Assembly (NCBI GenBank): GCA_025359125.1 | Contig: JANYHI010000061.1 | Span: 62,001 to 126,000, forward strand | Length of the DNA stretch: 64,000 nucleotides | Direction: 5' to 3' | Origin: Cytophagales bacterium | Lineage (GTDB): Bacteria > Bacteroidota > Bacteroidia > Cytophagales > Cyclobacteriaceae | Shown: positions 1-64,000 of the stretch, piece by piece | How the letters are laid out: each line of letters starts with the position of its first letter | How positions within the stretch are numbered: position 1 is the stretch's first letter | The notes under the pieces: generated by a model | Databases searched by the model: none | Seen by the model: the letters and a program-made list of their open reading frames with translations, nothing else | What the model was told of the DNA's origin: nothing | Position numbers and translations under genes: made by a program

Positions 1-366
1 ATCATCTATGCTCCTGCTTTCAATCCCCTTCAAGACAGTAGAACATTACTTCTTCAAAACTTTAGAGCCTTCAACTATACTGCTGGGGGTTGGAGAAATG
101 TTTTTTCATTGCGCAAAAGTTTAGATTTAAGATTAGAAGCATATGCTTTTAAGCCCATTGAAGCAATTTTTGAAGGGGCTGATCAACAGGCAAAACTGAA
201 TGACGATATCGCAAAAATATACTTTGCAGGCACAGCAGGTCTGGTATTGCATAGCACACTTGGCCCCATCAGTTTAAGTCTTAATTACTATGATGATAAA
301 AACCGACCACTCGGAGTGCTTCTTCATGCAGGGTTTCTCCTATTCAATAAGACATCTATGGAATAA
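1..366 (+). CDS. C-terminal fragment of outer-membrane patatin-like phospholipase (partial)
   Basis: The frame is open from base 1 and ends at TAA 364-366, giving the last 121 residues of a gene that begins before the window. The fragment alternates hydrophobic and polar residues as beta-barrel strands do. It ends with a strand rich in leucine and phenylalanine (LLHAGFLLFNKTSME), close to the end of Bacteroidota patatin-like phospholipases that carry a C-terminal surface-antigen (BamA-like) barrel. The catalytic patatin domain would lie upstream and cannot be seen. The barrel reading is fairly safe; the phospholipase assignment rests on recalled similarity of the tail only. Confidence 0.55.
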   Translation: MIYAPAFNPLQDSRTLLLQNFRAFNYTAGGWRNVFSLRKSLDLRLEAYAFKPIEAIFEGADQQAKLNDDIAKIYFAGTAGLVLHSTLGPISLSLNYYDDKNRPLGVLLHAGFLLFNKTSME

Positions 367-480
367 TTATTTCGATAATTATTCTCAGGCTAATTTTCAA
401 TATTTCTTTTTCGGGTGACTTTTTCCTGAATTTTCAATTTTTAGCTATGTTTATCCTTTAATACTTGATCGTACTTGCTT

Positions 481-2556
481 ATGCTTAACTCTACTGGGTG
501 GAAATCATTTCTTCTATTGGTTTTAATTGGTTTTACAATTGATTCTGCTGCTCAAACAGTGCAGTGGGCATCAAAAGTGATAGGGTTTTCGACTGAACTT
601 ACACCTGTGCAATATTCTGCTCAACAGATTTTAGGTAAGCCAAATGTATTACCGGCAACAGGTCAAAATCCAAATGCTTGGACACCCGACAGGCCTAAAA
701 GAAAGGAATTCATTAAAGTGGGCTTCACTACTCCTATGCAGATTCAACAAATTGCTATTGCTGAATCTAATAATCCGAGCGCTCTTTTTAAAGTTACAGC
801 TTATGATGAGACGGGTAAAGAGCACGTAATTCAAACCCTAAATCCGCAAGTAATTCCACTAAAGGGTAGGATGCGTAATGTCTTTGTCGAAAAAACGGCT
901 TTTAAAGTTGCAGCTGTTAGATTAGATTTTGATGGGGCTGCTCTGCCAGACTATTTTTCGATTGATGCCGTTGCCATCACAGATTCTAAACTGCCTATTG
1001 CAGCAATTATTAATATTCCAGAGTTAATGGCAAAAGGCCTTATTTCAGATAGGCTGGATAACAACGTGAACAGCGAGTTTAACGACTTAAATGGGATTCT
1101 CTCTCCAGATGGTAAAACATTATACTTCAGCAGAAGAAATCATCCGGGAAACATTGGCGGAGTAAATGATAAAGAAGATATCTGGTATTCAACTTTAGAT
1201 AATAATGGCAAATGGAAGTTGGCTCAAAATATGGGACCTAAGTTTAATAACGAATATCCTAACTTCATAAATGCAATTACATCGGTTACGCCCGATGGTA
1301 AATCTGCTATCATGGTTCTCGGTAATCAGTATATCGATGGAGGGAAAAAAATGTTGGCAGGTATGTCTATCAGTAATAATGTAAATGGCGAATGGACAAC
1401 TCCAAAATCTGTTAAAATTGAAAACGATTATAACTATAATGAAAAGTCGCACTACTTTTTATCTAATACGAGAAGAGCACTTCTCATGTCAATTGAAAGA
1501 GAAGATTCGTATGGCGATCGTGATTTGTATGTAAGCTTTCCCAAAAACGATTCTGTCTGGACAGAGCCATTGAACCTTGGAAAAACAATCAATACAGCAA
1601 CAGAAGAAGCGTCACCATTTTTAGCTGCCGATGATAAAACTATTTATTTCTCATCCAAAGGTTTTAGTGGTTATGGTGGATCGGATATTTACAGAAGCGT
1701 TCGCTTAGATGATACTTGGACAAAATGGAGCGACCCTGAAAATTTAGGTTCAGAAGTAAATTCAAAATTTGATGATTTATTCTTTAACATTCCTGCCAGT
1801 AGCGAATATGCCTATTTTTCAAAAGGTGTTGCCGACAATAACGTTGATATATTCCGTTTGAAGCTACCTGTTTTTATGTTGCCAGATCCGGTTGTTTTAG
1901 TAAAAGGTAAACTGGTAGATTCAAAGACAGGAAAGCCAATAGGTTCAAAAATTATTTATGAAGACCTAGCAACAGGTAAAGAAGTAGGATCTGTTCAATC
2001 AAATCCGGAAACGGGAGAATATGAAATACTTTTACCTGTTGGAAAACAATATGGCGTAAGGGCTGAAGCAAAAGATCATCTCTCTACCAATCAAAATTTA
2101 GACTTAAGAAAAATTGCTTATGGCCCCATTAATCAAGACTTGAAATTGGCTCCTAGTGAGGTACCTACACCGGTTGAAGTTGCGCAAATAGAAGTAACGC
2201 CTATTACCGAAAATGCTGTAATTCCTCTGAATAATATTTTCTTTAATTTCGATAATGCAATGCTCAGGAAGGAATCTTTTCCTGAGCTTAATAGAATTGT
2301 TGCGTTGATGACTGAACACAAAACAATGCAGGTAGAAATTGCAGGGCATACAGACACTGCTGGGCCTAACGCTTACAACCTGAAATTATCAGAAAAACGT
2401 GCAACTTCTGTAACAAATTATTTATTAGAAAAAGGAGTTGTGAAAGAAAGAATACTCACGACCTTCTTTGGCGAGACGAAACCTGTTGACACTACTAATA
2501 CAAAAGTGGGTAACCGTAAAAATCGGAGAGTTGAATTCAAAATTGTAAAGATGTAA
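481..2556 (+). CDS. OmpA-family protein with PD40 propeller repeats
   Basis: A 691-residue exported envelope protein. A signal peptide covers about residues 1-25 (ends DSAAQ). Next come a discoidin-like jelly-roll segment (about 30-175), PD40/WD40-like beta-propeller repeats (about 200-460, repeated LSPDGKTLYFS and ADDKTIYFSS type strands), a carboxypeptidase-regulatory-like domain (about 480-560) and a C-terminal OmpA peptidoglycan-binding domain (about 580-690) with the GHTDTAG and NRKNRRVEF motifs. OmpA domains bind diaminopimelate-type peptidoglycan, so this is probably a periplasmic or outer-membrane anchor. The start is taken at ATG 481; a TTG two codons upstream is also in frame. Only 4 bases separate it from the next gene, another OmpA protein, so the two are probably co-transcribed. 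A role beyond wall anchoring is not evident. Confidence 0.9.
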   Translation: MLNSTGWKSFLLLVLIGFTIDSAAQTVQWASKVIGFSTELTPVQYSAQQILGKPNVLPATGQNPNAWTPDRPKRKEFIKVGFTTPMQIQQIAIAESNNPSALFKVTAYDETGKEHVIQTLNPQVIPLKGRMRNVFVEKTAFKVAAVRLDFDGAALPDYFSIDAVAITDSKLPIAAIINIPELMAKGLISDRLDNNVNSEFNDLNGILSPDGKTLYFSRRNHPGNIGGVNDKEDIWYSTLDNNGKWKLAQNMGPKFNNEYPNFINAITSVTPDGKSAIMVLGNQYIDGGKKMLAGMSISNNVNGEWTTPKSVKIENDYNYNEKSHYFLSNTRRALLMSIEREDSYGDRDLYVSFPKNDSVWTEPLNLGKTINTATEEASPFLAADDKTIYFSSKGFSGYGGSDIYRSVRLDDTWTKWSDPENLGSEVNSKFDDLFFNIPASSEYAYFSKGVADNNVDIFRLKLPVFMLPDPVVLVKGKLVDSKTGKPIGSKIIYEDLATGKEVGSVQSNPETGEYEILLPVGKQYGVRAEAKDHLSTNQNLDLRKIAYGPINQDLKLAPSEVPTPVEVAQIEVTPITENAVIPLNNIFFNFDNAMLRKESFPELNRIVALMTEHKTMQVEIAGHTDTAGPNAYNLKLSEKRATSVTNYLLEKGVVKERILTTFFGETKPVDTTNTKVGNRKNRRVEFKIVKM

Positions 2557-2560
2557 TGGT

Positions 2561-3277
2561 ATGAAAAAACTTGTTTTCTCCCTCTTTACTTGTTTTGCTT
2601 TTGTGTACACTGTTGCTCAAGAAACGGATACGCTCATTTATGCGCGCGGCAAAATTATAAATGCTACTACCAAAGAAGCGGTGAATGCAAAAATTCTCTA
2701 TCAAAGCGAACCGTTTGGAAATAAAACCGGAATGCTATCCGGCAGTTCTTTTTCTTTTGCACTTTTTGATGGTGAAAAATACTCTATCACTGTAGAGGCT
2801 CCCGGCTTTGCCGTTGCCAAATATTTACTAGATCCGGCACAGGCAAATGCAGATAGAATTGTAACTAAAGATATTGAATTAGCTCTTCCGGGTAGTGTAG
2901 CTAAAACATCAGAAACTACTCCTCATTCTGTAGGGCACATCATGAGATTGGATAATTTAATTTTTGCTGTCGGCACTGCTAAAATTTCTCCTGATTCATA
3001 TTCAGAATTAGATGAAGTGGTAAAAATGCTAAGAGACTATCCTAAAATGGTTATTCAATTAGAAGGGCATACCGATGTTAAAGGAGATCCTAAATTAAAT
3101 ATGAAGCTCTCACAAGATCGGGTAGATGCCGTTAAATCTTATTTGGGTTCTAAGGGTTCTAATAAAGCTAAAATTAAAACAAAAGCCTTTGGTGGCACAT
3201 CTCCTTTAAGCAGAGAAAATACAGAAACTGCGCACAAAATGAACAGGAGAGTAGAGCTGCGTATTCTGGAAAATTAG
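2561..3277 (+). CDS. Short OmpA-family envelope protein
   Basis: A 238-residue protein with a signal peptide (about 1-19, ends TVAQ), a beta-sandwich domain of carboxypeptidase-regulatory type (about 27-105) and a C-terminal OmpA domain (about 130-238) with the motifs LEGHTDVKGD and MNRRVEL. It repeats the last two domains of the gene just upstream but lacks the propeller and discoidin-like parts, which suggests domain loss or duplication within this operon. It should sit in the periplasm or outer membrane and contact peptidoglycan. Its TAG stop overlaps the stop of the convergent gene on the other strand by 4 bases (TTAG), so no spacer or terminator separates them. Confidence 0.9.
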   Translation: MKKLVFSLFTCFAFVYTVAQETDTLIYARGKIINATTKEAVNAKILYQSEPFGNKTGMLSGSSFSFALFDGEKYSITVEAPGFAVAKYLLDPAQANADRIVTKDIELALPGSVAKTSETTPHSVGHIMRLDNLIFAVGTAKISPDSYSELDEVVKMLRDYPKMVIQLEGHTDVKGDPKLNMKLSQDRVDAVKSYLGSKGSNKAKIKTKAFGGTSPLSRENTETAHKMNRRVELRILEN

Positions 3278-4083
3278 CGTACTGCAAATATAGGAGTCGA
3301 TTTCAAATGTTTCTTTAACGTAGATAAAAGCTCTTGCTTTGAACTCTCTTTCAAATCGCTGATCGCTATAGAGCCAATTAATATTTCTGTTAATTCTTCT
3401 GCGCGAGCGTTATTATAAATTGCTCTTGCCTTTTCTAACTTTTCAGCGCAAAGCAGCCAATTGTGTTGGTTATATGCTACCACCGCCTGATTAAAATACA
3501 ACAAACCTGAAAGCTGCATTCCGTTTACTTCTCTGAAAAGGTTGGTATGATATTGATAGTATTGTTTTTTGGTTGAGGACGCTACCAATAGATTTTTCTT
3601 GTATTGATTTAGACTGTTGTCAATTTCTTCTGCCTTTGTTTTAAATCCAAAATAACGATCGGTGGTTTCAATCAAAATTTCACCTTGGCTAGTATTCACC
3701 AAAAGAAAAATGTGATAATTCGTTTCGATAATCCGATGTTTGAATTTTAGACCTTCTAGTACAACACTAAAAAATGCAGTACCTGTTAGGCAATCGTAAT
3801 TACCATTATCAAAAGCTTCGTTAAACTGAGAATACGCTTTGTAGTTTTTCAGAAATTTTCGGTGTGCCTGATTAACCATCGCTCTTAAAAATTTAACCTC
3901 ACCTTGTTGGTTAATTTTTAGCTTCTTAGTTTGTTGGAGCGAGATAAAATTGAATAATTCTGTTTTAATGTGTGCATCAGTAACTAGGGGTTGGCTAGTT
4001 TCAATTAGACTGGCCAGCAAGCTGCTTTGTGATATTCCTATCAACGGGATTATTATCAATAAAAGAGACAGCTTTAATCTCAT
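3274..4083 (-). CDS. Secreted protein with transglutaminase-like Cys/His/Asp triad
   Basis: A 269-residue exported protein with a signal peptide (about 1-19, ends GISQ). I do not recognise a named family. Conserved-looking blocks fit a transglutaminase/papain-like fold: a Cys in NYDCLTGTA (about residue 98), a His in NYHIFLLV (about 124) and an Asp or Glu in IETTD (about 139-142), in the order and spacing of a Cys-His-Asp triad. The C-terminal third looks helical and TPR-like. Function is unknown; it may be a cysteine peptidase-like enzyme or an inactive relative. The start is ATG 4083; an upstream TTG (4092) adds three residues. It is transcribed towards the OmpA genes and shares their final 4 bases. 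Confidence 0.75.
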   Translation of the reverse strand: MRLKLSLLLIIIPLIGISQSSLLASLIETSQPLVTDAHIKTELFNFISLQQTKKLKINQQGEVKFLRAMVNQAHRKFLKNYKAYSQFNEAFDNGNYDCLTGTAFFSVVLEGLKFKHRIIETNYHIFLLVNTSQGEILIETTDRYFGFKTKAEEIDNSLNQYKKNLLVASSTKKQYYQYHTNLFREVNGMQLSGLLYFNQAVVAYNQHNWLLCAEKLEKARAIYNNARAEELTEILIGSIAISDLKESSKQELLSTLKKHLKSTPIFAVR

Positions 4084-4198
4084 TGTTATCAAATTATTAT
4101 AATTCTTAATATAAAATTAACAATTTGGTAATATTAGGCAAGCCTTGAAGCACAAATTTTTGAAATTGCGAGCTGCTAAATAGGTAACTTGATATCAA

Positions 4199-5635
4199 AT
4201 GCGTCCAAAAATGGTAGAGACAAGCACTAATTCGCCTTATACAACAATTCTAGAAAAGCAAAGAGATAAAAGCTTATTGCTTCGGCAACAGTCTATCAAG
4301 AGTAGAAAAAGCCAATTAAAGGAGTTGGAGATTTTTCTATTAATAAATCGCCAACGCATTCAAGTAGCAGTTAACAGCGACTTGAAAAAGTCATTTATGG
4401 AAGTTGATCTATCCGAGCTTTATCCTGTATTGGGTGAAATTAGAACTGCAATAGAAAATTTGGATGGGTGGGCTCGATCAAAAAAAATTGATTCGCCCTT
4501 AACCTATTTTGGCTCGCGTGCAGAAATAAAAATTGAACCCAAGGGGGTTTGCTTAATTATTAGTCCGTGGAATTATCCTTTCAACCTTTGTTTTGGGCCA
4601 CTTATTTCATGCATTGCCGCAGGAAATACAGCCATCATAAAACCGTCAGAAATGACGCCCAATACTTCTAAATTAATTTCAGCATTGGCCTCCGAATTTT
4701 TTGAGGAAGCGCAGGTTAAAGTAATTGAAGGCGATTACACGATTTCGAGTGAGTTATTGAAGCTGCATTTCGACCATATTTTTTTTACTGGAAGTTCTAC
4801 GATTGGAAAAGTTGTAATGCGCGCGGCTGCCGAAAATTTAACTTCTGTTACCCTTGAGCTTGGCGGAAAATCTCCAACCATTGTAGATGAAACCGCAAAC
4901 CTTTTAACAAGCGCCAAAAGAATTGTGTTCGGAAAATTCTTAAACAACGGCCAAACATGTGTGGCACCAGATTATATTTTGATACATCGCAATGTTAAAG
5001 ATTCATTTATTGAACACTTGAAAAAAGAAGTGGTAAAAATGTTTGGTGATAACGGAACGATCAATGAGGATTCCAAAAGTTATTCCAGACTAATCAACCA
5101 AAAGCATTTCAATCGAGTTACCCAACTTATTAAAGATTCTGTAGCAGAGGGAGCTGTTATTGAACTGGAAGGAAAATCAAATGAAAAAGTAAACTTTTTA
5201 CATCCTACTGTTTTATCGAACGTATCGCTCAATTCCAGCATAATGGAGGAAGAAATTTTTGGCCCTGTACTGCCTGTTATTACCTATAATACAGAGGAAG
5301 AAGCAATTAATCTGATCAATAGTAAGCCTAAGCCTTTGGCGCTATATGTCTTTAGTGAACGCAAATCTTTTCAGAAAAAAGTTTTGAATCAAACCTCGGC
5401 AGGCACCACCTGCATAAACGATTGTGTCATTCAATTTGCACATCCCAATCTTCCTTTTGGTGGTGTTAATAATAGCGGTATTGGCAAATCGCACGGCTAT
5501 GCCGGGTTTTTAGAGTTTTCTAACCAACGCCCGATATTAAAACAGCTAACTAGGTTTTCAGCTTCCAGTTTCATCTATCCTCCGTTCAAGCCAAAAATGA
5601 AGTTATTAGTAGATATGATGCTAAAGTATTTTTAA
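4199..5635 (+). CDS. Aldehyde dehydrogenase, class 3-like (fatty aldehyde type)
   Basis: A 478-residue NAD(P)-dependent aldehyde dehydrogenase, the usual length for the family. Visible motifs are ISPWNYPFN (121-129), the general-base glutamate in TLELGGKSP (Glu220) and the catalytic cysteine in NNGQTCVAPD (Cys254). The C-terminus carries an extra basic and hydrophobic tail (KMKLLVDMMLKYF) like that of class 3 fatty aldehyde dehydrogenases, which may associate with membrane. It oxidises aldehydes to carboxylic acids; medium- or long-chain aldehydes are likely from the subgroup and from the lipid-related genes nearby, but the substrate is inferred. It stands alone with its own upstream gap. Confidence 0.92.
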   Translation: MRPKMVETSTNSPYTTILEKQRDKSLLLRQQSIKSRKSQLKELEIFLLINRQRIQVAVNSDLKKSFMEVDLSELYPVLGEIRTAIENLDGWARSKKIDSPLTYFGSRAEIKIEPKGVCLIISPWNYPFNLCFGPLISCIAAGNTAIIKPSEMTPNTSKLISALASEFFEEAQVKVIEGDYTISSELLKLHFDHIFFTGSSTIGKVVMRAAAENLTSVTLELGGKSPTIVDETANLLTSAKRIVFGKFLNNGQTCVAPDYILIHRNVKDSFIEHLKKEVVKMFGDNGTINEDSKSYSRLINQKHFNRVTQLIKDSVAEGAVIELEGKSNEKVNFLHPTVLSNVSLNSSIMEEEIFGPVLPVITYNTEEEAINLINSKPKPLALYVFSERKSFQKKVLNQTSAGTTCINDCVIQFAHPNLPFGGVNNSGIGKSHGYAGFLEFSNQRPILKQLTRFSASSFIYPPFKPKMKLLVDMMLKYF

Positions 5636-5700
5636 TGAAATCTTAATACCCGCAAGAATATATGCCGCGGTAACTAGCAATCGGAATACATTCAATTATC

Positions 5701-5708
5701 TACCTTTG
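5701..5708 (+). promoter_or_regulatory. Bacteroidota-type -7 promoter box for the AsmA-like gene
   Basis: TACCTTTG matches the Bacteroidota housekeeping -7 consensus TAnnTTTG exactly and lies 17 bases before the ATG at 5726. No convincing TTTG at -33 is visible, so this is a half-supported promoter. Confidence 0.55.
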
Positions 5709-5725
5709 TGTTTTAAAATTTAGCT

Positions 5726-8671
5726 ATGAAAATTATCAAAAGAATTTCTATTGGATTTGGCATTTTAGTGTTGGTATTATTTGCTGCTGCCATGATTTTA
5801 CCAAGAATTTTTAAAGACGATATAAAAGCAGCCATTGATAAAGAGTTAGCAAAAAGCATTAACGCTGACGTAATTTTTGAAGCCAACAATTTCAGCCTCT
5901 CTATTTTCAGCCACTTTCCAAACATTACTGCAGAAGTAAAAGAATTAGGCGTGTTTAATCGCGCTCCATTTGAAGGGATTCATTTATTTGTAGTAGAAAA
6001 GTTTGAGGTAGAGATTAACTTAGCCGATGTTCTATTTGGAGATCAGCTACGGATAAAGGGTATAACACTAGTACGCCCGCAAATAAACGTAGTGGTTTTA
6101 AAAGACGGTCGAGCTAACTATGACATTGCAATTCCCTCTGTCGATACTGTTAAACAAGATACTGGAAAACCAAGCGAGTTTTCTTTCGGAATAGATCATT
6201 GGGAAATTATAAATGGCCAATTGGTATACGATGATGCCACCATGCCCTACTATATGGCTCTTAAAAATTTAAACCACAGCGGTAGTGGTAATTTTAATGA
6301 TAAAGCCTTTGATCTTAAAACCAAAACAACTGCTGATTCGGTAACGGTAGCTTATAGTGGCATAGAATATATTTCTAATAAAAGAGCAGAAATAACAGCG
6401 ACTATAGGTGTAAGTGATGCTTATACAAAATACTCGTTTAAAGATAATGAGGCAAAGCTAAATGATTTTGCCATGAGTGCAGAGGGATGGGTGAAACTAA
6501 ATCCTAACTCTTACGACATGGATTTATCGTTTAAAAGTCCCGATAATTCTTTTAAGAGTTTGCTTTCTTTAGTGCCCGGCATATATTCAAAAGATTTTAA
6601 TAAAATCGAAACCAAAGGAGAACTAGCCTTCAACGGTTTTGCAAAAGGAACATACTCTGAAAAGCAGATACCGGCTTTCAATCTTAGCATGAATATAAAA
6701 GAGGCCATGTTTAAATATCCTGACTTGCCAACGGCTATTAACAACATTGCCATGGATTTAACAGTTGATAACAAGACAGGAGTTATTGAGAACACACTAG
6801 TAGATTTAAAAAAACTTCATTTAGATTTTGGAAGCAATCCTGTTGATGCGCGTATCCGCATAGAGAACTTAAAAAACTTTATGATGGATGCAGAGATGAA
6901 AGCTAAATTAAATCTAGCAGAGCTTACTAAAATGTTTCCAATGCAAGGTCTGGAAATGAAGGGTACTTATTCAGTTGATGCGAAAGCGAACGGGGTTTAT
7001 GACAGCCTCAAAAAAATAATTCCGAAACTAGATGTTTCCATGGCTCTAGCGGGTGGTCATGTAAAATCCGCACAGGTTCCCATTCCTTTAGAGGATTTAA
7101 GATTTAATGCTACCATAAAAAACACCTCAGGAAAAATGGCAGAGACCACTATTATAGTCAATGATTTTAATATGATGATGGAGGGTGAAAAGTTTGGTGC
7201 CAGTTTATTTCTTCAAAATTTAGAAGATTATACTTGGGATTTAAAGGCAAATGGAGGAGTAGATATTGAAAAGATGATGAAGATATTTCCAGTAGCAGGC
7301 ATGGCTATTGCCGGAAAAGTTAAAGCCAACCTGGAAACAAAAGGTAAATACTCTGACGTAACAGCAAAACGTTATGATAAACTTCCTACTAGTGGATTCG
7401 CTTCTTTAAAAGATTTCAAGTTTAGTTCTAAAACACTTCCTTATGCTGTAACCATTGCCCAATCAGAGGTTGTATTTAATCCGCAAAAAATTGATTTAAA
7501 AAATACGAGTGGTACCATTGGAAAAAGTGATTTTAGTGCAAACGGATCTATCTCAAATTATATCGGTTATGCTTTTGGTAAAGAAACAATTAAAGGAAAT
7601 GTAAACTTCAACTCCGCTTTATTGGACTTGAATGAATTCATGACCTCTTCTTCTGGGCCTGCTAAAACAGATACTGTTAAATTTGGTGTCATCCCTATTC
7701 CCGATAACATAGACTTCATTTTACACTCAGATATTAAGACAGTTAAGATGATGGACTACACAATCACTAATGCTTTGGGTGATGTGATTGTAAAAGATGG
7801 AATAGCTAATTTAAATGGTGTAAAGTTTAATATGCTGGGCGGATCATTCGGAGTAAATGGTTCTTACAGTGCTAAAGATATTAAGCATCCAAAATATGAT
7901 TTCGCTTTAAAGATTGAAAACCTAGCTATACAACAAGCTGCGCAGTCGTTCTCTATTATTAAAACCTATGCCCCCATTGCGGGGCTAGTAAATGGAAAAT
8001 TTGGAACGGATTTTAAAGTGAGTGGAGAACTTGGCCAAGATATGATGCCAAATATGAGTACCGTAAGTGGTGGTGGTTTAATTAAAATCGCAGAGGCGGT
8101 ACTAACTAAATCTAGTTTTGTTTCAGGATTAACTTCGCTTACCAAGTTAGACAATGCAGATAATGTTACACTGAAAGATGTACTCATGTCGGCTAGTATT
8201 AGCGATGGAAGACTTAGCGTTAAACCATTTGACGTAAAAGTAGGAAACTACGCTACTACTATAAGTGGCAGCACTGGCTTAGATAAGTCTATCAATTATA
8301 CTTTAAAGATGAATGTGCCAGCAGGAAAACTAGGCTCACAATTTAATAGCTTTTTAAACCCTGGCGGAAATGCAAACTCTGAAATAACCTTACCAATCTC
8401 ACTGGGTGGAACAATGACATCTCCAAAGTTTACATTAAATTCTTCTGAACAAAAACAACAAGTTAAAGATGCTGTAACTAATGTGGTTAAAGAAAAAGGT
8501 GCTGAAGCTATAAAAGACATAGTGAAAGATACCCCTGCAAAAGATATTGTGAGTGGCATTTTAGGAGGAACTACTAAAGCCGACACAACAAAAAAAGATA
8601 GTGCAAAAGTTGACTTGATCAAAGATGGTTTGCAAAACAAACTAAGGGGTCTTCTGAAAAGGAAAAACTAA
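5726..8671 (+). CDS. AsmA-family inner-membrane-anchored protein
   Basis: A 981-residue protein with one N-terminal transmembrane anchor (about 7-28) followed by a long run of beta-rich periplasmic repeats typical of the AsmA/TamB-like superfamily: an N-terminal AsmA domain with the phrase SFSIFSHFPNI-like region at about 55-70 and an AsmA-like C-terminal region at about 700-900. The final 60 residues are Lys/Asp-rich and probably disordered. Family members are thought to form bridge-like lipid conduits between inner and outer membrane, so a role in phospholipid or lipoprotein traffic is likely but inferred. It is a single-gene transcription unit, with a promoter box upstream and a hairpin terminator downstream. 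Confidence 0.9.
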   Translation: MKIIKRISIGFGILVLVLFAAAMILPRIFKDDIKAAIDKELAKSINADVIFEANNFSLSIFSHFPNITAEVKELGVFNRAPFEGIHLFVVEKFEVEINLADVLFGDQLRIKGITLVRPQINVVVLKDGRANYDIAIPSVDTVKQDTGKPSEFSFGIDHWEIINGQLVYDDATMPYYMALKNLNHSGSGNFNDKAFDLKTKTTADSVTVAYSGIEYISNKRAEITATIGVSDAYTKYSFKDNEAKLNDFAMSAEGWVKLNPNSYDMDLSFKSPDNSFKSLLSLVPGIYSKDFNKIETKGELAFNGFAKGTYSEKQIPAFNLSMNIKEAMFKYPDLPTAINNIAMDLTVDNKTGVIENTLVDLKKLHLDFGSNPVDARIRIENLKNFMMDAEMKAKLNLAELTKMFPMQGLEMKGTYSVDAKANGVYDSLKKIIPKLDVSMALAGGHVKSAQVPIPLEDLRFNATIKNTSGKMAETTIIVNDFNMMMEGEKFGASLFLQNLEDYTWDLKANGGVDIEKMMKIFPVAGMAIAGKVKANLETKGKYSDVTAKRYDKLPTSGFASLKDFKFSSKTLPYAVTIAQSEVVFNPQKIDLKNTSGTIGKSDFSANGSISNYIGYAFGKETIKGNVNFNSALLDLNEFMTSSSGPAKTDTVKFGVIPIPDNIDFILHSDIKTVKMMDYTITNALGDVIVKDGIANLNGVKFNMLGGSFGVNGSYSAKDIKHPKYDFALKIENLAIQQAAQSFSIIKTYAPIAGLVNGKFGTDFKVSGELGQDMMPNMSTVSGGGLIKIAEAVLTKSSFVSGLTSLTKLDNADNVTLKDVLMSASISDGRLSVKPFDVKVGNYATTISGSTGLDKSINYTLKMNVPAGKLGSQFNSFLNPGGNANSEITLPISLGGTMTSPKFTLNSSEQKQQVKDAVTNVVKEKGAEAIKDIVKDTPAKDIVSGILGGTTKADTTKKDSAKVDLIKDGLQNKLRGLLKRKN

Positions 8672-8694
8672 GCAGTCATCCAAATATTTAAATC

Positions 8695-8735
8695 GCCTGT
8701 TAAAAAAATTGACAGGCAATTTTTATTTTATTTTA
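8695..8735 (+). terminator. Rho-independent terminator after the AsmA-like gene
   Basis: GCCTGT (8695-8700) pairs with ACAGGC (8712-8717) and is followed by a T-rich run (AATTTTTATTTTATTTT). It overlaps the 3' end of the convergent lipoprotein gene. Confidence 0.75.
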
Positions 8736-9268
8736 TTCAGCTTGTCTCCGGTAAAATAGCCTTCTTTAATCAACGCCATTAATTGATCTACCGTTGGGTT
8801 GATTTGATAAAAGGTGTCGCCATTTACTATAGCTTCTTTATACGGAATTTTCTTGCGAAGCTTTTTAAGAATCTCTTTTCTCTTTACTTCATTTCTTAAA
8901 TCAATGGACAAAAAACGAAGGGCTCCTGATGGCTCTTGCTGAATAATTCGAACTATCCAGTGCCCTTCTGTTTTATAATTCAAAAAATAATAGTTTTGAT
9001 AAACCTTTAAGACCATGGTATCACTAAGCGAACCTCTGGTCAACCAATCCACCCCATTTTTATCTTTAAAACGATAGCCCCACGATTCTACAATCAGTGT
9101 ATCCGAAAATTCGCCCGTTGTTTGATCTATTGTTTGATAAGTGCCCTGTAGATTAACTGGAACCTCCTTAAGCGGGGCAATCTTCAAAGGCTGTGCCTCT
9201 TTAAAAGTTACTTCCTGGCAAGAATATAACAACGCAGACCAAACCAAAGCCAACAGCAGATGACGCAT
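8723..9268 (-). CDS. Putative lipoprotein of unknown function
   Basis: A 181-residue protein whose N-terminus (MRHLLLALVWSALLYSC) is a short hydrophobic signal followed by Cys17, consistent with a lipoprotein, although the lipobox (LYSC) is not ideal. The body alternates beta strands (about 45-110, with the theme of a tolerated substrate profile GTYQTID, DTLIVES) and ends with a charged helix (KRKEILKKLRKKI) and a tail. I do not recognise the family. It converges on the AsmA-like gene and its last bases lie in that gene's terminator. It probably resides in the periplasmic face of a membrane. Confidence 0.75.
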   Translation of the reverse strand: MRHLLLALVWSALLYSCQEVTFKEAQPLKIAPLKEVPVNLQGTYQTIDQTTGEFSDTLIVESWGYRFKDKNGVDWLTRGSLSDTMVLKVYQNYYFLNYKTEGHWIVRIIQQEPSGALRFLSIDLRNEVKRKEILKKLRKKIPYKEAIVNGDTFYQINPTVDQLMALIKEGYFTGDKLNKIK

Positions 9269-9313
9269 TTTAAATTGTTTTGATTACAAACGAATAAATT
9301 ATTTTTTTAATAC

Positions 9314-10198
9314 TTATCGGGTTAAAAAGTCGCTATCCTTATACGCAGGATTCGGATATTTATAAAAACCTTCTCCCGATTTCTCACCTAATTTTCCCTG
9401 ATCTACGTAAGCCTTCAGCAAAGTTGCAAAAGATTTTGATGCTCCATCATCACGATCTTTAGTTACATGCCAGGCCGTATCTAATCCGATATTGTCTAAA
9501 ATTCCAAAAGGCCCCATCGGCATATTAAAATTTACCATCCACGATTTATCAATGTCTTCAATACTACCAATATCTCTCGTCTTTAATCTGCCGGCTGCAC
9601 CTATCAAAGCCATCAGCATAAAATTAAAAATATAACCGGGCGATTCTTTTTTCACCAGCACGGGAACCTGATTTAACCTCTTCCCAAAATCAAAAAGAAG
9701 AGGAATTATATCTGGGTGCGTGCCTGGGTGTGGCATTATGTCAACCACACGTGCCGTAAAAACATCATGAAAGTGAAAGGCACAAAATTTCTCTGGCCTG
9801 CCAGAAATGGTTGCAAACTGTGAAGGCAAAAGATATGAAGTGTTTGTAGTAAAAATGGTTTTGGCAGGAGCCAACTCGCCAAACTGTTTCCACACTTTTT
9901 CTTTTATCGATGGTTCTTCTGTAACGCTTTCGCTGATGATGTCTGCATCTTTTACGGCATTGTGTGCATTAGTGGTAAACTTAATTCTGGAAAGTATTTG
10001 AGGTTTATCTTCTTCATTAACCATGCGCACCTTTGCTGCATACTTTAATACTTTTTCCATTACTTTCAACGATTGTTGGAGCGCCCTTTCGTGGATATCA
10101 TAAACAACAACATTGTAATTAGAAATGGCCGCTTGCAAACCAATTCTACTTCCTAATGTGCCAGCTCCAAGGATGAGTACGTTTTTGATTTCTGTCAT
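9314..10198 (-). CDS. 3-hydroxyacyl-CoA dehydrogenase
   Basis: A 294-residue NAD-dependent dehydrogenase of the 3-hydroxybutyryl-CoA/3-hydroxyacyl-CoA family, a stand-alone form without a hydratase domain. The Rossmann motif GAGTLGSRIG lies at residues 11-20. The catalytic region contains FCAFHFHDVF (His-rich, matching the HFFNP region of the family) and the C-terminal helical domain ends with GEKSGEGFYKYPNP, a hallmark of the group. It should oxidise 3-hydroxyacyl-CoA to 3-oxoacyl-CoA. It is the last gene of a minus-strand cluster after a kinase and an acyl-CoA dehydrogenase-family gene, which would supply its substrate if that pair works as proposed in the findings. The 164-base gap to the kinase holds a small hairpin, so operon membership is likely but not certain. 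Confidence 0.92.
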   Translation of the reverse strand: MTEIKNVLILGAGTLGSRIGLQAAISNYNVVVYDIHERALQQSLKVMEKVLKYAAKVRMVNEEDKPQILSRIKFTTNAHNAVKDADIISESVTEEPSIKEKVWKQFGELAPAKTIFTTNTSYLLPSQFATISGRPEKFCAFHFHDVFTARVVDIMPHPGTHPDIIPLLFDFGKRLNQVPVLVKKESPGYIFNFMLMALIGAAGRLKTRDIGSIEDIDKSWMVNFNMPMGPFGILDNIGLDTAWHVTKDRDDGASKSFATLLKAYVDQGKLGEKSGEGFYKYPNPAYKDSDFLTR

Positions 10199-10260
10199 AA
10201 CTGTGTTTAAAAAATTGAAATATCTTTTTAGCTATAGCCAACTATCTTTCTATTTATTTA

Positions 10261-10284
10261 CCCCGACCTGAAGATCGGGGCTTT
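10261..10284. terminator. GC-rich hairpin, possible terminator
   Basis: CCCCGA (10261-10266) pairs with TCGGGG (10275-10280), followed on the plus strand by CTTTT. On the minus strand, where the flanking genes are read, the run after the stem is A/T-mixed rather than T-rich, so termination there would be weak. Confidence 0.3.
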
Positions 10285-10362
10285 TGCATAATTTGGGTTA
10301 ATTTAAAAATTTTAAGATCATACGTTTTCAATTTACCATAATGCGCATTTCAAAGTGCCTTT

Positions 10363-11418
10363 CTAAATTTTTAAATTAGTAATTGCTTTTCGAGCATTCT
10401 CTCCACATGCTTTGATCACATGAATTAACATAGCAAAGCGCGGATCTTGTGTATGCCCCTGTTTGTAGCGATGATAAATCTGTTGGCAAATCACGCCCAC
10501 CTTAAAAGAACCAAAGACGTAATAAAAAATTATATCCTTCAAATTATTACCTGATTTTTCTGCGTAATAATCTACCATTTCTTTTCGCAACATGTTGCCC
10601 GGCATCCATGTTAGGTTAAATGGCTTCAATGCATCTGAATCTGTTGGCTCTGCCCAGTAGGCTAGGGTTGTTCCTAAATCCATGAGAGGATCTCCAACGG
10701 TGGCCATCTCCCAATCCAAAATAGCTTTGATATTAGTTAAGTTTTCAGGGTCGAGTACGAGGTTATCATATTTATAATCGTTGTGAATAAATGAAATGCT
10801 GGATGTTGCCGGAATATTTTTCGACATCCATTCTGCTGCTTCGTTCATTTCTTTCAAATCATCTGTTTGTGCATTGAAGTATCGCTTGATCCATCCTTCT
10901 ACTTGCCGCTGTACATACCCTTCGGCCTTACCCAGCTTATCAAGCCCAGTTGATTTGATGTCGAGTTGATGAAGCTGCACGAGTTGGTCAATCGCTGATT
11001 TCGACAATTGATTAAATGTTGCAGGTTCAATAGTTATTCCCTTCGGAACGCGATTGCGAAGTATTACCCCATTCACACGCTTCATCAAATAAAACTTTGT
11101 GGCAATAATATTTTCATCATCGCAAAACAATACAGGCTCGGGTACTTTTGTAAAAGCTGCTTTTTGTAAAAGCGAAAGCACCTTGTACTCGCGCTCCATA
11201 TCGTGGGCAGATTTTATATTTGCACCAAACGGAGGCCTCCGCAGAATGTACTCTTGCTCTCCAGCCTTAACCAGGTAAGTAAGATTTGAATAGCCACTAG
11301 GAAATTGTTGAATGGAAATAGTGGACGAAGCACCCTCGATGCGGCTCGCTAAATAGTCTGAAAGTTTTTTCGAATCAAGTTCTTCACCGGTGCGAATGGA
11401 TGTTGGTTGGTCTAGCAT
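10363..11418 (-). CDS. APH-type phosphotransferase (ACAD11/LvaA-like kinase)
   Basis: A 351-residue aminoglycoside-phosphotransferase-fold kinase. The catalytic loop is FIHNDYKYDN (His212, catalytic Asp214, Asn219) and the metal-binding motif is ILDWE (Asp235). The N-terminal lobe has the nucleotide-binding stretch SGYSNLTYLV (about 41-50). This kinase subgroup is the same as the N-terminal domain of animal ACAD10/11 and as LvaA of Pseudomonas, which phosphorylate the 4-hydroxyl of 4-hydroxyacyl-CoAs (recalled knowledge). The next upstream gene, 8 bases away, is the acyl-CoA dehydrogenase partner. A drug-resistance role is unlikely in this context. The precise substrate is inferred. Confidence 0.85.
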   Translation of the reverse strand: MLDQPTSIRTGEELDSKKLSDYLASRIEGASSTISIQQFPSGYSNLTYLVKAGEQEYILRRPPFGANIKSAHDMEREYKVLSLLQKAAFTKVPEPVLFCDDENIIATKFYLMKRVNGVILRNRVPKGITIEPATFNQLSKSAIDQLVQLHQLDIKSTGLDKLGKAEGYVQRQVEGWIKRYFNAQTDDLKEMNEAAEWMSKNIPATSSISFIHNDYKYDNLVLDPENLTNIKAILDWEMATVGDPLMDLGTTLAYWAEPTDSDALKPFNLTWMPGNMLRKEMVDYYAEKSGNNLKDIIFYYVFGSFKVGVICQQIYHRYKQGHTQDPRFAMLIHVIKACGENARKAITNLKI

Positions 11419-11426
11419 AAACTTTT

Positions 11427-12629
11427 TTATTCTAAACCGTAACTCTTCAAAATCGCTTTCGCCAACGAAACTTTGTGTACCTCATCGGGGCCATCGTAAA
11501 TACGTGCGCCTCTCTCATGCCTGTACCAAAATGATAGCAAAGTATCATCTGTAATCCCTAAAGCTCCATGCACCTGAATAGCTTTGTCCAAGGTTTTCAT
11601 TAACACATCGGCCACAAAAAATTTAATGGTAGAAATTTCTTCTTTAGCTGCTTTTGCTCCATGCTTTTCCATCGCATAAGCAGTATGCAAAACCATAAGC
11701 CTTGCGGCATTAATATTGGCTCTGCATTCTGCTATCCACGCTTGAATGATTTGCTGCTGCCCTAAAAATTTGCGATCACTCAATTTACGCGTAGCGGCTC
11801 GTTTACACATTAATTCAAAAGCTCGTTCGCATATCCCAATCCAACGCATGCAATGGTGAATGCGCCCCGGCCCCAAGCGGGCTTGTGCCAACGCAAACCC
11901 TTGACCTTCTTGGCCAATGAGATTGCCAACCGGAACACTACAATTGGTAAACCTTACTTCTGCGTGACTAAAGTAATCTTCTCCTGCTTCGCCCATGATA
12001 GAAATATTTCTTACCAGTTCAAATCCCGGGTTGTTCAATGGAACGACAATCATACTCGCCCTCATATACGGATTAGGATTTTCAGGATCGGTAACCGCCA
12101 TCACGATTGTAAAATTTGCTCCATCGGCAGCAGTTGTAAACCACTTGTGCCCGTTAATAATGTATTGGTCTCCCTCTCGCTTCGCTACTGTTGCCATGTT
12201 CACCGGGTTCGATCCAGCAAACTCTGGTTCCGTCATCGCGAAGCATGAACGAATCTCTCCGGCCATTAAAGGATGTAAATAATTTTTCTTCAATTCCGCG
12301 GAAGCGAATTGATGCATCAACTCCATATTACCAATATCGGGTGCATTGCAATTGAAAATTAAATGACCAAGCGGAGAGGTTCCAAGCAGCTCACTCACCT
12401 GAGCAAACTCCATTATATTTAAACCAGCCCCTCCTTCTTCGAACGACAAGTGTGGAGCAAATAATTTTTGTGCTTTGGCTTTTTCACGTAGAGCTTTAAT
12501 AGCAGGAAGCGATTGCCGAAATGGTTTGGTAATTACACCTAATTCTATTGGGTAAATTTCATTTTGCAAAAATGATTTATAAAGGGGAAGAAGTAGTTGC
12601 AGTTTGGGAGTTAAAAATAGTTCTGTCAT
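11427..12629 (-). CDS. Acyl-CoA dehydrogenase-family protein (ACAD11/LvaC-like)
   Basis: A 400-residue flavoprotein of the acyl-CoA dehydrogenase fold. Motifs include CFAMTEPEFAGSNP (FAD/substrate loop, about 134-147), GHKWFTTAADGA (about 160-171) and a C-terminal IYDGPDEVH (377-385). At the position where ordinary acyl-CoA dehydrogenases have the catalytic Glu (YEGT) this protein has Asp379, as I recall for the ACAD10/11 subgroup. It is the first gene of the minus-strand cluster and is followed 8 bases later by the matching kinase, reproducing as two genes the two domains fused in ACAD11. In the Lva pathway the equivalent enzyme removes the 4-phosphate to give the 3-hydroxyacyl-CoA. Ordinary dehydrogenation cannot be excluded. 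Confidence 0.88.
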   Translation of the reverse strand: MTELFLTPKLQLLLPLYKSFLQNEIYPIELGVITKPFRQSLPAIKALREKAKAQKLFAPHLSFEEGGAGLNIMEFAQVSELLGTSPLGHLIFNCNAPDIGNMELMHQFASAELKKNYLHPLMAGEIRSCFAMTEPEFAGSNPVNMATVAKREGDQYIINGHKWFTTAADGANFTIVMAVTDPENPNPYMRASMIVVPLNNPGFELVRNISIMGEAGEDYFSHAEVRFTNCSVPVGNLIGQEGQGFALAQARLGPGRIHHCMRWIGICERAFELMCKRAATRKLSDRKFLGQQQIIQAWIAECRANINAARLMVLHTAYAMEKHGAKAAKEEISTIKFFVADVLMKTLDKAIQVHGALGITDDTLLSFWYRHERGARIYDGPDEVHKVSLAKAILKSYGLE

Positions 12630-12690
12630 AATAAAGATGGATATGAAAGTTATATATTTTCATTCATCTTTTAATTTATCCTTTCATAAA

Positions 12691-12718
12691 TTGTGGAGAC
12701 AGTGATTCGGTATTTTTG
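12691..12718 (+). promoter_or_regulatory. Promoter for the TonB-receptor operon
   Basis: TATTTTTG (12711-12718) fits TAnnTTTG and a TTG at 12691-12693 sits 17 bases upstream in the -33 position. The first ATG follows 20 bases later. Confidence 0.5.
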
Positions 12719-12738
12719 TTAGCTTGCCAATTACAGAA

Positions 12739-13245
12739 ATGAAGAAACTCATCGTCATTGGTTTTATGTCTCTCTTTGCCCTTCAATTTGCAGGGCTTTA
12801 TGGATATTTTGGTGCTCGGCTAATTGCTATTCGTAAAGAAATGAAGGCACTGCTGAACCGTTTACCTGAAAGTGAGCTAGAGAAAATTGAAGTCTCTGCA
12901 AAAGCATTTCAATCAATAGACATAAACGAGGGTGAAATTGAACTGAATGGTAAAATGTATGACATTGCCAGAATAGAAAAGCACGATGATCAATATGTAC
13001 TGTTCGCTTTGCACGATGAGCATGAAGATAATTTACTTTCTCTGTTAGATGAAATGATCAAGCGATCGGGGAACGATAAAAAACCTGTTCCCTCACAAAT
13101 TTTTCAATTCTTATCATTGGTATTTCTTCCGGTAGAAAATCATTTTATGTTTGGTGTTGCGGAATCAGACTCTGGGTTCACAACATATCTCAATCTCTAT
13201 AGCTTTTCAGAAAGCTCAAATTCAACGCCTCCACCCTGGTGTTAA
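12739..13245 (+). CDS. Small membrane-anchored protein of unknown function upstream of a TonB receptor
   Basis: A 168-residue protein with one N-terminal hydrophobic segment (about 4-24) and an otherwise soluble, acidic domain that contains the stretches LNGKMYDIARI and SLLDEMI. It ends with NSTPPPWC. I do not recognise the family. A proline-rich C-terminal tail on a small protein encoded just before a TonB receptor is an arrangement I recall from Bacteroidota metal-uptake operons, but the cysteine pattern of the HYC_CC_PP family is absent here. The start is ATG 12739 (MKKLIVIG); a TTG 15 bases earlier is in frame. It is 60 bases before the receptor and probably co-transcribed. Confidence 0.75.
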   Translation: MKKLIVIGFMSLFALQFAGLYGYFGARLIAIRKEMKALLNRLPESELEKIEVSAKAFQSIDINEGEIELNGKMYDIARIEKHDDQYVLFALHDEHEDNLLSLLDEMIKRSGNDKKPVPSQIFQFLSLVFLPVENHFMFGVAESDSGFTTYLNLYSFSESSNSTPPPWC

Positions 13246-13305
13246 TCAAATTTCATTAAGCCGTCTTAGTTAGGGCAAATTTTTTTTATCATTAAACATA
13301 TTTGT

Positions 13306-15744
13306 ATGAAATTTAAATTCTACTTTTTAAGTAGTACTCTCTGCTTTTTATTTTTTTCTGCCTTTTCCCAAAATGAATTAAAGGGCAGAATAGCCTCCTC
13401 AAAAGAAAATACGTCAGTTGCAAATGCTTCAATATATATAGCTGATTTAAAATTAGGAACTATTAGTGATGATGAGGGAAATTATAAAATAAGTAATATA
13501 CCCAATGGAACATTTTTAATTGAAGTAAGCCATGTGGGTTTTTCTACTGTAGTAAAAGAGATTTCTATAGGAGTTTCAACTTCTATAGATTTTTCTCTTA
13601 TAGAATCACAAATGCAATTAGATGAAGTAATAGTAACTGGTTATGCTAATGCAACAAAAAAACAAACCACCCCTATTTCGGTGGCAGTAGTTACCCAAAA
13701 AGATTTTTTACAAAGTAGTGCTACAAATATCATCGATGCGTTGAGCAATACTCCTGGCGTTTCGCAAATCACAAATGGTCCTTCGATTTCAAAACCCGTA
13801 ATTCGTGGCCTTGGCTATAATCGTGTTGTGGTAGTCAACGATGGTATCCGTCAAGAAGGCCAACAATGGGGTGATGAATTCGGAATAGAAGTAGATGAAT
13901 ATTCTGTGAATCGCATAGAGGTTTATAAGGGGCCAGCCAGCTTAAGATATGGCTCAGATGCAATGGCGGGTGTTATTAATATGATCGCTGCTCCGCCTGC
14001 ACAAGAGGGCACTATAACCGGAAATGTTTTATTAAATCATCAAAGTAACAACGGGTTGTTTAGTGCTTCTTTCAATTTGGCAGGGAACACGAAGGGTTTG
14101 TATTGGGATGTTCGCTACACAACTAAGCAAGCACACGCCTATCAAAACAGCAATGATGGCTACGTGTGGAATTCTGGCTATACAGAAAATAGTTGGAAGG
14201 GAACGGTAGGTGTTAATCGTAAATGGGGGTACTCCCAACTTACCGCTAGTTCTTTTGATCTTCAATTGGGGATCATCGAAGGCGCGCGCGATAGTGCTTC
14301 GGGAAAATTTATTACAGAAGATCTAACACCTACTGGCCCCGAAGCCATCATTGCCCCCACAGATAAATACAAAGCCTACAATTATTTTCCAATCATTCAC
14401 CAGCGTGTGTTACATCGCAAACTAGTATGGGATAATAACATTTCAGTCGGCAAAGGATTTTTAGGGGTGCGATTGGGTTATCAAGAAAATTACCGTCAAG
14501 AAGCAAACGACCCCGAGGCGGGTGATGTCTATAACAACTATTTTTTCTTGCGCACTGGTAATTACGATCTTCGATATGTTTTCCCTGAAAAAAACAGGTT
14601 GGAAATTTCAGTGGGAGCCAATGGAATGTTACAAGCTTCGGAAGACAGAGGAACCGTTTTTCTAGTACCCGAATACAAATTGTTTGACATTGGGTTGTAT
14701 AGCATCGCCAAAAAATCATTTGATAAGCTTACGTTAAGTGGAGGTCTCCGCTTTGACACTCGTCTGCTAAACGGCAAAGATTTGTATACCGATAGCAACA
14801 ATGAGCGCATCAGTAGCCCGGCAACCGGATCTATTCATCGATTTACTGCTTATAATTCTGATTTCTCCGGTGTTTCCGGGAGTTTAGGTGCCGCATACGA
14901 TTTTTCTTCCAACTGGTATGGTAAGCTCAATCTATCAAGAGGATATCGTGCACCAAATATTGCTGAAAGTGGCTCAAATGGAATTCATGATGGAACACCT
15001 TTTTATGAAATTGGTGATGCTAATTTAAAAGCAGAAAGCAGCTTACAGGTAGATGCTACTTTGGGCTACAATAGCGCTAACATTTCTATGGAGTTAAATG
15101 CATTTATAAACAATATTAACAACTATATTTTCCCTGTGAAATTGCAAAGCAAAAATGGAGGCGACTCTTTGCGTTTTGATCCCACTATCTCTAGCATTGA
15201 TCCTGCGCCAACTTTTAAATTTGTACAAGGAGACGCGGTGCTTAGCGGTGGAGAAGCTTCAATTAATATTCATCCAAGCTCAGCCAATTGGTTTTCGTGG
15301 ATCAATAGTTTTGCAATTGTAAATGCTATTCAAAAAAATCAAGGTGATTCAACCAAATACTTGCCGTACACACCTCCCAATAAATTAAGATCAGAATTAA
15401 GATTTGGTTTACCGAAACAAGGAGGCGTTTTAAAAAATGCTTATTTGAAGGTAAGTATAGATCACTTCTTTGAACAGGACAAAGTGTACTATAGATTTGG
15501 AACAGAAACTATAACACCCGGTTATACACTGATAAATTTAGGAATAGGTACCGATTTTTATTCGAATGGAAAACAAGTCTGTTCTCTATTTATTTATGGT
15601 AGTAATTTGGCCGATGTTGCTTATCAAAGCAATATGAGTAGACTAAAGTATACCGATATAAATAATGTTACTGGCAGAACGGGGGTTTATAATATGGGGA
15701 GGAATATAAGTGTCAAATTAGTGTTCCCTATTCGATTTAAGTAA
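13306..15744 (+). CDS. TonB-dependent outer-membrane receptor
   Basis: An 812-residue receptor. A signal peptide (about 1-21, ends SAFSQ) precedes a carboxypeptidase-regulatory-like domain (about 23-105), then a plug domain (about 118-235, with VIRGLGYNRVVVVNDGIR and RIEVYKGPASLRYGSDAMAG) and a 22-strand-type beta barrel to the C-terminus, which ends in an aromatic/basic strand (VKLVFPIRFK). Such receptors import iron complexes, metals, cobalamin or glycans using the proton-motive force through TonB/ExbBD. No SusD-like gene is adjacent, which argues against a glycan system, so a siderophore, heme or metal ligand is the likelier inference. It pairs with the small upstream protein and ends at a strong hairpin. 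Confidence 0.92.
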   Translation: MKFKFYFLSSTLCFLFFSAFSQNELKGRIASSKENTSVANASIYIADLKLGTISDDEGNYKISNIPNGTFLIEVSHVGFSTVVKEISIGVSTSIDFSLIESQMQLDEVIVTGYANATKKQTTPISVAVVTQKDFLQSSATNIIDALSNTPGVSQITNGPSISKPVIRGLGYNRVVVVNDGIRQEGQQWGDEFGIEVDEYSVNRIEVYKGPASLRYGSDAMAGVINMIAAPPAQEGTITGNVLLNHQSNNGLFSASFNLAGNTKGLYWDVRYTTKQAHAYQNSNDGYVWNSGYTENSWKGTVGVNRKWGYSQLTASSFDLQLGIIEGARDSASGKFITEDLTPTGPEAIIAPTDKYKAYNYFPIIHQRVLHRKLVWDNNISVGKGFLGVRLGYQENYRQEANDPEAGDVYNNYFFLRTGNYDLRYVFPEKNRLEISVGANGMLQASEDRGTVFLVPEYKLFDIGLYSIAKKSFDKLTLSGGLRFDTRLLNGKDLYTDSNNERISSPATGSIHRFTAYNSDFSGVSGSLGAAYDFSSNWYGKLNLSRGYRAPNIAESGSNGIHDGTPFYEIGDANLKAESSLQVDATLGYNSANISMELNAFINNINNYIFPVKLQSKNGGDSLRFDPTISSIDPAPTFKFVQGDAVLSGGEASINIHPSSANWFSWINSFAIVNAIQKNQGDSTKYLPYTPPNKLRSELRFGLPKQGGVLKNAYLKVSIDHFFEQDKVYYRFGTETITPGYTLINLGIGTDFYSNGKQVCSLFIYGSNLADVAYQSNMSRLKYTDINNVTGRTGVYNMGRNISVKLVFPIRFK

Positions 15745-15780
15745 AGCAGATCTAGTACTAAGATTACTATTTTACAATAC

Positions 15781-15828
15781 AATTTGAGGCCTAGTGTTAA
15801 GAGCACAAGGTCTCAAATTTACTTTTCA
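15781..15828 (+). terminator. Long imperfect hairpin terminator after the TonB receptor
   Basis: AATTTGAGGCCTAGTG (15781-15796) pairs imperfectly with the segment 15803-15819 across a 6-base loop, giving about 14 paired bases, followed by TACTTTTC. It separates the receptor from the TPR regulator. Confidence 0.65.
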
Positions 15829-15971
15829 CATCGTAATCTTTTGGGTACATTTTAACTTGACGCGGAGATTACCAAAAAATATTTCCACTTATACTTCGGG
15901 TAGAATTCCTTCTGATTAAGCTTAACACTGCAAAAAACTTTTTGAAAAGAAATCAGTATCTTACTAATACT

Positions 15972-17777
15972 ATGAAGTTTAATTGCTGGGCATTGATCCT
16001 CTTTTCTTTTTTAAACAATCCGCTCGCGCTCGCACAAAAACAAAGTGTAATCGATAGCCTCGAGAAAATCGTCTCCACGTCAGAGAAAGAAACAAAAGTA
16101 AATGCCCTGAATAAACTTGCGGAAACTTATGTAAAAACTGATTTTAAAAAGGCTGAAGATTTTTCAAATAAAGCAATCAAGATGGCCATTGAAATCTCCT
16201 TTTGTCGCGGGCAAGCCAAGGGAATTTTTCTTCAGGCAAATGCATTTTTTTTTCACAACGATCATAAGAGATGCATTGATCTTTGCCAGCTAAGCGCACA
16301 AAAAGCAATAGCGTGTAAAGATTGGGAATTAGCGTGTCAAAACTTTGAAGCTATGGCCGCTATTTACATTACGCTTTGGCAAGATTATCCAAAATCACTT
16401 GAATACTATTCTAAATCTTTACAAATCTATGAGCTGTATTTCCCAGAAGGAAAAATTTACAATCCTATAATTGGTATTGCTAAAGTTTATCTGTCGCAAA
16501 ATGATTTTGTGCGATCTTCAGAATATTTTGAAAAAGCACAGTCGGTGATCAGACCCAATGATGAAAGTGGCCTGCAATTGCTATATGCCAATTTAGGCGA
16601 TCTTAATTTTGCGGAAAAAAAGTATAGCGAAGCAGAAATTAATTTATTGAAAGCGTATGCTTCTTATCAAACGTCAAATTCAATTGGTGGCCTGATTACT
16701 TGCTGTGTTGATTTGGCCAATGTGTATCGCGCCCTTAATAATTTTACTGCTGCATTAAAGTACGGTGAAGAGGCTTTAAAATTAAGCCAACAAATGAATC
16801 AATATGATCGGGCGAGAATGTACGGTATCCAATCGCTAGGCAAAACATATCTTGCTCTTTCCGATTTCAAAAAAGCTAAGGATTATTTTGTAGAAACCGT
16901 TTCTATCGCGAGCCGGTTAAATATGATTGAAGAGTTAAAAGAAAGTTACGAGTCGCTTGCTATTATTTCTCAGGCATTGGGCAATTATCAGGAAGCTCTT
17001 AGATACGAGCGATTACATGCTGCTTTTGCTGATAGTGTGATGAATAAACAAAAGGCAAGGGAAATCAGCAAATTGGAAGTGCAATTGGAAACCGAAAAAA
17101 AGGAAAGAGAAATACAATTGCTGGAACGAGATAAGCAAATGTCACAACTGAATACCGCGGCTACCATTGCGGCTCTGCTGGGCGTAATTATTTTGGCTAT
17201 TTCTATCATTAGCGGGCAGAGAATAAAAAATAAAAAAGAACGAGAGCTTGCCGAAATGCAACAACGCGTATTACAAGAACGCACTACCCGTATTGAGGCT
17301 GAATTAAAAAGTAATCAACTAAAAGAAGAACAACTTGCCAAAGAGTTAGATTTTAAAACTAAAGAACTTACCACCACTGCTCTTAATTTGATTCAGAAGA
17401 ATGAAACACTTGAAAATCTTAAAAGATCAGTAGAAGAAATTAAGCAATTGCCCCAAGAAGAGATTCGAGCTAAATTAAATATTCTGGTCAATGCTGTAAA
17501 CTTTAGCTTTCACCTAGATCGGGATTGGAATAGCTTTCGGCTTCATTTCGATCAAGTACATCAGGGCTTTTTCAACAAGCTGATCAAGCAGTTCCCCGAT
17601 CTGACAGGAAATGATCTTAAAATCTGCGCTTTAATGCGGCTAAATCTAGATACGAAAGAAATGGCCACGATTCTTGACATCTCCGCGGAAAGCACCAAAG
17701 TGGCAAGACATCGGTTGAGGAAAAAACTCAACATCACTCCTGATCAAAATTTATCTTCGTTTCTGGCCACATTCTAG
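15972..17777 (+). CDS. TPR sensor with membrane segment and C-terminal LuxR-like HTH
   Basis: A 601-residue putative one-component membrane regulator. It has a signal-like N-terminus (ends LALAQ), about eight tetratricopeptide repeats (about 40-370), a charged coiled coil, one transmembrane helix (about 395-415), a second coiled coil and a C-terminal helix-turn-helix (about 540-586, with DLKICALMRLNLDTKEMA and a basic recognition helix TKVARHRLRKKL). This places the repeats in the periplasm and the DNA-binding part in the cytoplasm, an architecture common in Bacteroidota. The ATG at 15972 is preferred because it starts the signal sequence; a TTG 30 bases earlier is in frame. Its neighbour, the TonB receptor, is a candidate target, but this is inference. 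Confidence 0.85.
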   Translation: MKFNCWALILFSFLNNPLALAQKQSVIDSLEKIVSTSEKETKVNALNKLAETYVKTDFKKAEDFSNKAIKMAIEISFCRGQAKGIFLQANAFFFHNDHKRCIDLCQLSAQKAIACKDWELACQNFEAMAAIYITLWQDYPKSLEYYSKSLQIYELYFPEGKIYNPIIGIAKVYLSQNDFVRSSEYFEKAQSVIRPNDESGLQLLYANLGDLNFAEKKYSEAEINLLKAYASYQTSNSIGGLITCCVDLANVYRALNNFTAALKYGEEALKLSQQMNQYDRARMYGIQSLGKTYLALSDFKKAKDYFVETVSIASRLNMIEELKESYESLAIISQALGNYQEALRYERLHAAFADSVMNKQKAREISKLEVQLETEKKEREIQLLERDKQMSQLNTAATIAALLGVIILAISIISGQRIKNKKERELAEMQQRVLQERTTRIEAELKSNQLKEEQLAKELDFKTKELTTTALNLIQKNETLENLKRSVEEIKQLPQEEIRAKLNILVNAVNFSFHLDRDWNSFRLHFDQVHQGFFNKLIKQFPDLTGNDLKICALMRLNLDTKEMATILDISAESTKVARHRLRKKLNITPDQNLSSFLATF

Positions 17778-17852
17778 AAGTTCACTTCTATTGTTAACCT
17801 TTTGTTCCCCTCTAATTTTCTTACTCACTATCCTAAATAACGTTAGGCGGCT

Positions 17853-17860
17853 TATGTTTG
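17853..17860 (+). promoter_or_regulatory. -7 promoter box upstream of the SpoIIAA-like gene
   Basis: TATGTTTG fits TAnnTTTG exactly and lies 30 bases before ATG 17891; a -33 element is not clear. Confidence 0.45.
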
Positions 17861-17890
17861 GTATGTCTTGCTTATAGTTGAAAAAGTTCT

Positions 17891-18313
17891 ATGAATATTG
17901 TACTTGATACTGCCGCGGCCAAAATTTGGGTTGATGGCAATGTGCCGTTTGTTTTTTCCTCTTTTGTTGATTGGCCTTTGGGCGATGGCGAGTTTAAAAA
18001 GATAGAGTCAACGTATTTCAATTTTTTAGATATCATCAAAAACCAATTTGGCGAGGTCTATTCAATCTGCGATATAAGTGAGGTTGCCGAAATGCCGCAC
18101 GAGATGCTAACCTGGCTTTTTGGTGATTGCCTCGAAAGGCAACTTAAGGTGGGAGTAAAGCGAATAGCTTTCATATATCCAAAAGGCGCAGGCAAAGATC
18201 TTTTGCCCTATACAACAAGCCCACATTTCAAATATTTATCTTTTCATGAAACAAAAGAATCTGCAATAGTGGAGTTGGATAGATACCGCACTCCAAAAGT
18301 TGCAATCCTGTGA
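17891..18313 (+). CDS. Small cytosolic protein, possibly SpoIIAA/STAS-like
   Basis: A 140-residue protein without signal or membrane segment. The pattern of strands and amphipathic helices (VYSICDISEVAEMP followed by a helix, then VKRIAFIYPKG and a final helix containing ESAIVELDRYR) resembles the SpoIIAA-like/STAS fold found in small stand-alone Bacteroidota proteins, but I cannot name the family with certainty. It stands alone after the TPR regulator with a promoter box of its own. Its last codons run into a triple 10-base direct repeat. Function unknown; phosphoregulation or lipid sensing would be typical of the fold. Confidence 0.7.
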   Translation: MNIVLDTAAAKIWVDGNVPFVFSSFVDWPLGDGEFKKIESTYFNFLDIIKNQFGEVYSICDISEVAEMPHEMLTWLFGDCLERQLKVGVKRIAFIYPKGAGKDLLPYTTSPHFKYLSFHETKESAIVELDRYRTPKVAIL

Positions 18314-18337
18314 TCTTTGCAATCCTGTTGCAATCCT
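18300..18337 (+). repeat. Three direct copies of TTGCAATCCT
   Basis: TTGCAATCCT occurs at 18300, 18317 and 18328 (the first two copies extend to TTGCAATCCTG). The first copy includes the final codons and the array spans the stop codon of the preceding gene. Spacings are 17 and 11 bases. The rest of the gap to 18559 holds no gene that I can see. Confidence 0.7.
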
Positions 18338-18559
18338 AACTGGTTGAGGATATTCGCATTAGCAAAAATCTGATCCTACCTAAAAAGATATTTTTTTCAT
18401 TGGGTCACTTCGCTTGAAGAAGGGTCATGTATTGCTGAAATTCACTTCACTATATGTGCTACAAAAGTCCGGTTATGCTCTTCAGCTAAAAGAGACTTGC
18501 GCATAGCTATGTAATCCAATTTTTTTTATTTTCTTTAAAAAACCAAATCCAATAAAATT

Positions 18560-18841
18560 ATGTGGACCCTTTTAGAATTCTGCCTTCTCGCTGCTATTGT
18601 ATTGCTATCTATCACCGAGTTTTTTTATCCTCTATTGGTAGGAAAGCCCTTGTTTGGATCTTTTCGAACGCGAACTGATTCTACCAGCAAGTCTACCGAC
18701 TCACCACTAGAGAGGAAGGTTTCAATAGCAAAAGAAAAAATCAAAGAAGTAAAAGATATTCAAGACGAGGTTAATAAAAATTTTAAATCTGCCGAACAAT
18801 TAAAAGCAGAAGCTGATGACTTACTAAACAACTCTAACTAA
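18560..18841 (+). CDS. Small membrane protein preceding an SPFH protein
   Basis: A 93-residue protein with one or two N-terminal hydrophobic stretches (about 3-30, LLEFCLLAAIVLLSI and FFYPLLVG) and a charged helical tail (about 50-90, rich in Lys and Glu, KEKIKEVKDIQDEVNK). I do not recognise a family. It ends 23 bases before the SPFH-domain gene and faces the same way, so it is probably co-transcribed and may be a small partner or assembly factor of that protein. Short length and lack of known homologues in my memory keep confidence moderate. Confidence 0.65.
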   Translation: MWTLLEFCLLAAIVLLSITEFFYPLLVGKPLFGSFRTRTDSTSKSTDSPLERKVSIAKEKIKEVKDIQDEVNKNFKSAEQLKAEADDLLNNSN

Positions 18842-18864
18842 ACAATAATTTAAAAACACACACT

Positions 18865-20061
18865 ATGGAAAACCCTATGCAAAACTTGAATTCTTTATTC
18901 GGCTCAAGAAGGATTTTATTATTAGGAGCGGGTCTTTTACTTCTGATCATTATTCTTTTCTCGGGCAAAATTGTCGAAAACGTTGACAACTCTGAGATCG
19001 TGATCATACAAAGTGCATTTTCGGGAAAGGTTTCTATCTACACAACGCCTGGTCCTGTATTCCAGGCTTTTGGTAACGCCACGCATTATAAAAAGTCGAA
19101 TCAGTTTTGGTTCAGCAAGAAAAAAGATGAAGGCCGCACCGATGATCAGTCCATCAAAATACGGTTCAATGATGGTGGTCACGGTTCAATATCCGGTTCG
19201 GTGAGATGGTATATGCCTTCTGATGAAAAAGGGATCTTGAAATTGCATACAGACTTTGGTTCGCATGAAGCCGTTGAGCAACAATTAGTGAGGCAAGTAG
19301 TAACCAAGTCTGTTTACATGACGGGCCCGTTAATGTCATCAAAAGAATCATCTGCTGAAAAGAGAAACGATTTGCTTTCGTACATTGAAGACCAGTCAAT
19401 TAATGGTGTGTACCGTACAATTCAAGAAGATATAAAAGTACACGATGATTTGATGAACACCGACAAAACAGTAACAGTAGTAAAAATTGTGCAAGACGAA
19501 AACAAAATGCCTTTGCGTCAAGAAGTTTCGAGTGTAAAAGTGTATGGCGTAAGCTTGCAAGGGTTGGCATTAAACTCTATTGATTATGATTCTGAAGTAG
19601 AAAATCAAATCAAAGTACAACAACAAGCCTACATGCAAGTGCAAACTGCGATTGCTAACTCTAAAAAAGCAGAGCAAGATGCTATCACAACAGAATTACA
19701 AGGTAAGGCTGCTGCGGCCAAAGCTAAGTGGGAACAAGAGGTAATTAAAGCGCAGGCTATTACCCAAGCTCAGCAAGAAAAAGAAGTTGCCGCACTAGAG
19801 GCGCAAACCGCTATACTCGCCTCTCAGCGTGTAAAAACCGATGCCGATGCAAAGGCATATGCTAATAGTAGATTAGTAACGGCTGGTCTTACTCCGCAAG
19901 AGAGGGCACAATTTGAAAAAGATACAAAAGTGGGCGTAGCCGAGGCTCTTTCTAAAATTGTTTTACCTACCACTTATATGAATGGCGGGGGCGGAAACAA
20001 AGAAGCTTCTTTGCTAGAAAGTATTTTGGGTGTGAAACTCTTGGGTACCGAGAAAAAATAA
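18865..20061 (+). CDS. SPFH/Band 7 (stomatin-prohibitin-flotillin-like) membrane protein
   Basis: A 398-residue protein with one N-terminal transmembrane helix (about 17-35), an SPFH-like domain (about 38-230) and a long Ala/Gln/Glu-rich coiled coil (about 240-350, with AEQDAITTELQGKAAAAKAK). A glycine-rich tail follows (NGGGGNKEASLL). Such proteins oligomerise into cages or scaffolds on membranes and often regulate proteases or membrane microdomains. The sequence is divergent from FtsH-partner HflC/HflK, so I give no symbol. It follows the 93-residue membrane protein and is closed by a strong terminator. Confidence 0.8.
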   Translation: MENPMQNLNSLFGSRRILLLGAGLLLLIIILFSGKIVENVDNSEIVIIQSAFSGKVSIYTTPGPVFQAFGNATHYKKSNQFWFSKKKDEGRTDDQSIKIRFNDGGHGSISGSVRWYMPSDEKGILKLHTDFGSHEAVEQQLVRQVVTKSVYMTGPLMSSKESSAEKRNDLLSYIEDQSINGVYRTIQEDIKVHDDLMNTDKTVTVVKIVQDENKMPLRQEVSSVKVYGVSLQGLALNSIDYDSEVENQIKVQQQAYMQVQTAIANSKKAEQDAITTELQGKAAAAKAKWEQEVIKAQAITQAQQEKEVAALEAQTAILASQRVKTDADAKAYANSRLVTAGLTPQERAQFEKDTKVGVAEALSKIVLPTTYMNGGGGNKEASLLESILGVKLLGTEKK

Positions 20062-20080
20062 TTTATCACTGTTAAAAATT

Positions 20081-20116
20081 AAATCCCCTTCATTTTAAAT
20101 GAGGGGGATTTTTATT
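20081..20116 (+). terminator. Strong Rho-independent terminator after the SPFH gene
   Basis: AAATCCCC-TTCATTT pairs with AAATGA-GGGGGATTT (20081-20096 with 20097-20112), followed by TTTATTTAG. The hairpin has a long, mostly paired stem. Confidence 0.85.
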
Positions 20117-20182
20117 TAGTCTTAAATTACATTTCTTTTATTTGATTGTGATCCGTGTTAGATAAAATTCAAATTATTTCTG

Positions 20183-21265
20183 GTGCGTAAAATTATTCAT
20201 GTTGATATGGATGCCTTTTACACCTCGGTAGAACAAAGAGATCGACCTGAATTTAAAGGCAAACCGATTGTGGTGGGTGGCTCACCGGAAGGGCGCGGAG
20301 GAGTAGTTGCAGCAGCCAGTTATGAGGCAAGAAATTTTGGGATTCGCTCCGCTATGTCAAGTAAAAAAGCCTTACAACTTTGCAAGCATCTTATTTTTGT
20401 TCGCCCTAGGTTTGATGTTTACAAACTGGTTTCAAATCAAATTCGTGAAATCTTTTATCGGTATACAGATTTGATTGAACCGCTCTCTTTAGATGAAGCC
20501 TATCTGGATGTAACAGAAGATAAACAACGTATTGGTTCGGCCATTGAAATCGCCACACTTATCCGCCAAGCAATTAAAGATGAGTTGCACCTTACCGCCT
20601 CAGCGGGAGTGTCGATCAATAAATTTGTGGCCAAAATTGCTTCCGATATGAAGAAGCCTGATGGGCTTACTTTTATAGGGCCATCAAAAGTAAAATCGTT
20701 TATGGAAAAATTGCCTGTTGAGAAATTTTTTGGCGTGGGCAAAGTTACAGCCGATAAGATGAAGCGTTTAGGTCTGCATACGGGTGCCGATTTAAAAAAA
20801 TTATCAGAGTCTGAACTTATTAAGCATTTCGGGAAATCAGGAAAATTCTTTTACAAAATTGTTCGAGGCGAAGATGATCGAGAAGTGCAACCACATCGCG
20901 AAACAAAATCGGTTGGCGCGGAAGATACTTTCTCTTACGACCTAACAACGATTGAAGAAATGTATAGCGAACTCGATAAAATTGCTGAAGTTGTAAGTGA
21001 TCGTTTAAAAAGACATTCGCTAAAAGGTAAAACCATTACTCTTAAAATTAAATATCACGATTTTAAATTAGCCACGCGGAGTCAATCCTTTTTAGAAACT
21101 ACAAACGATCAAGATTTTTTGGCCACAACTGCCAAGCAATTACTTTTAGTTGCTGATGTAGAAAGCAAAAAAATCCGATTGCTTGGAATTTCGGTTTCAA
21201 ATTTTGGAACCCCTCCACTAAGATTACATCAAGATGCCGACACCGATCAGTTGAAGTTGTTTTAA
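20183..21265 (+). CDS. dinB: DNA polymerase IV (Y-family translesion polymerase)
   Basis: A 360-residue Y-family polymerase of usual length. The metal-binding carboxylates are visible in HVDMDAFYTSVE (Asp8) and LSLDEAYLDV (Asp104, Glu105). The thumb has the helix-hairpin-helix FFGVGKVTADKMKRLG, and the protein ends in QLKLF, a beta-clamp-binding motif. It copies past DNA lesions with low fidelity. The start is GTG 20183, since the family begins with this MRKIIHVDMDAFY block and no ATG lies nearby. It converges on the TPR gene 13 bases downstream. No LexA-type operator is evident. Confidence 0.96.
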   Translation: MRKIIHVDMDAFYTSVEQRDRPEFKGKPIVVGGSPEGRGGVVAAASYEARNFGIRSAMSSKKALQLCKHLIFVRPRFDVYKLVSNQIREIFYRYTDLIEPLSLDEAYLDVTEDKQRIGSAIEIATLIRQAIKDELHLTASAGVSINKFVAKIASDMKKPDGLTFIGPSKVKSFMEKLPVEKFFGVGKVTADKMKRLGLHTGADLKKLSESELIKHFGKSGKFFYKIVRGEDDREVQPHRETKSVGAEDTFSYDLTTIEEMYSELDKIAEVVSDRLKRHSLKGKTITLKIKYHDFKLATRSQSFLETTNDQDFLATTAKQLLLVADVESKKIRLLGISVSNFGTPPLRLHQDADTDQLKLF

Positions 21266-21278
21266 AAATTAAGATCGC

Positions 21279-23135
21279 TCAGTTAATTATTTTTTCTTCC
21301 ACAAAATCGCCTCTTAAATTTCTATATCGTTTTCTTGCCTCTGCAGCATACACACTTCCTGGATATTTATTTAAAAACTCTCGGTAGAATTCCATCGCTT
21401 TCTCTTTATTCTTCAGTTGATTTTCATAAATATCAGCTTCCAGAAAGTATGCATCATCTGCCAAAATATCTTCCGGAAATTCTTTCAAGATTTTATCTAA
21501 GAGTTGCAATGTTTCTGTAAACTGACCTTGCTTCATGCGAAGATTTGCTTCGAGCCAATACACATCATCTAATAAAGAATTTCCAGAAAAGTCTTTTTTA
21601 ATAATCTCTAGCTTTTTAAATACTTGCTCGGTTTTATTTTGAATTAAATCCAATTCTGCGGAAGCAAATAATTTCATTGCATCAGCAATTGTATCCATGC
21701 TGGTATTCTCTTTGATTTTTATACTAAGATCCATTGCATCATTGGCTATCTCTCGGGTTGTCGCTTGTTTCAAAATATCTAAATGCTCTTGTGCCAATTT
21801 AAAGTTGCCTTTGTAGTAAGATAATTTTGCGTTTCGCAATTTAGCCTCATAGCCAAGCGGTGTTTCGCGCTGAGACTTTTCTACTTGAGAATAAAGTAAA
21901 GTCGCTTCCCAAGGTTCTTCTTTCAACAAGTAAATATCACCTAGTTCCATTTTCGCTTGGTTACGTAGTTGTGACGAAATTTTTGAGTTTGATAAGAGAT
22001 TCGTTATTCCTATCACGGTGGAATCAAGTTGATTTAGATAATATCCTTTTAGTAAAGATTGATTTAAACGCGCCTCAAAAGAATCGTTGTTTTCGGGGTA
22101 TCGGCTACAAAATTTATCATATTCAGCTATAAGATATCGAACTGAATCTTTATTGACTGGGTAACTCTTTTTAACTTTTGCTTCGCGTGTTCGGATAAGC
22201 CCAAGTTGTGCTGGCAAAAAGTTCTCCGTGTTAATAAATTCTTTGGTAACAAATGTAAAGGCTTTATCTGCATTTGTGTAGTCTTTGTTATTAAGTGCGA
22301 TCTGTGCAATTTCTAATGTTTTTGATTGTTCTTTTCTAAAACGTTTGTCATAAGCTCTAGCCTGGATAAATGCACTATAAAAGTTTTTTTGCTGAAGGTT
22401 CGTCCATATTAGCAGGTCTATAAAAACTTCCGACTGTTGATTTTGCTGAACTCGTTGGGTAAGAATTTGTTCGAGGCTTTGTAATTCTTCGGGCTTGGTT
22501 AACAACAGTTGCAAGAGATTTTTGATGTATCCGCTATTGGCTGGTGTTTGCGTAACATAATCTAAGTATTCGCTCACCATCTGTTCTCTTTTGCCTTGCA
22601 GGCGATAAAGATTGGCAAGTTCTAATGAAAATAATGCTGGACTTTTTGTAACAACTCTGGCTTGTTGCAAACTATAAACACTGTAGTCAATTAAGTTTTG
22701 CGAAGCCAAATAATCAGATATAATTTTAGCTTTGTAAACATCCTCCAGTTGAATTTTTATTTGCGACTTAAGGTATTTATCGGCCTTGGCAACATCGCCC
22801 GATCTTAAGTAAATAATACCAAGGTCTAGTCTATAGCTAATGCGGTCATCTCGTCTAATTAATTTTTCAATGTAATCTTCAGCCTGTTTAAATTTTGCGC
22901 CATCTAGTAAAAGATTTAGATAAGTATTGTGAATTGAATTTATGTTTTGAGGATCTTTTGCCAACTCTTGAAAAACCGCAAGTGCTTTTATTTTTTCGCC
23001 TTTGCTTAAATATTCGTTGGCAATTCTGATCTCTTGTTGATTTTGCGAAAACGCATTTAATACACAAATGCAGATGACTATTGCATTAAGTATTAATTTT
23101 TTAAAATCTTTAAATCTATAATTAGTCTTGTTCAT
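21279..23135 (-). CDS. Tetratricopeptide-repeat exported protein
   Basis: A 618-residue protein with a signal-like N-terminus (ends NAFSQ at about residue 31) and multiple TPR-type helical hairpins along its length (for example ANEYLSKGEKIKALAVFQEL, DLGIIYLRSGDVAKADKYL and, near the C-terminus, FYREFLNKYPGSVYAAEAR, the last being of the outer-membrane-assembly/YbgF type). It probably acts as a periplasmic scaffold for protein-protein contacts. It is a single gene on the minus strand; its 5' side is the AT-rich gap proposed as origin. That gap holds no clear TAnnTTTG box, so its promoter is not identified. Confidence 0.88.
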   Translation of the reverse strand: MNKTNYRFKDFKKLILNAIVICICVLNAFSQNQQEIRIANEYLSKGEKIKALAVFQELAKDPQNINSIHNTYLNLLLDGAKFKQAEDYIEKLIRRDDRISYRLDLGIIYLRSGDVAKADKYLKSQIKIQLEDVYKAKIISDYLASQNLIDYSVYSLQQARVVTKSPALFSLELANLYRLQGKREQMVSEYLDYVTQTPANSGYIKNLLQLLLTKPEELQSLEQILTQRVQQNQQSEVFIDLLIWTNLQQKNFYSAFIQARAYDKRFRKEQSKTLEIAQIALNNKDYTNADKAFTFVTKEFINTENFLPAQLGLIRTREAKVKKSYPVNKDSVRYLIAEYDKFCSRYPENNDSFEARLNQSLLKGYYLNQLDSTVIGITNLLSNSKISSQLRNQAKMELGDIYLLKEEPWEATLLYSQVEKSQRETPLGYEAKLRNAKLSYYKGNFKLAQEHLDILKQATTREIANDAMDLSIKIKENTSMDTIADAMKLFASAELDLIQNKTEQVFKKLEIIKKDFSGNSLLDDVYWLEANLRMKQGQFTETLQLLDKILKEFPEDILADDAYFLEADIYENQLKNKEKAMEFYREFLNKYPGSVYAAEARKRYRNLRGDFVEEKIIN

Positions 23136-23382
23136 TTGTTGATAACCATATTTAATCTGAGCTCTGTTGATATTTATCTTTTGATTGTTTATAGTTATCC
23201 ATGTTTTAGATCGATGAATATCAATTTAACTACTTTTTGTGAATTGTTGATGTAGTTATCAACATAGTTTCGTAGTTGAGAGAATGTCTGTTAAGTTAGA
23301 GTTACACACAATCATATACCTGTCGCTTGGTTTCCATTTTAGTTTGTTAATCTCTTATGAGTTGTCAACATCAATTAACAAA
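23136..23382. other. Candidate chromosomal replication origin (oriC): AT-rich gap with DnaA-box-like sequences
   Basis: No gene is seen in these 247 bases. Two copies of TTATCAACA (one mismatch from the DnaA box TTATCCACA) lie in opposite orientation, one on the minus strand at 23137-23145 and one on the plus strand at 23256-23264. Weaker relatives occur at 23165-23173 and 23245-23253 (minus), 23195-23203 and 23362-23370 (plus). The gap is very AT-rich, lies about 4.4 kb from two parS sites and is separated from mnmG (gidA) by two genes. The first box begins one base inside the intergenic region before the TPR start codon. This is inference: no dnaA gene is in the window, and the consensus of this organism is unknown. 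Confidence 0.45.
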
Positions 23383-25011
23383 TTAGAACTTGATTTTGAT
23401 AGGACCAACTTCCCAGTTAGCCCTTATTGGTATTGACGTTTTGCCTTCGAAGTTTCGATGTATAATTACTTTTTCAGGTTCTTTATTCAGGTAATAGTTG
23501 CCTGTATCCCATTTGTTGTTGTTGTTTGCGTCTATGGTAATTCTTATTTTATACTCTTGTGGTTCTAGGTATTTAAAAGTATAAGATTTTATATTTTTAT
23601 TAGAGCTTACTGGTTCATTGTTTCTTCCTAGTAGTTCTATTATGTAATTCTTCTCAATCGTCTGAACTTCAATGGAAAGTGATCCTAGTTCTTGTTCATT
23701 TTTGATTTTAATAATGTGCGTAGTTGCCTTTGTCGAGTCGTCTTCTATCGATACAAATGCTCCTTCTCCAAAGATTATTAATGGAGATATTAGTTTTTTT
23801 TCTTTTGGGTCTTCGTTTTTAAGCTCAAGAAATGTGTTGATCGTTATCTTGTTACTCATAGAGTCTGTTTTGATCTCTGATGACCTTAATGGTTGAAAAG
23901 TAGTCGAATCGATCTGTATGTAAATACTATCTAGGGTTATCTGTTTAAGGGGCTTGTTGGTTGTAGCTTCTAATTTCACCTCTCTGTCCTCGTAATCGTA
24001 TTCGGTTTTGCTGTATGTTATTTTAAATTTCTCTTTGGGCATTTTTGTTCTAGAGAATTTTAAATACACAGTAGTGTCTTTCTGGCTACCAATACTATCT
24101 GTCAGTTGTAAGTCTAATTTTAGAGAATCTTCAATTTCTGTAGTCGATTTGTAAAAAAGCAATTCATCTCTCTTACTCCCGAAAGTCATCGTGAATAGTT
24201 CTTTGTCGCTGGGTTCTACTTTTACAGAATTGACATCTTTATTAATTCTCACCGTAGATAATCTATCGGATCTCCGGATGCTTGTAATTTTTATAGGTCT
24301 TGAGTCAACTCGTATTAATGGAATAGTTACGCTATCTGATTTTCCGATGAGGTTAATTGGTTTTATCAGGTATCCAAACTTTTCTCCCTTGCTCTCTACT
24401 TTCAGATTTTTGTTTTTGTCTTCAAACGCATAAATAAAATATTGTCCAGACTTTAGATTATTAATGCTAAATCTTCCTTGTTTGTTTGCTTTAGTGAAAT
24501 ATTCTGGCTGATGGTTAAATATATTAAAAGTATCAGATGAATAAAGCGCAACGGTAATTTTATCGGGTATCTCTTCTTTAAATATTTCTTCCACTTTTCC
24601 TTGAATACTTAGAGAGTCAATTTCAGGCCCAGTGCTGAATGCCAGCCTTAGATTAAGAGCTGAGTTGCTTTCTGTTACGTCCTGAATTCCGTCCCGAAAT
24701 GAAATGCTATAGGTAGTATTTTCTTTCCACTTTAGTTTAGGCAGAATGGTAATTCTGTTTTTCCTGGCGATGAATTTTACATCTTTTCCTATAGATGGAG
24801 CTATCATAATTTCTTCTGAGGGATCTTTTAACTTCACATACTCATCGAAATCTAATATGATAGTTTTTTCGTTAAAATTTTTTTGGTTGTTTGATGGGTT
24901 TGATATTTTAAGTTCTGGAGCTTTTTTATCCTGCGGTCCGCCATTTGGCGAGGTTTGATTTGCACAACTCAATATTCCAAAAGCTATAAATACACAAATG
25001 AAGAATCTCAT
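23383..25011 (-). CDS. Ig-like-domain lipoprotein
   Basis: A 542-residue lipoprotein: hydrophobic signal then Cys16 in the context GILSCANQTSPNGG. An N-terminal bacterial Ig-like (SbsA/BIG_5-type) domain (about 30-135, with the typical LDFDEYVKLKDP and YSISFRDGIQD segments) is followed by further beta-sandwich regions and a C-terminal carboxypeptidase-like region (about 455-540, with RITIDANNNNKWDTGNY). This arrangement is widespread in Bacteroidota as a conserved Ig-like lipoprotein of unknown role. Its ATG overlaps the stop of the upstream methyltransferase by 4 bases (ATGA), so it is translationally coupled to the mnmG operon. Likely located at the outer membrane. Confidence 0.88.
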   Translation of the reverse strand: MRFFICVFIAFGILSCANQTSPNGGPQDKKAPELKISNPSNNQKNFNEKTIILDFDEYVKLKDPSEEIMIAPSIGKDVKFIARKNRITILPKLKWKENTTYSISFRDGIQDVTESNSALNLRLAFSTGPEIDSLSIQGKVEEIFKEEIPDKITVALYSSDTFNIFNHQPEYFTKANKQGRFSINNLKSGQYFIYAFEDKNKNLKVESKGEKFGYLIKPINLIGKSDSVTIPLIRVDSRPIKITSIRRSDRLSTVRINKDVNSVKVEPSDKELFTMTFGSKRDELLFYKSTTEIEDSLKLDLQLTDSIGSQKDTTVYLKFSRTKMPKEKFKITYSKTEYDYEDREVKLEATTNKPLKQITLDSIYIQIDSTTFQPLRSSEIKTDSMSNKITINTFLELKNEDPKEKKLISPLIIFGEGAFVSIEDDSTKATTHIIKIKNEQELGSLSIEVQTIEKNYIIELLGRNNEPVSSNKNIKSYTFKYLEPQEYKIRITIDANNNNKWDTGNYYLNKEPEKVIIHRNFEGKTSIPIRANWEVGPIKIKF

Positions 25012-25898
25012 TTTTTTATCACATAAATCAAGCTGGAGTAATTCATTTCTTTATTGCCTGCAAGATTTGATTTTAGCCCGTTTATAATTCCTTTAATTCC
25101 ATTTACCATTTTACTATGGGTAGGATTTCTGTAGCCCTCGCTTAAGATAGAGACATAGAACGAATCAAGCTTCATTGGTTTTATTTCTTGCAACTTCAAT
25201 TTATGTTTTATTAATAATTTCTCTATTGTGGTTTTTGAGAAATGCCACAGATGTCGAGGAACATCATAGGCTGCCCAGTGCTCCTTATATTTTTGTGCAT
25301 CAGCAGACTCATAGTTAGGTACAGCTATAAAAATCATACCATCATCTTTCAATAGCTCTTTAATTTTTTGGAGGGAATTTTCCAAATCATGAATATGTTC
25401 GAGTACGTGCCACAGTGTGATTACATCAAATTTCTTTTGAATAATTGAATCAAGTGATTGATGAACTTTTATTTGTAGAAAACTTTCAGCTTTTATTCTC
25501 GCATTTTCCGATGGCTCTACTCCTGTAATTTCCCATTTTCTTTCTTGTAGGAAATTCAGAAAGGCACCTGTACCGCAGCCATAATCAAGTATTTCTCCTT
25601 TTAATTTGTATGATCGAATAAGATTATATTTCCATCGCATCGTTAATATTTGAGCAAGAAAATAGATTCTATCGATTATAGTTTTTCTACCACCACTGTG
25701 GGATATGTATTTTTCTGACAGGTAGTATTTTCCTATTGAATTAGCATCTGGTCTTGGACTTGTAATTAAAAATCCGCAACCCAAACATTTAGTGATTATA
25801 AAATACTCTTGAGAAATGCTTACATCTTTAATTTCGAGGAGGGAATTGAATTTTGTTGATGAGCAAATGGGACAAACGGCAAGTGTTTCTAAATTCAT
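25008..25898 (-). CDS. Class I SAM-dependent methyltransferase with zinc-ribbon N-terminus
   Basis: A 296-residue enzyme. Two Cys pairs (Cys9/Cys12 and Cys38/Cys41) form a probable zinc ribbon at the N-terminus. The SAM-binding motif I is GEILDYGCGTGAFL (about 101-114), followed by the LWHVLEHIHDLENSL region typical of the Methyltransf_23-type family. A glycine/lysine-containing tail follows (SNLAGNKEMNY). The substrate is unknown. It starts 3 bases after the mnmG stop and overlaps the next gene by 4 bases, so it is part of one operon with mnmG and the Ig-like lipoprotein. Confidence 0.9.
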   Translation of the reverse strand: MNLETLAVCPICSSTKFNSLLEIKDVSISQEYFIITKCLGCGFLITSPRPDANSIGKYYLSEKYISHSGGRKTIIDRIYFLAQILTMRWKYNLIRSYKLKGEILDYGCGTGAFLNFLQERKWEITGVEPSENARIKAESFLQIKVHQSLDSIIQKKFDVITLWHVLEHIHDLENSLQKIKELLKDDGMIFIAVPNYESADAQKYKEHWAAYDVPRHLWHFSKTTIEKLLIKHKLKLQEIKPMKLDSFYVSILSEGYRNPTHSKMVNGIKGIINGLKSNLAGNKEMNYSSLIYVIKK

Positions 25899-25901
25899 CT
25901 T

Positions 25902-27764
25902 TTACTTGCCCATGTAAACAGTTAGTACTGAAACATCTGCTGGAGAAACACCACTGATTCGCGAAAGTTGACCAACGGTTTCTGGCTTTATTTTCTTTAA
26001 TTTTTCTCTTGCCTCAGAAGATAATGCTTTTACTCTGTCATAATCAAAGTCAGATCTAATTTTGTAATCTTCTAAGCTCTCAATTTTTTCTGCTAGTTTT
26101 TGTTCTCGCTCGATGTAGCTTTCATACTTAGTAGAGATTTCTACTTGTTGCAAGATCTCTTCGGAGTATTTACTGAAACGGGAGTTGATATCGGGATCAA
26201 TTCTTCTCAGTTCAGCCATACCGATGTGTGGCCTTTTAAGTAAATTTTCTGCAGGTACTTTTTCTGATATTGTTGCTGTGTTTAATTCTGATAGTTCACC
26301 GTTAACAACCGCAGGCTGCACACGTAATTGTTTTAATTCTGTTTTGAGTTTCTGAATTTCATTTTTCTTGTCTAATAATTTCTCTAACCTTTCATCTGTA
26401 GCCAAGCCCAATTTATGACCCATTTCCGTTAATCGTAAATCGGCATTGTCTTGGCGCAATAGAATTCTATACTCGGCTCTTGATGTAAACATTCGATAGG
26501 GTTCTTGTGTGCCTTTGTTTACAAGATCATCGATCAGCACTCCGATGTACGCTTCAGATCTTTTTAATACGAATGGATCTTTTTCATTCACTTTGTTATG
26601 AGCATTTATTCCGGCCATTAACCCTTGGCAAGCAGCCTCTTCATAGCCTGTAGTACCATTGATTTGACCTGCAAAATACAGATTATCAATTAGTTGTGTC
26701 TCTAATGATGTCTTTAGCTGTGTTGGAGGGAAGAAGTCATATTCAATAGCGTAGCCTGGTCTGAACATCTTTGCCTTTTCAAAGCCCGGTATTTTTGTGA
26801 TGGCTGAATATTGAATGTCTTCTGGCAACGAGGTTGAAAACCCGTTCACATATATCTCAACTGTCTTCCAACCTTCTGGTTCTACGAATATTTGATGACG
26901 ATCTCTTTCGGCAAATCGATTTATCTTATCCTCTATAGAGGGGCAGTATCTTGGCCCAATACCTTTTATTCTTCCTTGAAACATGGGTGATCTATCGAAT
27001 CCTTTTTCAAGCTCTTTATGAACGTCTTCGTTGGTATAGGTGATCCAGCAACTAAGTTGTTTTGCTAATGGCTTTGTGTCGGTATAAGAAAATTTGCCTG
27101 GATTCTTATCTCCTTTTTGTTCTTCCATGGCGCTATAGTTTAATGAGCGACCATCTATTCGGGGAGGAGTTCCCGTCTTCATCCTACCAGATTCAAAGCC
27201 AAGTTCTATCAGCTGTTCAGTTATTCCTATAGCAGCCTTCTCGGCTGTTCTACCACCGCCAAAATTCTTTTCTCCTATATGAATTTTTCCATTTAAGAAT
27301 GTTCCGTTTGTAAGCACAACTGCCTTTGCTTTTATTTCGATTCCGAGAGCCGTCTTTATTCCAATTACCCTTTTAGCTTTTACCAGAATTCCGCTTACCA
27401 TTTCTTGCCAGAAATCTACATTCGGCATTGATTCAAGTGCCAACCTCCACTCTTCCGCAAATCTCATCCTGTCATTTTGGGTTCTGGGACTCCACATTGC
27501 TGGCCCTTTCGATAAGTTAAGCATTCTAAACTGAAGCATTGATTTATCTGACATGATTCCGGAGTAACCACCTAAGGCATCTATCTCCCTAACAATTTGC
27601 CCTTTTGCGACACCACCCATTGCGGGGTTGCACGACATCTGGGCAATCGTGTTCATATTCATGGTTACCAAAAGAACTTTTGATCCCATATTGGCCGCTG
27701 CCGCTGCCGCTTCACAACCCGCATGCCCAGCCCCTACTACAACTACATCGTATTCTTGAAACAT
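25902..27764 (-). CDS. mnmG: tRNA uridine-5-carboxymethylaminomethyl modification enzyme MnmG (GidA)
   Basis: A 620-residue FAD protein that, with MnmE, installs the carboxymethylaminomethyl group on the wobble uridine (U34) of several tRNAs. It has the N-terminal dinucleotide-binding motif VVVGAGHAGCEAA, the conserved CNPAMGGVAKGQ and GTQEPYRMFTSRAEYR motifs, and a C-terminal helical domain ending ISRISGVSPADVSVL. Length matches the family. Historically named gidA and often close to the origin, which fits the nearby parS pair. Its start is 13 bases from the nearer parS site, in the gap shared with ybeY. Confidence 0.98.
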   Translation of the reverse strand: MFQEYDVVVVGAGHAGCEAAAAAANMGSKVLLVTMNMNTIAQMSCNPAMGGVAKGQIVREIDALGGYSGIMSDKSMLQFRMLNLSKGPAMWSPRTQNDRMRFAEEWRLALESMPNVDFWQEMVSGILVKAKRVIGIKTALGIEIKAKAVVLTNGTFLNGKIHIGEKNFGGGRTAEKAAIGITEQLIELGFESGRMKTGTPPRIDGRSLNYSAMEEQKGDKNPGKFSYTDTKPLAKQLSCWITYTNEDVHKELEKGFDRSPMFQGRIKGIGPRYCPSIEDKINRFAERDRHQIFVEPEGWKTVEIYVNGFSTSLPEDIQYSAITKIPGFEKAKMFRPGYAIEYDFFPPTQLKTSLETQLIDNLYFAGQINGTTGYEEAACQGLMAGINAHNKVNEKDPFVLKRSEAYIGVLIDDLVNKGTQEPYRMFTSRAEYRILLRQDNADLRLTEMGHKLGLATDERLEKLLDKKNEIQKLKTELKQLRVQPAVVNGELSELNTATISEKVPAENLLKRPHIGMAELRRIDPDINSRFSKYSEEILQQVEISTKYESYIEREQKLAEKIESLEDYKIRSDFDYDRVKALSSEAREKLKKIKPETVGQLSRISGVSPADVSVLTVYMGK

Positions 27765-27776
27765 TTTATTTTTTAG

Positions 27777-27792
27777 TGTTCCACGTGAAACC
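27777..27792. promoter_or_regulatory. ParB-binding site parS, copy 1
   Basis: TGTTCCACGTGAAACC matches the recalled consensus TGTTNCACGTGAAACA at all but the last base. It is palindromic around CACGTG. It lies in the gap between mnmG and ybeY, 12 bases upstream of the mnmG start. Confidence 0.85.
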
Positions 27793-27824
27793 TAGCGAGA
27801 CCTTACCCCAGATAATATCTCAAA

Positions 27825-27840
27825 CGTTCCACGTGAAACT
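27825..27840. promoter_or_regulatory. ParB-binding site parS, copy 2
   Basis: CGTTCCACGTGAAACT keeps the core GTTCCACGTGAAAC and differs from the recalled consensus at both ends. It starts 48 bases after copy 1 and in the same orientation. Its last 2 bases lie in the ybeY stop codon. Two sites this close strongly favour a genuine ParB partition site over chance. Confidence 0.82.
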
Positions 27841-28261
27841 ATTTACGCAAAGATAGGCAAGCTTCTTCTTTTTTGCGCATTTGGCCTTTATCTGATGCCT
27901 TCTTGTCTTTATACCCCAATAAATGCAAAACCCCATGTATAATAACCCTGTCAAGTTCATTCTTAAATTCTGATTTGAATTTTGATGCATTCTCTTTTAC
28001 CCGATCAATGCTAATATAGATCTCCCCTTCCAACACGGCTTTATTTTCAGAATTATCGAAAGTGATAATATCAGTAAGTGTATTGTGATTTAGAAAGCCT
28101 TGGTTAAGGTTCAGCAAAAATGAATCTGTACAAAATATGTAGTTGATTTCTTTAAGCTGACGTTTTTCTTTTTTGATCATCGACTTTATCCAAGAAGATG
28201 TTTTTCTAGGGTGATCAAGGCTAAAAGAGATCTCTTCGCTAAAAAAGTTGATAGAAGCCAC
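27839..28261 (-). CDS. ybeY: Endoribonuclease YbeY (16S rRNA 3'-end maturation)
   Basis: A 140-residue metal-dependent endoribonuclease with the usual zinc motif HGVLHLLGYKD (His109, His113). The third ligand, a His in Escherichia coli (HGTLHLQGYDH type), is replaced by Asp119 here; I recall this variant as common in Bacteroidota. YbeY acts in 16S rRNA processing, ribosome quality control and sRNA-related regulation. It sits 3 bases after the ATP-binding protein gene and is the last gene before the parS pair. Its stop overlaps the second parS copy by 2 bases. Confidence 0.95.
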   Translation of the reverse strand: MASINFFSEEISFSLDHPRKTSSWIKSMIKKEKRQLKEINYIFCTDSFLLNLNQGFLNHNTLTDIITFDNSENKAVLEGEIYISIDRVKENASKFKSEFKNELDRVIIHGVLHLLGYKDKKASDKGQMRKKEEACLSLRK

Positions 28262-28264
28262 GGA

Positions 28265-28666
28265 TTAATTCATGTAGAAGCTTAGCTCTACTACTTTCCC
28301 CCTCTCAGTAAAAGCTACTTCGTCAGCTAGGTGCTTCATTAAGAAAATGCCGCGCCCCCCTGGTTTTTCAAGATTTTCTAGGGAGGTAGGGTCAGGAAGA
28401 TTGTCATATTCAAAACCAGAACCTTCGTCTTCTATTCTGAATTTAATCAACCCCTCAGCCAATGAGAGTGATAAAGAAACATTTTTAGAAGAGTTATTAT
28501 TATTACCATGCTTAATAGCATTGTTAACAGCTTCTGTTACGGCAATCATGATGTTTCCATAGATATCATCATCGAGATGATATTTCTCCTTTGCATTATC
28601 AATGAAGCTTTCAATAATCCTTATGTTTTCAGATAACGAGGGTATTTCAATACTGATTTTCTTCAT
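28265..28666 (-). CDS. RsbW-type anti-sigma factor/ATP-binding protein (HATPase_c)
   Basis: A 133-residue GHKL ATPase of the serine-protein kinase/anti-sigma-factor class. The N box is EAVNNAIKHGN, the G1 box is EDEGSGFE and the G2 box is PGGRGIFLM. RsbW-like proteins bind or phosphorylate a partner anti-anti-sigma factor and so control a sigma factor, but no partner gene is visible in the window. The start is taken at ATG 28666; an upstream TTG adds two codons. It lies between the DUF4175 gene and ybeY with gaps of 15 and 3 bases, so it is in an operon. Confidence 0.92.
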   Translation of the reverse strand: MKKISIEIPSLSENIRIIESFIDNAKEKYHLDDDIYGNIMIAVTEAVNNAIKHGNNNNSSKNVSLSLSLAEGLIKFRIEDEGSGFEYDNLPDPTSLENLEKPGGRGIFLMKHLADEVAFTERGKVVELSFYMN

Positions 28667-28681
28667 GCCCAATGCTGGTAG

Positions 28682-31600
28682 TTATTCTTTTGTTCCCATT
28701 CTTTTAAAGTAATCACTCACCTCCTTTTTGTAATAGGGAAATAACTTGGGAGGAACGGTTTTTAACAATTCTACTTCTTTTTCTTTTAATCTTAAGTATT
28801 CTTCAAAAGCCTGTGGCATCTGTTGACTGTACTCTTTTGCGGTTTCTCCTTTTCGCTCTTCTTGCTGATTTTGTTCGCGCATAGACTTCTCTGCTTCTAA
28901 CAACCGAGTTATTATTTCATTTTGTCTGCGAATGGTTTGCTCTGTAATCTGCTTGTTAACCAAATCTATTTCAGTTTGTTCCATTTTTCCGGGTAAATCT
29001 CCGCCTGGTATTTTTCCTCCTTCTTTTTTAAGTTTTTCCTGCATTTCTTGAAGAGCTCTTCTAATACGTTCTTGCTCAGCAGCCATTCTTGCAAATTCTT
29101 CTGATAGTTGTCTACCTGACTTACCACCATTTTTAATATCCTGTATTTGTTGATTCAACTGTTGCTGAAGCTTACCCAAATTTGGCTGATTAGCTTTTCC
29201 TTTCTTCTTTCCTTTGCCAGCCCCGGGTTTTGCATTGGCCATCATATCCATCATCATATTAAAATGATCATTCAGCATTAGTGCAAGATTATTAATACTT
29301 GTCATTGAAAATTGCATCTCAGAACTTGCATTTGATTTCTTTCTTTCCTTCACATTCAGGCTAGCTTTGTCTAAATGATCATTTAAATCCCCTACTTCCT
29401 TTGTTACAACAGATCCAAGAAACGGATCTTTCTTAGATAGAGATAACAAGCTGTCTTCCAACACTTTAGCGTCATCTTTAACTTTTAATTGGTTTTGAGA
29501 TAATTGTATATACCGTGGATCAGTCTGTTGTACTTTATTAAAATCCTTCATTAGACCTTCCTGATCATACGATAATTTGATAAGCCCATGAAGAATTTGT
29601 CTAAGACTTTCGAGATTAGCCATATCCATTTCCATCTCCATGGAGTTTTGCATTCCCTCTAATTTTTTTTGCATTTGACTCATCTGCTGAACAGCCTTCT
29701 TTTGTTGCTCAGAAGATTTTTTAGGCTTGCCTTGCTTCAACTGTTCTTTACTTTGCTCCTGCGACTCTTCTAATTCTTTCATTTGTTGTTCGCTTGGGGT
29801 GTCTTGCGACTCGTTCATTTCTTCCCCCATTTTTTGTAGCTCATCAATCGTCTTCTTAAATTCTTCAGATTCCTTTTTTAGTTCTTCTTGTTTTTTGGCT
29901 AATTCTTCAGCAGTTGGTTTTTCATTTTCTCTTTCAGATTTTGAATCATTTGCATCGGCTTTTTCTTTATCTCTTTTCTGATTATTCTTTTCAGTAGACT
30001 TTGAATCTTTCATTTCTGATTTCTCGGGCTTTTCGCCAGCAAGTTCTTGGGTTTTCTCTAGTAGCTCTTCTTGCTTTTCTTTTTGTTGTTTAATTTCGTC
30101 AATCGCTTGTTCAAGTTTATAATCATATTGAAGTTGCTTGAAAAGCTCTAGCGTTCGCTCCAATTCTTTTTCCATATTGATTTCTTTGCGATCCATCTTA
30201 TCCAACAATTTTTGTAATTGAGAAGGGTCGGCATTTTCTTTCAACAGTTTTTCTAATTCCTGAAAAAGTTTTTTTGTTTCTTCATCAAGCAACTCATTCA
30301 TTATCTTTTGAATCTGTTCTGATTTTTCTTTGATGCGTTCGGTCTCTTCTGAAAATGATTCTTTCTTTTGTTCGAGCAAACTATTTTCTTTTTGAAGATT
30401 TTTTACGGCCTCGTCTAACTTTTGCTTTTGCTGAATTAAGTCTTCCAACATTTTTTTGTCTTGCCAATCAAGGCTTTGCTTCCCTCTTAATTTTTCTTGG
30501 GCCTCGTCAATAGATTGTTTTAATTCTTTTGCCTTTTGAAGGCTCTGATCAATTTTGCTTTCAGCATTTTGTTGCGACTTTGAAATTTCGGTTTTTAATT
30601 CCTCTTCGCTCGGCAAAGCAAAAATGTATTCCGATGAACGGGTGGACTTACGTCCATTGACACCATCATTATCCCAAACTTGTAAGTGATAAGTAAGCTT
30701 GTCACCGGGTTGTAACGAGAGGGAATCAACAGACCAACGATAAAAGAAATTTTGTTGGTTGCGTGCTGAACCTAATGGAATATCGATGCTTTTGGTTGCT
30801 TGAACATTGCTTCTTTTTACTATTTGATAGTTCAACTTCAACGCAGTCACTCCATAATCATCCGTTAAAGATCCGCCTAGCAAAATATTTTTGAAGAGTA
30901 TAGAATCGCGCAAATTGTCAACCACAATTTGTGGATGCTGGTCTTTTATTACATCAATTGCATAGGTAATCTGATCTTTGTTTTTACTTTTTTCGTTTTC
31001 CAACAGAATAGAGTAATGATCGGGGTCATTAATATTCTTGCTGAAATTAAAAAGTTGATCATCAACCAAAGGCATCTCATTTTTTCCATCTACAGATGAA
31101 AACGAAATGGAAGCTTTTGTTGAATTGGTGGTGCCAATCTTCCAAGTTACTTTCGTTCCTTCAAGAATTTCTAGGTTCCCGGCATTGCTTAAATGCTCTG
31201 CTTTCTTTCCGATATAAGACGGATATAAAAGATCGACATTAATTTTGGTAAGCTCTGGCCTATTGATGAGTTGAATTTTATATACAGAAGAATAAAATCC
31301 GGATGCCTCGAATTGCAGATCTACATTTTGTTGGAGTTTCTCAAATATGTATGAAAATTTTCCGCGATCCAGAGATTCCATTTTCCATCTCTGGGCACCC
31401 GATACAATGTAGGCAGCATTTGGAATTGCAGCTCCACTTAATGAAAGTTGAAGCGAAAAATCTTCATTGAAAAAAGCTGTTAAGTCCTGATTTTCTACAT
31501 TGAATTTGAATGGTGCCTGGGGAGAAAACTCTTGATTGAATTGAACGATGCGTTGAGTGCTAAGCGTAAAGATATGTTTATTAAAGATGAATAAAATCAA

Positions 31601-32086
31601 AATGGCAGCTATCGCCATTCCAAAATATTTTAGGTATTTAGAATTTTGGTTTAGATCAATAGCAGCCTCAAATGAAATCTGTTTGAATGAGTTGGCTTTT
31701 TGAAAAATACCCGCCTCTGCTAAGGCGCTTGTAGAATTGGACGCCAATTGAAGAACATTCAAAAGCCGATCTCCAACTCCGGGAAAGTGCTTGCCTATAA
31801 GTTTTGCGCTATCCTCCTGCCCCAAACCTTTCTTATAAACCCACCAAGCAAGTGGTGCTTTCAAAAATTGGTAGATACAGAATGCAATAAGGGCAAAAAA
31901 TGAAGTGAATATGAAAAATCGTGCACCCTTGCCAAGCCAAAGATTATATTCTATTAATGATGCTAAAAGAAAATATACAAAAATGAAAGTAAGTGTAAGA
32001 ATGCTTCCCTTCAGAAATAAATTCAAATAGTACTTTCTTTTGAAAGCCTCTACTTTTTTATATACATCTTGAATCCCCTCACTCAT
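28682..32086 (-). CDS. DUF4175-family membrane protein with long coiled coil
   Basis: A 1134-residue protein of a family common in Bacteroidota (DUF4175). Two or three transmembrane helices lie near the N-terminus (about 25-45, 55-75 and 150-170), followed by a beta-rich region (about 200-480) and a very long Gln/Lys/Glu-rich coiled coil (about 500-850 and 960-1060). Its function is not established; the large coiled coil suggests a structural or scaffold role at the inner membrane. It starts the operon leading to the RsbW-like protein, ybeY and then, past the parS sites, mnmG. A possible promoter box lies 15 bases upstream. Confidence 0.9.
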   Translation of the reverse strand: MSEGIQDVYKKVEAFKRKYYLNLFLKGSILTLTFIFVYFLLASLIEYNLWLGKGARFFIFTSFFALIAFCIYQFLKAPLAWWVYKKGLGQEDSAKLIGKHFPGVGDRLLNVLQLASNSTSALAEAGIFQKANSFKQISFEAAIDLNQNSKYLKYFGMAIAAILILFIFNKHIFTLSTQRIVQFNQEFSPQAPFKFNVENQDLTAFFNEDFSLQLSLSGAAIPNAAYIVSGAQRWKMESLDRGKFSYIFEKLQQNVDLQFEASGFYSSVYKIQLINRPELTKINVDLLYPSYIGKKAEHLSNAGNLEILEGTKVTWKIGTTNSTKASISFSSVDGKNEMPLVDDQLFNFSKNINDPDHYSILLENEKSKNKDQITYAIDVIKDQHPQIVVDNLRDSILFKNILLGGSLTDDYGVTALKLNYQIVKRSNVQATKSIDIPLGSARNQQNFFYRWSVDSLSLQPGDKLTYHLQVWDNDGVNGRKSTRSSEYIFALPSEEELKTEISKSQQNAESKIDQSLQKAKELKQSIDEAQEKLRGKQSLDWQDKKMLEDLIQQKQKLDEAVKNLQKENSLLEQKKESFSEETERIKEKSEQIQKIMNELLDEETKKLFQELEKLLKENADPSQLQKLLDKMDRKEINMEKELERTLELFKQLQYDYKLEQAIDEIKQQKEKQEELLEKTQELAGEKPEKSEMKDSKSTEKNNQKRDKEKADANDSKSERENEKPTAEELAKKQEELKKESEEFKKTIDELQKMGEEMNESQDTPSEQQMKELEESQEQSKEQLKQGKPKKSSEQQKKAVQQMSQMQKKLEGMQNSMEMEMDMANLESLRQILHGLIKLSYDQEGLMKDFNKVQQTDPRYIQLSQNQLKVKDDAKVLEDSLLSLSKKDPFLGSVVTKEVGDLNDHLDKASLNVKERKKSNASSEMQFSMTSINNLALMLNDHFNMMMDMMANAKPGAGKGKKKGKANQPNLGKLQQQLNQQIQDIKNGGKSGRQLSEEFARMAAEQERIRRALQEMQEKLKKEGGKIPGGDLPGKMEQTEIDLVNKQITEQTIRRQNEIITRLLEAEKSMREQNQQEERKGETAKEYSQQMPQAFEEYLRLKEKEVELLKTVPPKLFPYYKKEVSDYFKRMGTKE

Positions 32087-32100
32087 GCACCTTGGTCAAA

Positions 32101-32108
32101 CGAAGCTA
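32101..32108 (-). promoter_or_regulatory. Possible -7 box upstream of the DUF4175 gene
   Basis: On the minus strand TAGCTTCG matches TAnnTTTG at all but one position and lies 14 bases before the ATG. No clear -33 element was found. Confidence 0.3.
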
Positions 32109-32165
32109 CTGACCAGATAGTTTTACCAGCCAAGATAGTAAGGCGTTTATGAAATCAAAAATGAG

Positions 32166-32594
32166 TTAATCCCAAATGTATTTCCATCCGCCATCCTTTT
32201 GTTTTTTCCAGATGGTATGAAAAATTCCAGAGCGAGATGATGCCTGACCGAGACTGTCGGTAATTATCATTTTATAATTGCCATAGGTGTAAGCCAAATC
32301 AGCAGATTCGCTAACAAAAACTGAGTCTGGCGACCAGTTTAATTGCACGTTTTCCATCTTGGCTTTTTGATAGAAATCTAATATCTCTTTACGACCATGA
32401 ATTAGTTCTCCCCGATTAATGGTTGCCGCTTCATCTGCGAAAGCAAAGAAGGCCTCTGGAATACCTTTTTCTTTTGCCATTTTTTCAAAATTAGCTTCTG
32501 CCTGCCTAATTTCTTCTTTGATTTTAGATTTATCAATTTTTGATTCGCAGCCAATTAACAAGAGACTAATCAAAAGCGCGTTCGCTATTTTCAT
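32166..32594 (-). CDS. SnoaL/NTF2-like lipoprotein (DUF4440-type)
   Basis: A 142-residue lipoprotein: signal MKIANALLISLLLIGC with a good lipobox (LIGC, Cys16). The mature part has the NTF2-like cone fold pattern: a helix with FEKMAKEKGIPEAFFAF, a central INRGELIHGRKEILDFYQ stretch and terminal strands (SGIFHTIWKKQKDGGWKYIWD). Related proteins are dehydratase- or ketosteroid-isomerase-like, or ligand-binding without activity; the substrate is unknown. It ends a compact three-gene operon with spacing of 1 to 2 bases to the next gene. Confidence 0.85.
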   Translation of the reverse strand: MKIANALLISLLLIGCESKIDKSKIKEEIRQAEANFEKMAKEKGIPEAFFAFADEAATINRGELIHGRKEILDFYQKAKMENVQLNWSPDSVFVSESADLAYTYGNYKMIITDSLGQASSRSGIFHTIWKKQKDGGWKYIWD

Positions 32595-32595
32595 A

Positions 32596-32988
32596 TTATT
32601 CGCTTATGTTCTCTCCAAACTCAGAAGTGAGAATTTTCCAGCCATACTCTTTTTCAAAATATTCGATTACATGCATTTTCAGTAAGCGCTCTTGTTCAAG
32701 CATATTAAAATGTGGTAGTTTTTTTATGAGTTTCCAATGTGGCCAACCTTCTTTATCTAACCCTTCTAATTCATAATAGCCGGCCAGACTTAAAACTTTG
32801 CAAATAGCAATGTGCAGAAGATCTTGTTTCTCTTCCTTTTCAAATCGTTTTGCACCCTGCCCTAGCTCTTGAACGCCAATTAGAAATAGTACCTCGTTTA
32901 AATCTTTAGGTCGTTTACTTATTTGCTTTTCTATTTCTTTTAAGAGCCATGCCCATTGCCGCTCTGCATCTAAATCTCGCTTAAACAT
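32596..32988 (-). CDS. Conserved hypothetical cytosolic protein
   Basis: A 130-residue, mainly helical, soluble protein. It has no signal or membrane segment. Visible blocks are LNEVLFLIGVQELGQG, a Lys/Glu-rich linker and ALAIC-like, acidic and aromatic segments (GLDKEGWPHWKLIKKLPH). I recall a conserved Bacteroidota hypothetical of this type but no name or function. It lies directly after the AhpD-like gene (stop and start adjacent) and one base before the lipoprotein, so the three genes form an operon. A redox or stress-related role would match the AhpD neighbour, but nothing in the sequence shows it. Confidence 0.75.
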   Translation of the reverse strand: MFKRDLDAERQWAWLLKEIEKQISKRPKDLNEVLFLIGVQELGQGAKRFEKEEKQDLLHIAICKVLSLAGYYELEGLDKEGWPHWKLIKKLPHFNMLEQERLLKMHVIEYFEKEYGWKILTSEFGENISE

Positions 32989-33330
32989 TTAGTGTTTATT
33001 AAGTTCATCCCAGTATTCAAAAGCCCTTCGCAAATGCGGCACTACAATGGTGCCTCCTACTAACGTAGCAACACCCATTGCTTCATGCACTTCTGCTGTG
33101 CTAAAGCCAACCTCTTTGCATTTTCCCAAATGGTATTTTACGCAATCATCACAACGTAATACCAATGAACAAGTCAGACCGATCAATTCTTTTGCTTTTA
33201 CATCAAGCGCTCCGGCTTGATAGGCATTCGTATCGAGATTAAAAATACGTTTGATAATCAAATTGTCGCCTTCCAAAATGCGCTCGTTCATTTGGCTACG
33301 ATAGGCGTTAAATTGTTCTACCAGACTCAT
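32989..33330 (-). CDS. AhpD-like carboxymuconolactone decarboxylase-family protein
   Basis: A 113-residue helical protein with the redox motif CDDCVKYHLG (Cys-x-x-Cys followed by His two residues after the tyrosine), the alkylhydroperoxidase D-like signature. Such proteins are peroxidases or redox partners, often in oxidative stress defence; few are true decarboxylases. It is the first gene of a three-gene minus-strand unit and abuts its neighbour with no gap. Function within the family is uncertain. Confidence 0.9.
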   Translation of the reverse strand: MSLVEQFNAYRSQMNERILEGDNLIIKRIFNLDTNAYQAGALDVKAKELIGLTCSLVLRCDDCVKYHLGKCKEVGFSTAEVHEAMGVATLVGGTIVVPHLRRAFEYWDELNKH

Positions 33331-33428
33331 AAGAATTTTATTTTTAGATCTGTAAAAGTACGCTACTTATCGTAAACTGACCTATTTACCGAATTTTTAG
33401 TAGCTTCACTTCTTCAAACTTATTTATT

Positions 33429-34304
33429 ATGAAGATTACCTATGGCCTGATTGCAGGCTTTGTAGTTTGGTGTGTCGTTTCCTCCCAATGGTATCTGTTT
33501 GGTGTGAAGGGCATTATCACTGATCCGGCTCACTTTGATTCTCAAAAGACAACAATGGCAATCATAGAAATAATAGTCATGCTATTGGTGTCCGTTTTAA
33601 TTGGTTTTGCTGTTGCTTGGTTTCTACAACAGTCTACCCTTGATCAGCAAAACACTCAAATTAAATCATTGCAAAATGTCCATTTCGAATTGGAGAAAAC
33701 GCGAGCCGAGTCTACCGAATTGATACAACGCAATGAAATAAAATTAGCTCGTGCACAACAAACGTTTAGGCAAGATTTACAGAGCCTTACCTTAGAAAAC
33801 GAACGAATAGCCAAGGAGGTAGAAATTGAAAAACGCGAAAAGATTTTTTTAAGAGAAGAATTGGAGACAATCCGCCCGAAATTACAATTGGCAGAAGTTG
33901 AAGTGGGCAGAATTGCATTTCAAAATAAACTGCTCGAAAGCCAAACAGCTGAAGTAAAATTAGTTAATGAAAAAGTGACTCAACAACTGCAAGAATTTCA
34001 AGATCAGAAAATCGCTACCCAAAAACAACCACCCTATTCTGATTTTATAGCAAGCCAACGATTAGGAGTAAAGGAATTTTCGGAAAAGGATAAAGACGAC
34101 CTCAAGCACATTTCAGGAATAGGTCCTGTAATTGAGAAGAAATTAAATGCCATTGGCATATTTACATTTAAGCAGATAAGCGAGTTTACACCCCAAGACA
34201 TTAACCACGTAACCAGCTCAATAAAATTCTTCCCCGACCGGATTGGAAGAGACAATTGGATTGGGCAAGCGGCAGCCCTGGCAAGAAACAGAAAATATAA
34301 TTAA
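33429..34304 (+). CDS. Membrane-anchored coiled-coil protein with C-terminal helix-hairpin-helix domain
   Basis: A 291-residue protein with two N-terminal membrane helices (about 4-24 and 40-66), a long heptad-like coiled coil (about 75-195) and a C-terminal domain (about 220-288) with the helix-hairpin-helix motif ISGIGPVIEKKLNAIGI. This C-terminal module resembles the nonspecific DNA-binding or protein-binding domain fused to NuoE, ribosomal and other membrane proteins. No enzyme domain is visible. It is 6 bases before the TMEM175-like gene. Function unknown; it could link membrane and nucleoid or act as a membrane scaffold. Confidence 0.8.
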   Translation: MKITYGLIAGFVVWCVVSSQWYLFGVKGIITDPAHFDSQKTTMAIIEIIVMLLVSVLIGFAVAWFLQQSTLDQQNTQIKSLQNVHFELEKTRAESTELIQRNEIKLARAQQTFRQDLQSLTLENERIAKEVEIEKREKIFLREELETIRPKLQLAEVEVGRIAFQNKLLESQTAEVKLVNEKVTQQLQEFQDQKIATQKQPPYSDFIASQRLGVKEFSEKDKDDLKHISGIGPVIEKKLNAIGIFTFKQISEFTPQDINHVTSSIKFFPDRIGRDNWIGQAAALARNRKYN

Positions 34305-34310
34305 AGATGT

Positions 34311-34931
34311 ATGATCAACCGTTATCCTACCGATCGCATTAATAACTTTTGTGATGCAGTTTTTGCCATTGCGATGACCTTGCTGATTCTTGAAATAAAG
34401 ATCCCGTCTACAGACGATGTAAAAATTTTAGGAACAGTAGCGGCATTAAAACGACTTATCCCAAGTTTCATTGGATTTTTAATCAGTTTTTTGGTGACAG
34501 CTCTTTATTGGAGAGCACACTTAACACTCGCTCAATCTATAAAATCGTATGATAATAGATTATTGTGGTACACAGTATGGTTGTTGATGATGGTTGTGCT
34601 GCTTCCTTTTTCGACAGCCTTTTATGTTAAGAATTTTAATTACAATGGACCGTTTGTAGTGTATTGCATTAACCTGGTTTTAATGGGAGCGTTCAATTTT
34701 TTTATGCTTAACTACGTTGTGCAGAAAGAAGGGTACAGTGATACGTTTACAAAGAGTGCAGTTATGAAATTGCGATTTCGTTCTCTCTGCGCTCCTTTAA
34801 TTTGGGGCCTATCTGCCTTGTGGGTTTTGGTGGAGCCAACTTCTGCCCGGTTTTTATTTATCTTAATCTTTGGGATTCAGGCAATTGGTGAGCGGATTCT
34901 CGATAAAAAAGAAGCCAAAAATATTAGTTAG
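34311..34931 (+). CDS. TMEM175-family (DUF1211) potassium-channel-like protein
   Basis: A 206-residue protein with about five to six transmembrane helices. The first helix carries the family signature TDRINNFCDAVFAIAMTLL. In most members the motif reads R-x-x-x-F-S-D; here Ser is replaced by Cys. Bacterial TMEM175 channels are K+-selective or leak channels built from such six-helix subunits. The neighbouring coiled-coil/HhH gene suggests a two-gene unit but no functional link is known. Confidence 0.85.
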   Translation: MINRYPTDRINNFCDAVFAIAMTLLILEIKIPSTDDVKILGTVAALKRLIPSFIGFLISFLVTALYWRAHLTLAQSIKSYDNRLLWYTVWLLMMVVLLPFSTAFYVKNFNYNGPFVVYCINLVLMGAFNFFMLNYVVQKEGYSDTFTKSAVMKLRFRSLCAPLIWGLSALWVLVEPTSARFLFILIFGIQAIGERILDKKEAKNIS

Positions 34932-35037
34932 TCGCTCAGATTTTCCTACAACTTCAATGCCCCTTAAGCTTTAGATGAAAATATTTCCCTAAAAATGCTC
35001 GGCATGCAGAATAATTTTTCTATATCTTCGTAACCGT

Positions 35038-35487
35038 TTGAAAAGAGAAGAGACCATAGACTTTCACATCAAAGCTGCCTGGCACGGCATTGCTAGGATG
35101 TATAATCAGCAAGCATTAAACTACGAAGGCACTATGTCTATTGGTTATGCCTTGCTCAATATTCCTTCCGAAGAAGGAGCAGCGGCCATGAAGATTGGCC
35201 CCATGATGGGTCTAGAGCCAAGAAGCTTAACGCGTCTGTTGAATTCGATGGAAGAGAAAGGATTGATCTACCGTGAGGTTGATAAGAATGATAAAAGATC
35301 TGTGAAAGTGTATCTCACCAAAGAAGGAAAGAAAATGAAAGAAAAATCGCGCGAAACAGTACTTCGATTTAATGAAGCGGTGCGAGAACAAATTTCAGAG
35401 CAAAAGCTGAATGTTTTTTTTGATGTAGTAAAGAACATCAATCAGATAATAGAGAAAAATAGTATTTACGAGAAGGTAACAGTATAA
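35038..35487 (+). CDS. MarR-family transcriptional regulator (probable fad operon regulator)
   Basis: A 149-residue winged-helix repressor. The winged HTH is visible at about 60-95 (GPMMGLEPRSLTRLLNSMEEKG is the recognition part, followed by the wing RSVKVYLTKEG). The start is TTG 35038; no ATG precedes the first helix, and the next one (35098) would remove it. A weak -7 box (TATCTTCG, 35023-35030) lies just upstream. It faces the fadN-fadA-fadE genes 76 bases downstream, so it is the most likely repressor of the beta-oxidation operon, responsive to acyl-CoA. The regulatory target is inferred from position. Confidence 0.9.
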   Translation: MKREETIDFHIKAAWHGIARMYNQQALNYEGTMSIGYALLNIPSEEGAAAMKIGPMMGLEPRSLTRLLNSMEEKGLIYREVDKNDKRSVKVYLTKEGKKMKEKSRETVLRFNEAVREQISEQKLNVFFDVVKNINQIIEKNSIYEKVTV

Positions 35488-35563
35488 AAAAGCTAATGGT
35501 CATCCGTTATCCGGACGGCAAAGACACTTAACTAACATAACAACAGACAACTAACAACTAATT

Positions 35564-37963
35564 ATGAATAGAACCATTAAGAAAGTTGCCGTTTTGGGAT
35601 CAGGAATAATGGGCTCGCGCATCGCGTGCCACTTCGCCAACATTGGGTGCGAAGTCCTTCTGCTAGATATTGCCCCGAAAGAACTAACAGAGGAAGAGAA
35701 AAAAAAGAATCTAACGTTAGATCATCCCGCTGTTAAAAACAGAATTGTGAGTAGTGCATTTGATGCAACATTAAAAGCAAATCCGGCTTCACTATTTAGT
35801 AAGAAGTTCGCCTCTCGCATTAAGTTGGGAAACTTTGCGGATGATATGCCGAAAATCAAAAATGTGGATTGGACCATTGAGGTGGTAGTTGAAAATCTAG
35901 ACATTAAAAAGAAGGTATACGAAGAAGTTGAAAAGCATCGCACACCCGGAACATTAATAACCTCCAATACTTCAGGTATTCCTATCCACTTGATGGCCGA
36001 AGGGCGAAGTGAAGACTTCCAAAAGCATTTTGCGGGAACACACTTTTTTAATCCACCCAGGTATTTAAAACTTCTGGAGATCATCCCAACTGAAAAAACA
36101 GCTCCGGAAGTAACCAAGTTTTTGATGCACTATGGTGATCTTTTCTTGGGTAAGACAACCGTGCTTTGCAAAGATACTCCTGCATTCATCGGAAACCGCG
36201 TAGGCATTTTTGGATTATTGAAAGTAATCGACTCCATGCGCAAATATGATTTGAATGTGGATGAAGTTGATAAGCTTACAGGCCCCGTTATTGGACGACC
36301 AAAGTCTGCAACCTTCCGAACATCGGATGTGGTGGGTCTCGATACTTTGGTAAAAGTTTCTAATAATCTCTATGCTGGTCTTGTAAATGATGAGGGTCGC
36401 GAAATGTTTAAACTGCCAGAGGTGGTAACTAAACTGGAGCAAAATAAATGGCTGGGAGATAAAACAGGTCAAGGTTTTTACAAGAAATCTAAAAACGCTA
36501 AGGGAGAAACAGAAATTTTAACACTTGATTTAAAAACGCTCGAGTATAAGCCAAAAGCGAAAGCAAAATTTGCAACGCTTGAAACCACTAAAACCATTGA
36601 CAATCTTAAAGAGCGCTTTAAAGTTTTACTGGCCGGAAAGGATAAGGCCGGTGACTTTTATCGCGACTGCTTTTTTGGATTATTTCAATATGTTACCAAT
36701 CGTATACCCGAAATCAGTGATGAGCTTTTTAGAATTGACGATGCGGTAAGCGGGGGCTTTGGATGGGAGTTGGGTCCTTTCGAAACATGGGACGCAGTGG
36801 GTGTTGAAAAAGCCATTCCACAAATGGAAGCCCTCGGGTATAAGCCTGCCCAATGGGTGTATGAGATGCTCGCGACTGGCAATAAATCTTTTTACAAATC
36901 AGAAGGGGGGCAAAAGAAATACTATGACATTCCTACCAAAACATATAAGACCATTTCAGGAAGAGAAAACTTTATTATTCTCGAAAACAAATTTGAGAAT
37001 ATTGTTTGGAAGAATGCCGATTCCAAAATCATTGACCTAGGAGATGGGGTGTTGAACTTTGGCTGGCACAGCAAAAGTTTTACACTTGGCAGCGCAGTAA
37101 TCGAAGGCATGAACAAAGCTATTGATATGGCTGAGAAAGATTATCGCGGATTAGTTATTGGTCATCAAGGTGCAGACTTTTCTTTAGGTGCAAATCTTGG
37201 ATTGGTATTTATGTATGCAATCGAGCAAGATTATGATGAAATCGATTTCATGATTAAAGCTTTTCAGAATTCGGTAATGCGCATTCGTTATTCTTCTGTA
37301 CCTGTGGCGGTTTGTCCGCAAGGCAGAACATTAGGTGGAGGCTGCGAAATGACGATGCATGCAGACATAGCACAGGCAGCCGCGGAAACGTATATCGGAT
37401 TAGTTGAAGTAGGCGTAGGGCTAATTCCGGGTGGAGGAGGAACAAAAGAATTTACAAAACGAGTGAGTGAAACTCTAGAAGAAGGCGATGTTGAATTAAA
37501 TGCATTGCAAAATGCTTTCATGACTATTGCGACTGCTAAAGTTGCCACCTCTGCCGAAGAGGCTCGCGAATATGGTATCCTTAAAAAGCTTGATCGTGTA
37601 TCGATGAATAAGGATCGTCAACTGGCAGATGCAAAAGAAGCAGTGCTAGAATTAGCGCAAGCAGGTTACACCATGCAGCCGCAAGCAAGAAACATAAAGG
37701 TGCAAGGGCGCACCGGCCAAGCGTTGTTTCTTGCCGGTTTGCAAGGCATGAGAATGGGAAATTATATTTCAGACCATGATGCAAAAGTGGCCAAGTGGAT
37801 TGCCAATGTTATGTGCGGTGGCGATCTCACCTCTCCGCAGGAAGTAAGTGAGCAATATTTATTAGACCTCGAGCGGGAAGCTTTCCTATCGCTCACGGGA
37901 GAAAAGAAAACATTAGAAAGAATTCAGGCGATTTTAACAGGGGGAAAACCGTTGAGGAATTAG
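35564..37963 (+). CDS. fadN: 3-hydroxyacyl-CoA dehydrogenase/enoyl-CoA hydratase bifunctional protein (FadN-type)
   Basis: A 799-residue bifunctional beta-oxidation enzyme. The dehydrogenase comes first: Rossmann motif VLGSGIMGSRIA (about 10-21), the THFFNPPRYLKLLE catalytic region, then the C-terminal helical part ending GDKTGQGFYKK. The hydratase/isomerase (crotonase) domain follows at about 520-770 with GRTLGGGCEMTMHADI and GLIPGGGGTKEF, whose oxyanion glycines are intact. This order, dehydrogenase before hydratase, is that of Bacillus FadN, opposite to FadB of Escherichia coli. With the thiolase and acyl-CoA dehydrogenase downstream it completes the fatty-acid oxidation cycle. Confidence 0.93.
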   Translation: MNRTIKKVAVLGSGIMGSRIACHFANIGCEVLLLDIAPKELTEEEKKKNLTLDHPAVKNRIVSSAFDATLKANPASLFSKKFASRIKLGNFADDMPKIKNVDWTIEVVVENLDIKKKVYEEVEKHRTPGTLITSNTSGIPIHLMAEGRSEDFQKHFAGTHFFNPPRYLKLLEIIPTEKTAPEVTKFLMHYGDLFLGKTTVLCKDTPAFIGNRVGIFGLLKVIDSMRKYDLNVDEVDKLTGPVIGRPKSATFRTSDVVGLDTLVKVSNNLYAGLVNDEGREMFKLPEVVTKLEQNKWLGDKTGQGFYKKSKNAKGETEILTLDLKTLEYKPKAKAKFATLETTKTIDNLKERFKVLLAGKDKAGDFYRDCFFGLFQYVTNRIPEISDELFRIDDAVSGGFGWELGPFETWDAVGVEKAIPQMEALGYKPAQWVYEMLATGNKSFYKSEGGQKKYYDIPTKTYKTISGRENFIILENKFENIVWKNADSKIIDLGDGVLNFGWHSKSFTLGSAVIEGMNKAIDMAEKDYRGLVIGHQGADFSLGANLGLVFMYAIEQDYDEIDFMIKAFQNSVMRIRYSSVPVAVCPQGRTLGGGCEMTMHADIAQAAAETYIGLVEVGVGLIPGGGGTKEFTKRVSETLEEGDVELNALQNAFMTIATAKVATSAEEAREYGILKKLDRVSMNKDRQLADAKEAVLELAQAGYTMQPQARNIKVQGRTGQALFLAGLQGMRMGNYISDHDAKVAKWIANVMCGGDLTSPQEVSEQYLLDLEREAFLSLTGEKKTLERIQAILTGGKPLRN

Positions 37964-37979
37964 ACTTTAGACGAAAGTA

Positions 37980-38053
37980 GTAAGACATAAGACAAGCATC
38001 TCTTGAATCTTACTATCTACGTCTTGATACTTGATACTTATGTCTTAATACTA
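37980..38053 (+). repeat. Short ORF-less repeat with inverted ends between fadN and fadA
   Basis: TAAGACATAAG (37981-37991) is inverted exactly at 38037-38047 (CTTATGTCTTA). GTAAGACATAAGA (37980-37992) recurs at 39237-39249, and GTCTTGATACTT (38021-38032) recurs at 39639-39650, the two ends of the unit that carries the four-helix-bundle gene. This looks like an empty or deleted copy of that unit. Confidence 0.7.
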
Positions 38054-38061
38054 AAAAAAAT

Positions 38062-39234
38062 ATGGACGCATACATTGTAGCAGGTTTTAGAACCGCAGTA
38101 GGGAAAGCAAAAAAGGGAGGCTTTCGTTTTGTAAGGCCAGATGATTTGGCTTCGGATGTGATCAAGCATTTGGTAAAATCAATTCCGGGTTTGGAAAATA
38201 AAATGGTCGATGACCTCATTGTAGGTAATGCTGTGCCCGAAGCAGAGCAAGGCATGCAGATGGGTAGAATCATTTCTTTATTGGCATTAGGAATTGATAC
38301 GCCAGGTATGGTCATCAACCGTTATTGCGGATCGGGTGTGGAGGCAATCGCTATCGCGAGTCATCGCATACAAGCAGGCCAGGCAGATGTGATTATTGCA
38401 GGAGGAACGGAATCTATGTCGTTGGTTCCGGTGATGGGATTTAAAACCGCGTTGAACTACGCCATAGCCAAAGATAATCCTACCTATTACACAAGCATGG
38501 GTTTAACTGCCGAAGAAGTTTCGAGGCAATTTAAAATTACCCGCGAGGAGCAAGATCAGTTTTCTGTTGAGTCGCATGCTAAAGCAGCAGCAGCATGGAC
38601 AGCCGGAAAATTTAAAAGTGAAGTTGTTCCCATCACAGTCAAAGAAGTATATGTAGATGAGAACATGAAAAAGAAAACGCGTGAATACATTGTAGAAAAA
38701 GATGAAGGAATTCGTGCCGACACAACGTTTGAAGGGCTCTCTAAACTTAAACCGGTTTTTGCAGCGGGCGGAGTAGTAACTGCGGGTAACTCTTCTCAAA
38801 CTTCTGATGGCGCAGCATTCGTTGCCGTGATGAGTGAGAAAATGGTTAAGCAGTTAAATCTAAAACCAATTGCCAGAATGGTGAGTTACGCAACGGCCGG
38901 AGTGGATCCTCGCATTATGGGAATTGGGCCCGTGGCCGCAATACCTAAAGCACTAAAAATAGCAGGGCTTAAATTAGATGATATTGATTTGATCGAATTA
39001 AATGAAGCTTTTGCAGCACAATCCCTAGCAGTGGTAAAAGAGTTAGGAATAGATAGAAAAAAATTGAATGTGAACGGAGGTGCTATTGCTGTGGGGCATC
39101 CCCTAGGTTCATCGGGTGCGAGATTATCAGTGCAATTATTTAATGAATTAAGAAGACAAAATAAAAAATACGGAATGGTTACCGCGTGCGTTGGAGGAGG
39201 ACAGGGAGTAGCGGGGATTTATGAACTTCTCTAG
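38062..39234 (+). CDS. fadA: Acetyl-CoA acyltransferase (thiolase, FadA-type)
   Basis: A 390-residue thiolase of usual length. Active-site residues are Cys89 in NRYCGSGVE, His346 in [12 protein letters not shown] and Cys376 in ACVGGGQG. It cleaves 3-oxoacyl-CoA to acetyl-CoA and a shortened acyl-CoA, the last step of the cycle. It is 98 bases after fadN, and that gap is occupied by the short inverted repeat. It is followed by the inserted four-helix-bundle unit and then fadE, so the operon is presumably still co-transcribed. Confidence 0.96.
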
Positions 39235-39236
39235 GC

Positions 39237-39650
39237 GTAAGACATAAGATTTTAGAAGCAAGATTGGATTGATGCATAATTTTAAAGAGTTAAGAGTTTG
39301 GCAGATTTCAAGGAAGCTTGTAAAGGACATCTATGAGATAACTATCACTTTTCCAACTTCTGAAAAGTATGGATTAATTTCCCAATTAAGAAGATGTGTG
39401 GTTTCAATTCCAGCTAACATTGCCGAAGGAGCAGGGAGAAATACAGATAAAGATTTTTCACACTTTTTAAATATTAGCCTTGGTTCGGCTTATGAATTGG
39501 AAACGTTACTTATTTTAAGTTCTGATGTGGGCTTAATAACGCAAGATCAACTTGAGAGCATTTCGATCAGGATTTCAGAAATACAAAAAATGATTTTTGG
39601 CTTAATCAAGACGTTGCGCCAAGAGTCTTATATCTAATGTCTTGATACTT
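39237..39650 (+). mobile_element. Possible small mobile unit carrying a four-helix-bundle ORF
   Basis: Left end AAGACATAAGAT (39239-39250) is complementary to right end ATCTAATGTCTT (39632-39643) with one mismatch, so the unit has terminal inverted repeats around the single ORF. The same end sequences occur without the ORF at 37980-38053. The layout recalls 23S rRNA intervening sequences, which carry this ORF family between complementary arms. No target-site duplication is claimed. Confidence 0.5.
39272..39637 (+). CDS. Four-helix-bundle protein (23S rRNA intervening-sequence ORF family)
   Basis: A 121-residue, wholly helical protein. Typical family blocks are MHNFKELRVWQ, a helix with ISRKLVKDIYEITITFP, the loop with SEKYGLISQLRRC, and VSIPANIAEGAGR. 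These match the S23/four-helix bundle proteins encoded in 23S rRNA intervening sequences and related to Avd of diversity-generating retroelements. The molecular role is not known. It lies between fadA and fadE, whose product has no link to such a protein. The start is ATG 39272; the TTG one codon earlier is also in frame. Confidence 0.9.
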   Translation: MHNFKELRVWQISRKLVKDIYEITITFPTSEKYGLISQLRRCVVSIPANIAEGAGRNTDKDFSHFLNISLGSAYELETLLILSSDVGLITQDQLESISIRISEIQKMIFGLIKTLRQESYI

Positions 39651-39666
39651 TTATCATTCATAAAAT

Positions 39667-41469
39667 ATGAGCACAATTACAGAAACCAAAAAAGCAATCA
39701 AAGGAGGAGAGTTCCTCATTCGCGAAACACAGGCGCACGAAATTTTTATCCCGGAAGAATTTACGGAAGAGCAAAAGATGATTGCGCAAACGTGCAAAGA
39801 TTTTTTGAAACAAGAGGTTTATCCAAACTTAGATTTAATCGACTCGCAAAAAGATCCTAAGTTGATGCCTGCTCTTTTAGATAAAGCAGGTGCGCTAGGT
39901 TTGTTGGGAACTTCCGCGCCTCAAGAGTTGGGCGGATTTGGAATGGATTTTAATACCACGATGTTAGTGGCAGAGGCTGTTGGAGCAGGCTACTCTTTTG
40001 CAGTAGCTATTTCTGCGCATACAGGTATTGGTACGTTGCCAATTCTTTATTATGGTAATGAAGCACAAAAGAAAAAATATATTCCAAAGCTTGCTTCAGG
40101 AGAGTGGAAGGCTTGCTACTGTTTGACAGAACCAGATTCGGGATCGGATGCAAACAGTGGTAAGACAAAAGCTACGCTCACTGCAGATGGAAAATATTAT
40201 ACCATTACGGGTCAGAAAATGTGGATTACAAATGGTGGATTTGCGGATATCCTGATTGTGTTTGCTAAAATTGATAACGATAAAAACCTAAGTGCTTTTA
40301 TTGTAGAGAAAACATTCGGTGGCATTACTATGAATGAGGAAGAAAAGAAGATGGGTATCAAGGGATCTTCTACCCGTCAGATTTTCTTTAATGATTGTAA
40401 AGTGCCGGTAGAAAATTTGTTGAGCGAACGCGAAAATGGTTTTAAGATCGCTGTAAATATTTTAAATATCGGTCGTATTAAATTAGGAGCAGGGGCATTG
40501 GGTGGATCAAAAGCTACCATAAGTCAAGCTATTAAGTATTCCAGTGAGCGTAAGCAATTTGGCACTTCTATTTCAAACTTTGGAGCGATTAAACATAAAA
40601 TTGCGGAAGTAGTAACAAAAATATTTGCATCTGAGTCGGCTCATTACAGAGCCTCACAAAATATAGATGACGCGTACGAAGCATTTGTAGCGGGAGGCAT
40701 GGAAAAAGGACAAGCTCGTTTGAAGTCATTGGAGGAATTTGCTATTGAATGTGCGATCTTAAAAGTACACGGGAGCGAGGTATTGGATTTTTCAGTAGAT
40801 GAAGGGGTTCAAATTTATGGAGGCATGGGCTTCTCAGCAGAGGGTCCAATGGATCGCGCTTACCGCGATGCTCGCATCAACCGGATTTTTGAAGGAACAA
40901 ATGAAATCAACCGCTTGCTTACTATCGACATGCTGATGAAGCGCGCTATGAAGGGTACGTTAGATTTGATGAACCCCACAATGGCTGTGTTAAAAGAGCT
41001 TACTTCAATTCCTGATTTTGGAGCAACAGATGACACGGCTATTTTTGCTAAAGAGAAAAGAGCTTTGTCCAATTTGAAAAAAGCTGGGCTGATGGTTTCA
41101 GGAGCAGCAGTGCAAAAATTTATGATGAAGCTTTCGGAAGAGCAAGAGATACTTATGAATCTGGCAGATATGCTTATTGAAGGGTATGTAGCAGAATCAG
41201 TTTTGTTACGCGTTGAGAAATTAATTGGTGTGCGTGGCGAAAAAGCCTGCGAAGTAGAAATTGCAATGGCAATGATTTATTTACACTATGCGATTGAAAA
41301 AGCAGCAGCAGCAGGCAAGCAGGCGATTTATGCTTTTGCCGAGGGAGATGAACAACGATTGATGATGTTAGGCTTAAAACGCTTTACTAAAATCGATCCA
41401 TTCAATTTAAAAGAAGCAAGACGCACAGTAGCTAACTATGCCATTAGTAAAGGACAATATCCTTTTTAG
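39667..41469 (+). CDS. fadE: Acyl-CoA dehydrogenase, FadE/YusJ type
   Basis: A 600-residue acyl-CoA dehydrogenase of the longer FadE (Bacillus YusJ-like) type. It has the FAD-binding CLTEPDSGSDANSG (about 155-168), GQKMWITNGGFAD, and the catalytic-base motif IFEGTNEINR (Glu409), and a C-terminal extension of about 180 residues beyond the core dehydrogenase. It catalyses the first step of beta-oxidation and donates electrons to an electron-transfer flavoprotein, whose genes are not in the window. It ends the operon at a strong terminator. Confidence 0.94.
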   Translation: MSTITETKKAIKGGEFLIRETQAHEIFIPEEFTEEQKMIAQTCKDFLKQEVYPNLDLIDSQKDPKLMPALLDKAGALGLLGTSAPQELGGFGMDFNTTMLVAEAVGAGYSFAVAISAHTGIGTLPILYYGNEAQKKKYIPKLASGEWKACYCLTEPDSGSDANSGKTKATLTADGKYYTITGQKMWITNGGFADILIVFAKIDNDKNLSAFIVEKTFGGITMNEEEKKMGIKGSSTRQIFFNDCKVPVENLLSERENGFKIAVNILNIGRIKLGAGALGGSKATISQAIKYSSERKQFGTSISNFGAIKHKIAEVVTKIFASESAHYRASQNIDDAYEAFVAGGMEKGQARLKSLEEFAIECAILKVHGSEVLDFSVDEGVQIYGGMGFSAEGPMDRAYRDARINRIFEGTNEINRLLTIDMLMKRAMKGTLDLMNPTMAVLKELTSIPDFGATDDTAIFAKEKRALSNLKKAGLMVSGAAVQKFMMKLSEEQEILMNLADMLIEGYVAESVLLRVEKLIGVRGEKACEVEIAMAMIYLHYAIEKAAAAGKQAIYAFAEGDEQRLMMLGLKRFTKIDPFNLKEARRTVANYAISKGQYPF

Positions 41470-41492
41470 AATTTACTTTAGTGATGAATGCA

Positions 41493-41522
41493 AACCCCGC
41501 CCAGTGCGGGGTTTTTGTTTTT
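41493..41522 (+). terminator. Strong Rho-independent terminator of the fad operon
   Basis: AACCCCGC (41493-41500) pairs with GCGGGGTT (41506-41513) with a 5-base loop, followed by TTTGTTTTTC. Confidence 0.92.
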
Positions 41523-41595
41523 CTGTAAAAACGCAAAATACATTTCTAAAATATCTTAGATTGCTAAATCTTATAGAATAAATGAAACATAAAGT

Positions 41596-42525
41596 ATGAA
41601 GCAAAAAATCAATATTCCTGTAGTAGCTATTATTTTTGTTGTATTGCTTTCTTTTACGTTGCTCGGTCTATACTATTTGGGCAATCCCGAAACAGAAATA
41701 ATGAATGAGCGTGCGCGCACCAATACTTCCGGAAAATATATTTCGCTAAGTCAGGGAATTACTCATTACGAAATGGAAGGAGTAGATTCAGCAGAAACAG
41801 TTGTATTGGTTCATGGCTTTAGCGTACCATATTATATCTGGGATAGCACCTATTACGCTTTGATAAAATCTGGATATCGCGTATTACGATATGATACTTA
41901 TGGAAGAGGGTTTTCAGATCGGCTACAAATAGATTATAGCGAAGAAGTTTATGATCGCCAGCTCGTGGATTTATTAAAAGTATTAGAGATAAAAGCACCC
42001 CTAAATTTAATTGGCTTATCATTTGGAGGCCCCGTTACTTCTTATTTTACAGCTCATCACTCAGAATTTGTAAAATCACTGACATTGATAGATCCAGCGG
42101 TTAGATCTTTTCAAGCTTCCTCAATACCAGAATGGGTTACACTTTTTTTCACAAAAACATTTAAGGCTTCTGAGCTAAGTAATCAATCAACAGATTTTTA
42201 TTTTCCTGAAAAATTTCCCGGCTGGAACGACAAGTACAAAGAACAAATGAAATACAAAGGATTTATTCACTCTTTGATTTCTACGCGATATCATTACAAA
42301 GCCAACCCAGCAGATCAATTCAAAAAAATTGCAGAAGGTAAAACACCAACTCTTTTAATTTGGGGAAAAGAAGATCCAACTATTCCATTTTCTGAAAGCA
42401 CGGTGGTGATAGAAGCACTTCACCCAGTCTTTTTGCCAGTACAAAAAGTAGGTCACCTTCCACACATGGAGGCGCCTGCCGTTGTAATGCCAGCGCTTTT
42501 TGATTTCCTTTCGAAAAACAGATAA
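41596..42525 (+). CDS. Membrane-anchored alpha/beta hydrolase
   Basis: A 309-residue protein. It begins with a hydrophobic helix (about 7-28) and carries an alpha/beta-hydrolase domain with the oxyanion loop VLVHGFSVPY, nucleophile Ser142 in LIGLSFGGP, a probable Asp in GKEDPTIP (about 258) and His287 in VGHLPHMEAP. It probably hydrolyses an ester or acts on small acyl substrates at the periplasmic face; the exact activity is unknown. It follows the fad terminator and precedes two membrane proteins, the first starting 7 bases after its stop. Confidence 0.88.
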   Translation: MKQKINIPVVAIIFVVLLSFTLLGLYYLGNPETEIMNERARTNTSGKYISLSQGITHYEMEGVDSAETVVLVHGFSVPYYIWDSTYYALIKSGYRVLRYDTYGRGFSDRLQIDYSEEVYDRQLVDLLKVLEIKAPLNLIGLSFGGPVTSYFTAHHSEFVKSLTLIDPAVRSFQASSIPEWVTLFFTKTFKASELSNQSTDFYFPEKFPGWNDKYKEQMKYKGFIHSLISTRYHYKANPADQFKKIAEGKTPTLLIWGKEDPTIPFSESTVVIEALHPVFLPVQKVGHLPHMEAPAVVMPALFDFLSKNR

Positions 42526-42532
42526 GAATTAC

Positions 42533-43495
42533 ATGACAAAAGAAACACCCAAGGAGCTTTTCGAAAAAGGATTTATTACAGCCGAACAATTCCAAAAAAT
42601 TGATGCCATTACTTCGGGAAAAGTAGTTTCCGTTTTTTATGAACTGAGAACGCTTCTCTATTTGGGCGTGATGCTTTTTACGGCCGGATTCGGAATCTTG
42701 ATTTATCTAAACATAGGAGAGCTCGGTCACATGTTAAGCATTATTGCTTTGAGTGTATTAACAATTACATGCTTTGGGTATGCGTTTAAACACGCTGTTG
42801 AGTATACGCATGAAAACGTAAAAGCACCAAACCCTTATTACGATTATGTTGTTTTATTAGGCGCTCTTCTTTTTATTACCGTGCAAGGGTATATTCAATT
42901 TCAATATGGTTTTCTTACAGATAATCTTGGGTTCAGTACGCTGTTAACGGCTGCATTCTTTTTCTTTATCGCCTACCGACTTGATCATGTGGGCGTATTG
43001 TCGCTTGCCATTACGGCCCTTGCTTCATTTTGGAGCATCAGTGTGTCTCCACAGAAATGGTATAGTGGCAATTTTTTTTCTGATTCGCACTTATACAATA
43101 CGGCAATTTTTTTTAGTACAGTTTTGTCGAGTATAGCGGTTGCACTTACAAAGAGGGAAATCAAAACACATTTTACATTTACGTACCTCAATTTTTGTTT
43201 CTTATTATTTTTTGTGGGATCTATTTTGGGGCTCTTGGAGGGCGAACTTTGGGGTATTTATTTGCTGGCTATTTATGCAGGGAGTGTACTTGCATTTTAT
43301 GTGGCGCGGTGGAAGAAATCATTTCTCTTTCTGCTGTATGCATTCGTTGCCGCTTACATTGCCACTACTTATTTTTTAGCAAGAACTATTTTTGCAGAGG
43401 CTATCGAAATTTGGTTCCTCTACTCCATCGCTTCGTGCGGAGGGTTTATCTATTTTATAATTAAGTATAAAAATTATTTTAAGCAAGATGACTAG
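42533..43495 (+). CDS. DUF2157-like integral membrane protein
   Basis: A 320-residue protein. After a short cytosolic N-terminus (MTKETPKELFEKGFITAEQF), it has about 9-10 transmembrane helices. The N-terminal helix resembles the DUF2157 predicted membrane family. No catalytic residues are evident. Start ATG 42533 follows the hydrolase by 7 bases; an earlier in-frame codon lies inside that gene. Its final 8 bases overlap the start of the next membrane protein (ATGACTAG), so these are translationally coupled and probably work together. Confidence 0.85.
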   Translation: MTKETPKELFEKGFITAEQFQKIDAITSGKVVSVFYELRTLLYLGVMLFTAGFGILIYLNIGELGHMLSIIALSVLTITCFGYAFKHAVEYTHENVKAPNPYYDYVVLLGALLFITVQGYIQFQYGFLTDNLGFSTLLTAAFFFFIAYRLDHVGVLSLAITALASFWSISVSPQKWYSGNFFSDSHLYNTAIFFSTVLSSIAVALTKREIKTHFTFTYLNFCFLLFFVGSILGLLEGELWGIYLLAIYAGSVLAFYVARWKKSFLFLLYAFVAAYIATTYFLARTIFAEAIEIWFLYSIASCGGFIYFIIKYKNYFKQDD

Positions 43496-44654
43496 CGCCT
43501 ACAACGACATATGGGTTTATAATTTAGCTGTAGCGAAGGAAGCTAAAAAATGGTGGAAGCATGGCTACGTTGAGCAAGATCAGCTTACGGCAATTCAACA
43601 TTCTTATCAGGCTCCTTTTTATCATCCTAATTTCACTATTCGCATTTTGTTGTTTATCGCAGCCCTGTTTGCTTCTTCAGGAATAACCGGATTTTTTACG
43701 CTCTTGGTGGCTGATACAGGAAGAGATTTTATTTCATTCGCTTGTATTGTTTATGGAGCCGCTTCCTTTTTTATTTTAGAAAAACTATTTATATCTAAAA
43801 ATCACTTTAAGTCAGGAGTTACCGAAGCCATCCTTTATCATTCTTGTGGTTTCGTTATTGGAGGTATTGGAGGGTTATCTGATTTTAATAATGTACATGG
43901 AATACTTTTCGTTTGCCTGATCGTATTTTCATTTGCCGCATTTCGGTATTTGGATTTACTCTGCACTATTGCCGCAACATTAGTAGCTGCTGGCTTTCTT
44001 TTTTTTGAATTCTATTCGTTGGGAGGGATTTTTCAACAAATTATTCCTTTTGTTTTTATAATTGTGTTTACAGCTCTTTACTTCATCGTAAAATCTCTAC
44101 AGAAGAGAGGTGTATTAAAACTCTGGTATAATAACTTATTGATAGTAGAATCTATAAGTCTTCTGCTAATTTATGCAGGCGGAAATTATTTTGTGGTTCG
44201 CGAGTTAAGTGTAGCTATGTTGGGCCTTACCATACAAGAAGGAAAGGACATACCTTTTGCATTTATTTTTTATACACTTACAGTCCTTATTCCTATCGCG
44301 TATTTGTATTTCGGGGTTAAAAATAAGGACATTGTTTTTTTACGGGTAAGCTTATTAGTAGTTGCTTTTTCTGCATTCACCTTTAAATATTATTTCAGTT
44401 TAGGTCATCCAGAAATTACACTAACAATTGCCGGAATCATTTTGATTGGTATTGCTATTGGAGTGATGCATCATCTTAAAACACCGCGTTATGGTTTTAC
44501 TAGAGAAAATCTTCTTTCTGAAAAATGGGGTAGCATGAATGTGCAGGCATTTATGATTTCGCAAACGATGGGAGGCAACCAACCTGGAGTTGATCAATCA
44601 TCTATGCCAGGAGGAGGAAGTTTTAGTGGAGGAGGATCTACAAATGATTTTTAG
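43488..44654 (+). CDS. Multi-pass membrane protein with Gly/Ser-rich tail
   Basis: A 388-residue protein with about 10 transmembrane helices and a Gly/Ser-rich C-terminus (MPGGGSFSGGGSTNDF). The N-terminal 50 residues (KKWWKHGYVEQDQLTAIQ) look like those of the upstream DUF2157-like protein, so the two are probably paralogues or subunits of one assembly. The glycine-rich tail resembles those of TPM/DUF2207-type membrane proteins. Function unknown. It converges on the next gene at 44666, only 11 bases away, with no recognisable terminator between them. Confidence 0.82.
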   Translation: MTSAYNDIWVYNLAVAKEAKKWWKHGYVEQDQLTAIQHSYQAPFYHPNFTIRILLFIAALFASSGITGFFTLLVADTGRDFISFACIVYGAASFFILEKLFISKNHFKSGVTEAILYHSCGFVIGGIGGLSDFNNVHGILFVCLIVFSFAAFRYLDLLCTIAATLVAAGFLFFEFYSLGGIFQQIIPFVFIIVFTALYFIVKSLQKRGVLKLWYNNLLIVESISLLLIYAGGNYFVVRELSVAMLGLTIQEGKDIPFAFIFYTLTVLIPIAYLYFGVKNKDIVFLRVSLLVVAFSAFTFKYYFSLGHPEITLTIAGIILIGIAIGVMHHLKTPRYGFTRENLLSEKWGSMNVQAFMISQTMGGNQPGVDQSSMPGGGSFSGGGSTNDF

Positions 44655-44665
44655 GTTGTACTATC

Positions 44666-46300
44666 TTATTTTAATAAAACCTTAAAATCATCTTGCAATA
44701 ATGGATTGCTTGGTCTCTTTGCTTCTTGTGAAAAGATTTCACCGTTTTTCGATAGTAAAATAAATGCGGGAGCTTCTTTAATATTGAATAACTTAGTTAA
44801 ACTGGAATTTGAACCTATCCGATAGTTGATAATACCATCAGCATAAAATCCATAGCGTGATAATGTTAGTAGCCAATTGGCTTGATCATCGTCTAATGAG
44901 ATAAAGACAAAAAAAACTTTATTTCGATATTGCTTTTGCAATTGCTTAGCCAGCTCTAGCTCTGTTAAATATCCGTTAAACTGCTTCGACCAAAACACTA
45001 AGTAAAGAATGCGTTTGCCCTGACTATTGGCTCTGTACCAGATGAATTTTTCTTCTCCATTTTTTCCGCCATCATTTAAATTAAGTTCGTATTGGCGATA
45101 GAGATAAAATTGTTTGTTTAACGAAACACCATCTCCTAAGTCGTGGATGATTTTATTTTCTAGCGGAGTAGTTTTTAAAGTAGTATTGTTGTTCCAATAA
45201 ACCGAATCGTAAGGGATAGCCGATAGCTTTTCGCGATCGGGTTCGTTCCCGGTAAACTTTTCAGTTACATCTGTTTTTAATTCTACTGACATCAAATCTA
45301 TACGAAAAGAGTGTGTGCTGTAATCTGTTAAATAACTTTTGCCTTCACGTATAAAATGGTATGGATAATATTGGTTATTATATTTTCTGTAATAGGCAGT
45401 TGTCCGTATCGTGTTGGAGTCTAGCTTTTTTATCTCGTCCGTTTTAATAATGGCATAGGTATCGGTAGTAATAAAAAGAGAACCGGTAGCTTGTGTTAAG
45501 TATAGGTATCCGCCAGAAGTGGTACTAACAGAATCTTTTTTATACGCATAACTTATTTGGTAGACTTCCTGTCCATCGTAGTTGGTGATGCCATCAAAGG
45601 TGAAAGTATAATTTTCAAAATCTGTTTTCAGGTTGCTAACATCATTATAAAATGAAAGATGCTCGCTCGGTATTTTTGTTTGGTAGCCAACCACATCTGC
45701 CTGCAAAATATTTTTAACAGAAATTGGGTCGTGCCCCTGAGCCATGGTGGTTTTATCTAAACTCCTTCTCAGTTGGGTTACCCGTATTTCTTCTTGCTCT
45801 CCGGCAGCCCCTTGCAGGTGCCGATAGCCATCGTGCTTCCAAACATCAACAGAGGCCTCAATCAATCTTCCATATGTCGAATCGTCTTTACAATAATGGC
45901 GGTAGAAGAAATTTTGAAGAAAAGGCTGATTGATATAATTCTGATCGGTATTAGCAAAAGCTTTTCTTACGATCTTCTTTGGGTTAGGAGCTTTGTCTAA
46001 AATAACAATGGCATCTAATTGTGTAGAGATGGGTTTTAGCAGAATTGAATTGATTTCTTCTGATGATAAAACTTCTTTTGATTCGTACCCGACACAAGTG
46101 ATTTTCAATTTGAAAGGCTGAATAACAGAGATAGAAAATTCTCCGTTTGAATTAGAGCTTGTTCCTTTAGAAGTGCCGACAACTCCGATTGATGCAAATG
46201 GAACGGGCTTGCCTGTCTCTTTGTCAATAATTGTTCCTTCAATTAATTGTTGACAAAATGCAGTTGAACTTAGCAGTAGAAAAAATATAAACCACTTCAC
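44666..46300 (-). CDS. Exported carboxypeptidase-like and thioredoxin-fold protein
   Basis: A 544-residue exported protein. With the GTG start at 46300 it has a normal signal peptide (about 1-18, ends TAFCQ). Next is a carboxypeptidase-regulatory-like domain (about 20-100, with TIIDKETGKPVPFASIGVVG), then a large region typical of Bacteroidota outer-membrane or periplasmic proteins, and finally a thioredoxin-like region (about 400-540, for example VFFVFISLDDDQANWL and APAFILLSKNGEI) without a visible Cys pair, so it is not an active disulfide enzyme of the usual kind. An ORF extends to TTG 46357, but the promoter box at 46355-46362 overlaps that codon, which argues for 46300. Confidence 0.78.
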   Translation of the reverse strand: MKWFIFFLLLSSTAFCQQLIEGTIIDKETGKPVPFASIGVVGTSKGTSSNSNGEFSISVIQPFKLKITCVGYESKEVLSSEEINSILLKPISTQLDAIVILDKAPNPKKIVRKAFANTDQNYINQPFLQNFFYRHYCKDDSTYGRLIEASVDVWKHDGYRHLQGAAGEQEEIRVTQLRRSLDKTTMAQGHDPISVKNILQADVVGYQTKIPSEHLSFYNDVSNLKTDFENYTFTFDGITNYDGQEVYQISYAYKKDSVSTTSGGYLYLTQATGSLFITTDTYAIIKTDEIKKLDSNTIRTTAYYRKYNNQYYPYHFIREGKSYLTDYSTHSFRIDLMSVELKTDVTEKFTGNEPDREKLSAIPYDSVYWNNNTTLKTTPLENKIIHDLGDGVSLNKQFYLYRQYELNLNDGGKNGEEKFIWYRANSQGKRILYLVFWSKQFNGYLTELELAKQLQKQYRNKVFFVFISLDDDQANWLLTLSRYGFYADGIINYRIGSNSSLTKLFNIKEAPAFILLSKNGEIFSQEAKRPSNPLLQDDFKVLLK

Positions 46301-46354
46301 CCTATTATTTATTCCTATTAAATTACCTACAAAATCATCAATCAAATGCTGCCT

Positions 46355-46362
46355 CAAATTTA
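46355..46362 (-). promoter_or_regulatory. -7 promoter box for the carboxypeptidase-like/thioredoxin-fold gene
   Basis: On the minus strand TAAATTTG matches TAnnTTTG exactly; the GTG at 46300 follows 54 bases later. A -33 element is not clear. Confidence 0.45.
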
Positions 46363-46421
46363 GAGTAGGTTCTTTAAATTGAAAGCAATCTTAAATAACA
46401 TATTCACCACCTATATAGATT

Positions 46422-46435
46422 ATGATCAAGATCAT
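46422..46435. promoter_or_regulatory. Palindrome ATGATCAAGATCAT, possible CRP/FNR-type operator
   Basis: ATGAT-CAAG-ATCAT is a perfect 6-base inverted repeat around a 2-base centre. Each half differs by one base from the FNR half-site TTGAT/ATCAA. It lies upstream of the -7 box at 46355-46362, about 77 bases from the expected start of transcription. The rest of the gap up to 46588 holds a small possible ORF only. Confidence 0.35.
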
Positions 46436-46588
46436 GTCTTTAAGGAACTTTGAACATTTTCTTTCGGTAAATTTAGTTTGAGTTGACATTGTGGCTAAGA
46501 AAGGGAAGAGATATAAAGGAAGAAATCAATTGTCAATCTTTACCAATGTTCCGTACTCAGATTGGCAGGTTATTCTCATTCTATTAAA

Positions 46589-47890
46589 TTAATTCTTGTG
46601 CATCTTACTCCAGGCAAAAAATGGAACTCCGGCCATCAACAGTAAGAAGCCCCAGTAAACAGATTCTTCGCCAGAACCACCCAACGCCCACATGGAATAT
46701 AGAAAAGCGAAAAGAGCAATGATTAGTTTTCCCGTATTGTTCCATTTTGTGTTTTTTGATTGGATGGCGATAACCCCAAAAGATACAGCAGAAAAAAGAT
46801 ACGCGATAAGCACCGTCATGGTAGAAAGCAAAATGATAAACTGGTAAGTATCAGCAAGGCTCCTGCTGAAGTTCATCATAATCAAAAAAGAAATTAACAC
46901 GCTTGAGCTGATCAAGCTAACATAGGGTGAACCTGATTTATTTTCCTTCTTCAATACCGTTGGAAATAATTTATCGACTGCGGCAGCGGCCGGAATTTGT
47001 CCTTGCATTAATATCCATCCATTTAGCGCACCGAATGTTGACATCACAGCACCGCCAGCCACTAAGTAGCGCGCCCACTCTCCCCACATGCTAGCAGCAG
47101 CATCAGCAAAAGGAGCTTTAGATATTTGTAATGAACTGGGTGGCAGCACGCCCATAATCACCACTGTTCCGAAAATGTAAATGCCAGTTACGGCCAATGT
47201 TCCATATAGTGTTGCTCTCGGAATGGTTTTCTCAGGATTTTCAACCTGACCAGATGGAATAGTCGCGCATTCTAATCCTAAAAAAGCAAAAAGTGTAAGC
47301 GTTGCGGTTGTAGTAATCGCATTCAAATCGGAAGTTCCGCTAATATTAAACGGAAAATAATTCTCTGTTTGAATATAGAAGATGCCCCCAACCGTAACAA
47401 TTACTAAAGGAGCAATTTTTAAAATCGTAGTTATCACTTGCAAATTTCCGGCATCGCGAATGCCACGCGTATTAATCCACGTAAGAAACCAAATTGCACT
47501 AAGCCCGACAGAAACAGCAAGAATGGGAGTGGTTCCTAACGAAGGAATAAATACAGTGAGGTAACTTAAGAAAGCAATTGCGATGGCTGCGTTTGTACTC
47601 CAAATGGAAATCCAATATCCCCACGCGACTAAAAAAGCAGCAAAATCTCCTAGCCCCTTGCGGGTATAAGCATATGGCCCACCGTTTGCTACAGGCATAA
47701 GTTGACTAAGCCAACTGTAAACTAACGCAAGGCAAATAGCACCAAAGCCAGAAATAATCCAACCAATTAAACTGATGCTACCGAATGATGAAAGAGTAGC
47801 GGGCAGCATGAACATGGCGGAGGCAATCATATTGCCCATTACCAAAGAGGTACTCGTCCAGATGCCTATCTTTTTAATAGCCTTGCTCAT
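46589..47890 (-). CDS. AdiC/CadB-type amino acid antiporter (APC family)
   Basis: A 433-residue membrane transporter with about 12 helices, the usual length for the basic amino acid/polyamine antiporter (APA) branch. TM1 holds the unwound substrate loop GNMIASAMFMLP, TM6 has TLFAFLGLECATIP, and the end (FAFLYSMWALGGSG and MHKN) closely resembles arginine-agmatine antiporter AdiC. Family members exchange an amino acid for its decarboxylated amine in acid resistance. No decarboxylase gene is nearby in the window, so the true substrate is uncertain. The gap downstream of its start contains the REP-like repeat. Confidence 0.93.
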   Translation of the reverse strand: MSKAIKKIGIWTSTSLVMGNMIASAMFMLPATLSSFGSISLIGWIISGFGAICLALVYSWLSQLMPVANGGPYAYTRKGLGDFAAFLVAWGYWISIWSTNAAIAIAFLSYLTVFIPSLGTTPILAVSVGLSAIWFLTWINTRGIRDAGNLQVITTILKIAPLVIVTVGGIFYIQTENYFPFNISGTSDLNAITTTATLTLFAFLGLECATIPSGQVENPEKTIPRATLYGTLAVTGIYIFGTVVIMGVLPPSSLQISKAPFADAAASMWGEWARYLVAGGAVMSTFGALNGWILMQGQIPAAAAVDKLFPTVLKKENKSGSPYVSLISSSVLISFLIMMNFSRSLADTYQFIILLSTMTVLIAYLFSAVSFGVIAIQSKNTKWNNTGKLIIALFAFLYSMWALGGSGEESVYWGFLLLMAGVPFFAWSKMHKN

Positions 47891-47937
47891 TACTCAAGCA
47901 AGTAAATTGACACGGCAAATCCAAATTGTCACTTTGA

Positions 47938-47997
47938 GTTATTCGTTATTGGTTACGATGTGCACGAATAACTAGTAACAAACAACTAATAACCAAT
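47938..47997 (-). repeat. Interleaved inverted repeats before the antiporter gene
   Basis: GTTATTCG (47938-47945) pairs with CGAATAAC (47965-47972), and ATTGGTTA (47948-47955) pairs with TAACCAAT (47990-47997). The order is A-B-A'-B', so simple nested folding is not possible; a pseudoknot or two alternative hairpins are. Confidence 0.6.
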
Positions 47998-50696
47998 TAT
48001 TCTGATCTCAAACTATTTACTGGATTTGCCAACGCTGCTTTGATAGATTGATAACCAACCGTAACCCAAGCCAATGACAAAGCTGCTACACCCGCCCCAA
48101 TCATCGTCCAGATATTGATCTCAATTCGGAAGGCGAAACTTTGAAGCCACCACTTTTCCATGATATACCACGAAACAGGAGTTGCCAAAATAAATGAAAC
48201 AAAAATCATTTTGCTGAAGCTTGTTGTAAGCAGCTTGAGTATGTCTCGCGCACCAGCGCCAAACACTTTACGAATGCCAATCTCTTTGGTGCGCAGGCTT
48301 GCGGTGTATGCAGATAGTCCAAACAATCCGATGCATGCAACCAAAATACTAAGTCCAGAAAATAGACCAAATACTTTCTCCGTTCGTTTTTCTTTTTGAT
48401 AATGTGCTTCCAACACACTGTCAACAAATTTAAATTGAAATGGCATATCGAGAGCCAACTCTTTCCACTTCGATTCGATTGTTGAAATCGCCTCTGCGCC
48501 AAATTCAGCTTTTAACCGAACCACCACATACGACATCCTGCTAAAAATCACTTCATTGCTCTGCATTACCAACGGACTGATGACCTCGTGCAATGTTTTA
48601 TAATTAAAGTCTTTGATTACGCCAATGATTGTAAACGTAGTCTTCTCTCCCGAACCATATGTTTGTTCTATAAAAGTTATTTTCTTTCCGATGGGGTTTA
48701 ACAATCCAAAACTTTTCATAGCCGATTCATTCAAGATCACGGAAAGTGAATCGTGCACATTTTCTGAAAACAATTTTCCTTCTAGTAATTGGAAGCCCAT
48801 TACCTCAGCAAATTGATCTCCGATCTCCATTGTGGGGATTGATTTTATTTCTGGCGAATCTTCTGCCCGATATTGTTGTGGAAAAATGCCACCGAAAGAA
48901 GGCATAGATAAAGTTCCAGCGGTCGAAGTTACCTCGGGCAATCGTTCAATTTCTTTTATCAATGTTCTGGTAAAATTTGGCTTCATGTGAAAGTCACCTT
49001 CAATTACCATCAACTGATCTTTATCGTAGCCCAAATCTTTTTCGCTTAGAAATTTCGTTTGTTCTTGCATCACCAAAGTGCAGATCACTAGCGATATTGA
49101 AATCCAAAATTGAAAAATAACCAACCCATTCCTTATCCACTTCCCTTTTGGGGTAGCAGTGAAATTACTTTTCAAGACACTCACTGGTTTGAAGGAAGAC
49201 ATTATAAAAGAAGGATAAATTCCGGCCAAAAATCCTAATATGATCGCTAGAGCAATAAACCAGAGGATAGTTTTTGCATCAAAAATTATTTCTAAATTTT
49301 TATCAGTAAGCAGATTGAAATACGGTAACGAGATTGCAGTTAGAACCACAGCCAATACCATCCCCATAAAACTGACAATAAAAGATTCACTCAAGAATTG
49401 AACAATCAATTGTTTTCTGTACGAACCTAACACTTTGCGAATGCCAACTTCGCGGGCGCGTTCGGTGGAGCGAGCGGTGGCGAGATTTATAAAATTGATA
49501 CAGGCAATAATGAAAATGAGCAAAGCAATCACAATCATGATCTTTACGGAAATGATATTGCCACTGGGTTTCATACCACCAAGATTGCGGGGATCTAAAT
49601 AAATGCTGGACAGTGGCTGCAGAAAAAAACGATAGCCATTTCCTGCTTTTATGTAATCGGCCCACGAAGTTTTATTCACTTTTTCAAAGTCAGCGGCAGA
49701 ATACGAGTCAACCATTTTCGAAAACTTTGATTCCAATGTTTGAACATCGGCACCGTCTTTCAATTTTAAATAGCAATACGCATCAGGTCGATTAAAATTA
49801 TCTAAGTTGAAACGCTCTATGGCCTGAATGGGAATCAGTAAATTAAATTTGAAATGTGTATTGATCGGTGGGTCTTCACAAATTCCGGTAACGGTAGAGA
49901 CATTGCCCGACATGGATATCAATTTTCCGAAGGCATCTTCATCTCCAAAAAGCCGCTTGGCCGTACTGGCAGTCAGCACCATGCTTTTGGGATGAAGCAG
50001 CATAGTCTTACGGTCGCCTTTTAAAACTTTGAAACTGAATATTTTAAAAAAGTTACTGTCTGCTGCATACACATCATTCTCCAAAAAATTAAGCTCAGAT
50101 TTGTTAGTGCCTTTGTAGGAAATCATCATGTCATCGAATGGACCGGCAATGGCCGTGGCTCTTTCTACCTCCGAATAATCTTTTGCCATTACACTGGCGA
50201 ATGAATGAGGTATGTATGCTTTAATAGAAGTTTGATCAGACTGTCTTAGCTCGAGAATAAGTTTGTGAATACGATCTCCATCAATAAAATCTTTGTCGTA
50301 CGAGAGTTCGCTACTTACATATAGAGCCAACAGAAAGCAACTTGCCACGCCAATGGCCAAACCAAGCACGTTGATAAATGTGAATGCTTTTTGTTTTGTT
50401 AAGTTACGTAAAGCGAGCGTAAAATAATTTTTAATCACGGATGCATTGATAGAAGCATTTGAATACTGATGATAGGCAGATTTCTGTTTTCGTTTTTTAA
50501 TTGTATAAGAAAAAATCAACGATAATACCTGTTGCCAATATTTGAACTTGGCTTTTCGGGCAGACATTTTTTTTAAGTTGGAATAGAACAATTCTTCCAT
50601 ATCTCCATGAAGGTCTTCGATGGAGGCATTCTCGCAATACCACTCAAAGAGATGGGAGGCGAGGCGAGGAAGTTGGGTGGGAACTTTTGATTTCAA
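47997..50696 (-). CDS. FtsX/MacB-type ABC transporter permease with N-terminal prefix domain
   Basis: An 899-residue permease with a cytosolic prefix domain (about 1-85, containing SHLFEWYCENASIEDLHGDMEELF), then two FtsX-like permease modules, each with a periplasmic core: TM helices at about 95-120, 390-475, 520-545 and 770-890. Both modules carry the signature at about 400-425 (ARSTERAREVGIRKVLGS) and about 800-830 (SLRTKEIGIRKVFGAG). Such permeases work in mechanotransmission or macrolide/peptide export; the ATPase is not encoded here. The start is TTG 50696: an in-frame stop just upstream excludes an ATG. A PadR-family regulator gene lies directly before it. Confidence 0.92.
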   Translation of the reverse strand: MKSKVPTQLPRLASHLFEWYCENASIEDLHGDMEELFYSNLKKMSARKAKFKYWQQVLSLIFSYTIKKRKQKSAYHQYSNASINASVIKNYFTLALRNLTKQKAFTFINVLGLAIGVASCFLLALYVSSELSYDKDFIDGDRIHKLILELRQSDQTSIKAYIPHSFASVMAKDYSEVERATAIAGPFDDMMISYKGTNKSELNFLENDVYAADSNFFKIFSFKVLKGDRKTMLLHPKSMVLTASTAKRLFGDEDAFGKLISMSGNVSTVTGICEDPPINTHFKFNLLIPIQAIERFNLDNFNRPDAYCYLKLKDGADVQTLESKFSKMVDSYSAADFEKVNKTSWADYIKAGNGYRFFLQPLSSIYLDPRNLGGMKPSGNIISVKIMIVIALLIFIIACINFINLATARSTERAREVGIRKVLGSYRKQLIVQFLSESFIVSFMGMVLAVVLTAISLPYFNLLTDKNLEIIFDAKTILWFIALAIILGFLAGIYPSFIMSSFKPVSVLKSNFTATPKGKWIRNGLVIFQFWISISLVICTLVMQEQTKFLSEKDLGYDKDQLMVIEGDFHMKPNFTRTLIKEIERLPEVTSTAGTLSMPSFGGIFPQQYRAEDSPEIKSIPTMEIGDQFAEVMGFQLLEGKLFSENVHDSLSVILNESAMKSFGLLNPIGKKITFIEQTYGSGEKTTFTIIGVIKDFNYKTLHEVISPLVMQSNEVIFSRMSYVVVRLKAEFGAEAISTIESKWKELALDMPFQFKFVDSVLEAHYQKEKRTEKVFGLFSGLSILVACIGLFGLSAYTASLRTKEIGIRKVFGAGARDILKLLTTSFSKMIFVSFILATPVSWYIMEKWWLQSFAFRIEINIWTMIGAGVAALSLAWVTVGYQSIKAALANPVNSLRSE

Positions 50697-50720
50697 TTTT
50701 AAACTTTTGATTTTAGTTTA
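50681..50720 (-). repeat. 20-base tandem duplication at the permease translation start
   Basis: Two imperfect 20-base copies lie side by side, 50681-50700 and 50701-50720, with most positions the same (core AACTTTTGATTT on the plus strand). The first copy includes the TTG start and first codons of the permease. Confidence 0.55.
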
Positions 50721-50767
50721 CAAGTTGTCGGTTTCTGGCTTACCGTTAACTGCAAACTGGTAACATT

Positions 50768-51097
50768 TCATTTTGCAATAGAAAGAGTTGCTTTCGAAAG
50801 TTTCCATAACTCATCGCGCAAGTCTTTCATGTTGTGCAATTCTACTTTTCCTTGGTGAGTAATTTCAAAGTATCGTTTCCTCCTCCCCCCTCTTTCTTGT
50901 GTGGGTTCGCCTAACCATGATTTGATATAGCCTTTTTCTTCTAGCCTTGTAATGGTAGAATGCAGCGCACCAATGCTGATATTGCGATCGCTTCGTTTTT
51001 CGATGTCTTCTTTTACCGTTACGCCATAGGCTTCATCGCCTAGGCTGGCAATGGTGAGCAATACAAGTTCTTCAAATTCTCCGATGTATCCCTTCAT
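50768..51097 (-). CDS. PadR-family transcriptional regulator
   Basis: A 109-residue winged-helix protein of the small PadR type (GEFEELVLLTIASLG at the start, then GVTVKEDIEKRSDRNISIGALHSTITRLEEKGYI, the recognition helix and wing, and ERGGRRKRYFEITHQGK). The ATG 51097 is chosen because family members begin with MKG-x-x-GEFEELVL; the longer ORF adds 17 residues without fit. It stands 71 bases before the permease gene, the usual PadR-permease pairing in this phylum, and probably represses that unit. A ligand is not known. Confidence 0.92.
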   Translation of the reverse strand: MKGYIGEFEELVLLTIASLGDEAYGVTVKEDIEKRSDRNISIGALHSTITRLEEKGYIKSWLGEPTQERGGRRKRYFEITHQGKVELHNMKDLRDELWKLSKATLSIAK

Positions 51098-51351
51098 GTT
51101 TGTAAGTTCAATGTTTGGGCTAACGCAATTTTTGAATTTAATACTCACAAACCTAACAATATGTTTCTATTTTTAAGAAGTAATAGAACAAAATTAAATT
51201 CTACTGGCCAAAGTGTTCACTTTTGTATATGGAGATGTTCACTTTTATACAATTTGAATAATAGTTAAAAATGAAACCAGTCAAATTAGACTGAATTTTA
51301 AGTTTGCAAAAGCTTGAATGATCTTTGCGTAAAGAGAATAAAACTTAAAAC

Positions 51352-51681
51352 ATGGCTCGCTCTAATTCACCCTCTTCAACGCTTTTTATTGCGATTTTAT
51401 TGATCATTACTTTTCCGTTTTGGTTTGGATTAGGTGCAGGACTGTTTGGATTAGTGATTGGCTTGTTTGGAGCTGCCATCGGAATACTTGCCGCCATTTT
51501 TGGGGTATGTATTGCTATTATAGCAATCCCATTTAAAATACTTTTTGGATCAAATGACTGGGGCTGGCATTCCGATATTGACTTACCTTTCTTTCATACC
51601 AACAATGGTTTTCTAATTCTGCTGTTAATCGTAATTGCAGTTATGATTACTATGAAGGGAAAGAAAACAGGTAAGGCTTAA
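51352..51681 (+). CDS. Small glycine-rich membrane protein
   Basis: A 109-residue protein with three hydrophobic stretches (about 10-30, 30-60 and 85-102). The middle one is rich in Gly/Ala (GLGAGLFGLVIGLFGAAIGILAAIFG), and the last stretch is followed by a short basic tail (MKGKKTGKA). I do not recognise a family. It stands alone between a divergent PadR gene and a convergent gene whose stop overlaps its own stop by 4 bases (TTAA). The 254-base gap to PadR is AT-rich with no feature I can support. Confidence 0.7.
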   Translation: MARSNSPSSTLFIAILLIITFPFWFGLGAGLFGLVIGLFGAAIGILAAIFGVCIAIIAIPFKILFGSNDWGWHSDIDLPFFHTNNGFLILLLIVIAVMITMKGKKTGKA

Positions 51682-52664
51682 TTTATTTTTTGATTGATTT
51701 TATACGCCTGAATGTAATTGCGAAGCGCATCTTGCCAACGAATGTCGGCATCCCACTTGTTGCCGAGAAAAATATTTCCGTATTCTAAATTTTTAAAATA
51801 AAATTTATAAACAACCTCTGAGGCAGGAATCGTTTTTATTTGCACTTCATTGTTAACATACGTTGCAGTTGGTATTGCTCGTGCAATCTGAGAAATGTCG
51901 TAACCTAAAATATCTTTGGCGGTAATGCCGCGCGTGTGTACGAAACGTAAAACGGTTCTAAAACCCTTTGCATAGAGCGCATCTTCTGCGAGATCGGCAT
52001 CTACCAATTCATATTTTAGCGGAAAATTTTCTTTGAAGTAAGTTTCAAGCTCAGCATCGTCTTTTGCATTGCCAAATTTTGGAATAGCGGTTTTGAATGA
52101 CTTTACTTCAACAGGAAAAGTTTCATTGATACGACCCGTAAACGGATTGATGGAAATATCCATCTCGGGCAAATCGTTAATAAGAAAATTTTGCTTTTTC
52201 AGATTACTTACAGCAAACCGATAGATGGTTTTTAATAACTCATTCAACGAGCTGTTTTCCTGCTTCCACGCAGCACTATTTTTTTCGATTAATTCTTTGC
52301 TTCCGCTAAACGGACAGAAAGTGTAGCAATAACCTTTTTCATTCTTTTGCAAAAAAATCAAATACTTTATTACCCTTGCAGAAAAATAGGTAGCGTAAGC
52401 TTTGCGTGTATCTTCTCCAGCCAACATTCTGCTTACTTCAAAATAGGCTACCGCATCAATGCCTGTTTGTTGAAAGAAGCTTTGCGTTTCTTCTAATTCT
52501 TTTTTGGTGAATGAGTTTTGATAAATAATAGCAGAGCGAGTGGAGAGCAGTTCGGTAGGGATGGCATTGGAAACACTAATTTTTATCAATAGATCACTAT
52601 CCTCAACTGATTGAGCAAAAGACATAAATGGAATTAGCAACAGAAAAAAAATGAAACGCTTCAT
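51678..52664 (-). CDS. Exported hypothetical protein
   Basis: A 328-residue protein with a signal peptide (about 1-17, ends MSFAQ). The mature protein is mixed alpha/beta, with no recognised domain; notable stretches are EKGYCYTFCPFSGSKELIEK (two Cys and a redox-looking context) and RTVLRFVHTRGITAKDIL. Function unknown. It overlaps the small membrane protein's stop by 4 bases and is separated from the Rieske gene by 44 bases. Confidence 0.75.
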   Translation of the reverse strand: MKRFIFFLLLIPFMSFAQSVEDSDLLIKISVSNAIPTELLSTRSAIIYQNSFTKKELEETQSFFQQTGIDAVAYFEVSRMLAGEDTRKAYATYFSARVIKYLIFLQKNEKGYCYTFCPFSGSKELIEKNSAAWKQENSSLNELLKTIYRFAVSNLKKQNFLINDLPEMDISINPFTGRINETFPVEVKSFKTAIPKFGNAKDDAELETYFKENFPLKYELVDADLAEDALYAKGFRTVLRFVHTRGITAKDILGYDISQIARAIPTATYVNNEVQIKTIPASEVVYKFYFKNLEYGNIFLGNKWDADIRWQDALRNYIQAYKINQKIN

Positions 52665-52708
52665 ATTAAAACAAACGAGCTCTCAAACAGCAAAGTATCT
52701 TCATCATA

Positions 52709-53029
52709 TTACAAACCTACAAAAACCCCTTCTTCATTTTGCTTGATAGGGTAGGTAATTAAATCGCGGGCACGCTCGTTGCTTTCTCTTCCCGTTTTTA
52801 GATTGAAGCGATACCCGTGCCAGGGGCAAACCACCTCTCCTAAAAAATTAACAGAACCCTTGCTGAGCGATTCACCATTGTGCGTGCATTTATTTTCTAC
52901 TGCGAACAAATTATTTTCTCGCTTTACTAGGCAAATGGAAACACCATGTACAACAATAAGCTGTGGTGCGTTTTCTGTAAGTCTTAAGTGCGCTTCTTCT
53001 ATTGAGGAGAAAACCTTTATCCACTCCAT
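52709..53029 (-). CDS. Rieske [2Fe-2S] ferredoxin-like protein
   Basis: A 106-residue Rieske domain protein. Cluster ligands are in CTHNGESL (Cys and His) and VVCPWHGYRF (Cys and His), the usual C-x-H ... C-x-x-H motifs. It resembles small soluble Rieske proteins such as nitrite-reductase small subunit-like or dioxygenase ferredoxin components; no partner enzyme is next to it, so the redox partner is unknown. It is divergent from the M20 peptidase gene, sharing a 65-base promoter region. Confidence 0.93.
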   Translation of the reverse strand: MEWIKVFSSIEEAHLRLTENAPQLIVVHGVSICLVKRENNLFAVENKCTHNGESLSKGSVNFLGEVVCPWHGYRFNLKTGRESNERARDLITYPIKQNEEGVFVGL

Positions 53030-53039
53030 GTAAATTTAG

Positions 53040-53070
53040 TTTGGTAAGGAGCTTGTTTTTTCTACCTTGA
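53040..53070 (+). promoter_or_regulatory. Bacteroidota-type promoter of the M20 amidohydrolase gene
   Basis: TTTG (53040-53043) and TACCTTGA (53063-53070) are spaced by 19 bases, the recalled -33/-7 arrangement; the -7 box departs from TAnnTTTG at the last positions only. ATG follows 24 bases later. Confidence 0.5.
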
Positions 53071-53094
53071 GTCCTGCATTAAATCTAACAAGCC

Positions 53095-54399
53095 ATGAGA
53101 AAATTTTATTTCCTGCTACTCTTATTTCCAGTTGTCGGCTCTGCACAAGTTAACACAAAGCTACAAGCAAAGATAGAACAAGAAGCCAATGCAATAGAAC
53201 CAAAGCTTATTGAGTGGAGGAGGTATTTACATCAGAATCCCGAACTATCTAATCAGGAAAAGAAAACTGGAGCATACATTGTAGCACATTTAAAATCATT
53301 AGGAATAGAAGTTCAATATCCGGTAGCAAAAACAGGAGTGGTTGGAATTTTGCGCGGAGGAAAGCTAGGCCCAGTAGTAGCACTACGGGCAGACATGGAT
53401 GCGCTGCCGGTAACAGAAAGAAATTCATTGCCCTTCGCCAGCAAAGAGAAAGCTCTATTTAATGGGCAAGAGACTGGAGTAATGCATGCCTGCGGACACG
53501 ATGCACATATGTCCATTTTAATGGCGGTGGCAGAAATTTTATCGAAAAATAAAAATGATATAAAAGGTATCGTTAAGTTTTTCTTTCAACCCGCAGAAGA
53601 AGGAGCTCCGGTAGCAGATGGAACATCGGGTGCAGAATTGATGATCAAAGAAGGCGTGATGGAAAATCCAAAAGTAGATGTGGTTTTCGGCCTACATGTT
53701 CAATCGCTAACACTCAGCGGTAAGATTGCACTGAAGCCGGAAGGATTAATGGCAGCAGTAGACGGGCTCTCTATTAAAGTTACAGGAAAAGGTGCGCATG
53801 GAGCTACCCCTTGGGATGGTGTAGACCCTATTATGATATCTAGTCAGATTGTAGTAGGGTTGCAAACTATTGTGAGTAGGCAGATGGAGTTGACAAAGGC
53901 TCCGGCTGTTATTACCATAGGAAGTATTCATGCGGGCAACAGAGGAAACATTATTCCTGAAATAGCCACTATGGAAGGCACCATCCGCACATTTGATATT
54001 GGGATGCAAAATAAAATTCATGAAAAAATAAAACATACCGTAGCCACCATAGCAGAAGCATCAGGTGCGAAAGCAGAGGCCGTTATTACAAGGGGCTACC
54101 CGGCAACGTACAACGATCCTACTTTAACTCAGTTGATGATGCCCAGTTTACAACGAGCGGCTGGAAAGGAAAATGTTATATCGACACCAGCCGTTACGAT
54201 GGCCGAAGATTTTTCTTTCTTCCAGCAAAAAGTGCCAGGAATATTTTTCTTTTTAGGAGCGTACCCAACAGATGTTAAGCTGGAAAAAGCACCGGTACAT
54301 CATACAGCAGATTTTATGATTGATGAAAAATCTTTTGTAGTAGGGGTTAAAGCATTAATTGGACTTACGATGGATTACATGTATCAACCAAAAAAGTAA
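53095..54399 (+). CDS. Exported M20D-family amidohydrolase
   Basis: A 434-residue metallo-amidohydrolase with a signal peptide (about 1-18, ends GSAQ), so periplasmic or extracytoplasmic. Metal-binding motifs are ACGHDAHMS (about 134-142) and HVQSLTLSG, and the substrate-binding strand is GPVVALRADMDALPV. It matches N-acyl amino acid amidohydrolase (hippuricase, IAA-amino acid hydrolase-like) proteins. It probably removes an acyl group from an amino acid or peptide. The next gene overlaps its stop codon by one base (TAATG), so the two are coupled. Confidence 0.92.
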   Translation: MRKFYFLLLLFPVVGSAQVNTKLQAKIEQEANAIEPKLIEWRRYLHQNPELSNQEKKTGAYIVAHLKSLGIEVQYPVAKTGVVGILRGGKLGPVVALRADMDALPVTERNSLPFASKEKALFNGQETGVMHACGHDAHMSILMAVAEILSKNKNDIKGIVKFFFQPAEEGAPVADGTSGAELMIKEGVMENPKVDVVFGLHVQSLTLSGKIALKPEGLMAAVDGLSIKVTGKGAHGATPWDGVDPIMISSQIVVGLQTIVSRQMELTKAPAVITIGSIHAGNRGNIIPEIATMEGTIRTFDIGMQNKIHEKIKHTVATIAEASGAKAEAVITRGYPATYNDPTLTQLMMPSLQRAAGKENVISTPAVTMAEDFSFFQQKVPGIFFFLGAYPTDVKLEKAPVHHTADFMIDEKSFVVGVKALIGLTMDYMYQPKK

Positions 54400-55271
54400 T
54401 GGCATTGAGAGCATTCATTATTTTATTTCTAGTTAGTGCAGGATCAAAAAGTTTTTCGCAGACCGGATCTGAAATTTTACTTTTTGATTTGAAAACCAAG
54501 AAAGGCGAAATAATTCTATCGAATCCAAAGAATATTACTAATCATGTTGGCTATGATAATCAGCCATCTTTTCATCCGGACGAACCGATTATTTACTATT
54601 CATCCTTTAATGAAGAAGGGCGATCAGACATTAAAATCCATAATTACAAAACAGGAGTAACAACAGCCTTAACCCAAACAGCCGAAAGAGAATACTCGCC
54701 CACGCTTACACCCGATAAGCAATTTGTTTCGTGCATCATTCAACGAGATAACGGTGCGCAAGACTTAGGGAAATATGCTGTTAAAGGTGGCGAGCCGGTG
54801 GTTCTTATCAATAATTTAACTGTAGGCTATCACAGCTGGATTGATAACGACCGCGTTTTATTGTTTGTATTAGGAGAGCCTCAAACCCTTCATGTTTATA
54901 ACCTCAAAACCAAAGAAGATAAAATTTTAGATACCAATATCGGGCGATCGCTGCATCAGACACCCAATGAAAAAACGATGAGCTACATCAAAAAGAATGC
55001 TCCTGATAATTGGGACATTATGCAGTTAGATGTTGAAACACTTGCCACCTCTAAACTTATGGATGCTTTACCGAGTCGAGAAGATTTGTGCTGGACTATC
55101 AAAGGAAAAATTATTATGAGTGACGGAGCTAAGATTTATTCTCGCGATCCTAAAAAAGATAAAGCGTGGAAAGAAATACAAATTCAATTGGGTCAACAGT
55201 TACTAAAGGGTACCACCAGATTAGCCACTAACAAATCAGGGAATAAACTCGCGGTTGTAGTAGCGGAGTAA
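54399..55271 (+). CDS. Exported PD40/WD40-like beta-propeller protein
   Basis: A 290-residue exported protein (signal about 1-20, ends KSFSQ) with TolB-type PD40 repeats, such as NQPSFHPDEPIIYYSSFNEEGRS and YSPTLTPDKQFVSCII, and repeated HxxxTP segments. Beta-propellers of this type bind partners or substrates rather than catalyse. It is translationally coupled to the M20 amidohydrolase upstream. It ends only one base from the extension of the convergent YciI gene. Confidence 0.88.
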   Translation: MALRAFIILFLVSAGSKSFSQTGSEILLFDLKTKKGEIILSNPKNITNHVGYDNQPSFHPDEPIIYYSSFNEEGRSDIKIHNYKTGVTTALTQTAEREYSPTLTPDKQFVSCIIQRDNGAQDLGKYAVKGGEPVVLINNLTVGYHSWIDNDRVLLFVLGEPQTLHVYNLKTKEDKILDTNIGRSLHQTPNEKTMSYIKKNAPDNWDIMQLDVETLATSKLMDALPSREDLCWTIKGKIIMSDGAKIYSRDPKKDKAWKEIQIQLGQQLLKGTTRLATNKSGNKLAVVVAE

Positions 55272-55447
55272 TTACTTTTCGCAAAAAGCTCCCCTCGCGA
55301 TATATAATTTTTTTCGATTGATCTCTAGCAATCCCTCTCTTACAGCCGGATCATTTTCAAGCAACGTTAAATCAGGTTCTGCTTTATAGATAAGTATCCC
55401 ACCCTCATCATCGCCAAATGTACCTTCTGCAATTACATTACCATTCT
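55272..55447 (-). pseudogene. Out-of-frame C-terminal half of the YciI-family protein
   Basis: After the YciI stop, the minus strand in the -1 frame reads on without stops for about 58 codons to TAA at 55272-55274. The stretch resembles the first domain's motifs (EGTFGDDEGGILIYKAE then LENDPAVREGLLEI and a final KKLYIARGAFCEK), so it is a second YciI-like domain. One additional A in the run of ten A at 55451-55460 would join it to the upstream frame and give a protein of about 217 residues. Confidence 0.75.
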
Positions 55448-55924
55448 TTATTTTTTTTTTAGATACTCATCGTGTTTACCAAATAATTCTGGTGCGTCTT
55501 GCACATTGAATTTGGCTATGTTGGGTACAAATCGAACAAAAGAATACATTACCATTTGAATAGGTTCCTTTGCTAGGCATGCAGATCCCGTTCTGGGTGA
55601 GTATAAAAGCATTTCAAGATTCCAGCGATTAGCTTGAATAGCAGGATCTCCTTTTATCAATTCATTAACTTCTTCTTTGGAGGTGGTGTTGAAAATAAAA
55701 ATTCCGCCACCGCCTTCAAATGGTCCCGCTGCCACCAGATGCCCGTCACTTGCCATTTTTTTAATATTGGCCATGTGCCCTTCCATTAATTTATCTAGTT
55801 GCTCTTTTGGTAATTCTTTTTGATCTGTCTTTTTATGTAAGAACATAAATAAAAAGCTGTTTTGCGCGCTTGAAAAGGAGACACACATTATTACTAAAGC
55901 AGCCAAGCAAAATAATTTTTTCAT
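55448..55924 (-). CDS. Exported YciI-family protein, truncated by an A10 frameshift
   Basis: A 158-residue protein with a signal-like N-terminus (ends SSAQ) and a YCII-related domain: the typical HMANIKKMASDGHLVAAGPFEGGGG, the catalytic-type His and Asp region, and EVNELIKGDPAIQANRW. Family members have a ferredoxin-like fold and bind small ligands; the reaction is unknown. The reading frame ends at a run of ten A (minus strand), directly after HDEYLKKK. The expected second half lies intact in the next frame, so either a sequence error, a real frameshift mutation or slippage restores it. Confidence 0.82.
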   Translation of the reverse strand: MKKLFCLAALVIMCVSFSSAQNSFLFMFLHKKTDQKELPKEQLDKLMEGHMANIKKMASDGHLVAAGPFEGGGGIFIFNTTSKEEVNELIKGDPAIQANRWNLEMLLYSPRTGSACLAKEPIQMVMYSFVRFVPNIAKFNVQDAPELFGKHDEYLKKK

Positions 55925-55933
55925 GCTCTAAAG

Positions 55934-56845
55934 TTACTTCTGTTTTCCAATTATAAGCACACCAATCAAAATCAAAATAGTACCCATTACTTGCCAAATG
56001 GTAACGGTTTCTTGCAAAAAGATATTAGCTAAAAACAAAGTAGATACTGGCCCCACACTTCCTACTATTGCTACATTGCCCGAACCGATTTTATTAATAG
56101 AAGCTGTTACCAAGTATGAGGGTATTACCGTTGAAAAAATAGCCATTAACAAACTGTAGAGGTAAACTTCGAACGGTAAGCCCCACAATGAAGCATTGCT
56201 GAAAATAAAAAAATGTGCAAGTACACCCATCGAAGCAAAGCTCATGGCGTAGCTATTAAATTTGCTGGCACCAACTTTAGGAATAAGCCGACCGCTGCCC
56301 ACAATGTAAGCGGCATAAGTGAAGGCACAAATGAAAATAAGTAGTGAGCCTAACAGAAAATTTTTGCTTTGATGAGATTGAAAATCAACCTCTCCAAAAA
56401 AAGCAATCGCTAAACCCACGTACGTGATGCTGACGGCCCCCCATTGTAATGGATTGATTTTTACTTTAAAAATTACCGCAGACATTAAAAGCACAAGAGT
56501 TGGATACGCGAACAGAATCAATCGTTCGATGCCGGCAGTTACATATTGCAAACCTAAAAAATCCAGTAAGCTACTAATGTAATAACCGAGGCAACCAATG
56601 AAGGCAATGTAAAGCCACTGCTTATTCGTGAATTTTGTGTTGTCATTTTTGCTAGAAGAGACAAATGCAGCGCTAACAAAAAACGGCAAGGAGAAAATCA
56701 TTCGCCAGGCCAATAGCGTAACTGCATCAACATGAGTATCGCGGTAAGCAAGCTTTACAAAAATGGCTTTTGTAGAAAAGAGGATTGCTCCTGCAAGAGC
56801 AATTAATATACCCGCAAGAAAATTATTAGATGATTTTATTTTCAC
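55934..56845 (-). CDS. DMT-superfamily (EamA) transporter
   Basis: A 303-residue membrane protein with ten helices in two EamA-type repeats of five. It has the typical residue pattern GYYISSLLDFLGLQYVTAGIERLI in the first repeat and GSGNVAIVGSVGPVSTLFLA in the second. EamA proteins export metabolites, amino acids or drugs; the substrate here is not determined by sequence. It starts 10 bases after the helicase stop, so both are probably in one unit with YciI (gap 9 bases). Confidence 0.9.
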   Translation of the reverse strand: MKIKSSNNFLAGILIALAGAILFSTKAIFVKLAYRDTHVDAVTLLAWRMIFSLPFFVSAAFVSSSKNDNTKFTNKQWLYIAFIGCLGYYISSLLDFLGLQYVTAGIERLILFAYPTLVLLMSAVIFKVKINPLQWGAVSITYVGLAIAFFGEVDFQSHQSKNFLLGSLLIFICAFTYAAYIVGSGRLIPKVGASKFNSYAMSFASMGVLAHFFIFSNASLWGLPFEVYLYSLLMAIFSTVIPSYLVTASINKIGSGNVAIVGSVGPVSTLFLANIFLQETVTIWQVMGTILILIGVLIIGKQK

Positions 56846-56855
56846 TGTAAGCTGC

Positions 56856-59804
56856 CTAGCTCATCAACATTTCAATATCCTCGCGCGTTAGTGCTTTCAC
56901 TACATTCTCTTCGTTTTGAATCAGGTTTTCAGAAAGCTTGAGTTTGTGTTTTTGCAGTGTAAGAATTTTTTCTTCTACCGTATTGCGAGTAATGAATTTG
57001 TAGGTAAATACTTTTTTCTTTTGCCCAATGCGATGGGCTCTATCTGCTGCTTGTGCTTCCACGGCTGGGTTCCACCATGGGTCTAGAATGAAAACGTAAT
57101 CTGCTTCTGTCAGGTTAAGTCCCAACCCTCCGGCTTTAATTGAAATAAGAAAAACTTTTAAGTCAGGATTTTTATTAAACTTCTCTACTTGCTCTTTACG
57201 ATCGGTGCTAGAGCCATCTAAGTATGCGAAAGGAATCTTCCGATCGTTGAGCATCTCCTTCACGATTTCCAAATGCTTTACAAACTGACTAAATATTAAA
57301 AGCTTATGTCCTTCTAATAGTGCGTTTTCTATCATGTGCGAAACATCTTCTAGTTTGCCTGATGTGCCGGCATAGTGGCTATCAACCATTTTAGGATGGT
57401 TAGATATTTGGCGCAGTTTAGTAAGACCTTCTAATATTTGAATGCGCGAACTTCCGATACCTTCTTTGTCGATCAGTTCCAGAATTTTATGTCTGTAAAA
57501 AGATTTAACCTCTTCGTATTTCTGCTCTTGCTCGGCACTCATGTTGGTGTAATAAACATTTTCTACCTTTTCGGGAAGGTCAGTAGCTACTTGCGATTTT
57601 AATCTACGCAACATAAACGGTCGAATGATGCTGTTTAATTTTTTTGTTTTTACTTCGTCACCTTTTTTCTCAATAGGCTGTTGATATTCTTTCTTAAAGA
57701 AAGTTTGGCCACCTAAAAGTCCCGGGTTGATAAATGTCATCTGCGACCATAAATCGAGCGTGGTGTTTTCTAATGGAGTTCCCGTTAATGTTAATTTAAA
57801 TCGTGACTTTAATTGCATCACTGCCTTTGCAATGTTGGCAGTAGGGTTTTTTATTACCTGAGATTCATCCAAGATGATGTAGTTGAAATAAAATTTCGCT
57901 AACACATCAACATCTAATCGAGTGATTCCGTATGAAGTAAGTACTAAGTCGTACTTATTAAAACGGCTAACATCTTTATTTCTAAGTGTACCGGTATAGG
58001 TTAGTATTTTTAAATCAGGCGTAAACTTAGCGGCTTCCATCTCCCAGTTATAAATTAGTGAAGTGGGCATTACCAATAATGAGGTGCCTGGGGTTCCTTT
58101 TTCTTTTTCAGATTGAAGCAAGGCTAATGTCTGCACGGTTTTTCCTAAGCCCATGTCATCAGCCAAACATCCACCTAAATGAAATTCATTTAAAAAACGC
58201 AGCCAATTATATCCCGCTTTTTGATAAGGCCTTAGTGTGCCGTTAAATTGGGCGGGGAGTGAGTAGTCTTTTATTCCCGTAAAAGATTGAAGATTACGAA
58301 GGCGGTCGCTCATGTGTACTTTCGCGAGATTTCCTTCTTCCAGTTCACTTACTAAATTGATGTGGTGTTTTTTCAGCACGGGCTTTTCATTCTCGCCATG
58401 CGTTTCGCTCAGCGCGAATAAATCGCCATACTTAATTAACCATGCATCTGGTATGATTGCGATTTCGCCATTCGGTAATTTAAACTCTACTTTCTTTCTT
58501 AAAATTAACTTTCGAAGTTCTTTGAAAGAAATTTCAAATTCGCCAAAACGAATTTTTGCGTGAATATCAAACCAATCGATATTCTCTTTTACTTCTAGTT
58601 CGATTATGGCTTTTCCAACAAAATATTTTTTATCTCTGTTTTCGGGTTGGTTTACTTCAAACCCAAGGTTAAGCAGGTTTGTTCTGTTTTCATTTAACCA
58701 AGAGAAGGCATGTGTTTTTTCTATCGCGCACCTAAACCCCCGCAAGGGCAGCCCTAGTTTAATTAAGGTTTGAGCTGATTTTTTTTCAAGCTCTATATTT
58801 CGTTTGATGCGATGGAAAATATAATCGTTTTCTTTTTTCTCAACTGTTACGCTAACGGCTCCAAAGGCATCGCCTCTGAATTTATATTTTCCGTACCGAA
58901 AAGATAAGTCAAACACAATTTTGCCAGCTTCATCATCATGGCTTTCGTCCGTGTCTTGAGCGTGCTCAAAAAGAGGAGACACATTTTTTTCGTTACCCCT
59001 TGTTAGCTCTGAGATAGTCAACAAGGGATGCGGATCGTACTCGTGCTTCGCAATTTCGAAACCCAAGGCTTCAATCTCATCAAAAGAGGCAATTAAAGGT
59101 GCAACAAATCGATTGTAGTATGTCTCTTCTAAATTTTTAGGAATAACAACATGCTTTTTGTTAAGGAATGGCTGAAGTTTTTTACCGTCCACAAACTTTT
59201 CGAAACCATAAAGCTTGCCGTTAAAAACCATCCAAGCTGGCTGCTTGCAAATGAGGTAAGCTGCGGGGTTAGGTATTTCTACTTTTTTTCCTTCGTATGA
59301 TATGGTGGGATAATAATTCGTACTTTCTTCGCTTCGTAGAAAATGAAATTGAATAGTGGCGCGCTTTTCTAATACTTCCAATTTTCTCCAAGTTGGTTCG
59401 CCATCGTTGCCCATTTCAAAAAGCATTTTGCCTTTCATTTTTTCTAATACAGCGGCTCTGCGCTTCTCCATGTAAGCTTCGATTTGTTCTTGCAAAAGCT
59501 CATCACCTTTTTCTTTATGAAAAACTTTGCTGAAGAACTCATCGGGCTTCATTATTTTTTTTGAGAAATGTTTAAGTACAGCATCCTGATTCATGCTGTC
59601 CATCATTTCAATTAATTCAAAATCGCGTGTGTCTAAGCCCTTTGAAAATTCGCGAGCATTTTTAGAAGATATGTTCTGGTGCTGGTAGGTAAGCTTGCCT
59701 TTTTCGTCTAGGTGAACGATGAAGGATTCTAAAATATAACCTAGATACTCATGCTGATAAAGCGAGTAGATGATTTGAAAAGGCTGTGCTGCAGATACTT
59801 TCAT
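56856..59804 (-). CDS. SNF2-family DEAD/DEAH-box helicase with N-terminal domain
   Basis: A 982-residue SNF2 ATPase. The N-terminal half (about 1-520) has no recognised catalytic domain. The helicase core has Walker A in DDMGLGKTVQT, motif II LDESQVIKN (Ser replaces the usual Ala/His), motif III LTLTGTPLENT and motif VI DRAHRIGQ. It should remodel DNA-protein complexes, possibly displacing RNA polymerase or proteins from DNA. The start is taken at ATG 59804 because this family begins MKVSxxQPFxIIY; an ORF 7 codons longer (ATG 59825) is also possible. It leads a unit with the EamA transporter and YciI protein. Confidence 0.93.
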   Translation of the reverse strand: MKVSAAQPFQIIYSLYQHEYLGYILESFIVHLDEKGKLTYQHQNISSKNAREFSKGLDTRDFELIEMMDSMNQDAVLKHFSKKIMKPDEFFSKVFHKEKGDELLQEQIEAYMEKRRAAVLEKMKGKMLFEMGNDGEPTWRKLEVLEKRATIQFHFLRSEESTNYYPTISYEGKKVEIPNPAAYLICKQPAWMVFNGKLYGFEKFVDGKKLQPFLNKKHVVIPKNLEETYYNRFVAPLIASFDEIEALGFEIAKHEYDPHPLLTISELTRGNEKNVSPLFEHAQDTDESHDDEAGKIVFDLSFRYGKYKFRGDAFGAVSVTVEKKENDYIFHRIKRNIELEKKSAQTLIKLGLPLRGFRCAIEKTHAFSWLNENRTNLLNLGFEVNQPENRDKKYFVGKAIIELEVKENIDWFDIHAKIRFGEFEISFKELRKLILRKKVEFKLPNGEIAIIPDAWLIKYGDLFALSETHGENEKPVLKKHHINLVSELEEGNLAKVHMSDRLRNLQSFTGIKDYSLPAQFNGTLRPYQKAGYNWLRFLNEFHLGGCLADDMGLGKTVQTLALLQSEKEKGTPGTSLLVMPTSLIYNWEMEAAKFTPDLKILTYTGTLRNKDVSRFNKYDLVLTSYGITRLDVDVLAKFYFNYIILDESQVIKNPTANIAKAVMQLKSRFKLTLTGTPLENTTLDLWSQMTFINPGLLGGQTFFKKEYQQPIEKKGDEVKTKKLNSIIRPFMLRRLKSQVATDLPEKVENVYYTNMSAEQEQKYEEVKSFYRHKILELIDKEGIGSSRIQILEGLTKLRQISNHPKMVDSHYAGTSGKLEDVSHMIENALLEGHKLLIFSQFVKHLEIVKEMLNDRKIPFAYLDGSSTDRKEQVEKFNKNPDLKVFLISIKAGGLGLNLTEADYVFILDPWWNPAVEAQAADRAHRIGQKKKVFTYKFITRNTVEEKILTLQKHKLKLSENLIQNEENVVKALTREDIEMLMS

Positions 59805-59958
59805 GCTTCTTCCGCTACATTCCATTTTTCTTTTAAACCTTTAAAAGCAGCATAAAGCCTGATTTTAAAGCATTTTCACACTTAGCGGAATTGCAAAATA
59901 GTTATTTTATTTGGATCTATTATGAGCATTTAGGGCAATAACCTACATAGCAATTACA

Positions 59959-61182
59959 TCAAAGCTCTTGTGTAGAGAAAGATTTAGAGGCTAAGCCGGC
60001 CGGATAAAAAGAAATGAGGAAGGTGATGACAACAATTACCAATGAAGTTGTCAAAAAATCTGTGGGGTTAATTTTAACAGGATAGTTAGATACCAATGCG
60101 TTTTCCATTCCCATGCCTACTAAGCCATAATGATCTTGTAGCCAACAAATGGAGCCGCCAAATACCAACCCAATACCCGCCCCCAGAAAAGCAATTAGAG
60201 CTCCTTCACTTAAAAATATTTGCTTGATTAAGTTAGGGCTTGCACCCACAGCAGAAAGAATGGCAATGTCTTTCTTCTTATCGATAGCCAACATCATCAG
60301 TGAAAAGAAGATGTTAATAGAAGCAACTAAAATGAGAATGGTAAGAGATAAAAAAACGAAAAGCTTTTCCATCTTCAATAGTTTGTATAATTCTTTGTGC
60401 TGTTCCTCGTTGGTGAGTACCGAAAAATTATTGCCAATTAGATTTTTAATTTCTGATTGAACGGTTTCTACATTGGCCTCTGAAATTGTTTTTACCTCTA
60501 GCGATGTTCGTTTATCTCCATAGTCTAAAAGGTCTTTGGCAAACTCAAGAGGAAGAAAAATGAAATTTTCATCGTAATTTTTTTCGATGGAGAAAACAGA
60601 CCCAGGCTCAATATCTCTTCGCGTATAAAGTTTAGATACATCTAGCGTGCCTCCTTTGCTGTTTTTTATATAGAAAACCTGAAGAGGATAGATATTATTC
60701 TCAACAGCAATACTCAAGGCGTATTGCACTCCCCTGCCAACAATCGCATAGTTAACACCCTTTTCGCGAAGGCGAAGTTTACCTTCTACAATATGGCCAT
60801 CTAGCCGATGCTGATTTATAAAATTATCACTTACGCCTTTAATCGTAACAACCATATCAGCATCGCGGTAGCGCACATAAGCATAATCTTCGATTACTTC
60901 AGTTACAGTTTCTACCCCTTCAATGGTTTTTATTTTTTGAAGAAGCAATGAATCCACAACAAAAGATTTGCCCTTAACAGGTTCAATTTTTAGTTCAGGA
61001 TCAAAGGAAGTGTTTAATGATCGGAGTAAATCTTCGAGCCCATTAAAAACAGATAATACAATGATGAGTGCGGCAGTAGAAAACGCCACACCCACCACAG
61101 AAAGAATGGAGATAATATTGATGAAATTCTTTTTTCGCTTGGAGAGGAAATAACGCTTCGCTATAAAAAAAGGCAAATTCAT
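59959..61182 (-). CDS. LolE/FtsX-type ABC permease (lipoprotein-releasing-like)
   Basis: A 407-residue permease with an N-terminal helix (about 15-45), a periplasmic MacB-like core (about 50-260) and three C-terminal helices (about 270-390). The cytosolic loop KKDIAILSAVGASPNLIKQIFLSEG is the coupling-helix signature of LolC/E. It probably forms a lipoprotein-exporting complex with an LolD-type ATPase not encoded here. The start is ATG 61182; a TTG three codons upstream is also in frame. The intergenic region before it contains a GTTCAAA tandem repeat. Confidence 0.93.
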   Translation of the reverse strand: MNLPFFIAKRYFLSKRKKNFINIISILSVVGVAFSTAALIIVLSVFNGLEDLLRSLNTSFDPELKIEPVKGKSFVVDSLLLQKIKTIEGVETVTEVIEDYAYVRYRDADMVVTIKGVSDNFINQHRLDGHIVEGKLRLREKGVNYAIVGRGVQYALSIAVENNIYPLQVFYIKNSKGGTLDVSKLYTRRDIEPGSVFSIEKNYDENFIFLPLEFAKDLLDYGDKRTSLEVKTISEANVETVQSEIKNLIGNNFSVLTNEEQHKELYKLLKMEKLFVFLSLTILILVASINIFFSLMMLAIDKKKDIAILSAVGASPNLIKQIFLSEGALIAFLGAGIGLVFGGSICWLQDHYGLVGMGMENALVSNYPVKINPTDFLTTSLVIVVITFLISFYPAGLASKSFSTQEL

Positions 61183-61185
61183 TAC

Positions 61186-61247
61186 GTTCAAAGTTCAAAG
61201 TTCAAAGGTTTGAAGTTCCATCTAATGGTGAACATGACGCCTTGAAC
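61186..61247 (-). repeat. Tandem GTTCAAA with inverted partner
   Basis: GTTCAAA occurs three times head to tail (61186-61206). GTTCAAAGG (61200-61208) can pair with CCTTGAAC (61240-61247) with a one-base bulge. It sits between the rbfA and LolE-like genes. Confidence 0.65.
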
Positions 61248-61254
61248 CAGTTAA

Positions 61255-61620
61255 CTAATTTTCTTCTTTGGGGATATTCAAGTTCTTGATAATGTCTTCC
61301 AGTCTTTGAGCGTCTTCCTCTAGTTCATCTATAAAAAAGACTAGCTGCGGAACGATCCTTGCCTGATTTCGTATTTTGTTTCCAAGTGCTTTTCTGATTT
61401 CTCCTTTTTTTAGATTAAGATTTTCTAAAATTGATTTTTTATCTTTTGCCAGTGTCATGCTAATATAAACTCTGGCTATACTAAGATCTGGACTCATTTT
61501 CACCTCAGCAATAGTAATAAAAGCATTCTCTAAGATGTTATGCTTCTCTTTTAAGAAAATATCGCTGAGTTCTTTTAAAATCAACTTGCTGTATTTCTGT
61601 TGTCTTATAGTTCCGCTCAT
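61255..61620 (-). CDS. rbfA: Ribosome-binding factor A (RbfA)
   Basis: A 121-residue cold-shock ribosome maturation factor with the type-II KH-like fold. Recognised blocks are SGTIRQQKYSKLILKELSDIF, AFITIAEVKMSPDLSIARVYISM and the ARIVPQLVFFIDE segment. It binds the 30S subunit and helps process the 16S rRNA 5' end. ATG 61620 is the family start; an upstream TTG is in frame. It is monocistronic or followed at a distance by the LolE-like gene, with a gap of 72 bases that holds the GTTCAAA repeat. Confidence 0.95.
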   Translation of the reverse strand: MSGTIRQQKYSKLILKELSDIFLKEKHNILENAFITIAEVKMSPDLSIARVYISMTLAKDKKSILENLNLKKGEIRKALGNKIRNQARIVPQLVFFIDELEEDAQRLEDIIKNLNIPKEEN

Positions 61621-61710
61621 AAAGTAAAAGTACAAAAGTCTTGAATGGGTATTTCAACAGAATGTATTTTTAAGTTAGAAACAATGATAATTTAAAAAGG
61701 TCAATCACAC

Positions 61711-61718
61711 TATTTTTG
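61711..61718 (+). promoter_or_regulatory. -7 promoter box upstream of the DUF6427-like gene
   Basis: TATTTTTG matches TAnnTTTG; the GTG start lies 30 bases downstream. A -33 box was not identified. Confidence 0.45.
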
Positions 61719-61748
61719 ATTTATTTGCGTGTTCAAAAATAATTCTCA

Positions 61749-63149
61749 GTGCTTCGCTTCTTCAGATTTAATGATCCTTATCGCCTTTTGGGTGTGTTAA
61801 TAATATTGATAGTTATAAGCCTACCTTATTTTATCTATCAATTGGATTCAACTATAGCGGAGCTTAGTAGTTTTGTTTTAGGAGAGGCACTGAATAATGA
61901 CCAATCGCTTTATGTTGAGTTAGTAGATGATGTTGCGCCATTAGCCGCCTGGCTTTATGGGTGGGTTGAATGGATCTTTGGCAGATCAATAACCGGATGG
62001 CATATTCTGGCATTCATCATCATTATTTTTCAGGCATCTTATTTTGCTGTTTTGTTGATCTCGAACAAAGCCTATAATGAGAATACATATTTGCCAGCTT
62101 TGATTTTTGGTTTACTAGCTTTTTTTTCGTTCGATATGCTATCGCTTTCACCAGAGTTATTGGCATCTACAATATTATTATTTGCGCTTAATAATCTTTT
62201 TAAAGAAATAGAATTCAGACAGCAGCGAGATGATATTGTATTGAATCTTGGAATTTATTTAGGAGTTGCATCTTTAATTATATTTAGCTTCTCTGTTTTT
62301 TTGGTCGGCACAATTGTACTATTAATTTTATTTACGCGGTTAACTTTTAGAAAGGCGTTATTGGTTTTTTTTGGTTTTTCATTACCACATCTCGTTCTCA
62401 TTATCTGGTACTTTTTCAATGATCAACACCTGTATGTATTTCAGTTTTTTTATGCGCCCAATTTTACTCTGGCAACATTAAAGCTGATAAGTACGCAGTC
62501 GTTGTTAATTATGGGAGCGATACCGCTTGTTTATTTTGTGTTTTCGTTGGTGATGTTAAATCGTGAGGCACATTTTACAAAATATCAATCTCAGCTACTT
62601 CAGGTAATGTTCTTGTGGCTGGTTATTGCGTTTTTTCAGATTATAATAACCCGTGAAAGAACAGCCCACAGCTTTTTTACTTTCCTTCCGCCCTTTGCTT
62701 ATTTTATTAGTCATTATTTACTTCTTATTAGAAGAAAGTGGCTTGCCGAAACAATGCTTTGGGTATTAATTATCGGGCTGGTTACAATGGCTTCTTTGGC
62801 GAAGAGGGGGAAAATTTCATCGGTTAATTATTCGGCTATCTTTCCAGAAATTCCTCAAAGTGAAAAGGAGATTTTCAATAAAGGAATTTTAGTTTTGAAA
62901 AAAGATGATGCAATTTACCAGCAGAATTATCTGGCGGGCTACTTTTTAGACTGGGATTTGTCGCGTGAAATTTTTGAGCATCCGGAATATTTTGAAAACA
63001 TTACACTCATTGAAAGATCTTTTCAAAAAAACGCTCCGCAAATTATTTTGGATGATAGAAATCTCATGAAACCAATTTTTGATCGAGTGCCAAACTGGAA
63101 AGATAAGTATCAACGAAAGGAAAACGTTTATGTAAAAATTAGCAACTGA
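61749..63149 (+). CDS. DUF6427-like multi-pass membrane protein
   Basis: A 466-residue protein with about 10-12 membrane helices and a soluble C-terminal domain (about 365-466). It matches a Bacteroidota family I recall as DUF6427; its role is not known. The start is GTG 61749, since no ATG precedes the first helix and the N-terminus (MLRFFRFNDPYRLL) fits the family. Its last 11 bases overlap the convergent rpiB gene. Confidence 0.85.
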   Translation: MLRFFRFNDPYRLLGVLIILIVISLPYFIYQLDSTIAELSSFVLGEALNNDQSLYVELVDDVAPLAAWLYGWVEWIFGRSITGWHILAFIIIIFQASYFAVLLISNKAYNENTYLPALIFGLLAFFSFDMLSLSPELLASTILLFALNNLFKEIEFRQQRDDIVLNLGIYLGVASLIIFSFSVFLVGTIVLLILFTRLTFRKALLVFFGFSLPHLVLIIWYFFNDQHLYVFQFFYAPNFTLATLKLISTQSLLIMGAIPLVYFVFSLVMLNREAHFTKYQSQLLQVMFLWLVIAFFQIIITRERTAHSFFTFLPPFAYFISHYLLLIRRKWLAETMLWVLIIGLVTMASLAKRGKISSVNYSAIFPEIPQSEKEIFNKGILVLKKDDAIYQQNYLAGYFLDWDLSREIFEHPEYFENITLIERSFQKNAPQIILDDRNLMKPIFDRVPNWKDKYQRKENVYVKISN

Positions 63150-63570
63150 TTTTGTCTACTCTGCGCGCGTGCCTTCCGCCTTCAAAATCAGAGTGTAAGA
63201 ATTTATCAAGAATTTTTTCTGCTAATTCTATATTCACATGCCTCGCAGGAATGCACAATACGTTTGCGTTATTATGGGTGCGAGCAAGTTCTGCCAATTC
63301 TTCTTTCCAGCAAATGGCTGCACGAATGCCTTGATGTTTGTTGGCCGTCATGGCTACTCCATTGGCGCTTCCGCAGATGAGAAGCCCTAGGTCAAACTCA
63401 TTTTTTTCAACAGATGAAGCCACCAGGTGAGCAAAGTCTGGATAATCGGCAGAGTCGGTGCTGTAGGTTCCGTAGTCTTTTACTACGTATCCATTTTTCT
63501 CCAACCAATTTTTTAAATGCTCTTTGTATTCAAAGCCAGCATGATCTGCACCTAAAGCAATTGTTTCCAT
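63139..63570 (-). CDS. rpiB: Ribose-5-phosphate isomerase B
   Basis: A 143-residue RpiB of usual length. Visible catalytic parts are GADHAGFEYK (Asp9, His10), the cysteine base in ICGSANG (Cys66) and ELARTHNNANVL (His99). It interconverts ribose 5-phosphate and ribulose 5-phosphate in the pentose phosphate pathway. It follows tatC by 5 bases and is probably co-transcribed with it. Its 3' end overlaps the convergent membrane protein. Confidence 0.96.
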   Translation of the reverse strand: METIALGADHAGFEYKEHLKNWLEKNGYVVKDYGTYSTDSADYPDFAHLVASSVEKNEFDLGLLICGSANGVAMTANKHQGIRAAICWKEELAELARTHNNANVLCIPARHVNIELAEKILDKFLHSDFEGGRHARRVDKISC

Positions 63571-63575
63571 GTGTT

Positions 63576-64000
63576 TTAATTTTGTTGTTGATCTGCCAGT
63601 AACTCTTCCGCCTCTGCCTTCCGTTTATTTTTTACTACCATAGAAGAAATATAAATGCTGATTTCAAATAGAAAATAGAGAGGCAGAGAAATAACTGTTA
63701 AGCTAAAAGGATCTCCGGAAGGGGTGATTACCGCGCCCAAAATAAGGATGACAACAATTGAATGTTTCCGATATTTTCTCATTAACTCAGGCGTAACAAT
63801 TCCAATCTTAGAAAGAAAATAAATAACCATCGGAAATTGAAAAAGGAGTCCGCAGCCCAGTACTAGGCTTGATATCGTTGAAACATAAGAGGTAATGTCA
63901 AACTCATTTACAATGAGGGGGCTGATAGAATAAGTAGCCAAAAACCAAATCGTGATTGGGCTAAGAATATAATAACCAAAAAGAACACCAGCCATAAATA
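63576..64000 (-). CDS. tatC: Sec-independent translocase TatC, C-terminal part (partial)
   Basis: The frame is open to the window end, so only the last part of the gene is present. The fragment holds the final four of six TatC helices, the conserved FQFPMVIYFLSKIGIV and VILILGAVITPSGDP segments, and a charged, Glu/Lys-rich C-terminal tail. TatC recognises twin-arginine signal peptides and forms the translocation core with TatA. It is upstream of rpiB in the same operon. Confidence 0.93.
   Translation of the reverse strand, partial: FMAGVLFGYYILSPITIWFLATYSISPLIVNEFDITSYVSTISSLVLGCGLLFQFPMVIYFLSKIGIVTPELMRKYRKHSIVVILILGAVITPSGDPFSLTVISLPLYFLFEISIYISSMVVKNKRKAEAEELLADQQQN

Follow-up and report, generated by a model that had tools for sequence, protein, structure and literature searches.

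A conserved intergenic gap between a TPR-protein gene and an Ig-like protein gene as the predicted chromosomal origin of replication of a Cytophagales bacterium

The AT-rich intergenic gap at 23136-23382 of the window analysed here (64,000 nucleotides, bases 62001-126000 of contig C87) is very probably the chromosomal origin of replication (oriC) of its Cytophagales bacterium, whose genome assembly consists of 87 contigs (3.68 Mb). Because DnaA boxes, a high A+T content, a neighbouring pair of parS sites, conserved gene order and a switch in GC skew come together at this gap, we read it as oriC. The same reading had been proposed in a first-pass annotation of the window, and it is now supported by the clustering of boxes at the same gap across many families of Cytophagales and by the GC skew of the complete chromosome of a congener (G024). 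The features of the locus are as follows.

21279-23135, minus strand: gene for a TPR-repeat protein, conserved left neighbour; the gap adjoins its start
23136-23382, no strand: predicted oriC, AT-rich intergenic gap of 247 bp with DnaA boxes, conserved in position
23137-23145, minus strand: DnaA box, exact TTATCAACA, 1 base upstream of the TPR start codon, with a counterpart at the same edge in many genus members
23165-23173, minus strand: DnaA-box-like word ATATCAACA, 1 mismatch
23169-23228, no strand: candidate DNA-unwinding element, the 60-bp stretch with the lowest stability in the gap
23256-23264, plus strand: DnaA box, exact TTATCAACA
23362-23370, plus strand: DnaA-box-like word TTGTCAACA, 1 mismatch; an equivalent plus-strand box stands at the same edge in the majority of the 22 genus loci that were aligned
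23383-25011, minus strand: gene for an Ig-like (Big_5)/DUF2141 protein, conserved right neighbour; the gap adjoins its end
25008-25898, minus strand: methyltransferase gene, part of the conserved neighbourhood
25902-27764, minus strand: mnmG (gidA), TIGR00136 match above the cut-off
27778-27791, no strand: parS site GTTCCACGTGAAAC, exact
27826-27839, no strand: second parS site GTTCCACGTGAAAC, exact

Results

DnaA boxes and base composition of the gap

We defined a DnaA box as TTATCCACA or TTATCAACA, a set that was picked with the finding already known, and scored sliding windows of 300 bp with 3 for each exact box and 1 for each one-mismatch box. The gap had been described as holding two exact boxes in opposite orientation and several weaker relatives; both exact boxes were confirmed at their positions, and the relatives amount to two words with one mismatch and four more, elsewhere in the gap, with two mismatches. 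These two boxes are the only exact copies of TTATCAACA in the 64-kb window. Their number is ordinary (1.29 expected, and at least 2 in 39 of 100 shuffles), but their closeness is not, since two exact boxes arose in only 2 of 20,000 gaps simulated with a first-order Markov model and none of the 20,000 matched the score of 8. The proposed check for DnaA-box clustering also singled out the gap, which is the densest box window of the 136-kb contig C87 (score 8 vs 4 for the runner-up).

The whole genome contains 87 exact copies of TTATCAACA and 25 of TTATCCACA. When the site lists were judged by eye, only two pairs of exact boxes lay less than 800 bp apart, one in the gap and one on contig C49. The C49 pair was rejected as an alternative origin because it sits within an open reading frame, which we take to be murE-like from a motif in its translation.

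The gap had further been called AT-rich, and its A+T content of 71% indeed lies at the 99th percentile of the contig (mean 61%); on the same contig its least stable 60 bp rank at the 99.8th percentile for low computed stability. Two open frames of at least 20 residues touch the gap (39 and 50 residues), and no Rfam family scored above threshold in 21000-28000.

GC skew places the switch at or near the gap

Because the genome is fragmented into 87 contigs, it can show a local skew trough only. On C87, the cumulative skew forms a broad trough at 56-96 kb that includes the gap (at 85 kb) and reaches its lowest value 11 kb from it, so that skew alone does not single out the gap on this contig. The skew of the plus strand at fourfold-degenerate sites rises across the gap from left to right for genes of both strands (from -0.107 to 0.017 and from 0.036 to 0.139), and the intergenic skew of C87 shows no such rise (-0.023, -0.055).

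Chromosome-wide information came from the complete congeneric chromosome G024, in which the Ig-like gene has coordinates identical to those in CP058703.1 (Cyclobacteriaceae bacterium SSA6). A GC-skew minimum elsewhere in the genome had been named as evidence that would speak against an origin here; in G024 the skew flips at the locus and flips back near the antipode. The cumulative minimum lies at 2,545,373 and the gap at 2,574,680, which are 29 kb or 0.7% of the chromosome apart, and the maximum lies at 460,040, 17 kb from the antipode of the gap (443,328). The sign of the skew fits an origin at the gap in all 20 of the sampled 20-kb stretches, and among 786 kb scanned the best 300-bp box window of G024 is again the gap (7 vs 5 for the next). 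In G028 the skew agrees weakly, with 15 of 20 stretches of the expected sign (8 of 10 negative on the left, 7 of 10 positive on the right), and in G033 the corresponding count is 13 of 20 (7 of 11 negative on the left, 6 of 9 positive on the right).

The dnaA locus compared with the gap

The dnaA gene of the source genome lies on a different contig from the gap, and that of G024 is 1.36 Mb away. The best 300-bp box score is higher for the gap than for the dnaA locus in 8 of 10 genomes, including the source genome (8 vs 2) and G024 (7 vs 1). Because the dnaA region of the source genome lacks boxes, we rejected it as the origin. The dnaA locus outscores the gap in the two remaining genomes, both of the genus (G001, 4 vs 2; G005, 6 vs 4), in which a group of box-like words lies about 0.8 kb upstream of dnaA (L182 3719-3760 for G001 and L180 3710-3829 for G005). 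These groups may reflect self-regulation of dnaA or a second, competing site.

Gene neighbourhood and parS sites

The order mnmG, methyltransferase gene, Ig-like gene, gap, TPR gene is widely conserved, and the TIGR00136 match bears out the earlier assignment of mnmG two genes away from the gap. The two parS sites that had been placed 4.4 kb from the gap are likewise present, and they are the sole pair in the genome: a genome-wide search for GTTCCACGTGAAAC with at most one mismatch returned two sites, both exact and both in the stretch between ybeY and mnmG (27765-27839). The distance between parS and the gap is similar in G024 (about 4.4 kb), G028 (about 4.5 kb) and G033 (about 3.5 kb). The word GTTYCACGTGRAAC occurs in 31 of 39 genomes, the source genome included, with exactly two sites in 22 of those 31. 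Of 20 named genomes from across the phylum, 16 have the parS motif within the stretch taken around mnmG. Unlike this motif, the box cluster at the TPR/Ig-like gap was seen in Cytophagales only in this sample. A ParB-family gene was located at a distance from the parS pair in the four genomes searched for it, for example on contig C80 of the source genome and at base 31,261 of G024.

Conservation within the genus

The Ig-like gene was matched in 36 of 39 genomes, from which we took 30 loci, 22 of the genus (own locus included) and 8 of other families; G003, G004 and G013, which belong to the genus and gave no Ig-like match, are outside these counts. In 21 of the 22 genus loci the gap is bounded by the TPR gene on one side and the Ig-like gene on the other; the remaining locus is truncated at a contig end. 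Every one of the 22 loci has one or more boxes that are exact or differ at a single base, and an exact box is present in 15 and absent in 7. The genus gaps measure about 165-280 bp, hold 0 to 3 exact boxes and, when aligned, have little in common beyond a minus-strand box at the TPR edge and a plus-strand box at the Ig-like edge. In many members these two inward-facing boxes stand at the very edges of the flanking genes.

Conservation in other families

Five of the 8 loci from other families have the TPR gene within a flank of 1.5 kb, and the gaps of these five contain 16, 13, 13, 4 and 0 box-like sites. One further locus (L030) has a group of boxes next to the Ig-like gene without a TPR gene.

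We also examined named loci, which are the best 80 of at least 301 relatives; named genomes of the same genus carry the labels Cyclobacteriaceae or Cytophagales. The sets overlap in that L039, L040 and L042 are contigs of G009, G011 and G020, and L041 is G024. The TPR gene stands beside the Ig-like gene in 23 of the 80, and in all 23 the gap is the densest box stretch, narrowly so in L072 (12 vs 11) and L067 (18 vs 14). As many as 13 exact boxes occur in such a gap. The score is at most 8 in 55 of the 57 named loci that have no adjacent TPR match. In L068 (34) and L049 (11) the cluster lies directly beyond the Ig-like gene, and the contigs stop 1.8 and 0.6 kb past that gene. A comparable division was seen around mnmG in 20 named genomes, which scored 12-25 with both the Ig-like and TPR genes (n = 5) and 1-9 without them (n = 15).

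A survey of TPR loci across the order

A profile of the TPR protein was run over 145 genomes of the order and gave a match of some strength in 137. A cluster (score of at least 6) lies upstream of the TPR gene in 22 of the 30 best TPR loci, the source genome included, and is missing in 8; among 20 regions that were hand-picked, mainly from long contigs, it is present in 14 and missing in 6. All 11 hand-picked regions that show both the Ig-like and TPR genes have a cluster, and the six misses contain a TPR gene without mnmG, the methyltransferase gene or the Ig-like gene in the stretch. L294 and L300 show the TPR gene alone, yet have a cluster.

The cluster was frequent in several families, with 6 of 6, 7 of 7 and 5 of 6 among the best loci of f5, f11 and f15, and 3 of 3, 2 of 2 and 3 of 4 among the hand-picked regions of f9, f21 and f18. 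Family f16 was weak (2 of 4 in both surveys together), and no cluster was found in the examined members of f2, f4 and f13. In the family to which the source genome belongs, the score is at least 6 in 4 of 5 best loci and in both hand-picked regions, and G002 scores 4. G141 and G158 are counted in both surveys, and G002, G028 and G034 are in the 30-locus Ig-like set as well as among the 30 best TPR loci. The richest homologous gap belongs to another family and holds 19 exact DnaA boxes in 500 bp (L301 of G082, about 4493-4993). One genome of the order has the complete arrangement of mnmG, methyltransferase gene, Ig-like gene, gap and TPR gene with a box-like cluster of score 8 and no exact box.

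A wider rule, under which oriC would accompany the TPR gene wherever it lies, was rejected. In the test of this rule 22 genomes were searched and the best locus of 17 was examined, leaving aside two partial matches in G037 and five weak secondary matches. The TPR gene is beside the Ig-like gene in 3 of the 17 loci (G027, score 0; G029 and G030, where the pair is recognised by coordinates, score 6 each). Among the other 14, two of which have almost no upstream sequence, only G038 is clustered (18), and the rest score 0-2.

Two side observations concern the exceptions. G027 (L029) keeps the TPR/Ig-like pair and has two parS sites in its genome, and its gap of 351 bp contains no box-like word; the origin may have moved, or the box sequence may be different there. 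Nine genomes of the same family as the source genome, from genera g17, g18, g20 and g21, gave weak TPR-profile matches only (G076, G089, G127, G137, G166, G172, G180, G187 and G190; E-values from 5e-5 to 8e-8), and in these the TPR gene seems, from the profile matches, to have been lost or replaced.

Discussion

Weighing the origin against other explanations

Several observations count against an origin at the gap. They include the higher dnaA scores of G001 and G005, the seven genus loci with no exact box, the broad trough and the intergenic skew on C87, the skew counts of G028 and G033, the boxless gap of G027 and the TPR loci of the order that lack a cluster. The box set of the gap is also thin (two exact and two near), and the genes over about 10 kb to the right point towards it, while genes are usually expected to be co-oriented with the replication fork. 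An origin elsewhere in the neighbourhood, within some tens of kilobases, with the boxes of the gap being auxiliary, is improbable. Such a site, for example at parS beside mnmG or nearer to the skew minimum, would fit the minima that lie 11 kb (C87) and 29 kb (G024) from the gap, and the predictions that put oriC of Flavobacteriaceae at or adjacent to mnmG in the available parts of PMC11278836 and PMC12843772. Against it stand the lack of a comparable box cluster elsewhere in the contig or in 233 kb around the gap of G024 and the cluster of up to 19 exact boxes at the homologous gap in another family.

The position of one box a single base from the TPR start codon would also suit a DnaA-controlled promoter region of the TPR gene that is not an origin, an explanation to which we give very little weight. 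The absence of a recognisable promoter, noted in the first-pass annotation, held up: one sigma-70-like site was found in 23000-23500 vs 2.9 expected, and TAnnTTTG, the -7 consensus, is absent from the gap and 60 bp on either side. The skew switch at the locus in G024 and the spread of boxes through the entire gap in several relatives also speak against a promoter, as do the six TPR regions that lack both the usual neighbours and the cluster, but not the clustered L294 and L300. Least probable of all is that box-like words have come together by chance because the DNA is AT-rich; two exact words per 64 kb are not unusual, but the score of the gap was never reached in simulation and the same gap is the top box stretch in every named locus that has the TPR gene beside the Ig-like gene.

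Under the preferred reading of the gap as oriC, DnaA, supplied by its remote gene, would occupy the boxes, and the AT-rich stretch between the left (minus) and right (plus) boxes would melt, probably at about 23169-23228. Helicase would then be loaded and two forks would depart in opposite directions, and ParB bound to the two parS sites beside mnmG would mark and segregate the copied origins. The DnaA filament, the melting, the helicase loading, the bidirectional forks and the action of ParB are carried over from established knowledge of DnaA-dependent origins; observed in the sequences themselves are the boxes, the AT-richness, the unique parS pair and its place, the conserved arrangement and the skew switch in G024.

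Because the genus gap contains few boxes, it may initiate with a smaller DnaA complex or a shifted box preference. That the genus oriC is a stripped-down form, produced when an ancestral Cytophagales origin was reduced across the clade and accompanied by one of these two changes, is a tentative proposal that we consider possible but rather doubtful. The homologous origins span 0 to 19 exact boxes, so that origin reduction becomes testable.

Relation to known origins

The origins of E. coli and B. subtilis combine DnaA boxes with an AT-rich stretch, and mnmG (gidA) is their classical neighbour. The gap differs from them in that it is not beside dnaA, has few exact boxes and is accompanied by parS sites between mnmG and ybeY. 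The separation from dnaA, which had been regarded as a distinctive feature, proved true but is called common in Bacteroidetes in the accessible portion of PMC4755523. According to the same portion, oriC of the first chromosome of Prevotella intermedia is a box cluster at the skew transition and away from dnaA, and in these respects resembles the gap.

For Mariniflexile litorale and Algorimicrobium (Flavobacteriaceae), the available sections of PMC11278836 and PMC12843772 report an oriC predicted with Ori-Finder 2022 at mnmG, in agreement with GC skew, and a dnaA position in Mariniflexile that is inconsistent with the skew; the neighbourhood of mnmG is thus shared with the gap. The legend of figure 3 in PMC11278836 places ter at mnmG and oriC at leuB/dnaA, the reverse of what the text of that paper says in the sections at hand. 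In our own data, no TPR match was found in 20 kb around mnmG in Flavobacteriaceae (L212-L214) or other Flavobacteriales (L211, L225), whose best 500-bp box scores are 3, 4, 9, 5 and 3. The exact place of the Flavobacteriaceae origin may therefore differ. Within the order to which the source genome belongs, Cytophaga hutchinsonii has functional oriC plasmids (Xu et al. 2012, as cited in the available part of PMC5891637).

Bacteroidetes origins far from dnaA and the use of mnmG as an origin marker in Flavobacteriaceae have thus been published, as far as the accessible parts of these sources go, and the TPR/Ig-like gap of Cytophagales was not found described as an origin among the matches listed in a literature search. 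The present analysis locates the predicted origin in a group in which dnaA is distant (1.36 Mb in G024). The TPR/Ig-like gap, which lies downstream of mnmG and close to the parS pair, offers a landmark by which draft genomes can be oriented and growth rates estimated from coverage.

One of the named loci deserves separate mention. L082 lies on a contig labelled Saccharospirillaceae, which we take to be a gammaproteobacterial name, and encodes an Ig-like protein of the Bacteroidota type; the genome is probably a mislabelled or mixed MAG.
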